34,250 nucleotides of DNA from Oceanicaulis sp. GTDB taxonomy: Bacteria; Pseudomonadota; Alphaproteobacteria; Caulobacterales; Maricaulaceae. Location: assembly GCA_028280165.1 (NCBI GenBank), contig JANQMI010000177.1, positions 1-34,250 on the forward strand. The letters run 5' to 3'. The notes beneath the pieces are model-generated. The model saw only the letters and a list, made by a program, of their open reading frames with translations. It made no database searches and was not told the origin of the DNA. The position numbers and the translations under genes are program-made. This document shows, in pieces, positions 1-34,250 of the stretch (within the stretch, counting starts at the first letter, position 1; the number at the start of each line of letters is the position of its first letter).

Positions 1-584
1 CCAAGCGGGTCCAGCGAGGCCTCACCGCCCGCTTGCACCGCATAGCGGCGCGGATCGTCATCAAACCCTGCGGTCAGGCGCACAGATTGGCCCGCTTGCA
101 GGCCCGGATCGGGCTGAACGCTGAACGGGTTATCGGTAATAAACGCGTCGGCGATATGCAGCACCGTTGTGGGGTGACCCACCCCGGGCGAATAACTGCC
201 CACCCAGATCTCATAGGCTCCTGCGGCCGCATCGCTCAGGGTCAGGCCGGGATTATTGCCGTCCGCCCCATCATCATTGCAGCGTATGCGGCCGTCCGGG
301 CCGCGGACCACAAGGGTCAGGTCTTCATCGGCACCGGCGGCCATGGAGACCGTGCCGGCCTCGCCCAGAATAAGACGCGCACTGGGCGCGGGACTGATAT
401 AGCCGCTGCATCCGCTGGACAGCCAGGAGGCTGGCATGGCCCCGGCCGCCAGGACGACCAGGCTAGCCGGACGTTCGCCCGGCGACCAAGTCACATCGCC
501 ATAGGCCGGCGGACCTTCAAAGCTTTGGCCGAAAGCCGTCGAGGACATCGCGGCCCATAGGCCTGCAGCGAGCAAAATCCGCAT
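1..584 (-). CDS. Secreted PPC-like (pre-peptidase C-terminal-like) repeat protein, C-terminus truncated by window edge
   Basis: Own translation from ATG at 584: MRILLAAGLWAAMSSTAFGQSFEGPPAYGDVTW...DEDLTLVVRGPDGRIRCNDDGADGNNPGLTLSDAAAGAYEIWVGSYSPG...NPFSVQPDPGLQAGQSVRLTAGFDDDPRRYAVQAGGEASLDPL. It has a signal peptide and the same repeat as the next two genes. Absent from the ORF track because no stop lies inside the window. Confidence 0.8.
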   Translation of the reverse strand, partial: MRILLAAGLWAAMSSTAFGQSFEGPPAYGDVTWSPGERPASLVVLAAGAMPASWLSSGCSGYISPAPSARLILGEAGTVSMAAGADEDLTLVVRGPDGRIRCNDDGADGNNPGLTLSDAAAGAYEIWVGSYSPGVGHPTTVLHIADAFITDNPFSVQPDPGLQAGQSVRLTAGFDDDPRRYAVQAGGEASLDPL

Positions 585-646
585 GGAGTGGCTCCTTATT
601 CGTAGGACATGTGTGAGCGGCCGGTGCACGCCGTGATTCAGACCGT

Positions 647-1114
647 CTACTGGCTGGTGACTTCAGAAATATACAAAGTCGCCGACTGCAGGCTGGCGCT
701 GGCATAGGTGCCCACCCAGATGTCGTACTGGCCAGAGCCTGGATTAGAGAAGCGGTAAGACGGGTTCAGGCCATTGCCGCTGTCGTCATCGCAATACCAG
801 CGCCCGTCTGGGCCGTTGATCACCAATGTGGTGTCGCTGTCGGAATTCACCGAGAAGATCAGCGGGAAAGTCGAGCCAGCCGAATAATTCACCCGATAGT
901 CCGGTGCACTGGCCACGTAACCGCGGCAGCCCCCGCCCAAACCGGAGGCATCAATGCTGCCCCCTGAGCTCAGATTCACCGTGCGGGGATCATTGGTAAA
1001 ACCGGAATTCAAGCTGGTTGAGCCATAGGTGGGCGGCAGCGAGAAGTCCTGTGCAACTGCCGCTCCGGCAGTCAGTCCAGCAATCATAGTGCTCGCAGCA
1101 AGTCGTCGAAGCAT
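647..1114 (-). CDS. Small secreted single-repeat PPC-like protein
   Basis: MLRRLAASTMIAGLTAGAAVAQ signal peptide, then GSTSLNSGF..DPRTVNLSSGGSI...SDSDTTLVINGPDGRWYCDDD...SGQYDIWVGTY. Start placed at the internal Met (1114), which has a GGAGA-type RBS upstream; the ORF track start is 1132. Confidence 0.8.
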   Translation of the reverse strand: MLRRLAASTMIAGLTAGAAVAQDFSLPPTYGSTSLNSGFTNDPRTVNLSSGGSIDASGLGGGCRGYVASAPDYRVNYSAGSTFPLIFSVNSDSDTTLVINGPDGRWYCDDDSGNGLNPSYRFSNPGSGQYDIWVGTYASASLQSATLYISEVTSQ

Positions 1115-1207
1115 GTGGGTCTCCTTCCCCAAAAGGTGTCAGTCCCGTTCAAACCGGGCATTCAATGTGCCGGGCCACAGCCTTGCGGCCCGGAGGTCGG
1201 TCAAGGC

Positions 1208-2143
1208 TTACTTCCCGCTCGGGCCGTGGCCGAGCGCGATTTCGGAAATGCGTAGCGTGGTGCCTTGGCTGCCTTGTGAATACGTCCCGACATAAATGTC
1301 GTAGATCCCGCTGGTGCCCGGCGGGAAGCTGATCCCGGCATCGGTGCCATCGGCATCATCATTGCAGCGCCAATTCCCGTTCGGATCATTGATCGCCAGC
1401 GTCGTATCGGCCGACCCGGAGGTGTAGATATGCAGGTCGCTGGACCCCGAATAATTCAGCTGCAGGGTCGGCTCGGCGGTAATGTAGCCATTGCAGTAAT
1501 CGCCGGAGCTGATGGCGCTATTGGCGCTGATCGATCCCCCCGCCATCACCGAAATCTGGTGCGGGTCCGGCAGATAGCCGCCATACAGATCCACATTGCC
1601 ATACCGGGCGGGTAGGCTGATATCGACGCCCGAGCGCACCGCATATCCGCCCAGGCCCTGGCCGGCGCGGGTGTGTTCGCCGATTTCGGAGATGAACAGG
1701 GTGGCCGGAACGCCTGCGCCTGACGAATAGGTCCCAACCCAGACGTCGTAACGGCCCGATTGCGGATTATCAAACCGCACCAACGGGTTCAAAGGCTCCG
1801 CTGCGCCATCATCGTCGCAATACCAGCTGGTGTCGGGTCCATTGATGACCAGGGTCGTGTCGCTATCGGAATCCACGCTGAAAATCAGCGGAAAGCCACT
1901 GCCAGCGGTGTAATAGACCGAGAAATCGGGCGCATTGGCGATCGAGCCCCGGCAGCTTGAAAACCGGGTCTCAGCCCGGATCGAGCCGCCTGCGGTCAGC
2001 GTGCGCACCTGCGGATCGGGAATAAAGCCGGCTTCTAGCGTGATCGAGCCAAAAGCTGGCGCTTCGGTATAATCCTGCGCGGTCGCAGCCGATCCGGCGG
2101 CAAGCGCACAGAGTCCGGCTGTGAGATAAGAAAGTGTTTTCAT
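1208..2143 (-). CDS. Secreted protein with two tandem PPC-like repeats
   Basis: MKTLSYLTAGLCALAAGSAATAQ signal peptide. Two copies of the repeat, with DSDSDTTLVINGPDTSWYCDDD...YDVWVGTY and GSADTTLAINDPNGNWRCNDD...YDIYVGTY. Confidence 0.82.
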   Translation of the reverse strand: MKTLSYLTAGLCALAAGSAATAQDYTEAPAFGSITLEAGFIPDPQVRTLTAGGSIRAETRFSSCRGSIANAPDFSVYYTAGSGFPLIFSVDSDSDTTLVINGPDTSWYCDDDGAAEPLNPLVRFDNPQSGRYDVWVGTYSSGAGVPATLFISEIGEHTRAGQGLGGYAVRSGVDISLPARYGNVDLYGGYLPDPHQISVMAGGSISANSAISSGDYCNGYITAEPTLQLNYSGSSDLHIYTSGSADTTLAINDPNGNWRCNDDADGTDAGISFPPGTSGIYDIYVGTYSQGSQGTTLRISEIALGHGPSGK

Positions 2144-2335
2144 CTGTGTCCCCTATTGATGATCGGGCGCTCCAGCGGCACGCCGCCGGAAAGGCCTGAG
2201 AATAAAATCAATCCCTGAGGCGAGCTTACGTCCTTCGTTCCTCAAATTCCAACGATACCTTGCGGTAAGGCGAAACTGGGGCGCAATGACGCATTATTTA
2301 TGGGGGTATCGCAATGCAAGCGCACGCCGCGCAAG

Positions 2336-2367
2336 AAAAACCCCGCCAGCGCAAATGCGGGGCGGGG
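2336..2367 (-). terminator. Rho-independent terminator downstream of infC
   Basis: Minus-strand reading CCCCGCC-(13 nt)-GGCGGGG-TTTTT; arms at 2341-2347 and 2361-2367, T-tract complement at 2336-2340. Confidence 0.8.
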
Positions 2368-2401
2368 CTTGTCTAATGTCGATGCTTGCGCAGGCGAATG
2401 A

Positions 2402-2941
2402 CTAGCGCGGTGCCATCACCATAATCATCTGGCGGCCTTCGAGCTTGGGCTCGAGCTCCACCTTGGCCACTTCGTCAAAGTCGGCCTTCACGCGCTGCAT
2501 GACGTCCATGCCGCGGCTCTGGTGGGCCATTTCACGGCCGCGGAAGCGCAGGGTCACCTTCACCTTGTCGCCGTCTTCAAAGAAGCGGGTCATGGCTTTG
2601 GTTTTCACCTGATAATCGTGCACGTCGATGTTCGGACGCATCTTAATTTCTTTGACGTCCTGGGTTTTCTGCTTCTTGCGCGCTTCGGCTTTTTTCTTCT
2701 GTTCCTGATATTTCAGCTTGCCGTAATCGATAATCTTACAGACAGGCGGATCAGCGTTGGGGGACACTTCCACAAGGTCCAGCCCCGCTTCCTCGGCAGC
2801 TTCTAGCGCGGCTTCAACGGGCATAATGCCCTGTTTTTCACCCTCTTCATCGATGAGGAGAACCCGGGCGGTCCGGATTTCTCTATTAATTCGCGGGCCT
2901 TCCTTCTTGGGCGGCGGCGCGGCGTGCGGACGTCGAGCTAT
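2402..2941 (-). CDS. infC: Translation initiation factor IF-3, proposed AUA start
   Basis: IF3 sequence ...[82 protein letters not shown]... The conserved N-terminus lies upstream of the ORF-track ATG (2824). The frame is open to a stop at 2990-2992 with no ATG/GTG/TTG; ATA at 2941 has GGAG 7 nt upstream. Confidence 0.93.
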
Positions 2942-3046
2942 GCGTCTTCTCCATGGTGACTGCAGGTCAATTGAAGCGACAAGGATACCTCATCCTTGCG
3001 CAGGGAAACAGCGAATATCGCGATCAGGGTTGTAAGATCAAGCATC

Positions 3047-4036
3047 TCACGCCGCATGGGCGTTATGCTCAAAGCCGCCCGCACAGCGCATGGCCTGCAC
3101 CGCTTCGGGGGCGCTGATCTGAGCCAGGGTCGGGGCGAACATCATCACGGTGGGCAAACGGCCGCGCGGCGCGGTCTCCACTGGCGCGCGCTCGCCGGCG
3201 TTAAACTGAACCGCAGGGGCCCCGGCGGCCACCAGCAGGTGGAGCAAAGGCACATCCTCGCCAAAGGCAAAACTGGCCTGTCGGCCAAGGCCTGCCAGCT
3301 GAACCAGATCGGCGCGCCCGGTCAGGTCGCGGGCACCGGGCACCATCTGGGCCACATAGCGCCCCAGCTCGCGCGTCGTGGGCCCGCCAATGACCACCGG
3401 CTCCACATCCTGTTCGATCAAATCATGGGCCAGCGAGGCCCAGCGTTCCTTGGGCCAGCGCAGCGGGGGTGAGCTGTCATCGCCCGCCGGCGCAAACAGC
3501 GCGAACTTGCCATGCAGCCCGAAATAGGCCGGGTCGAGCGTGCGCGAGCGCTTGGCCACAAAGTCTACCCAGTCGAGATCGGGCGGTTCGGCTTCGCCCA
3601 GGCGCACTTCAGCGGGGCCTTTCAGACCGGCCGCAGCCAGCTTGCCGGCCATCTGATCGAGCGGGTGGCCGTCTTCAAGCGCGCCGGGGGCCGCATCGAC
3701 CCAGCCGCCTTTGGCAAAGCGCGCCGCGTTGCGGATTTTCTTGCCCGCCTGGCCGGCGCCCAGATCATAGATGAGGTCGAAGCGCGAATTGCGCGCCGCT
3801 TTCAAGCGATCGAAAAACCCCTGCTTGGCCGTGGCGGCCAGTTCCGCCTCGACCGCATCGAAATAGGGGCAGTGTTTGAGCAGTTTCTCGAACTCCTCAC
3901 CGCACAGCAGCGTGATGCGCGCTTTGCGGTGATGCTCCCGGATGGCGCGCGCACCAGCGAGCATCCGCACAACCTCGGCCAGGCCGCCATCGTGCAGGAT
4001 CAGAATCTGTTCTTTTTGCGGTTCGCTCATCGCCAT
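3047..4036 (-). CDS. Glycosyltransferase family 9 (heptosyltransferase-like)
   Basis: ILILHDGGLAEVVRMLAGARAIREHHRKARITLLC...VVIGGPTTRELGRYVAQMVPGARDLTGRADLVQLAGLGRQASFAFGEDVPLLHLLVAAGAPAVQF is typical of ADP-heptose:LPS heptosyltransferase-like proteins. Confidence 0.85.
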   Translation of the reverse strand: MAMSEPQKEQILILHDGGLAEVVRMLAGARAIREHHRKARITLLCGEEFEKLLKHCPYFDAVEAELAATAKQGFFDRLKAARNSRFDLIYDLGAGQAGKKIRNAARFAKGGWVDAAPGALEDGHPLDQMAGKLAAAGLKGPAEVRLGEAEPPDLDWVDFVAKRSRTLDPAYFGLHGKFALFAPAGDDSSPPLRWPKERWASLAHDLIEQDVEPVVIGGPTTRELGRYVAQMVPGARDLTGRADLVQLAGLGRQASFAFGEDVPLLHLLVAAGAPAVQFNAGERAPVETAPRGRLPTVMMFAPTLAQISAPEAVQAMRCAGGFEHNAHAA

Positions 4037-4040
4037 GGCG

Positions 4041-5159
4041 CTACTCTATTAGCTCGCGATAAACCCGCAAGGTGGCGGCTTGAAGCGATTGGGTCGAGAA
4101 CTGCGCTGCAATGCGAGCCCGTGACGCTTTTGCCATAGCGGTGGCGGCGCTGGGCTCCAGATCCAGGGCCTGACCCAAGGCGTCGCGCCATGGCTCAACC
4201 TGGCCCGGCTCGGCCAGCCAACCGGCGATGTCCGGCGCGACGACCTCCATCGCGCCGCCATGCCGGCTGGCGATAACCGGACGGCCCATGGCCTGGGCCT
4301 CAGCCGCAGTCCGCCCAAAGGCTTCCGGGTCGAGCGAGGGGCAAACCACCACGTCCGCTGCGGCGTAGGCGCTCGCCATGTCGCGCGCATGGCCAGGCAG
4401 GGCAAGGCGGATACCGTTCGCTTCCGCTGTAGACGTCAGCTCATCGACATAGTCGGTGCGCCCCTGGGCATCGCCTAAGCAGACCAGCACGCAGCGATCC
4501 TTGCCCTCAAACGCGGCCAGCACCTCAAGGAAAAAGGCTTGGCCCTTCCATCGGGTCAGGCGGGCCGGCAATAGGATGATGCGATCGGCGTCGCGCGCGC
4601 CCCAGCTGTCGCGCAAGGCGGCCACCGCCTCATCCGTCACCCCAGTCGGGTCCATCAGTGATAGATCAACGCCGCGTGGGATCACCCGCAGGCGGTCTGC
4701 ACCGACGCCATGCTCAGCGCGCACATGGTTGGCAATGAACTTAGAATTGGCGATCACCCGCTCACCGGCCGCCATCACCGCATTATAGCGCCGTTTCAGC
4801 GACGATTTGGCGTTATAGGTGCCATGATAGGTCGTCACATAGTGCACGCCCGCACGCCGGGCCGCCCATTTTGCACTCCACGCTGGCGCACGGGACCGGG
4901 CGTGGATGATGTCGATGCCCTCACGGCGCGCAGTCCCGGCCAGCCGCCCAGCATTCATCCAGATCGACACCGGGTTCTTCGTCTTCATATCCAGGCGCAC
5001 CAGCTCACCGCCCACCGCCTTGAGATCCGCCTCCAAGCGTCCGCCTCGGCTGGCCACCAGGGCCCGGCCGCCGGATGCAATAATCGCTTCGGCCACTTCG
5101 ATTGTGGTCCGTTCCGCGCCGCCGGCGTTCAGCTCTGGGATGACTTGGAGGATATTCAC
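4041..5159 (-). CDS. Glycosyltransferase family 4 (group 1)
   Basis: MNILQVIPELNAGGAERTTIEVAEAI...ILLPARLTRWKGQAFFLEVLAAF...YAAADVVVCPSLDPEAFGRTAAEAQAMGRPVIASRHGGAMEVV. Probably co-transcribed with the GT9 gene (4-nt gap). Confidence 0.9.
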   Translation of the reverse strand: MNILQVIPELNAGGAERTTIEVAEAIIASGGRALVASRGGRLEADLKAVGGELVRLDMKTKNPVSIWMNAGRLAGTARREGIDIIHARSRAPAWSAKWAARRAGVHYVTTYHGTYNAKSSLKRRYNAVMAAGERVIANSKFIANHVRAEHGVGADRLRVIPRGVDLSLMDPTGVTDEAVAALRDSWGARDADRIILLPARLTRWKGQAFFLEVLAAFEGKDRCVLVCLGDAQGRTDYVDELTSTAEANGIRLALPGHARDMASAYAAADVVVCPSLDPEAFGRTAAEAQAMGRPVIASRHGGAMEVVAPDIAGWLAEPGQVEPWRDALGQALDLEPSAATAMAKASRARIAAQFSTQSLQAATLRVYRELIE

Positions 5160-5257
5160 TTGGCGCTCTACCTGGGCACTCGCGGGGCTTGCCGCAAGCT
5201 CTAAAGCCCGTCACATACCGCTCTGACGCCGCCGAGCCAACGCGAAAGGACTGCCCA

Positions 5258-6001
5258 ATGTCTGAGATACAGCGTCTAGACCGCGGGGACGGCCACCAAA
5301 TCGCCTATGTGAAACACGCCGGTGAGGGCCCGACCGTGGTCTTTCTGGGCGGCTTTCGCTCCGACATGACGGGCACCAAAGCCATGCATCTCGATGCCTG
5401 GGCGCGGGACGCGGGGCGGTCCTTCCTGCGCTTTGACTATTTTGGCCATGGCCAATCCAGCGGGGACTGGGCGGACGCCACCATCACCCGCTGGCGCGAC
5501 GATACGCTCGCCGCGCTGGACCAGCTCACCGACGGCCCGCTCGTGCTGGTAGGCTCATCCATGGGCGGATGGATGGCGCTTCTGGCCGCGATGGACCGGC
5601 CAGACCGCGTCCAAGCCCTTGTGCTGATCGCCCCTGCAGCGGATTTCACCGAAGCCCTGATGTGGGAGCAATTTCCGTTGCATATTCGCGAAGCCATTGA
5701 CACCGACGGCGTCTGGATGGCCCCCAGCGCTTATGGCGATCCCTATCCGATCACCAAAGCCCTGATCGAAGATGGCCGCCAATGGTCGATCCTGAACGCG
5801 CCCATCCCGGTAACCTGCCCCATCGAAATTATCCAGGGTTATGCCGATCCGGATGTGCCCTGGACCCATGCGATGCGCACGGTGGATGCGTTGGATAGTC
5901 CGGACATCACGATCACGCTGACCAAATCCGGCGATCACCGGTTATCGGGCGAGGCGGATCTGGCGCGGTTGGTGGAGGCGGTGGAGCGGGTCTCGCGCTA
6001 G
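5258..6001 (+). CDS. Alpha/beta hydrolase
   Basis: FLRFDYFGHGQSSGDW...LVLVGSSMGGWMALLAA (nucleophile elbow GSSMGG)...GYADPDVPW...SGDHRLS. RBS GAAAGGA upstream of ATG 5258. Confidence 0.9.
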   Translation: MSEIQRLDRGDGHQIAYVKHAGEGPTVVFLGGFRSDMTGTKAMHLDAWARDAGRSFLRFDYFGHGQSSGDWADATITRWRDDTLAALDQLTDGPLVLVGSSMGGWMALLAAMDRPDRVQALVLIAPAADFTEALMWEQFPLHIREAIDTDGVWMAPSAYGDPYPITKALIEDGRQWSILNAPIPVTCPIEIIQGYADPDVPWTHAMRTVDALDSPDITITLTKSGDHRLSGEADLARLVEAVERVSR

Positions 6002-6202
6002 CCCGCAGGGACGCCCGCTCGGATTTCAGCGAGGTGATTGCGCTCGGCCTCCAATCCCGCTCCGCCCCGCTGACCTGCAGGGCCTTTAAGCGTGACCACC
6101 GTCATGTCGGGGTGAGCCCTCCCTCAACACCCCGCCTGCGACCTTCAGCTCTGGCCTCGATTGGACGGATGGCGCGACACCACCCCGCCACGGACGGCGA
6201 TC

Positions 6203-6222
6203 ACGAATGAGCGTTCACTCCA
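6203..6222. repeat. Palindrome copy 1 (acgaatgagc|gttcactcca)
   Basis: Divergent copy of GTGAGTGAGC|GCTCACTCAC. Confidence 0.7.
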
Positions 6223-6294
6223 GTGCCGTTGGCGCGGGCGTCAGCACCGGCCCAGTTTTAACGCGCTGCCATAACAGGTCCCAGACCCATCCGG

Positions 6295-6314
6295 GTGAGT
6301 GAGCGTTCACTCAT
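6295..6314. repeat. Palindrome copy 2 (gtgagtgagc|gttcactcat)
   Basis: Two mismatches to the 20-mer. Confidence 0.85.
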
Positions 6315-6640
6315 AAGAGCCTTGTCGTGAGCCTTTTGGGAGCCTTGAGCTCTGTGCCTTGGGGCGGTGTGGAATTGGGGTTGGGCGTGCGGGACTAGGG
6401 TTCAAGGCTCAAGTTTGGGGCCCGAGACTAGGGTTCGAGGTTCAATGTTCAAGGCTCGGTGCCCAACCCGATTGGTGTCGTCCTGCGCTCTGGAGCGGGC
6501 GTGTTCAGCCCTCACTTGGGGCCTCGACGCAGGCGTGTGGCGGTCACTCAACGCGGCATGTTGCCAGTGCGGCAACGCCCACACCCAAACGGGCACAGGC
6601 CGAACGAGACACAGTTCGAACGAGACACAGGCCGACCTTT

Positions 6641-6660
6641 GTGAGTGAGCGCTCACTCAC
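6641..6660. repeat. Palindrome copy 3 (gtgagtgagc|gctcactcac), perfect
   Basis: Exact 20-bp self-reverse-complement. Confidence 0.95.
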
Positions 6661-6914
6661 CCTGCTTTGCGTGGGGCCTTCTTAGAACCTTGAGCTCTGT
6701 GCTCCGGGCGTGCGGGAATGGAGTCATGGCCGAAGGCTGAGTGTTTGGGGCTCAGGTCTCAATCCCAGTGGTCCTTCACCAAGCGCTCTGTGATCGACGC
6801 TTCAGCCCTCCCCTGGAGCCTTCTCGAAGGCGGGTTGCGGTCACTCAAGGCGGCATAGGGCGAGGCCGGCAAAATAGCGGGCGTGGGGCCAAAACAGGGC
6901 GCAGCTCGACCTTG

Positions 6915-6934
6915 GTGGGTGAGCGCTCACTCAT
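6915..6934. repeat. Palindrome copy 4 (gtgggtgagc|gctcactcat)
   Basis: Two mismatches to the 20-mer. Confidence 0.9.
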
Positions 6935-7227
6935 GAAAGCCTTGCTGAGAGCTTTTCCGAGCTTTGAGGTCTGCGCCTTGGGGTGTGGGGCGGGAAATGC
7001 GGCTTCAGGGTTCAAGGCTCAAGTCTTGAGCGCAGTCTACCGTTCAGGGTTGAGAGTTCAGGGCTTGACCTTCAATCCCAATGGGTCTCGCCAAGCGCTC
7101 TGGCGCGCGCGCTCAGCCCCCCGTGGACCCCCACGCAGGGGGCAAAGCCATTTAAGGATGCATATTGCCAATGCGGCAACGCCCACATCCAAACGGGCAC
7201 GGCCCGAATGGGTACAGACCGACCTTT

Positions 7228-7247
7228 GTGAGTGAGCGCTCACTTAC
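7228..7247. repeat. Palindrome copy 5 (gtgagtgagc|gctcacttac)
   Basis: One mismatch to the 20-mer. Confidence 0.92.
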
Positions 7248-7445
7248 TTTGAGGTTGGCTCCTATCCGTTCGCGGATGAAAACTAGAGCGTTGAGCGGGG
7301 AGGCTGGATCGCCGGAGGGGTGTTTTTTGGCGCTTAAGGCTCTGTGTTTGGAGCTTTGGTTTCAGAGCGCCCGTCCCAGGTCGAAGTGGCTCAGCGCACG
7401 AGGCTTGGCGACCTGCCGACCGCCTCCAGCAATCCATGCAAGCCA

Positions 7446-7465
7446 GTGAGTGAACGCTCACTCAC
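7446..7465. repeat. Palindrome copy 6 (gtgagtgaac|gctcactcac)
   Basis: One mismatch to the 20-mer. Confidence 0.92.
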
Positions 7466-7550
7466 TTAGGCGGGTCTCTGCTTCTGCCGACGTGACGATC
7501 GGGGTGCGAGGTTTAGGGATCAGGCCGGGGTGGCCGGAGGTCTGGGCCCT

Positions 7551-7718
7551 GAGCTTCAGGCGTAGAGCTTCAGGCCCGGAGTTCAAGCCCAGATCTCAAG
7601 ACCCATAGTTCGAGGCTTGGCGTTCATGGCCAGGAGCTCTAGGCCTGGCGTTCTGGATCGGGGGCTCAGGGTTCGGCGTCCACAACTCAGGGCTCTGCCG
7701 CCCCCGTTCAACGTCAAA
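7551..7718. repeat. Degenerate 14-bp tandem repeat, about 12 units without indels
   Basis: Consecutive 14-mers: gagcttcaggcgta/gagcttcaggcccg/gagttcaagcccag/atctcaagacccat/agttcgaggcttgg/cgttcatggccagg/agctctaggcctgg/cgttctggatcggg/ggctcagggttcgg/cgtccacaactcag/ggctctgccgcccc/cgttcaacgtcaaa. Confidence 0.75.
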
Positions 7719-7798
7719 GGGCTTATACCGCGCCGTCTCTAACCCCGCATAAGCCTGGTCCTAATGACGCCGCCAGATCCCGTCGCAGACGACCATTC

Positions 7799-7818
7799 GT
7801 GAGTGAGCGCTCACTCAT
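7799..7818. repeat. Palindrome copy 7 (gtgagtgagc|gctcactcat)
   Basis: One mismatch to the 20-mer. Confidence 0.92.
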
Positions 7819-7930
7819 GGATGGGGCGGGCACCTAGTCTTGCGCGGACGAATCCTCGCGCGCGGCGCGACTTGGGGGCGGCGGTGGAGCGGGTTTGGCG
7901 TTCGCGGGCGAAGCTGTATCGGCGTGGAAC

Positions 7931-8464
7931 CTAGGCCTTGGCCTTGACGGCCTTGCGCCAGGCGCGAAGGTCAGCGCCATGATTGAGCAGCGCGGCCATC
8001 GCCTCTTGAACGCGTTTGGTTCGCGTCGGGGCTGTTTTGGCGGCGCGCACATGTTGGGCCAGCATCCGCTTTTTGCCCGGTGTCAGCGCCTCCCAAAGCC
8101 GGGTTGCGGCGTCTGACGCACGGACCGCATCGTTCAGCTCAACAGGCACATCGACATGGTCCTGATCTGCAATGCGAAAGCGCATTTCGACCGGGTCGCC
8201 GAGCTTGGCTCCGCTGCCCTTTAGAACGGCGGGTGCGACGATCACATAGTGCCGGCCGTCACCTGTGGGCATGAATGCATTCTCCACCGGCATGTCGGCA
8301 ATCTCCCCCTCAACCCGCAAGCGCGGATGTTTCGCCAGGGGCAGCCGCGCGCGGATGTCATCGGGGACCATGATCACGGTGTACCCAATGACCCGGTCTT
8401 TCCCGACGCCAAATCTCTCAAGTTCGGCTTCAAAAACGTAAGGGAAATATGGTGTGCCGGTCAT
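7931..8464 (-). CDS. DUF1905 / YdeI-OmpD-associated family protein
   Basis: YVFEAELERFG...VIMVPDDIRARLP...PRLRVEGEIADMPVENAFMPTGDGRHYVIV...LNDAVRASDAATRLWEALTPGKKRMLAQHVRAAKTAPTRTKRVQEAMAAL. Confidence 0.75.
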   Translation of the reverse strand: MTGTPYFPYVFEAELERFGVGKDRVIGYTVIMVPDDIRARLPLAKHPRLRVEGEIADMPVENAFMPTGDGRHYVIVAPAVLKGSGAKLGDPVEMRFRIADQDHVDVPVELNDAVRASDAATRLWEALTPGKKRMLAQHVRAAKTAPTRTKRVQEAMAALLNHGADLRAWRKAVKAKA

Positions 8465-8487
8465 GCGGCCTCCAGCGGCCCCTCACC

Positions 8488-9300
8488 CTAGTCGCGCAAC
8501 TCCAGCGTCACCGGGGCATGGTCGGACGGTTTTTCCCAGCTTCTGGTGTAGTCCCACACGCGGAAGGTGTCGCGGCCGCCAGTGAGAGCGGCGCTTTCGA
8601 GGGTGGGCGAGACCCAGATATGGTCCAGCCGCCGCCCTCGATTGGATTTCTTCCAGTCCCGGTTTCGATAGCTCCACCAGGTGAAGATTTTTTCCGGCTC
8701 CTCGATCAGCGCGCGGGCGACATCGATGAACTGGCCTGCATCGCGCACCCGGTCCAGGGCTTCGGTTTCCACCGGCGTGTGGGAGACGACTTTCAGCAAT
8801 TGCTTGTGGGACCACACATCATGTTCGCGTGGCGCGATATTCAGATCGCCGACGAGTACAATGTCTGAGCCGTCCTTGGCCCGGCTGGCGGCATAGCCTT
8901 CCAGCGTGTCCAGGAAGTCCAGCTTGTGTTTAAAGCGCGGATTGGTGTCGGGGTCCGGCTCATCGCCGCCGGCGGGGATGTAGAAATTCTGGATCTCTAC
9001 GCCATCGATCTTCACACGCTGAAACCGGGCCTCACCGCGCGGGCAGAGCGCGTCGTTTTCCAGCTCTTCGAGGGGCAGTTTCGATGCGATCGCGACACCA
9101 TGCATGCCCTTCTGACCCACAATAGCGATATGGGGATAGCCCATCTCTTCGAACGCCGCGCGGGGGAATTGATCGGGCAGGCATTTAATCTCCTGCAAGC
9201 AGATCACATCGGGATTGGCGTCTTCAGCCCACTGGGCCACCAGCGGATGGCGCATGCGGATCGAGTTGATATTCCAAGTCGCAATGGTGAGCGCGCCCAT
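8488..9300 (-). CDS. xth: Exodeoxyribonuclease III
   Basis: MGALTIATWNINSIRMRHPLV...PDVICLQEIKC...VLVGDLNIAPREHDVW...RRLDHIWVSPTLE...SDHAPVTLEL. Start set at internal Met 9300; the ORF-track extension to 9414 is not domain-like. Confidence 0.93.
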   Translation of the reverse strand: MGALTIATWNINSIRMRHPLVAQWAEDANPDVICLQEIKCLPDQFPRAAFEEMGYPHIAIVGQKGMHGVAIASKLPLEELENDALCPRGEARFQRVKIDGVEIQNFYIPAGGDEPDPDTNPRFKHKLDFLDTLEGYAASRAKDGSDIVLVGDLNIAPREHDVWSHKQLLKVVSHTPVETEALDRVRDAGQFIDVARALIEEPEKIFTWWSYRNRDWKKSNRGRRLDHIWVSPTLESAALTGGRDTFRVWDYTRSWEKPSDHAPVTLELRD

Positions 9301-9319
9301 GCTGGTCCGTCTCTCTGAT

Positions 9320-9952
9320 CTAAAGGATGTTGTAGGTTGAGCCCGCCACGCCCACCGGCCAGCGCCCGCGCACATAAAGCCGCCAGCGAGCCAGGAAAGG
9401 ATGGGTCGGCTCATCGTCCTCGGCTTCGGCCAGGATCACCAGGGCCGCCCCATTGGCCGCTTGGACCAAACCCCCGGCCGCGGCGTTGACCACCGTTTCG
9501 TCATAGACGTCATCCAGCGCGGCGCTGGCCTCGGCAGCGTCACGGGCGGCATCTCCGATCTTCGACGCGATCAGAGCCAGGGCCGCTTCAAGGGCCTGTT
9601 GATCCAGCCGCTCCAGCACCTGGTCCACCAGGCCGGTGCGCAGCATCTCTTCGGCTTCCCAGGCCATGGGATCGCGATCGAGGGTTTCAGCCGCCGCGAC
9701 CGCGTCTGACCAGTCGGCCAGCGAGGCCGCATCGGCGTCCGGAAAGCCCAGCCCGTCCAGATAGGCGCGCGCCAGCGCCTGCTCGCGGGGGTCGAGCGGT
9801 TCGCCCAGGCGGGAGAAATAGGCGGGGTCATTGATCGACTCGGCAAACGCCTTCGCTTTGTAAAGCAAAGGAATTTCGTCGAGTAACCGCGCGATCTCGT
9901 CTTCGGTGCCGTCCAGGCCCCCTGACGCCTCTGGATTCTGGTAGAAAGTCAT
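9320..9952 (-). CDS. Hypothetical protein
   Basis: Plausible start at MTFYQNPEASGG (9952). The upstream part of the ORF (to 10231) covers the hairpin-rich intergenic region and looks non-coding. Confidence 0.65.
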   Translation of the reverse strand: MTFYQNPEASGGLDGTEDEIARLLDEIPLLYKAKAFAESINDPAYFSRLGEPLDPREQALARAYLDGLGFPDADAASLADWSDAVAAAETLDRDPMAWEAEEMLRTGLVDQVLERLDQQALEAALALIASKIGDAARDAAEASAALDDVYDETVVNAAAGGLVQAANGAALVILAEAEDDEPTHPFLARWRLYVRGRWPVGVAGSTYNIL

Positions 9953-10028
9953 AATCCCATACTTAGCCCGCCTTGGGCGGTATCGCACGCGGCAAACTGC
10001 ATCGGAAACGAAATCAGAGGCCAGTATG

Positions 10029-10065
10029 GGCGCCCGGCAGGGAGGGGTGCGTTCTGCCGGGCGCC
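10029..10065. repeat. Perfect 12-bp inverted repeat, 13-nt loop
   Basis: GGCGCCCGGCAG-ggaggggtgcgtt-CTGCCGGGCGCC. Confidence 0.9.
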
Positions 10066-10337
10066 GCTCTGTCAACGCGCGCTCCGGGGTGTGAGCACAC
10101 GCCGCGCGCCGAAGTTGGGGGTCTTCAGCGCAGTGCGATCCCGAGCCGCCGCGGGGGGACGGCGCATGAAGCTCAGGAGCAGCCCGTGGGCTGCAAGTGC
10201 ATTTGTGCCACAAGCTTGGCACTTTGTTCAATTAAATTCGTGAAAGGATTTGCGTGTGATATTTTTATCGCGCTCACTCGGATTTGCGACAAATTGGACA
10301 CGCGCCTCAAGGGCTTAGCGCTTGGGGGCTCGGAGGG

Positions 10338-12425
10338 CTAGCCGACCGAGCTTCCGCTTTCGGGTTCCGCAAAGCGCTCCAGCTCGTCCATCGGCATGGG
10401 CCGTCCGAAGAGATAGCCCTGGGCCAGCGTCGCCCCCAGGCCGCGCAGCTGGGCATATTGCTCAGCGGTCTCGACGCCTTCAGCCACCGTTTTCAGCTTC
10501 AGCGACTTGGCCAGCGCCAGAATGGTCTCCACCACGACACGGGCGTGATCATCATTGCTCATATCGCGCACAAAGGTCTGGTCGATTTTAAAGACGTCAA
10601 ACGGCATGCGCGTCAGATAGGACAGGCTGGAATGGCCGGTGCCGAAATCATCGATGGCGAAGGTCACGCCCATTTCGCGCAGCGGTTCGATCTGTTTGAT
10701 GACCCGCTCGGGATCGCGCATGGCGGTGGATTCGGTGAGCTCCAACTCCAGCATTTCGGGGGGGAGCCCGGATTCCTGCAGCGCGTCGAGCACGGTGTCT
10801 GCGAAGGTCTCGCTTTCAAACTGCATGGCCGAGACATTCACGGCCACGGGAACGCTATGGCCCTTCAGCATCAGGCCGGCGGCTTCCTTACACGCCCGGC
10901 GCAGGACCCAATCGCCAATCTCACCGATCAGGCCGCATTCTTCCGCGGCCTGAATAAAGGCCCCCGGAGACAACAGGCCGGCGGTCGGATGTTGCCAGCG
11001 CACCAGCGCTTCAGCGCCGGACAGCGCGCCGTCCACCATGCCCACCTTAGGCTGGTAGAAGACCACCAGCTGGTCTTCGCGCACCGCCTCGCGCAACTCG
11101 TTTTCCAGGACCAGGCGCTCAAAGGCGCTCTGGTTCATCGAGCTTTCGAAGAATTGACAGGCATTGCCCCCGTCGCGCTTGGCTGCGGCCATGGCCAGGT
11201 CGGCATGGCGCAAAAGCGTTTCCGGATCGGCGCCATCGCGCGGAAAAACCGCAGCGCCAACTGACAATCCCAGGAAGACCTGGTGGCCGGAAATTTCAAA
11301 CGGCCGGCGCACCGCATCAATCACCCGGCGGGCCAGGCGCGCGGCGTCGGACGCATCGCGCAGCCGCGGCATCAGGATGGTAAATTCATCCCCGCCCAGG
11401 CGCGCTACCATGGAGGGGCCGGCGCTGGTGTCGCCATTGGCCAGATCCCAAGCCCGCGCAGCTTCGCGCAGGCGGCGGCCCACCGCTTCCAGCAGGCGAT
11501 CGCCTTCGCCAATGCCCAGCGAGTCGTTGACCCGCTTAAAGCGATCCAGATCTAAGAAGAGCAGGGCCCCTTCGCAATTATGCTCCGCCGCATCGCGGGC
11601 CACCTGCTCGAGCTCTTTTCTAAAGCGCTCCCGATTGGGCAGCTCGGTGATCATGTCCACATAGGCCAGGCGGTGGACGCGTTTCACACTGGCGTCCAGG
11701 CGCGCAAACATGCGGTTAAAGGCGTTGGCCAGGACTTCCAGCTCATCGCCGGTTTGAACATCAATACGCAGATCGAGCTTGCGGGAGCTGGCCAGGCGGG
11801 CGGCTTCGGTCAAGCTGCGAACCGGAGCCAGCGCCTTTGCGATTAAGAAAGCCACCAGCGGCAAGAAGACCACCAAGGCCCCCAGAGCCATCAGGAATTG
11901 GCGGGTCATGATGGCACTGGCCGGCTCGGCCACCGCGCTCAGCGGTACGGTTGCAACCACGGCACCGACCAGGCGGCCCTCATGGAAAACCGGTTCGGCG
12001 ACCCGGATGATTTCGCCAATGGTCTCGATGCGGGTATCGACTGCGCCCAGGGCAGACTGGACCAGGTGATCGGCCGCCCGGTCGCCCACTGCAACGTCAG
12101 CTGGTCCCGTTGTGGCCAGAACCCGGCGGTTCACGTCTGCGGCGTAGACCGCGGTGACATCGTCGCGGGCTGCGAACTGGTCCACCACAGAGGCGAGTCG
12201 CGCATCATTGCGCACGCGGACATAAGCGGACGAATTAGAGGCAAAGAGCTCGGTGATCAGCTCGGCATGGCGCAGGGCCGCTGCACTATTATCGGCGCGT
12301 TTGAGCTGAAACTCGATCCCCATGAGCACGGCCGTGGCCGCGACCAGAATGATGCCGCAGAGCAGGGTGAATTTCATCACCAATGAGCGCATGACCCGCG
12401 CGAATGCGTGCCTGATCGGCGCCAT
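10338..12425 (-). CDS. Membrane GGDEF-EAL (diguanylate cyclase/phosphodiesterase) with periplasmic sensor and HAMP
   Basis: N-terminal TM, extracytoplasmic segment, HAMP-like region, ARLGGDEFTILMPRL (GGDEF), GAEALVRWQHP (EAL), DDFGTGHSSLSYL, TVAEGVET. Confidence 0.95.
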   Translation of the reverse strand: MAPIRHAFARVMRSLVMKFTLLCGIILVAATAVLMGIEFQLKRADNSAAALRHAELITELFASNSSAYVRVRNDARLASVVDQFAARDDVTAVYAADVNRRVLATTGPADVAVGDRAADHLVQSALGAVDTRIETIGEIIRVAEPVFHEGRLVGAVVATVPLSAVAEPASAIMTRQFLMALGALVVFLPLVAFLIAKALAPVRSLTEAARLASSRKLDLRIDVQTGDELEVLANAFNRMFARLDASVKRVHRLAYVDMITELPNRERFRKELEQVARDAAEHNCEGALLFLDLDRFKRVNDSLGIGEGDRLLEAVGRRLREAARAWDLANGDTSAGPSMVARLGGDEFTILMPRLRDASDAARLARRVIDAVRRPFEISGHQVFLGLSVGAAVFPRDGADPETLLRHADLAMAAAKRDGGNACQFFESSMNQSAFERLVLENELREAVREDQLVVFYQPKVGMVDGALSGAEALVRWQHPTAGLLSPGAFIQAAEECGLIGEIGDWVLRRACKEAAGLMLKGHSVPVAVNVSAMQFESETFADTVLDALQESGLPPEMLELELTESTAMRDPERVIKQIEPLREMGVTFAIDDFGTGHSSLSYLTRMPFDVFKIDQTFVRDMSNDDHARVVVETILALAKSLKLKTVAEGVETAEQYAQLRGLGATLAQGYLFGRPMPMDELERFAEPESGSSVG

Positions 12426-12596
12426 GGGGCCCCCGAAAATCCGTGTCGCGCACCGGGTGTGCGCAGAGGTTCATCGGTGACCCTAAAGGCGACACACTGA
12501 AAATCCGGTTAAAGCCCTGCGCGAACCTTTCGCAACGTCTCTGGGGCGTTTCCAAGCCGGTTGCGACGGCGCTGAACGGGCGGCGCTGGCCGATGT

Positions 12597-13118
12597 TCAA
12601 GACGGTTTCGGGCGGGGTCCGGGCAGCGTGATCTCGTAGGTGGTTTCGTAGGGCTTAAACCCCGCGCGCTCATAGGCCGAGACCGCGAGCGCGTTGTTGG
12701 CCAGCGTACAAATGCGCAAGCGCGTCACCGAGGGGTCTTTGCCAAAATGGGCTTTCGCTGCGTCCAGCAGGCGTTGGCCAACGCCCTGGCCTCTATGATC
12801 CTCAGCAACGAAGAGGTCGCTGATATAGCCGCACCGATTGGACGCCTCTGTTTCCAGGGTCGATGCACTGATCTCCACCCAAAAGCAGATGAACCCGACA
12901 AGCTGGCCATCCACCAGGGTCACCAGCATGGCCCCACCCTGGTCAGCCGCGCGTGCGCTGAAGTCAGAGACATAGTGCGCGCACAGATCGTGATCGGCTG
13001 GTTTACGCGTATCATGCAGCGCCACTTCATGGGCCTGGAGCTGGGCCAGAAACGCGACAACACCCGGGCGATCGGTGTCGCGCGCCGCTCTGATCTGAAG
13101 TGGATCTGCCATAGCCAC
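12597..13118 (-). CDS. GNAT family N-acetyltransferase
   Basis: CGYISDLFVAEDHRGQGVGQRLLDAAKAHF...LRICTLANNALAVSAYERAGFKPYETTYEITL. Confidence 0.9.
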   Translation of the reverse strand: MAMADPLQIRAARDTDRPGVVAFLAQLQAHEVALHDTRKPADHDLCAHYVSDFSARAADQGGAMLVTLVDGQLVGFICFWVEISASTLETEASNRCGYISDLFVAEDHRGQGVGQRLLDAAKAHFGKDPSVTRLRICTLANNALAVSAYERAGFKPYETTYEITLPGPRPKPS

Positions 13119-13164
13119 ACTCTCGCTGCGCGTGTCGCGGGCGCTCGGATCGCGATCTTGCGAT

Positions 13165-14172
13165 CTAGGCCTCGGTGAGCACCACGCCCTGGCTGGCGGC
13201 CAACGCCTTGAGCTCGGTTTGTGGACGCGCGCCGATATGGGAGATGATTTCGCTGGCCGCGATCACGCCGAGCTTGCCACAGCTTTCCAGATCCATGCCG
13301 CGCGCATAGGCCGACAGGAAGCCGGCGGCAAACAGATCGCCAGCTCCGGTGGTGTCTTCGACTTTGGCCACATCGCCGGCTGGCACGCTGGCTTCATAGT
13401 CGCCTGAGACGATGACCGCGCCTTTCTCGGACCGGGTGACAGCGGCGACGCGCGTTTCTGCGCGGACCGCAGCCAGGGCCTCTTCGAAGGTCTCCACCTG
13501 ATAGAGCGACTTCAATTCAGCTTCGTTGGCGAGCAGCACATCAATATGGTTCTTCACCAATTGGCGGAAGCTGTCGCGGTGGCGCTCCACACAAAAAACA
13601 TCCGACAAGGTCAGGGCCACACGCCGATCATTGGCCTGGGCGATCTCGGCGGCCCGCACAAAGGCGGTCTTCGCTTCGGGGCGGTCAAACAGATACCCTT
13701 CCAGGAAAGTCACGGTCGACGCCTTGACCAGCTCGGGGTCGATATCGCTGTCGGCAATCAGAGCCGAGGCCCCCAGGAAGGTATTCATCGCCCGGCGCGC
13801 ATCCGGCGGAACGGCAATCAGGCAACGCGCTGTCGCCGGACCGCCTTCCAGCGGGGCCGTGTCGTAGTGAACGCCTGCCGCGCGCAAATCGTGGGCAAAG
13901 ACCTCGCCCAGCTGGTCTTTGGCGACTTTTCCAATATAAGCCCCGCGCGCGCCCAGGCTGGCCACGCCGGCCAGCGTGTTGGCGGCCGACCCGCCGGATA
14001 TCTCTTCGCCCGGTGGAAAGGCCGCATACAGCTCTTCGGCGCGCAACTCGTCGATCAGCAGCATCGCATCTTTGGCCAGGCCATGGTCTGCGATGAAGGC
14101 CTCGTCGACGCGGGCGAGCACGTCCACAATGGCGTTGCCAACGCCCAGCACGTCGTAGCGAATTTCAGTCAT
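13165..14172 (-). CDS. PfkB-family carbohydrate/adenosine kinase
   Basis: YDVLGVGNAIVDVLARVDEAFI...GGSAANTLAGVASLGARGAYIGKVAKDQLGEVF...VEDTTGAGDLFAAGFLSAYARG (PfkB signature). Confidence 0.9.
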   Translation of the reverse strand: MTEIRYDVLGVGNAIVDVLARVDEAFIADHGLAKDAMLLIDELRAEELYAAFPPGEEISGGSAANTLAGVASLGARGAYIGKVAKDQLGEVFAHDLRAAGVHYDTAPLEGGPATARCLIAVPPDARRAMNTFLGASALIADSDIDPELVKASTVTFLEGYLFDRPEAKTAFVRAAEIAQANDRRVALTLSDVFCVERHRDSFRQLVKNHIDVLLANEAELKSLYQVETFEEALAAVRAETRVAAVTRSEKGAVIVSGDYEASVPAGDVAKVEDTTGAGDLFAAGFLSAYARGMDLESCGKLGVIAASEIISHIGARPQTELKALAASQGVVLTEA

Positions 14173-14234
14173 GGAAGAGTCTCAAACAGGTCGGAAAGGA
14201 AAGGGAAGGCGGGAGTTAGCGCGCCGCAGCCTGC

Positions 14235-14302
14235 TTCACAAGGCGGGATTCACAAAGGCCGGGTCTCACGCCCCCATTCACAAGCCCCGTTCACAAGCTC
14301 TG
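14235..14302. repeat. Short direct repeat array (TTCACAAG-type, 13-15 bp spacing) in divergent promoter region
   Basis: TTCACAAGGCGGGA (14235), TTCACAAAGGCCGGG (14249), TCTCACGCCCCCA (14264), TTCACAAGCCCCG (14277), TTCACAAGCTCTG (14290). Confidence 0.65.
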
Positions 14303-14346
14303 ATCTTCGGGCTATCTCGCAGGCCCTGATCTGATGGAGCCTGACC

Positions 14347-15249
14347 ATGCCTGCTCGCCCGCGCGTCTGCTTTCTTACCTCCGCCGATATGATGAAGGGG
14401 CGGACCGGCGCACGCGAAGACTGGTTTGAATATGATCTGGAATTTGGCGCTCTGTCGCGCGCCTGCGAGGCCGCCGGCATCGACCTGGTCAGCTGTATTT
14501 GGGATCAAGCCTTCGATCAGGACGCGTTTGACGCCTTCATGATCGGAACGGTGTGGGACTATCCGCCCAAGCAACAGCTTTTCCTGGACACCCTGGATAG
14601 CCTGAATACCAAGGCTCCCGTGCTCAATCCGCCGGCGGTCGTACGCTGGAATATCGAAAAGGCCTATCTGCGCCAGCTTGACGAGGCCGGAGCCCCGTCT
14701 GTGCCCACACTCTGGCGGGACGCCGCCACCCCTGACGCCATTGGTGAAGCGTTTGACGTCTTTGGCAGCGATGAAATCGTCGTGAAGCCCCAGGTTGGTG
14801 CCGGGGCGTGGCGTCAGGCGCGGATCAAAAAGGGAGAGCCGCTTCCGGCGTCCGATCAGCTGCCGCCCGCCGCCGCAATGCTCCAGCCATTCCTGCCGAG
14901 CATTCCGGTCGAAGGTGAATACTCGCTGATGGTGTTTGGCGGCCAGATCTCCCATGGCCTCGTGAAAAAGCCGAAATCGGGGGACTACCGCGTCCAATCC
15001 ATCTATGGGGCAACCGAAGCGGTCTGGGAGCCCTCACAGGAAGAACGCGCCGTCGCGCTTCAGGTGCTGCATGCGGCTGAAGCGATCACTGGTGAAGAAG
15101 ACCTGCTCTACGCGCGCATCGACATGGCCCGCGGCCTGGACGGCAAGCTGGCCGTCATGGAGCTGGAAGTGATTGAGCCCTATTTCTACCCCGAACAGGG
15201 CCCGGATATGGGCACGGTGTTTGTCGAGGCCCTCAAGCGCAAGCTGTGA
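14347..15249 (+). CDS. ATP-grasp domain protein (RimK/glutathione synthetase-like)
   Basis: MPARPRVCFLTSADM...NIEKAYLRQLDEAGAPSVPTLW...EIVVKPQVGAGAWRQARI...EGEYSLMVFGGQISHGLVKKPKSGDYRVQSIYGA...LYARIDMAR...VMELEVIEPYFY. Confidence 0.85.
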   Translation: MPARPRVCFLTSADMMKGRTGAREDWFEYDLEFGALSRACEAAGIDLVSCIWDQAFDQDAFDAFMIGTVWDYPPKQQLFLDTLDSLNTKAPVLNPPAVVRWNIEKAYLRQLDEAGAPSVPTLWRDAATPDAIGEAFDVFGSDEIVVKPQVGAGAWRQARIKKGEPLPASDQLPPAAAMLQPFLPSIPVEGEYSLMVFGGQISHGLVKKPKSGDYRVQSIYGATEAVWEPSQEERAVALQVLHAAEAITGEEDLLYARIDMARGLDGKLAVMELEVIEPYFYPEQGPDMGTVFVEALKRKL

Positions 15250-15288
15250 GGGCTGTCTGGCTGGCTCCTGCACCTCCCTACCTCTCTT

Positions 15289-15425
15289 TCCCGACGCAGG
15301 TCGGGACCCAGGGATCACAAGATGCTGCGCTTGACGGCTCTGGGCCCCGGCCTTCGCCGGGGAAGAGAAAGTTGTTTTATAGACACCTCTCCTTCGTCAT
15401 TCCCGCGAAAGCGGGAACCCAGAGC
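15289..15425. repeat. REP-like extragenic palindrome cluster (three hairpins)
   Basis: TCCCGAC-GCAG-GTCGGGA (15289-15306) followed by cccaggg; CCCCGGC-CTTC-GCCGGGG (15345-15362) preceded by ctctggg (inverted); TTCCCGC-GAAA-GCGGGAA (15400-15417) followed by cccagag. Confidence 0.8.
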
Positions 15426-15488
15426 CATTGAATTCCGCGCTTTGCCAACCCTAGGTCCGCACCTGCGTGGGCATGACGCGGGGTGCGG

Positions 15489-16067
15489 CTAGGTCCCAAC
15501 GCCGCCTGAAAACCGCTCAATCAGCTTTTCCGGATCGTAGTGGAGCGGGGCTGTCGGCCGGAACATCCAGGCCAGATAGCCTCCGATCACCAAGAAGGGG
15601 AAACCGGCCACGGTGAGCAAGGCGCTTTCTTCCACCAGGGCGAACCATCCCATGAAGGCCAGTGCGATGGCGGCCATGGTGACCCCCAGCCCGGCCATGA
15701 TCAGCTTAAAGCCCATGGACTGACCCTCCACAAAACTCAGCTGATCAAATCGCGGACGTAAGGCTTCATGGAGCGCCACCATGAGGGTTTGAAACGCCAC
15801 CACATTATCGTCGAACCCGCCCTTTTGGGCCCGGCGGCTGCCAAAGACGATGTCACCGGCCGGGCCCGTGACCCGGCAGACCACCTGGCTTTGCGAACCG
15901 GCCATCTCCACGGCCAGCCTGACCTGGGTGACGTCCGAAAGCGCGATTCGGCGCACCAAACGGTCCTCGGTCCAGCTTTCCAGCCTGTCCGCATACAGCG
16001 TCAGGGTTTGCGCCGGTTGTAGCGGATTGCGCTGATCGGCCATATGGGCCAAGGGTTTGTCGTCCAT
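15489..16067 (-). CDS. Hypothetical membrane protein
   Basis: MDDKPLAHMADQRNPLQPAQTLTLYADRLESW... with two hydrophobic segments near the C-terminus (LIMAGLGVTMAAIALAFMGWFAL; LLTVAGFPFLVIGGYLAWMF). Start could also be 16088. Confidence 0.7.
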   Translation of the reverse strand: MDDKPLAHMADQRNPLQPAQTLTLYADRLESWTEDRLVRRIALSDVTQVRLAVEMAGSQSQVVCRVTGPAGDIVFGSRRAQKGGFDDNVVAFQTLMVALHEALRPRFDQLSFVEGQSMGFKLIMAGLGVTMAAIALAFMGWFALVEESALLTVAGFPFLVIGGYLAWMFRPTAPLHYDPEKLIERFSGGVGT

Positions 16068-16132
16068 CACTGGCTCTCCGGCGATCATAAAGCGCTTGCC
16101 CGATGGGGCTGAAACAGGTCAGCTTCATCTGT

Positions 16133-16609
16133 ATGACGACCGCGCGAAAATTTCTGGTGATCGCCGACGGCTCAGATGAAAGCCGAACTGCGGCATACTT
16201 CGCCGCACGCCGGGCACGCAAGACCGGAGGCAGTGTGGCTATCCTCGGCGTGGCGACGATGGAAGGCGGGTTCGAGCACTGGCTGGGCGTTGGCAATGCC
16301 ATGCGCGCCGAAGCGATGGAGGCTGCCGAAGCCGCGGTGGAGAGCCTGGCTGAAGATGTTGAAGGCGTGATGGAAGTCCGCCCCGAGCTTCACCTGAAAG
16401 AGGATGATCTCGTCAAAGCCCTGTGCGATTTGCTCGAGGCCGACGACGACATTGCCATTCTGGTCCTGGGGGCGAGGCCCCATGGCGAGGATCCGGGCCC
16501 GCTTGTGGAGGCTCTGGCGAGTGGCAAGGGCCTGTTTGCCGGCCGGCGAATTCCGGTCACCGTCGTGCCAGGCGGTTTGTCAAAAGACGCGATCAAAGCC
16601 CTCGCCTGA
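16133..16609 (+). CDS. Universal stress protein family
   Basis: MTTARKFLVIADGSDESRTAAYFAARRARKTGGSVAILGVA...DDIAILVLGARPHGEDPGPLVEAL...RIPVTVVPGGLS. Confidence 0.82.
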   Translation: MTTARKFLVIADGSDESRTAAYFAARRARKTGGSVAILGVATMEGGFEHWLGVGNAMRAEAMEAAEAAVESLAEDVEGVMEVRPELHLKEDDLVKALCDLLEADDDIAILVLGARPHGEDPGPLVEALASGKGLFAGRRIPVTVVPGGLSKDAIKALA

Positions 16610-16712
16610 CCGCGGTCACCGCCTAGATTTAGCGCTCAGGCCCTTGCGTATTGACCGCGCACAGTCCACCTGTGGGTGGATCAATACCCCACTGTCACAC
16701 TCGGATACTGCC

Positions 16713-17273
16713 ATGTTCATCCAGACCGAACCTACCCCGAACCCGGACACGCTGAAATTCCTGCCAGGTCGAGACGTCGCGCCAGACACACCGCGCGAGT
16801 TCGCCACCCCTGAAGAGGCCGAAGGCTCGCCCCTGGCGCGGGATTTGTTTGCGGTGGAAGGGGTCGTCCGGGTATTTGCCGGCGCGGATTTCGTGTCGGT
16901 GACTAAGGCTGAAGGCGTGGAGTGGATCCATATTCGGCCTGCGGTACTGGGCGCGATTGCCGATGCCCTTGAGTCCGACAGCCCCTTGTTCGAAGCGGCC
17001 GAAACGGACGGGCATGCGGCCTATGACGGCGAGGCCGAATGCATCGTTAAAGAGATCATCGATGTCATCGACACCCGGGTCCGGCCGGCGGTGGCGCGTG
17101 ATGGCGGAGACATCACATTCCATGACTATGACGATCAATCCGGCGTCGTGCGCCTGCATATGCGCGGGGCCTGCGCCGGCTGTCCGTCATCGACCGCCAC
17201 GTTGAAGCACGGCATCGAGAATTTGCTGAAGCATTACGTACCTGAAGTGACGGCTGTGGAGGCAGTGCTTTAA
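16713..17273 (+). CDS. NifU family (Nfu-type) Fe-S scaffold protein
   Basis: MFIQTEPTPNPDTLKFLPGRDV (Nfu N-domain) and VRPAVARDGGDITFHDYDDQSGVVRLHMRGACAGCPSSTATLKHGIENLLKHYVPEV (CxxC NifU C-domain). Confidence 0.95.
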   Translation: MFIQTEPTPNPDTLKFLPGRDVAPDTPREFATPEEAEGSPLARDLFAVEGVVRVFAGADFVSVTKAEGVEWIHIRPAVLGAIADALESDSPLFEAAETDGHAAYDGEAECIVKEIIDVIDTRVRPAVARDGGDITFHDYDDQSGVVRLHMRGACAGCPSSTATLKHGIENLLKHYVPEVTAVEAVL

Positions 17274-17347
17274 GGCGCTGGCTGAAGCGCCAATCGCACA
17301 CTAGGTTTCTTCACAATCTTTATATCCCGCTCAAGGAGCTTTCCCCC

Positions 17348-17986
17348 ATGGCCGATACCGGTGCACCGCTGGCGCTCGACGATCGTCACTCCATTTTGTC
17401 CGATCAGGCGCTGGATCAGCTCTTTCGCGGGGCTCGGACTTTCTATTCCTGGGAAGACAAAGACATCTCCGACACCACGCTGCGTGCGCTTTATGAGCTG
17501 CTGCAATATGGACCGACCAGCGCCAATCAGAGCCCGGCGCGCTTCCTGTTCTTGAAAGGCGAAAGCCAGAAGAAGCTGGTGCCGCACCTGATTGAACCCA
17601 ATGTCGAAAAAACCGTTACAGCGCCAGTGACGGTCGTGGTCGCCTGGGACTGGAATTTCCACGAGAAGATCCCGACCCTCTTCCCGCATAACCCCGAAGC
17701 TAAGGACTGGTTTGCCTCCGATGAAGCGCGGTTCGAAAACGGCTTCCGCAATGGCTCGCTTCAGGGCGCTTATCTGATCCTGGCCGCCCGGGCACTGGGG
17801 CTCGATTGCGGCGCGATGAGCGGGTTTGACAAAGATGGTGTCGACGAGACCTTCTTTAAGGCGGACTCGCAGATGGGCAGCTGGCGTTCCAACTTCCTGG
17901 TCAATCTGGGCTATGGCACCACCGAGAAACTCTTCCCACGCTTGCCGAAGCTTGCCTTTGATGATGGCGCGAAGATTCTCGACTAA
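17348..17986 (+). CDS. Nitroreductase-family malonic semialdehyde reductase RutE-like
   Basis: LDQLFRGARTFYSWEDKDISDTTLRALYELLQYGPTSANQSPARFLFLKG...FRNGSLQGAYLILAARALGLDCGAMSGFDKDGVDETFF...VNLGYG. Confidence 0.88.
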   Translation: MADTGAPLALDDRHSILSDQALDQLFRGARTFYSWEDKDISDTTLRALYELLQYGPTSANQSPARFLFLKGESQKKLVPHLIEPNVEKTVTAPVTVVVAWDWNFHEKIPTLFPHNPEAKDWFASDEARFENGFRNGSLQGAYLILAARALGLDCGAMSGFDKDGVDETFFKADSQMGSWRSNFLVNLGYGTTEKLFPRLPKLAFDDGAKILD

Positions 17987-18058
17987 GCGCGATCGCCCCG
18001 CCCTCTCCTTTTCGGCAGGGCCGGGGTGGGCAGGCCGAACGGATCTGGCACTGACATC

Positions 18059-18685
18059 ATGACCCAGCCCCTTCTTGTCATCGATACGGTCGGTCCCTGG
18101 TGCGCCGCAGCGCTGGACGTCGCCGGTCGGTTGCACGAAGCGGGCGCGGAGATCGGGCGGGGTCATGCGGAAGTCCTGGCCCCGATGGTTGAGGGCTTGC
18201 TGACCGAGGCCGGCCTTGCGGCACCAGAGCTTGCCCGCATTGGCGTCAACACCGGCCCGGGCAGCTTTGCGGGCACACGGGTCGGCGTCGCCTTTGCGCG
18301 CGGCCTCGCGCTGTCGACGGGCGCGCAGGCGGTGGGCGTGGGCCTGCTGCCGGCTTTGGCCCTCAGGGCCTGCCCCGACGCTGACCGCACCGTCTTGGCC
18401 ATCCATGACGCCAAACGCGGGGATTATCTTTGGAGCGTGTTCGCGCCCGGTGAAACGCAAGCCCCCACCGAGCGCGGTCCCCTAAGCGCCGCGCAGACCA
18501 CTGCCGCTGCCATTGCGCACCCTATCGTCACCGGCTCCGGGGCCGAAGCGATCGACGGCCCACCCTTTGATCCGGCCCCGCCTTTGGCCGCCCTCGTGTC
18601 GCTGACACGGCAAGCGCCGGCTGACGCGCCACCGCCCGCCCCGATCTACGCCCGCCCCCCAGATGCCAAGCCGGCCCGGTCATGA
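18059..18685 (+). CDS. tsaB: tRNA threonylcarbamoyladenosine biosynthesis protein TsaB
   Basis: LLVIDTVGPWCAAALDVAGRLHEAGAEIGRGHAEVLAPMVEGLLTEAGL...IGVNTGPGSFAGTRVGVAFARGLAL; followed by rimI with an ATGA overlap. Confidence 0.93.
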   Translation: MTQPLLVIDTVGPWCAAALDVAGRLHEAGAEIGRGHAEVLAPMVEGLLTEAGLAAPELARIGVNTGPGSFAGTRVGVAFARGLALSTGAQAVGVGLLPALALRACPDADRTVLAIHDAKRGDYLWSVFAPGETQAPTERGPLSAAQTTAAAIAHPIVTGSGAEAIDGPPFDPAPPLAALVSLTRQAPADAPPPAPIYARPPDAKPARS

Positions 18686-19125
18686 GCCCTCTGGTCTCGA
18701 TCACCGAATATGGGGCAGAAGCCGCCTCGCTGTTTGCTCAGCTGCACGCGCAATGCTTCGGTGCCCCCTGGCCAGAGGCCGATTTCAAGCGCCTGCTGGC
18801 CTCGTCGGGCGTGGTGGGCCTGATCCTGGAGGCTGACCGCGTGCCGGTGGGCCTGGCTCTGATCCGCACCATTGCCGGGGAGTGCGAAATCCTGACGATT
18901 GCCATCGCCAAGGCTTCGCGCCGCAGCGGTCTCGGCGGCCAGCTGCTCACGGCCAGCGAAAACGCTGCGCGCCTGGCGGGGGCAAGGCGGATGATTTTGG
19001 ACGTGTCCGAAACCAATACGCCCGCCATCAAGCTGTATGATCGTTCAGGCTATATCGAAGTGGGGCGTCGGACCGCTTATTACCGCGATGGGAGCGATGC
19101 CCGCGTGATGGCGCGCCGGCTGTAG
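18682..19125 (+). CDS. rimI: Ribosomal protein alanine N-acetyltransferase RimI
   Basis: HAQCFGAPWPEADFKRLLASSG...ILTIAIAKASRRSGLGGQLLTASENAARLAGARRMILDVSETNTPAIKLYDRSGYIEVGRRTAYYRDGSDARVM. Confidence 0.9.
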   Translation: MSPLVSITEYGAEAASLFAQLHAQCFGAPWPEADFKRLLASSGVVGLILEADRVPVGLALIRTIAGECEILTIAIAKASRRSGLGGQLLTASENAARLAGARRMILDVSETNTPAIKLYDRSGYIEVGRRTAYYRDGSDARVMARRL

Positions 19126-19203
19126 CCGCTGTTCATGTATGGACATCCTGCCGCAGGCGCGGCTATCACATTAACCCTGTTGGCCTTGCACGAAGGACGC
19201 CCC

Positions 19204-19620
19204 ATGCCCGATCGCATCGAAAAGCTCTGCGTCGAAAAAGGTTTGCGCATGACTGAGCAGCGCCGGGTCATCGCGCGCGTGCTGTCCCTGGCCGATGATC
19301 ATCCCGATGCCGAAGAACTGCACCGCCGCGCTTCGTCCGTCGATAGCCGCATCTCACTCGCCACGGTGTACCGGACTGTGCGCCTGTTTGAAGACGCCGG
19401 CATTATCGAACGCCATGACTTCCGCGATGGCCGCTCGCGCTATGAAGAAGCGCAGGACGATCACCATGACCACCTGATCGATATGAATTCCGGTGATGTG
19501 ATTGAGTTCTTCGACGAGGAAATCGAAGAGCTGCAGGAAAAGATCGCCAAGCGCCTGGGCTATAAGCTCGTCGACCACCGGCTGGAGCTTTACGGCGTGA
19601 AGATCAAGGATGGCGAGTAG
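19204..19620 (+). CDS. fur: Fur family transcriptional regulator
   Basis: LCVEKGLRMTEQRRVIARVLSLADDHPDAEELHRRASSVDSRISLATVYRTVRLFEDAGIIERHDFRDGRSRYEEAQDDHHDHLIDMNSGDVIEF. Start set at MPDRIEKL (19204). Confidence 0.92.
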   Translation: MPDRIEKLCVEKGLRMTEQRRVIARVLSLADDHPDAEELHRRASSVDSRISLATVYRTVRLFEDAGIIERHDFRDGRSRYEEAQDDHHDHLIDMNSGDVIEFFDEEIEELQEKIAKRLGYKLVDHRLELYGVKIKDGE

Positions 19621-19687
19621 GCGTTCGCGCTATCCTGACTCCGCTGAACGCTTGTCAGCACAGGCTGATCGACGCATATAGCGCTGC

Positions 19688-21160
19688 ATGGAACTCATTA
19701 ATCATCGGCCGACCAAGACCGCGGCCCCTGAAATGTCTGAAGAGGCAGCTGAGACTGCGTCTGCACTGAGCGCTGCACCGGTGAGCGACAGCGACAAGAA
19801 GCGTGTCTTCATCAAGACCTATGGCTGCCAGATGAATGTGTACGATTCAGAGCGTATGCGTGATCTGCTCGGCCCGCTGGGCTATGAGCCTGCGGATGCG
19901 CCTGAGGGCTCGGATCTGGTGATCCTGAACACCTGCCATATCCGTGAGAAAGCCGCCGAAAAAGTCTATTCAGAGCTCGGCCGGCTGCGCCCGCTGAAAG
20001 AGGCGAAAGAGGCCGACGGCTCGTCCATGACGATCACGGTGGCTGGCTGTGTGGCCCAGGCCGAAGGTGCCGAGATCAAGCGGCGCGCCCCGGTGGTTGA
20101 TCTGGTGGTCGGGCCACAGACCTATCACAAGCTGCCCGAACTGATTGCCGAGGTGCACCGCGGCACCGGAGAAGCGCTCGATACCGAGTTCGAGGTTGAA
20201 GACAAATTCGACGTGCTGGCCACGCCGGAGCGCCAGATCGATGGTTTCTCCGCCTTCGTCACCGTCCAGGAAGGCTGTGACAAATTCTGCACCTTCTGTG
20301 TTGTGCCCTACACGCGCGGGGCTGAATGGTCGCGCCCGGTCGATCAGGTTGTGGCAGAGGTCCGCGCGCTGGCCGCCAAAGGCATTCGCGAGGTCACCCT
20401 GCTGGGCCAGAACGTCAACGCTTATCACGGCGAGGCACCCTCCGGCGATGAAGCCGGTGGGACTTGGGGCCTCGGCCGCCTGGTCCGCCATTTGGCGTTG
20501 ATCGGCGGGATTGAGCGGATCCGCTTTACCACCTCGCACCCTAAGGACATGGATGAAGAGTTGATCCAGACCTTCGCCGATGAGCCCAAGCTGATGCCCT
20601 ACTTCCACCTGCCGGTTCAGGCGGGCTCGGATGGCATATTGAAGTCCATGAATCGCAAGCACACGGCGGCAGAGTATATCGCGATCATCGACCGGCTGCG
20701 CGAAGTGCGCCCGGACATTGCGATCTCCGGCGATATGATTGTTGGCTTCCCGGGTGAAAGCGACGCCGACTTTGAAGACACGATGGAGCTGGTGCGCCGG
20801 GTCAACTACGCCTCCTGCTTCTCGTTCAAGTATTCCCGCCGCCCTGGCACGCCAGGCGCGGCCATGCATGGTCAGGTCGACGAGGCGGTGAAGACCGAGC
20901 GCCTGGCGCGTTTGCAGGCGCTGCTCAGCGAGCAGCAGCAAGCCTTCAATCAGTCGATGATCGGCAAGACCTTGCCGGTGCTGTTCGAGCGCGAAGGCCG
21001 CAACCCGGGCCAGCTCAACGGACGTAGCCCCTATCTCCAGGCGGTGCACTGCGAGGCTCCGCTGGAGCTGATCGGTCAGATCGTCGAGGTCGAGATCACC
21101 GGCGCGAGCCGAAACGCGCTGGCCGGCCGCCTTGTCCCACAGGAGACCCGCGTCGCGTGA
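19688..21160 (+). CDS. miaB: tRNA-2-methylthio-N6-dimethylallyladenosine synthase MiaB
   Basis: [18 protein letters not shown]...[21 protein letters not shown]...[25 protein letters not shown] (radical SAM CxxxCxxC)...TSHPKDM...GFPGE. Confidence 0.97.
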
Positions 21161-22167
21161 GTCGTTCAGCCAAACCGCGCCGCACCCGCCGGGAGCCGTC
21201 CGAGACGCTCCATTTTGATGATGGGGATCTGATCCGCATTGTCGCCGGGGCCGGCCACGAAAACTTTACGCTCATCGAAGCTGAGCTCGACGTGAAACTG
21301 GAAGCGCCCGGCGGCGGGACCGTCGTCGTGACCGCTGCGGACGCTACCGCGCGCCGCGAAGCGCGCCGGGTGATCAACGCGCTCTACGGCCGGGCAGGCG
21401 AAGGCCTGCCGATCGAGCCCGCTGACGCACGCGCGGCTTGCTTGATGGCTGAAGACGATGCCGGCGAAGCGATCGACAGTGTGATCCGCGTGCCCCGGGG
21501 CACCAGCTTTTCAGCCCGTACCGATGGCCAGAAGGCCTATGTGCGCGCGCTGAAGGACGATAAGTCCTATGACATGGTCTTCGGGGTCGGCCCGGCCGGC
21601 ACCGGCAAGACACTGCTCGCGGTGGCCTATGGGGCGTCCCAGCTGGCGCTGGGCGCGGTCGATCGTCTGATCATTACCCGCCCGGCGGTCGAAGCTGGCG
21701 AGCGCCTGGGCTTCTTGCCGGGCGACCTGACCGAGAAGATCGATCCTTATCTGCTGCCGATCTGGGATGCGCTGCGCGACAGCCTGGGTCAGCGCGTGTC
21801 CGAAAAGATGCGCGAAGAGGGCCGGATCGAAGTCGCGCCGCTGGCCTTTATGCGCGGCCGGACGCTCAACCGGGCCTTTGTCATCGTCGATGAAGCGCAG
21901 AACGCGACCGTGCCGCAAATGCGCATGGTGCTGACCCGCTTGGGTGAGGGCTCACGCATGGCCGTCACGGGCGATCCGACCCAGACCGATTTGCGCCGCG
22001 GCGAGCCGTCCGGCCTGCCGCACGCCCTGTCCATTCTGTCCGATGAGGAGCGCATCGCGGTACATCGCTTCGGGCGCGCAGATGTGGTGCGCCACGGTCT
22101 GGTGGCGCGTATTGTCGATGCCTATGAGCGCGACGATGCAAAGCGGGAAGGCAAGAGCGGTGAGTGA
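21157..22167 (+). CDS. phoH: PhoH family ATPase
   Basis: [20 protein letters not shown] (Walker A)...[35 protein letters not shown]...[45 protein letters not shown] start overlapping the miaB stop. Confidence 0.95.
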
Positions 22168-22633
22168 CACCGGGCCTCATCTCGACATTGTGATTGAGCA
22201 CGACGCCTGGTCAGACGTGACAAATCTGGCCGAGCATTGTGAAGCCGGTGTCGCCGCGGGGCTCGCCAAGCTCGACACCCCGCGCGCGGGGACCGCCGTC
22301 GTGATGCTGACCGATGACGCCACCGTGCAGGGGCTGAACGCGAAATTCCGGGGTAAGGACAAGCCAACCAATGTGTTGTCCTTTCCGGCTCCCGAGGCCG
22401 AAGGCTATCCTGGCGACGTGGCGCTGGCGTTTGAAACCTGCGCCGCCGAAGCCCAGCGCGATGGCAAGAGTCTCGTCGATCACACTGTGCATCTGGTGTT
22501 GCACGGCATTCTGCATTTGAATGGACTGGATCATATTGAGGAGGACGCCGCCGAGGCCATGGAAGCGCTGGAACGCGCAGCTTTGGCCGAGGTTGGGATC
22601 GCTGATCCCTATAACGTCAGAACGGAGCCATGA
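22160..22633 (+). CDS. ybeY: Endoribonuclease YbeY (rRNA maturation)
   Basis: LNAKFRGKDKPTNVLSFPAPE...HTVHLVLHGILHLNGLDHIEEDAAEAMEALERAALAEVGI (HGxLHLxGxDH). GTG start at 22160 overlapping the phoH stop; the ORF track extends too far upstream. Confidence 0.95.
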   Translation: MSDTGPHLDIVIEHDAWSDVTNLAEHCEAGVAAGLAKLDTPRAGTAVVMLTDDATVQGLNAKFRGKDKPTNVLSFPAPEAEGYPGDVALAFETCAAEAQRDGKSLVDHTVHLVLHGILHLNGLDHIEEDAAEAMEALERAALAEVGIADPYNVRTEP

Positions 22634-23523
22634 GCGAAGACCCATCGTCGCGAAGTTTGCTGTCGCAAATCAAACGCGCCTTTTCTGGACCACAGACCGG
22701 TGCAGACGAGCTCCCAGCTGCCCCCGCACCCCATGAAGCCGTGGGTGGGGCGTTTATCCTGAATGTTCAGGAGTTTCAGACCCAAAAGGTCGAGGACGTC
22801 ATGGTTCCGCGGGCCGACATTGTCGCCGTGGAAATCGAGACGCCATTGAACGAGCTGGCCAAGGCCTTCAGTGAGGCTGGCCATTCGCGCTTGCCGGTCT
22901 TCCGCGAAACGCTGGATGATCCGGTTGGGGTGGCGCACATCAAGGATATGGTCGGTCATCTGTCGCGCTATGCCGAGCAGGCGGGCGACGCTGATTGGGG
23001 TGAAGCGCGAATCCTTGAAGCGATCCGCCGGCCGCTGCTTTACGTCCCCGCCTCCATGAAAGCCATCGACCTTCTTTTGAAGATGCAGTCGCGCCGCCAG
23101 CACATGGCTTTGGTCGTGGATGAATTCGGTGGAACCGACGGCCTGGTGACTTTGGAAGACCTGCTGGAACCGATCGTTGGGGATATCGAAGACGAGCACG
23201 ATGAGGCCGATGGACCCATGATCCGCGCCAAGCAACCGGGCTGTTGGGAGGCCAATGCCCGGGCTGAGATCACGGATCTGGAAGAGGTGATTGGCGCAGA
23301 AATCGCTACCGATGAAGAAGAGGCCGATGTGGACACTCTTGGTGGCTTGATCTTCCGCATTGCTGGCCGGGTCCCTGAACGCGGTGAAGTCCTGCCTCAT
23401 CCGTCCGGGTTTGAGTTTGAGGTTCTGGACTCTGATCCCCGGCGGATTAAGCGGGTGAGGGTGCGCGCGGTGACAAATCCCGGTGCGGACTTGTCATCCT
23501 CCGCAGATCGTGCGCCCTCGTGA
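22630..23523 (+). CDS. corC: CBS-domain hemolysin/CorC family protein
   Basis: [54 protein letters not shown]...[34 protein letters not shown]. Confidence 0.92.
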
Positions 23524-25169
23524 ATGCACGCGCATTTGACCTGCGCCGAGCCGGTCGCCATGCCCGCCGGCTCAGAGTCCGCCTACGCGCCCTTTCCGGT
23601 CTGCCTCTGCTCGCATTCCTGGCTCTGACCGGGGCGTTCAGCGCGCTGGCCCATGCGCCTTATCATGTCCAACCGGCCTTGATCTTCGGATTGATCGTTC
23701 TGGTGCTGACGCTGGATGACGCGCGTCATCGCTCGCGCCCGCTCAGGGCGGGATTTGCCCGCGCCTGGGCCTTTGCGGCTGGATATTTTCTGGCCGGCAC
23801 GTTTTGGGTTGCCAATGCTTTCCTTGTCAGTGCCCAGGACCATGCCTGGTTGATTTGGGCTCCGTTGACACTCCTGCCAGGCGGTTTGGCCCTGTTTTGG
23901 GGCGTGGCGGGGGTGGCCTATGTGAGGTTGAGGCCGCGAGGGTCGGCCCGTATTGCCGCCTTTGCGCTCATTTTTCTGGCTGTTGAGGCTCTGCGGTCGG
24001 GGGTTTTATCGGGCTTTCCCTGGAATCTACCCGGCCATGTCTTCGTCGCCGGAGCGCCGATGAGCCAGCTCGCCAGCCTGATCGGGGCTCTGGGGCTTTC
24101 GGCCTTGACCCTTTATGCCTTTGCCTCCCCGGCGGCGTTGTTAGGTCGCGGGGCGGCCCGGGTCCGCGCCTATCCGATCATGATATCCGGTCTTGTCCTG
24201 GGCGCGGGTTGGGCTTGGGGCGCAACCCGCTTGGCTGACGCTGAGAGTGTCGAGACTGGCGTCCAGTTGCGGGTTGTCCAGCTCGACCGGGCCCAAACCG
24301 ATCTACGCCCTGAATTCCGTGATGAAATTCTCGACGAATATCTTGCGCTGACGACCCAGACCGGCCTGGATGAAGTCGATCTGGTCATCTGGCCAGAAGG
24401 GTCGGTCCCAGCCTATCTGCTCAATGAGCCCGCCTTACTTGCGCGCATTCGCGAAGCGCTGCCCTTAAACACGCGCCTTGTGGCCGGTGCCCCCCATGTG
24501 GAATGGGCGCTGGATCGGACGCCGCGCGCCTATTTTAACGCCCTGCACGCCTTAAAGGTTCAAGACGATACGCTTCTCGTTGAGGCGCGCTATGACAAAG
24601 CCAAGCTTGTCCCATTTGGAGAAGCCAACACGCTGGCGGCGTTCACGCGACCCTTTGGTCTGGAGACTTTGTCTCAATATGGGATCGGATTTGATCCGGG
24701 CCCGGGCCCGCAAACCCTTACCCTGGGCGATATTCCACCTTTTGCGCCTCTGATCTGCTACGAGGTCATCTTTTCAGAATACGCCTCTGGCACGAATACT
24801 CGTCCTGAATGGCTCCTAAATATTTCAAATGATAGTTGGTTTGGACATTCAGCCGGGCCTTCTCAGCTGCTTAATCAGGCCGCCTACCGCAGTATTGAGC
24901 AAGGATTACCTTTGGTCCGCTCAGCTACAGCTGGTATGTCCGGCCTTATTGACCCTCACGGTCGAGTCGTGCACATTGCGAGCACTGAAGAAAGTCAAGT
25001 CCTTGATCTTGCTTTGATTGCGGATGCGGGCCCGACTTTGTTCAGGCAGCATGGGCACGCCTTCTGGCCAATTATATTTGTATTCTTTGCTGGATTGGCG
25101 CAGATATTGCCTCGCGCTGCTCAAGTGTTAACACGGTTGTCATTGCGACCGGGTGTTGCAAAGAATTGA
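23520..25169 (+). CDS. lnt: Apolipoprotein N-acyltransferase
   Basis: Multiple TM segments; VIWPEGSVPAYLL...YDKAKLVPFGEANTLAAF...LICYEVIFSEYA...PEWLLNISNDSWFGHSAGPSQLLNQAAYRSIEQGLPLVRSATAGMSGLIDPHGRVV. Confidence 0.96.
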   Translation: MNARAFDLRRAGRHARRLRVRLRALSGLPLLAFLALTGAFSALAHAPYHVQPALIFGLIVLVLTLDDARHRSRPLRAGFARAWAFAAGYFLAGTFWVANAFLVSAQDHAWLIWAPLTLLPGGLALFWGVAGVAYVRLRPRGSARIAAFALIFLAVEALRSGVLSGFPWNLPGHVFVAGAPMSQLASLIGALGLSALTLYAFASPAALLGRGAARVRAYPIMISGLVLGAGWAWGATRLADAESVETGVQLRVVQLDRAQTDLRPEFRDEILDEYLALTTQTGLDEVDLVIWPEGSVPAYLLNEPALLARIREALPLNTRLVAGAPHVEWALDRTPRAYFNALHALKVQDDTLLVEARYDKAKLVPFGEANTLAAFTRPFGLETLSQYGIGFDPGPGPQTLTLGDIPPFAPLICYEVIFSEYASGTNTRPEWLLNISNDSWFGHSAGPSQLLNQAAYRSIEQGLPLVRSATAGMSGLIDPHGRVVHIASTEESQVLDLALIADAGPTLFRQHGHAFWPIIFVFFAGLAQILPRAAQVLTRLSLRPGVAKN

Positions 25170-25224
25170 TTTGTCATTCATGCCACTATCGGCGCTGAGT
25201 GCTCAATAAGAAGGTGCTTAAGCC

Positions 25225-25662
25225 ATGACCAGCCAACCTAACCCTCGTGGGCCAAATGCTGTCGATCGTCATGTCGGATCTCGTATCCGCCTGCGCCGCC
25301 AGCTTTTGAACATGAGCCAGGAGAAGCTTGGCGAAGAGCTTGGTGTCACCTTCCAACAGGTTCAAAAATACGAGCGCGGGACGAACCGGGTGGGCGCTGG
25401 CCGCTTGTTTATCCTGGCCCGCGTTCTCGATGTGCCGGTGTCGTTTTTCTATGATGGTGTCTCTGATGCCATGGCGGTTCCGGGCTTTTCCGAAGGCGAT
25501 CAAACCCCAATCGTGGATGACTTCATTCAGTCTGCCGATGGTGTCGCTTTGGCCCAGGCCTTTGCACGCATTAGTGATGCAAAGGTTCGCCGCCGTATTC
25601 TGGAATTGGTCCGCACGCTCGCCGCTGAGGAAGCTGAAGCCGCAGCGTCGGGAGACCTCTGA
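25225..25662 (+). CDS. XRE-family HTH regulator (PraR-like by context)
   Basis: VGSRIRLRRQLLNMSQEKLGEELGVTFQQVQKYERGTNRVGAGRLFILARVLDVPVSFFYDGV; positioned between lnt and metK. Confidence 0.9.
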   Translation: MTSQPNPRGPNAVDRHVGSRIRLRRQLLNMSQEKLGEELGVTFQQVQKYERGTNRVGAGRLFILARVLDVPVSFFYDGVSDAMAVPGFSEGDQTPIVDDFIQSADGVALAQAFARISDAKVRRRILELVRTLAAEEAEAAASGDL

Positions 25663-25705
25663 GCGACAGGCCTTGCCTTAGCGCAGTGAATGGGCTTTAA
25701 GCCAG

Positions 25706-25729
25706 CCATATAAAGCAGTCTTTATATGG
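25706..25729. promoter_or_regulatory. Perfect 10-bp inverted repeat at metK 5' end
   Basis: CCATATAAAG-CAGT-CTTTATATGG. The right arm contains the ORF-track ATG and the GG of the GGAG that would serve the TTG at 25741. Confidence 0.8.
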
Positions 25730-25740
25730 AGCTCAGTCCT

Positions 25741-26913
25741 TTGGCCCGCACCTCATATCTGTTTACCAGCGAAAGCGTATCTGAAGGCCATCCGGACAAA
25801 GTCTGCGATCGGGTCTCCGACGCCATTGTTGACCTGTTCTTGTCCAAAGATCCGGTCGCGCGCGTCGCGTGCGAAACGCTGACCACAACCAACCGCATTG
25901 TGTTGGCGGGTGAAGTCCGGTGTGCCGGTGAAATCGATAATGCTGAGATCGAAGACGCCGCTCGCCAGGCTGTGCGCGATATTGGCTATGAGCAGGACGG
26001 GTTTCACTGGGAAAACGCTCACTTCCACAACTATCTGCACGAGCAATCGGCTGATATTGCGCAGGGTGTGGATGAAGGGTCTGGCTCTTTTACTGAAGAG
26101 GGCGCGGGCGACCAGGGCATCATGTTCGGCTATGCCTGTGATGAGACGCCAGAGCTCATGCCCGCCCCGATCATTTACTCCCACCAAATCCTCAAAGAGA
26201 TGGCGCGCCTGAGAAAGTCGGGCGAGCGCCCGGAGTTTGAGCCCGACGCCAAATCTCAGGTCACGTTACGCTATGAGAATGGCCGCCCGGTTGAGGTCAC
26301 CAGCGTGGTGGTGTCGACCCAGCACAAGGCCGGCGTTGAGCTGGACAAGGTGCGCGAGCTGGTTCGCCCGATTGTGGCCGGTGTTTTGCCCAATGGCTGG
26401 GTGCCGCCTGAAGACGAGTTTTACGTCAACCCGACGGGCAATTTCGTCATTGGTGGGCCGGACGGGGATGCGGGCCTCACGGGCCGGAAGATCATTGTGG
26501 ACACATATGGCGGTGCCGCGCCCCATGGTGGCGGTGCCTTCTCCGGCAAAGACCCGACCAAGGTGGACCGCTCGGCAGCCTATATCTCACGCTATCTGGC
26601 GAAGAATGTCGTTGCATCGGGCCTGGCGAGGAAATGCACCATTCAGCTGTCCTATGCGATCGGTGTGGCCAAACCCCTGTCCGTTTATGTGGATACGCAT
26701 GGTACGGGCGAGATTGATGAGGCGGTTCTGGAAACCAAGCTTCCAGAAATGGTCAATCTGTCCCCGCGCGGCATCCGGACCCATCTGGGCCTCAACCGTC
26801 CGATCTATGCGCGCACGGCGGCTTACGGCCACTTCGGCCGTAATCCCGCTGAGGACGGGGGCTTCTCCTGGGAGAAAACCGATCTCGTGGGTGATCTGAA
26901 GAGCCTGGCCTAA
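25741..26913 (+). CDS. metK: S-adenosylmethionine synthetase, probable TTG start
   Basis: [30 protein letters not shown]...[23 protein letters not shown]...[48 protein letters not shown] 25741 gives [11 protein letters not shown] with GGAG 9 nt upstream; the ORF-track ATG at 25726 is the alternative. Confidence 0.95.
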
Positions 26914-26933
26914 CACCGCGAGGATTGATACGC

Positions 26934-27611
26934 GTGAGCGATCATCCCAAAGCCAAACGCCTGTTCGGTCGGTCCCAAGGAAAGGCGCTGTCAGCACGCC
27001 AGCAGCGCGCTGTGGACGAGATGCTGCCGCGCCTGAGCTGGTCTGATGAGGGGGGTATCGATCCTAAAGCGCTCCTGCCGGATTATGGCCGGCATGTCCT
27101 GGAGATCGGTTTTGGGGCTGCCGAACACCTGATCGGTCAGGCGGTGCGCCACCCGGACACGGGCTTTGTCGGGATCGAACCCTTCCTGAACGGCGTTGCC
27201 AAGGCGCTGACCGGGATTGACGATCATGGCCTGACCAATATTCGGGTGAAGCGCGAGGATGCGCGCGACGAGATCGTGCGCATGCCCGATGCCAGCTTTG
27301 ACCAGATCTACCTGCTTTTCCCCGACCCCTGGCACAAAGCACGGCACGCCAAGCGGCGCTTTATCCAAGCCGATACCGCTGCAGAGCTGGCGCGTCTTCT
27401 AAAGCCGGGCGGGCGTTTGCGCTTGGCGACCGATGTGCGCTCTTACGCCGATCACGCCTTCCCGATCCTGCTTGGACGAGCCGATCTTGAATGGACCGGC
27501 CAGCGGGCTTCAGACTGGCGCGACAATCCCGATGACCACATCATCACGCGCTACCAGACCAAGAATTTGGGCGACATCGCGCCGGTCTTTATGGACTTTG
27601 TGAAGGTCTAG
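26934..27611 (+). CDS. trmB: tRNA (guanine-N7-)-methyltransferase
   Basis: [39 protein letters not shown]...[49 protein letters not shown] at 26934 preferred over TTG at 26925. Confidence 0.95.
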
Positions 27612-27780
27612 CTGCGCCGCATTTGAGTCACCCGGTCCTGGCCATCGGTCCACAACTCATGGGATGAGGGGGCGGGTGACCGGTTCATCTGGTCACCTTC
27701 AGCGCTCGCGTCTTGCGCTTTGGTCGCGAGAGGCGTATACCCCGCTTCAACAAGTTCGATACGTCGGATGACGCAGTCGA

Positions 27781-27808
27781 GCGGCTCGGAAACCCGGGCC
27801 GCTTTTTT
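27781..27808 (+). terminator. Intrinsic terminator-like hairpin just upstream of rimP
   Basis: GCGGCTCGG-AAAC-CCGGGCCGC followed by TTTTTT. Confidence 0.8.
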
Positions 27809-27823
27809 CGTCACTGACGTCCG

Positions 27824-28372
27824 GTGACTCAGGAGATGCCCTTGCAAACCGCCTCCCCTCAAGACGAGCGCATTTTGGCGCTGGTTGAGCCTGTCGCAGA
27901 TGCGATGGCGCTGGAGGTGTTGCGGATTCGGGTGATGGGCGGCAAGAAAACCACGGTTCAGATCATGGCCGAGCGCGTCAGCGATGGCGGCATGGATGTG
28001 GCAGACTGCGCCAAGCTGTCGCGTGCAGTCTCGGCCGTGTTTGAGGAAGAAGATCCGGTCTCTGGCGAGTATAATCTGGAAGTGTCCTCGCCGGGCATCG
28101 ACCGGCCTTTGACCGCGCTGCCGCATTTTGAGCGCTGGGAAGGTTTTGAAGCCAAGCTCGAGCTGGACCGACTGGTGGAGGGGCGCAAGCGCTTCCGGGG
28201 TGTTCTGGCTGGGGTCGAAGACGAAAGTGTTGCGATCGATCTGACGGGAGAGGAGGACACCGCCCTTATCCCGTTTGACTGGATCGCGGATGCCAAACTG
28301 GTGATGACCGACGAACTGGTCGCAGCGAGCCTGAAGGCGCGCGGCGACCAGAGCGGCGGTACAGAAAGCTAA
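27824..28372 (+). CDS. rimP: Ribosome maturation factor RimP
   Basis: ILALVEPVADAMALEVLRIRVMGGKKTTVQIMAER...ADCAKLSRAVSAVFEEEDPVSGEYNLEVSSPGIDRPLTALPHFERWEG; upstream of nusA. Exact start uncertain (GTG 27824, ATG 27836 or TTG 27842). Confidence 0.95.
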   Translation: MTQEMPLQTASPQDERILALVEPVADAMALEVLRIRVMGGKKTTVQIMAERVSDGGMDVADCAKLSRAVSAVFEEEDPVSGEYNLEVSSPGIDRPLTALPHFERWEGFEAKLELDRLVEGRKRFRGVLAGVEDESVAIDLTGEEDTALIPFDWIADAKLVMTDELVAASLKARGDQSGGTES

Positions 28373-28392
28373 AAGCAAGAAGGAGCGCACTC

Positions 28393-30138
28393 ATGGCCAT
28401 TGGGGTCAGCGCCAACAAGCTGGAAATCCTGCAGATCGCGAAGGCGGTCGCCCAGGAAAAGCTGATTGATGAATCAATCGTTCTGGAAGCCATTGAAGAA
28501 GCGATCCAGAAAGCCGCCCGCTCGCGCTATGGCGCAGAGCTCGATATCCATTGTGATATTGATCCGAAGACCGGTGAAATGCGCCTGACCAGCCGCATCA
28601 CCGTGGTCGAAGAGGTGGAGAACGACACCCACCAGCTGACGCTGGAGCAGGCGAAGAAGACCGATCCGAACGCGGAAATTGGCACCTATTACGAAGAAGA
28701 GCTGCCGCCGATCGAGTTTGGCCGGGTGGCGTCTCAGACCGCCAAACAGGTGATCACCCAGAAGGTTCGCGAAGCCGAGCGCGCCCGCCAGTACGAAGAG
28801 TACAAGGATCGCGTGGGCGAAATCGTCAACGGCATCGTCAAGCGCGTCGAATACGGCAATGTCATTGTCGACCTGGGCAAAGCCGAAGGGATTATCCGCC
28901 GCTCCGATGGTATTCCGCGCGAAAGCCTGCAGCTGAACGATCGCGTGCGCGCCTATATTTATGACGTGCGTGAAGAAGTGCGCGGCCCGCAAATCTTCCT
29001 GTCGCGCGCGCATCCAGACTTCATGGCCGCCCTGTTCGCGCAGGAAGTGCCGGAAGTCTATGAAGGTATTATCGAAATCCCGCGCGTGGCGCGTGACCCG
29101 GGCAGCCGGGCGAAGATTGCCGTGATCTCCAACGACAGCTCTATCGATCCGGTTGGGGCCTGTGTGGGTATGCGCGGCAGCCGTGTGCAAGCGGTCGTCA
29201 ACGAGCTGGCGGGCGAGAAGATCGACATCATTCCGTGGAATCCCGATCCGGCGACCTTCATCGTGAATGCCTTGCAGCCGGCTGAAGTCGCCAAGGTGGT
29301 GCTGGATGACGAAGCCGAGCGCATTGAGGTGGTCGTGCCCGATGAGCAGCTCTCGCTTGCCATTGGCCGCCGCGGTCAGAATGTGCGCCTGGCGAGCCAA
29401 TTGACCGGCTGGGCGATCGACATCCTCACCGAGGAAGAAGAATCTGAACGCCGCCAGAAAGAGTTCGCCCAGCGCACCGCCTTGTTCATGGAAGCGCTGG
29501 ACGTCGACGAGGTCATCGCTCAGCTCTTGGCCACCGAGGGCTTCGCGGACATGGAAGACTTGGCCTTCGTGGAGCTGGACGAAATTGCGGTCATCGAAGG
29601 CTTCGATGACGACACAGCGACTGAGATTCAGACCCGCGCGCGCGAATTCCTGGAAAAACAGGCCGCTGAACAGGATGCCAAGCGTAAAGAGCTCGGCGTT
29701 GAAGATGCGGTCCTGGAGCTGGAAGGCGTCGACCTGCCCATGGCGGTTCGCTTTGGCGAGAATGACATCTTCTCGGTCGAAGACGTGGCCGGCCTGACGC
29801 CAGACGATCTGCGCGGCTGGTATGAGACCCGCGACGGCGAGCGTGTCCGCGAAGCTGGCATTCTGGACGGTCTGGATGTCGACCCGCAGATTGCCGAAGA
29901 CCTGATCATGAAGGCCCGGGTTGAAGCGGGTTGGATTGAAGCGGCAGACCTGGAGCCGGAGGTCGAGGACGGTGAAGACGGCGAAGAGGCCGAAGCTGTT
30001 GAATCGGAAGGCGAAGCCGATCTGGGCGATCTCGACCTGTCAGATCTGGAAGCCGAAGCTGAGCGCCTAGGCGTGTCGCTGACCGAGCTTTTAGAAGCTG
30101 GCGACGGTGAAGCTGAGGAGGGCGACAAGGAAGAGTGA
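28393..30138 (+). CDS. nusA: Transcription termination/antitermination factor NusA
   Basis: VSANKLEILQIAKAVAQEKLIDESIVLEAIEEAIQKAARSRYG...DPVGACVGMRGSRVQAVVNELAGEKIDIIPWNPDPATFIVNALQPAEV...LSLAIGRRGQNVRLASQLTGWAIDI; acidic C-terminal tail. Confidence 0.97.
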   Translation: MAIGVSANKLEILQIAKAVAQEKLIDESIVLEAIEEAIQKAARSRYGAELDIHCDIDPKTGEMRLTSRITVVEEVENDTHQLTLEQAKKTDPNAEIGTYYEEELPPIEFGRVASQTAKQVITQKVREAERARQYEEYKDRVGEIVNGIVKRVEYGNVIVDLGKAEGIIRRSDGIPRESLQLNDRVRAYIYDVREEVRGPQIFLSRAHPDFMAALFAQEVPEVYEGIIEIPRVARDPGSRAKIAVISNDSSIDPVGACVGMRGSRVQAVVNELAGEKIDIIPWNPDPATFIVNALQPAEVAKVVLDDEAERIEVVVPDEQLSLAIGRRGQNVRLASQLTGWAIDILTEEEESERRQKEFAQRTALFMEALDVDEVIAQLLATEGFADMEDLAFVELDEIAVIEGFDDDTATEIQTRAREFLEKQAAEQDAKRKELGVEDAVLELEGVDLPMAVRFGENDIFSVEDVAGLTPDDLRGWYETRDGERVREAGILDGLDVDPQIAEDLIMKARVEAGWIEAADLEPEVEDGEDGEEAEAVESEGEADLGDLDLSDLEAEAERLGVSLTELLEAGDGEAEEGDKEE

Positions 30139-30788
30139 GCCGAGGCGCACGCAAATCCCGGGACAAGCCGGTGCGCGAGCGCCGGTGCGTGGCGACCGGC
30201 GAAACCGCAGGGCCGGACCAGCTGTTACGCGTCGCGCTTTCGCCAGACGGGGTCGTGACACCGGATATTGCCGCGCGCCTGCCTGGCCGCGGAGCCTGGG
30301 TCACAGCGGATCGCGCGCTGATCGACAAAGCGGTCACCAAGCGTCTTTTCAACCGGGCCTTCGAAAAGCCGGTTGAAGCGCCTGATGATCTGGCTGATCA
30401 GTTCGAAACCCTCCTGGCAGCGCGCGCGCTGTCCTTGCTGGGATTAGCGCGGCGTGCAGGACGGCTCGCAATGGGGTACGATACTGTCAAGCTGGCCTTG
30501 TCGAAGGGCGACAGGCCAGCCTGGCGGATCGAGGCGCGCGATGGCGCAGCGGACGGGCGGGGCAAGCTCGACCGCATCAGCGCCGCAGCCTGGCCCAAGC
30601 TGGCCACAGTGGGATGCTTCAGCGCGGAGGCGACTGGCCAGGCGCTGGGACGCAGCTCCGTGGTCCATGCGCTTCTAACCGTGGGTCCGGAGGCGGACGG
30701 CTTTGGTGCGGTGGTCAGCAAGCTGGCTGGATTTCGCGACCTGAACCCGTTTGCAACGGCTACGGATAAAGGCGCAGACGACGGTTGA
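30135..30788 (+). CDS. YlxR (DUF448) / L7Ae-like RNA-binding protein
   Basis: RERRCVATGETAGPDQLLRVALSPDGVVTPDIAARLPGRGAWVTADRALIDKAVTKRLFNRAF; located between nusA and infB. Confidence 0.92.
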   Translation: MSRGARKSRDKPVRERRCVATGETAGPDQLLRVALSPDGVVTPDIAARLPGRGAWVTADRALIDKAVTKRLFNRAFEKPVEAPDDLADQFETLLAARALSLLGLARRAGRLAMGYDTVKLALSKGDRPAWRIEARDGAADGRGKLDRISAAAWPKLATVGCFSAEATGQALGRSSVVHALLTVGPEADGFGAVVSKLAGFRDLNPFATATDKGADDG

Positions 30789-30941
30789 ATCGCCATTCAA
30801 GGCGAGTAGTTTAGCGGCCCTCTGACAGGACCGCGATGTGGGCATCCCAGATCGCGTCCGTTGACGGGCCTGACAGAGATACGTGATACCGCGCGCGGCG
30901 GCGGTATGACGGATGAACGATCTGCCGCAACAAGGACGCTC

Positions 30942-33524
30942 ATGAGCGACTCTGATAACACCTCGGGCCGCAAGCCCCTTTCCCTTGGCGGACGATCGTC
31001 CGGCACCGTGCAGCAAAGCTTTGCGCGCGGACGACAGAAGTCTGTTGTGGTTGAGAAAAAGCGTAAGCGCCCTGGCGCTGCGCCGGCTGCTGCGGGTAAG
31101 GATTCCGCGGCTAAGGCTCCCATGTCGGACAAGGACAAGGCGCGAGCCCTTCTGGCTGCGAAAGCCAAACAGCTCGGCCTGTCTGAGGAAGAATTGCTGC
31201 GCCGCCAGGCGGCCATCCAGCGCGCCAAGCAGGAAGCCGACGCACGCGAAGCCAAGAAAAAGGCTGAAGCTGAAGCGCTGAAGCGCCGCGAAGAAGAAGA
31301 CCAGCGCCGTCTGCAGGAGCAGAAGGAGCGCGAGGAAGCTGAGCGCAAGGCCGCTAAAGAAGCTGAGCGTCTGGCCAAGGAAGAAGCCGAAGCCGCCAAG
31401 CGCGCGGCCGAAGCTGAAGCCGCGGCCGCCAAAGCGGCTGCGGCTGCGCCTTCTGAAAAGCCAGGCCGGGCCAAAGCGGACAAGAGCCGCGGTAAGGCCG
31501 CAGCGGAAGAGCCGCCCCAGCCTGACAACCGAAACGTGCTCGAAGCCATGGGGGGGCGCGTTAAGCAGAAGCGCTCCAATCCGGCTGCTGAGAAGCAACA
31601 GCCGTCACGCGCCAAAGAGCCCAAGCGTCGCCAGGGTAAGCTGACTATCCAGAATTTGGTTGAGGATGATCAGGATCGCCAGCGGTCTCTCGCCTCCATG
31701 CGCCGCGCGCGGGAACGCGAAAAGGCGCGCCGGGCCCAGGGTGGTTCCGGCCGTGAGAAAGTGTCGCGCGAGGTTGTTGTGCCTGAGGCAATCTCAGTTC
31801 AGGACCTGGCTCAGCGTATGACCGAACGTGCCGCAGATGTGGTGAAGTATCTGATGACCCAGGGTCAGATGATGCGCGCCACGGACATGCTGGACGCCGA
31901 CACCGCAGAACTCATCGTCGAAGAGTTCGGACACACCGTGAAGCGTGTGTCTGAAGCCGATGTGGAAGAAGGCTTTATCGAAGCCGATGACGCCGAAGGG
32001 GCAAAGGTGGGTCGTCCGCCGGTCGTGACCGTGATGGGTCACGTGGACCACGGCAAAACGTCGCTTCTGGATGCTCTGCGGGCCACCGATGTGGCTGCGG
32101 GCGAAGCCGGCGGCATCACCCAGCATATCGGGGCCTATCAGGTTCAGCTGAAGTCCGGTGCCAAGATCACCTTCCTGGACACGCCAGGCCACGCGGCCTT
32201 TTCCTCCATGCGGTCACGCGGCGCGCAGGCGACCGATATTGTGATCCTGGTGGTGGCGGCCGATGACGGCGTGATGCCTCAGACGATCGAAGCCATCAAC
32301 CACGCCAAGGCGGCTGAAGCGCCGATCATTGTTGCGGTCAACAAGGTCGATAAGCCGGACTCCAATCCCGACAAAGTGTTGCAGGAACTGCTGCAACACG
32401 AAGTCATCGTGGAATCCATGGGCGGTGAAACCCAGGCCGTCAGCGTTTCGGCGCTGAAGAAAACGGGCCTGGATGAGCTGACCGAAGCGATCTCGCTGCA
32501 GGCTGAACTCTTGGAGCTGAAAGCCAACCCGAACCGCTCCGCGGACGGTGTGGTGATCGAAGCCCAGGTTGATAAAGGCCGCGGCCCGGTGGCTACCGTT
32601 CTGGTTAAGCGTGGCCAGCTTAAGCGTGGCGATATTGTCGTGGCCGGTGCCCAGTGGGGCAAGGTCCGCGCTCTGGTCAACGAACGCGGCCAGCAGATGA
32701 AAGAGGCTGGTCCATCATTGCCTGCCGAGGTCCTGGGCCTCGACGGTGCACCGGAGCCGGGCGAGCTTTTCGCGGTGGTCGACACCGAAGCGCGTGCCCG
32801 TGAGCTGGTCGAATACCGTCAGCGCGTGAAGCGCGACAAGTCCGCAGCCGCCCGATCTGGCGGTGGGGCTTCGCTTGAGCAGATGATGGCCAAGCTGAAG
32901 CAAAGCGAAATCGAAGAGATGCCGCTGCTGGTCAAATCTGACGTGCAGGGCTCTGGCGAAGCCATCGTCGGTGCGCTGGAGAAGATCGGTAACGAAGAGG
33001 TCCAGGCCCGCGTTATTCACCATGCCGCAGGCGGTGTGTCGGAAAGCGATGTGCTACTGGCACAGTCTTCGGGCGCTCCGATCTTTGCCTTTAACGTGCG
33101 TGCTAATAAGCAGGCCCGCGATCTGGCCGAGAAAGAAGGCGTGGAGATCCGCTACTACTCGGTGATCTATGACCTGATCGACGATGTGCGGGATACGCTT
33201 CAGGGCATGCTGGCTCCAGAGAAGCGCGAAAGCTTCATCGGCTATGCTGAGATCCTGGAAGTCTTCAACATTTCCAAGATCGGCAAGGTCGCCGGTTGCC
33301 GTGTGACCGAAGGCGTGGTGAAGCGCGGCTGCGGCGTGCGCCTGCTGCGTGATGACACGGTGATCCACGAAGGTGATCTGTCGACCCTGAAGCGCTTCAA
33401 GGACGAAGTCCCTGAAGTGCGCGCCGGCACCGAATGCGGCATGGGCTTTATCGGCTATCACGACCTGCAAGTCGGCGATCAGATCGAATGCTTCGAAGTC
33501 GAAGAGATCGAGCGCAAGCTGTAA
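30942..33524 (+). CDS. infB: Translation initiation factor IF-2
   Basis: [44 protein letters not shown]...[63 protein letters not shown]. Start set at [15 protein letters not shown] (30942). Confidence 0.98.
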
Positions 33525-33551
33525 GGTTTGCCGCTCAGGTCTGAATGCAAG

Positions 33552-33578
33552 CGGGCGGTCCTTTGGGCCGCCCGTTTT
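33552..33578 (+). terminator. Rho-independent terminator after infB
   Basis: CGGGCGG-(9 nt)-CCGCCCG-TTTT. Confidence 0.85.
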
Positions 33579-33642
33579 GCTTTGGCCGAGCGCTTTGGTG
33601 CGATATGTCCTCAAGCGAGCGGCTATTTGAGAGGCTCCAACG

Positions 33643-34250
33643 ATGACCATCGCCCTTCACGGTTTCGCCTGGGACGCCGGTTCGTCTTACGCCCGCGGCG
33701 CAGCCCAAGGCCCGGCGGCGATCCGGTCCAATCTGTTTTCTGAGCATTCCAGCCCGTTAAGCCTGAACGGGACGGACCTCGCCTCAGTGATCACGACGTA
33801 TGATTTCGAAGACCTGCCGAGCGAGGCGGTTATGGCCCGCAAGGCCATCGCGGCGAGGATCTCCCAGAGCTTGGACGCCGGTCTGAAGCCGTTGAGCCTG
33901 GGCGGTGATCATTCGATCACATATCCGATCCTCAAGGCCGTCGCGGCCCGGCATGGTCCAGTCGACATCCTGCATATCGACGCCCATCTCGATCTCTATG
34001 ACGAGTTGGAGGGCGACCGCTATTCCCACGCCTGCCCCTTCCGTCGGGCGATTGAAGACGGGCTCGTTCGCAATCTCGTGCAGATCGGCATTCGCAGCGC
34101 GCCGCCGGCGCATCTGGAATTCGGCGCCGCCCATGGCGTCGTGTCGCTTGGCTCCGAGCAGATTGGCGACATCCCTTGGGACAGGCTGAACGCTCCGCTG
34201 TACATGACCATCGATCTGGACGGGCTCGACCCGGCGTTCGCACCAGGCGT
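33643..34250 (+). CDS. Agmatinase/arginase family ureohydrolase, truncated by window edge
   Basis: Own translation MTIALHGFAWDAGSSYARGAAQGPAAIRSNLF...LSLGGDHSITYPIL...VDILHIDAHLDLYDELEGDRYSHACPFRRA...LYMTIDLDGLDPAFAPG: ureohydrolase metal motifs GGDHS, DAHxD and DxDxxDP. Not in the ORF track (no stop in window). Confidence 0.93.
   Translation, partial: MTIALHGFAWDAGSSYARGAAQGPAAIRSNLFSEHSSPLSLNGTDLASVITTYDFEDLPSEAVMARKAIAARISQSLDAGLKPLSLGGDHSITYPILKAVAARHGPVDILHIDAHLDLYDELEGDRYSHACPFRRAIEDGLVRNLVQIGIRSAPPAHLEFGAAHGVVSLGSEQIGDIPWDRLNAPLYMTIDLDGLDPAFAPG

Follow-up and report, generated by a model that had tools for sequence, protein, structure and literature searches.

Clusters of specific sites that draw a DNA-binding protein away from its targets are known in bacteria, datA being a cluster of decoy sites that titrates DnaA. 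Decoys have been studied extensively in synthetic circuits; natural arrays dedicated to a local repressor of bacteria have, to our knowledge, seldom been described. An autorepressed gene and its targets are expressed more strongly when decoy sites are present in engineered E. coli (PMC7505660), and TetR circuits are retuned by tetO arrays (PMC7686491). SlmA with its SBS sites and RefZ with its RBM sites are TetR proteins with non-promoter sites (PMC6657595). The palindrome array described here shares with decoy arrays and DNA sponges a promoter-free cluster of specific sites, able in principle to titrate an autoregulated protein. It differs from them in that its sites lie in degenerate repeats of ~300 bp, in that it is lineage-specific and in that titration is, in this case, a proposal.

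The window, that is the whole stretch of 34,250 nucleotides of Oceanicaulis sp. DNA that was analysed, is contig C48 of a 3.08-Mb assembly of 239 contigs (features in Table 1). All seven palindromes reported in the original prediction were recovered between 6203 and 7818 at the coordinates it gave, with spacings of 92, 346, 274, 313, 218 and 353 bp as first listed, and the copy at 6641 is the one perfect 20-bp self-complement. Six of the seven match GTGAGTGARCGYTCACTCAC with zero to two mismatches, in line with the earlier description of copies that mostly differ at one or two positions, and the copy at 6203 is decayed. This copy exceeds the three-mismatch limit of the motif scan and of the shuffle test, in which 100 dinucleotide-shuffled versions of the window gave a mean of 0.00 palindrome matches and a maximum of 0. 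The gap from 6002 to 7930 holds no credible gene and its flanks converge (hydrolase gene on the plus strand, OmdA/DUF1905 gene on the minus strand), as had been described. The array is also rightly said not to be a CRISPR, with spacings that range from 92 to 353 bp and spacers that are homologous to one another.

Table 1. Features of the palindrome array and its surroundings, in window coordinates.
Feature	Position	Strand	Basis
Alpha/beta hydrolase, left neighbour	5258..6001	+	Pfam PF12146/PF00561; orthologues, synteny
Insertion of 2.5 kb (array and OmdA gene) between hydrolase and xth	6002..8487	.	Synteny
Palindrome 1, decayed copy, ACGAATGAGCGTTCACTCCA	6203..6222	.	Repeat-family comparison
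Degenerate long repeat units carrying palindromes	6250..7869	.	Self-BLAST and unit alignment
Palindrome 2, operator-like, GTGAGTGAGCGTTCACTCAT	6295..6314	.	Motif scan
Palindrome 3, operator-like, perfect 20-bp self-complement, GTGAGTGAGCGCTCACTCAC	6641..6660	.	Motif scan
Palindrome 4, operator-like, GTGGGTGAGCGCTCACTCAT	6915..6934	.	Motif scan
Palindrome 5, operator-like, GTGAGTGAGCGCTCACTTAC	7228..7247	.	Motif scan
Palindrome 6, operator-like, GTGAGTGAACGCTCACTCAC	7446..7465	.	Motif scan
Palindrome 7, operator-like, GTGAGTGAGCGCTCACTCAT	7799..7818	.	Motif scan
Near-copy of hydrolase 3' end (5962-6002), 34 of 41 identical	7864..7905	.	Self-alignment
OmdA/DUF1905 (YdeI-like) gene, within insertion	7931..8464	-	Pfam PF13376, PF08922
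Exodeoxyribonuclease III (xth), right neighbour	8488..9297	-	NCBIfam TIGR00195, TIGR00633

Searches of the whole genome, with two mismatches at most, located 14 sites at four loci in the 3.1-Mb assembly. The three loci outside the window are on contigs C85 (three copies), C89 (three) and C226 (one, upstream of radA). As the assembly is a fragmented MAG, 90% complete, more sites may exist. Exact matches to the motif were found in one of 384 other genomes sampled across the class. Among viral contigs there were three isolated exact matches, none of them near a relative of the tetR gene found on C85, and the exact 18-mer had no mention in the literature searched. The suggestion that the copies might be a common REP or MITE scattered through the genome does not agree with these counts. 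The palindromes do resemble REP, BIME and MITE repeats in having been multiplied in intergenic DNA, but the many dispersed copies per genome that mark such families were not found, the motif being limited to four loci, and here the palindrome is a conserved operator. The genome scan that had been proposed at the outset did find sites clustered in arrays; it also found copies beyond the window locus, one set of them at a tetR promoter.

At this locus on C85, a plsC-type gene is followed by the motif copies, the tetR gene and a second plsC-type gene, with aspS alongside. The tetR product scores 59 bits against PF00440 (TetR_N; cut-off 24), and the three sites lie 66-200 bp upstream of the tetR start. 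In 12 of the 14 other genomes of the genus, motif copies 52-60 bp apart, usually exactly two, lie upstream of the orthologous tetR, and in 10 of these 12 the motif (two mismatches or fewer) is restricted to the tetR locus, save for one poor two-mismatch match in genome G097. All 13 tetR promoters examined have a TTGAC -35 element that abuts the distal operator and a -10-like hexamer 17-18 bp further on; thus, two operators flank the tetR promoter. Related palindromes are likewise placed at TetR homologues (49-62% identity) of Marinicauda, Glycocaulis and a Parvularculaceae MAG. Although 20 TetR_N proteins are encoded in the genome, the C85 tetR is the only one of their genes present among the four motif loci. 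The palindromes of the window are, very probably, copies of the operator of this genome's own C85 TetR, and the comparative evidence for that protein as the probable binder of the sites is strong. The likeness to TetR-type half-sites that had been pointed out from the window can be tied to a particular gene, the C85 tetR, with three promoter copies in an arrangement conserved through the genus. A different TetR gene from another genus of the family (loci L060, 2934-3540, and L061, 2771-3377) has similar promoter palindromes (TGAGTGAATGCTCACTCA), a warning that more than one TetR shares half-sites of this kind.

The promoter sites have the features of TetR autoregulatory operators of the tetO, FadR and FasR type, namely palindromes that flank the -35 and -10 elements of the regulator's own promoter and an adjoining lipid gene, here conserved across the genus. 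The array sites differ from such operators in having no recognizable promoter and in lying on contigs other than that of tetR. The original prediction held that copies upstream of a single TetR regulon would speak against a dedicated array. Copies do occur at one tetR promoter, but a separate, lineage-specific and promoter-free cluster exists as well, and the earlier interpretation is, overall, partly supported. The predicted fold of the C85 TetR (mean pLDDT 87.7) has the acyl-CoA- or lipid-sensing TetRs FadR, FasR, PfmR and AibR among its best matches, which, together with the plsC neighbours, suggests that acyl-CoA or another lipid may be its ligand. At the G097 tetR promoter (L056, 3796-4779), about nine operators are present, several of them in tandem units of ~71 bp. 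It is a further case of operator multiplication within the genus, this time at the home promoter.

Most palindromes of the window sit within degenerate repeat units of ~270-350 bp, which had been missed at first. In self-BLAST, 6268-6660 pairs with 6888-7247 (E 3e-52) and 6438-6931 with 6734-7244 (E 2e-23); the units differ in length and order. The flanks of palindrome 6 (7446) give at most a weak match to other units, in inverse orientation. Among the units, spacers are ~70-74% identical and palindromes ~94%. These identity counts are BLAST-based, in preference to an alignment of the units in which lenient gaps had inflated spacer identity (74-84%). Because the unit pairs are not independent, the Fisher tests for the two long self-alignments are to be read with that limit: operators were identical at 37 of 40 positions against 74% for spacers in one (P 0.004), and at 34 of 36 against 71% in the second (P 0.0009). 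When five array units are aligned together, conservation peaks at the operator, which ranks first among 152 windows of 20 columns, and the minimum number of substitutions per column is 0.25 in the operator vs 1.31. The palindromes are therefore slower to change than their spacers, a difference that has an ascertainment component, since units with a decayed palindrome are less noticeable. Such conservation is a sign of constraint on the site and is silent on which use of it has been selected. The fit of the array sites to the consensus equals or exceeds that of the sites at the home tetR promoter.

In G087, G092 and G093, the hydrolase gene and xth are direct neighbours that converge, with coding ends about 9-18 bp apart; the 2.5 kb that separates them here is an insertion. 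Searches of the 14 other genus genomes gave no match to the OmdA gene or to the array DNA, and the large array is present in this genome only. Comparison of the insertion with plasmid and phage collections gave no match. The hydrolase 3' end and its near-copy bracket the array as a direct repeat, possibly the trace of an insertion event. Elsewhere in the window (647-2143), adjacent genes that are apparently tandem paralogues encode secreted proteins that resemble one another and contain a repeated domain.

Similarly, the array on C89 occupies a gap of ~1.46 kb between an sdhAF4-like gene and a gene for a small secreted protein, a gap of ~0.1 kb in G092. Between the window and C89 arrays, alignment is limited to the operator and its close surroundings; CCGACC to the left of the site is common to units of both, and common descent of a core of ~40 bp is possible on these alignments. 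Beside the C89 operators (L017, 9560-10150) there is DNA of dispersed-repeat character, with two 107-bp copies that are 89% identical, and inverted repeats. On contig C19 of G093, the window and C89 loci, together with a solitary operator, are all contained in a stretch of 70 kb (308594-377505), so that the two arrays may lie near each other on the chromosome. The same contig has a parS-like site at about 200705, and examination of 378 kb of it gave no dnaA. In G087, an ORF of 592 amino acids lies between radA and alr (L045, 1668-3446), and three operators lie between the 3' end of this ORF and the convergent alr, the first of them overlapping the ORF stop codon.

The main rival to a regulatory use of the array is passive repeat amplification, in which operator-bearing DNA would have been carried into gene-free insertions and tandemly amplified in the manner of a satellite, with no function even if TetR binds. 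In its favour are the placement of the array in a lineage-specific insertion, the near-copy of the hydrolase 3' end that brackets it, the variable length and order of the units, the decay of the copy at 6203 and the presence of two sites only in most relatives. However, within the same units the rate of change was about five times lower in the palindromes than in the spacers, six of the seven palindromes were kept, the C89 array keeps the same site among different spacers, and operator number grew at the G097 tetR promoter too. We regard purely passive amplification as rather unlikely, though it deserves serious weight.

No -35-like box directly adjoins any of the 11 accessory sites, which agrees with the earlier view that no ordinary promoter operator is to be expected at the array. 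A scan of the gap for sigma-70-like promoters found none; the same scan missed the tetR promoter too, so its silence is weak. By looping, array-bound TetR could instead control OmdA, the hydrolase or some unseen transcript close by, or it could act as a roadblock between convergent genes, and a convergent context is indeed found here, at alr and the 592-aa ORF in G087 and at MarR/CcmG in G093. Against such control, the array lies at the 3' ends of both neighbours, where that promoter scan was negative, no Rfam match reached the gathering score in the gap, and the C89, radA and GST/AbgT sites are outside convergent gaps. A hit to a microRNA family was below the gathering score and was taken as chance. 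Looping or a roadblock is improbable on this evidence. The palindromes might also act as RNA hairpins, either terminators or processing sites; a stem of 8 bp with a four-base loop could form, and there is one weak terminator-like match, at 7228. Terminator-like matches are nevertheless rarer than in shuffled sequences (1 vs a mean of 2.8), and the placement of the motif around the -35 and -10 elements of tetR promoters points to a role at the DNA level, which makes hairpins a very remote explanation. The looping, roadblock and RNA-hairpin readings thus have little support.

A further reading is that the array is a landmark for a TetR protein in chromosome organization or division, as in SlmA with SBS and RefZ with RBM. 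The half-site of the palindrome resembles the SlmA site, GTGAGTACTCAC, several accessory sites are in convergent, promoter-free gaps, and the hydrolase locus maps 119-205 kb from dnaA in relatives with closed genomes. In closed relatives, however, radA is about 1.0-1.5 Mb and tetR 0.9-1.2 Mb from dnaA. Clustering near oriC, which had been put forward for checking, is accordingly no general rule, the hydrolase locus being origin-proximal and the radA and tetR loci distant. The C85 TetR scores 32.4 bits against the SlmA model NF007015 (cut-off 120) and 33 bits against the RefZ model (cut-off 180), and SlmA is absent from its top 50 fold matches. SlmA sites number in the dozens across the chromosome except ter, as against 14 sites at four loci here, and RBM sites hold conserved positions relative to oriC, whereas neither the array nor the accessory sites are conserved in the genus. 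In most members of the genus the sites are confined to the tetR promoter, which speaks against a conserved landmark role. Thus, the present system shares with SlmA and RefZ a TetR-fold protein and palindromic sites away from promoters, but its conserved sites are promoter operators and its accessory sites neither span the chromosome nor keep their positions between genomes. A landmark of this type is hardly probable. Caulobacter ZapT was considered as an analogue and rejected, being a MerR-type protein.

The reading that we favour, at a probability of roughly 0.45, is that the array is a natural DNA sponge that would titrate an autoregulated TetR. For a repressor that regulates its own gene, specific sites without promoters would most simply serve to titrate it. 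In the proposed mechanism, the tetR-plsC promoter is most likely repressed by its own product, the C85 TetR, whose ligand is perhaps acyl-CoA or another lipid. The TetR operator would have been multiplied in two separate gene-free insertions, with seven copies in the window and three on C89; one further site lies upstream of radA. Sites in the arrays would bind TetR dimers and lower the amount of free regulator, and with less free TetR, the autoregulated tetR-plsC operon would change in its expression level, threshold and noise. Binding, repression, ligand response and titration are steps that we infer from sequence comparison. The window and C89 arrays differ beyond the operator core and both keep that core, which argues for a sponge. 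On the other side, ~11 spare sites would be few if the regulator is abundant, the large array is in one genome only, and comparisons between pairs of units are not independent of one another. In a wider form, which we hold tentatively and at slightly less than the sponge itself, a second, non-promoter set of sites for a TetR lipid regulator would have arisen by tandem amplification within gene-free insertions and been kept by selection as a repressor sink or a chromosomal landmark.

Close relatives appear to retain the ancestral state of two promoter sites, so that the effect of ~11 extra operators on a lipid operon would be measurable. If the sites prove to be unoccupied or neutral, they would be a good example of operator-like arrays that arise without function. 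If the proposal is true, operator arrays would have arisen de novo in one bacterial lineage.

Follow-up and report, generated by a model that had tools for sequence, protein, structure and literature searches.

A probable decayed heptanucleotide minisatellite among putative TetR operators in a lineage-specific insertion of Oceanicaulis sp.

The locus and its insertion

The window, i.e. the whole stretch of 34,250 nucleotides analysed here, is contig C48 of a 3.08 Mb Oceanicaulis genome, which is assembled in 239 contigs and is 90% complete. The locus has an alpha/beta hydrolase gene as its left neighbour (5189..6001, plus strand), the protein of which has its best named relatives in Oceanicaulis and other Maricaulaceae. 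Its right neighbour is an endonuclease/exonuclease/phosphatase family gene (8488..9414, minus strand). In the three nearest congeners (L063-L065) these two convergent genes abut at the orthologous locus, with matches ending 9 to 18 bp apart. In this genome they are separated by 2.5 kb, made up of a repeat array and a YdeI/OmdA-DUF1905 family gene (7931..8464, minus strand), both of which are absent from the congeners' locus. The array together with the ydeI-like gene is an insertion specific to this lineage (6002..8487). Bases like CTAGCCCGCA are present at both insertion junctions, and the array is closed by a decayed copy (82%) of the 3' end of the hydrolase gene (5969-6002), located at 7872..7905 on the plus strand. 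No strain or relative carrying the C48 array locus was found; the array is restricted to one genome, and a DNA search of plasmids and phages gave no match. No other congener has a YdeI/OmdA-like gene, and one of the 136 other family genomes searched does. This gene was perhaps acquired together with the array.

Putative operator palindromes of the array

The array (6296-7817) consists of five direct-repeat units of 346, 274, 313, 218 and 353 bp, each opened by the palindrome TGAGTGARCGYTCACTCA. These 18-bp putative TetR operators are located at 6296..6313 (unit 1), 6642..6659 (unit 2), 6916..6933 (unit 3), 7229..7246 (unit 4) and 7447..7464 (unit 5), and a sixth closes unit 5 at 7800..7817. 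A degenerate operator-like palindrome with 3 half-site mismatches lies at 6204..6221. The units are 65-78% alike in gapped alignment, i.e. they differ by 22-35%. The six operators have a mean pairwise identity of 0.926, while that of their flanks is 0.28-0.47; at the operator edges, a few bases suffice for identity to fall from 0.93 to about 0.3. The conserved element within the locus is the 18-bp putative operator and not the 14-mers described below, and the row of operators seems to be the part kept by selection.

At up to 2 mismatches TGAGTGARCGYTCACTCA has 13 sites in this genome, six on C48, three on C89, three on C85 and one on C226, and its reversed control has none. In viral contigs only two isolated single sites were found. 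No sigma-70-like promoter was found in the region by a scan for the E. coli type.

The palindrome and its putative regulator in the genus

On contig C85 three palindromes closely precede a gene that encodes a TetR_N domain and lies between two phospholipid acyltransferase-like genes. Of the 15 genomes of the genus, 13 have an ortholog of this tetR gene; the palindrome (at most 3 mismatches in 20) is present in the same 13 and in neither of the other two. Two or three copies per genome lie upstream of tetR in these 13, mostly 52-60 bp apart, with more in G010. The complete congeners G011 and G012 have only two sites each, both at tetR. In two other genera, too, the palindrome is near the tetR ortholog, at a distance of about 90-110 bp. 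Because gene and palindrome occur in the same 13 genomes, TGAGTGARCGYTCACTCA can be taken with near certainty as the operator of an autoregulator of the TetR family whose gene lies elsewhere in the genome, and we infer that the TetR protein binds it. Like autoregulatory operator pairs of TetR-family repressors, the palindrome adjoins its cognate tetR, in two or three copies genus-wide, and is conserved across species. In contrast, the C48 array has no adjoining tetR; it occupies a site between convergent genes on a different contig. In G010 (L045 5296-6279) about eight or nine operator palindromes lie directly upstream of tetR, partly in 71-bp tandem units.

A second array was found on C89 (L005 5999-6533), near another alpha/beta hydrolase gene, with three operators 290 and 227 bp apart. 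It is likewise absent from the matching place in three congeners. The C89 spacers are unrelated to those of C48 and lack heptamers; since the two arrays share nothing else, the operator is their common element. Operators away from tetR and between convergent genes also occur in G009 and G004, and both G004 and this genome have an operator immediately 3' of alr (entries L046 6489; L047 5440-5645; L006 488).

The 14-bp minisatellite of unit 5

The first-pass annotation, made from this sequence alone, had described an indel-free 14-bp minisatellite in the last unit. The periodicity exceeds that of all 1000 dinucleotide shuffles. In 7551-7718 the lag-14 identity of 0.519 (expectation 0.256, z 7.35) exceeds that of every other lag from 1 to 40; lag 28 (z 5.8) and lag 27 (z 4.1) come next. 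The weaker signal noted back to about 7509 was also recovered, with a lag-14 identity of 0.490 (z 7.16) in 7509-7718. In sliding windows over the 34-kb window, the largest excess identity of periods 5-20 is that of period 14 at 7501-7531.

The best tandem alignment by the wrap-around method contains about 12 copies (7534..7706, plus strand), which are 72% identical to GTTCAAGGCCCGGA with one 1-nt deletion. This consensus, which was read off unit 5 itself, scored 129 over 7534-7682 (shuffle maximum 30), in an alignment of 108 matches and 41 mismatches that contains the single 1-nt deletion. GTTCAAGGCTCAAG, a 14-mer drawn from units 1 and 3 and hence independent of unit 5, scored 54 in unit 5 (shuffle maximum 25). 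Like a bacterial minisatellite or cryptic tandem repeat, unit 5 thus has head-to-tail copies above chance. TRF at score 30 reported nothing in 7509-7718, because the copies are too diverged; hence the repeat is cryptic.

The copies are mostly in phase as had been claimed, but they are not free of indels: the deletion gives a single phase shift of -1 at the copy starting at 7581, which fits the lag-27 signal. The 14-bp period is real, but it is not the only one. In 7594-7718 lag 28 (0.546) is stronger than lag 14 (0.477), and this 28-bp higher-order period suggests that pairs of 14-mers were duplicated again. A coding explanation of the periodicity was rejected, in agreement with the first-pass annotation, because the signal is intergenic and neither 7 nor 14 is divisible by 3.

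Periodic domains in all five units

The array as a whole has a base period of 7 bp, which was found in all five units. In every unit a period of 7, 14 or 21 rises above background in the 100-250 bp just 3' of the palindrome, and the remainder of the unit is mostly without periodicity above background. The periodic domains, all given on the plus strand, are located at 6340..6466 in unit 1 (7 bp), 6681..6773 in unit 2 (7 bp, the weakest), 6959..7068 in unit 3 (7/14 bp), 7247..7368 in unit 4 (7/14/21 bp) and 7471..7720 in unit 5 (7/14 bp). The domain of unit 3 contains the three 14-mers that had been noted at 7038-7079. The kinship of the last and third units was thus borne out, but not its confinement to these two. 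The 7-mer consensuses were derived separately for each unit; in units 1, 2 and 5 they are GGGCTCR in rotated or slightly varied form, and in units 3 and 4 they resemble it less. Of the loci read, only C48 has the heptamers. The cyanobacterial STRR is another heptanucleotide tandem repeat comparable to that of unit 5.

Origin of the 14-mers

The locus is best explained, with a probability of about 0.6, as a decayed heptanucleotide slippage minisatellite that is a passenger spacer in a natural cluster of TetR operators. A 7-bp word (about RGGYTCR) of an ancestral unit would have been multiplied by replication slippage, giving the 7-, 14- and 28-bp periods; duplication of units would have spread the heptamer spacer through the array, and point mutation would have eroded the heptamers while the operators stayed intact. 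Slippage is what we infer as the origin of the 14-mers, and the 28-bp period of the last unit fits an origin by repeated duplication. The gap lengths between aligned units were left out of this support, since they are not cleanly multiples of 7.

Among short repeats, those of seven nucleotides are reported to be the commonest category in most of the surveyed genomes, and polymerase slippage has been proposed as their cause (PMC4679880). Like the bacterial TAACTGA direct repeats (PMC4679880), the repeat described here has a 7-bp base, is intergenic, runs head to tail and is attributed to slippage. It differs from them in that its copies are about 60-72% identical to the consensus, are found at one locus between operators and form 14- and 28-bp higher orders. 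The minisatellite is thus of an already known kind, and the natural operator cluster can be classed as a variant form of the operator arrays and decoys described before. On their own the 14-mers are an unremarkable, if clear, case of cryptic simple sequence attributable to slippage, and the surrounding array is the more important feature.

Some observations do not sit easily with the slippage origin. Chance slippage alone does not account for the position of the periodic domain after the operator in each of the five units, which descent from one ancestral unit would explain. The C89 array has operators without heptamers. An array that is confined to one lineage and has units 22-35% different also needs fast divergence, or arrival in an already diverged state.

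The first-pass annotation had instead proposed that spacing is more constrained than sequence; a protein or filament would bind the 14-mers in register, so that spacing is selected while sequence drifts. This idea is favoured by a strong lag-14 signal in which about 12 copies show a single visible indel, and by the same place of every unit's periodic domain relative to the operator. However, one indel per roughly 41-65 substitutions is near the neutral expectation. Ratios of 0.03-0.05 and of 0.1 indels per substitution were assumed from general knowledge of bacterial mutation. For 41-65 substitutions they give 1-3 and 4-6.5 expected visible indels, respectively, and a probability of at most one indel of 0.16-0.66 and 0.01-0.08, before any correction for the choice of the cleanest stretch, one noticed for looking in phase and in which indels of whole units are invisible. 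In addition, neither 7 nor 14 bp makes a whole number of helical turns, the other units drift among periods 7, 14 and 21 with more indels, and neither the C89 array nor the congeners have the periodic domain. The three nearest congeners lack the array at the corresponding locus and thus provide no orthologous array in which conserved spacing could be demonstrated. A constrained spacing of the 14-mers is not supported, and an element held in phase by selection is improbable.

Possible roles of the array

An array of operators with no evident promoter may act as a local sink that lowers free repressor. Titration of the TetR autorepressor is the most likely role of the array, although we put it forward tentatively. 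If the array is a repressor sink, the 14-mers would have no sequence-specific role. Engineered tetO arrays titrate repressor as decoy arrays or DNA sponges (PMC7686491). Like these synthetic arrays (PMC7686491), the C48 array has multiple TetR-family operators away from an evident promoter, with spacers between them; unlike them it is natural and has only six sites at a spacing of 218-353 bp, and titration by it is a proposal. A full-text literature search for natural tandem TetR operators returned nothing relevant, which is weak evidence of their absence. A broader proposal, which we regard as doubtful, is that lineage-specific TetR operator arrays (six sites in 1.5 kb between convergent genes plus the three-site array) would serve as a repressor sink or a chromosomal landmark, with slippage-prone heptamer spacers changing the spacing of the array. 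If true, the clusters of one repressor's conserved operators outside its promoter, set among two unrelated kinds of spacer in the same genome, would parallel engineered DNA sponges in nature, and such arrays would let the evolution of operator copy number be studied.

The array may also have no role and be decaying duplicated DNA, operators included, in which recent duplication or gene conversion around the palindromes keeps them alike. Its restriction to one genome and the 65-78% likeness of its units, which is consistent with free drift, would agree with this. Yet the sharp fall of identity at the operator edges, the match of the operator variants to those at real tetR promoters and a second array with the operator alone in common make it rather unlikely. 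An RNA, a terminator or an SlmA-like reading is less likely than titration. Each unit could encode a TetR-repressed structured small RNA with heptamers as hairpin arms, since unit 1 has inverted heptamers (GAGCCTTGAGCTC versus GGGTTCAAGGCTC) and folding z-scores are -3.66 for unit 1 and -3.16 for part of unit 5; but the folding of units 2 and 4 does not surpass that of shuffles, the RNAalifold covariation term of units 1-3 is unfavourable (+3.14), there is no Rfam match and the E. coli-type promoter scan found nothing. A conserved RNA structure was rejected on the lack of covariation support and the inconsistent folding among units, and transcription as such a small RNA has a slim chance. A terminator role was rejected as well; the one terminator-like match is fewer than in shuffles.

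Least probable of all is that the regulator is a TetR protein like SlmA or RefZ, which acts on non-promoter sites in the cell cycle or nucleoid, the array being a strong loading site. SlmA, a TetR-family nucleoid occlusion factor, likewise binds palindromes with GTGAG/CTCAC halves, as in its site GTGAGTACTCAC (PMC3116907), and non-promoter operators lie between convergent genes here, in G009 and in G004. The regulator has weak SlmA and RefZ family scores. However, these are 32.4 bits for the SlmA model NF007015 (cut-off 120) and 33 bits for the RefZ model (cut-off 180), the MtrR, ScbR and FadR models score equally well or better, and the regulator adjoins acyltransferase genes. The operator described here is also longer than the SlmA site, is located at tetR promoters and is few per genome; in place of many chromosome-wide sites, the complete congeners have only the pair at tetR.

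Dispersed TTCAAGGCTCTGG matches in the genome were rejected, as they belong to an unrelated REP-like family. A REP-like repeat of the form CTTCGTCATCCCCGCG...TTCAAGGCTCTGGGTTCCCGC...GGGAATGACGAAG is dispersed in this genome (L154-L166), and similar sequence adjoins the C89 array.
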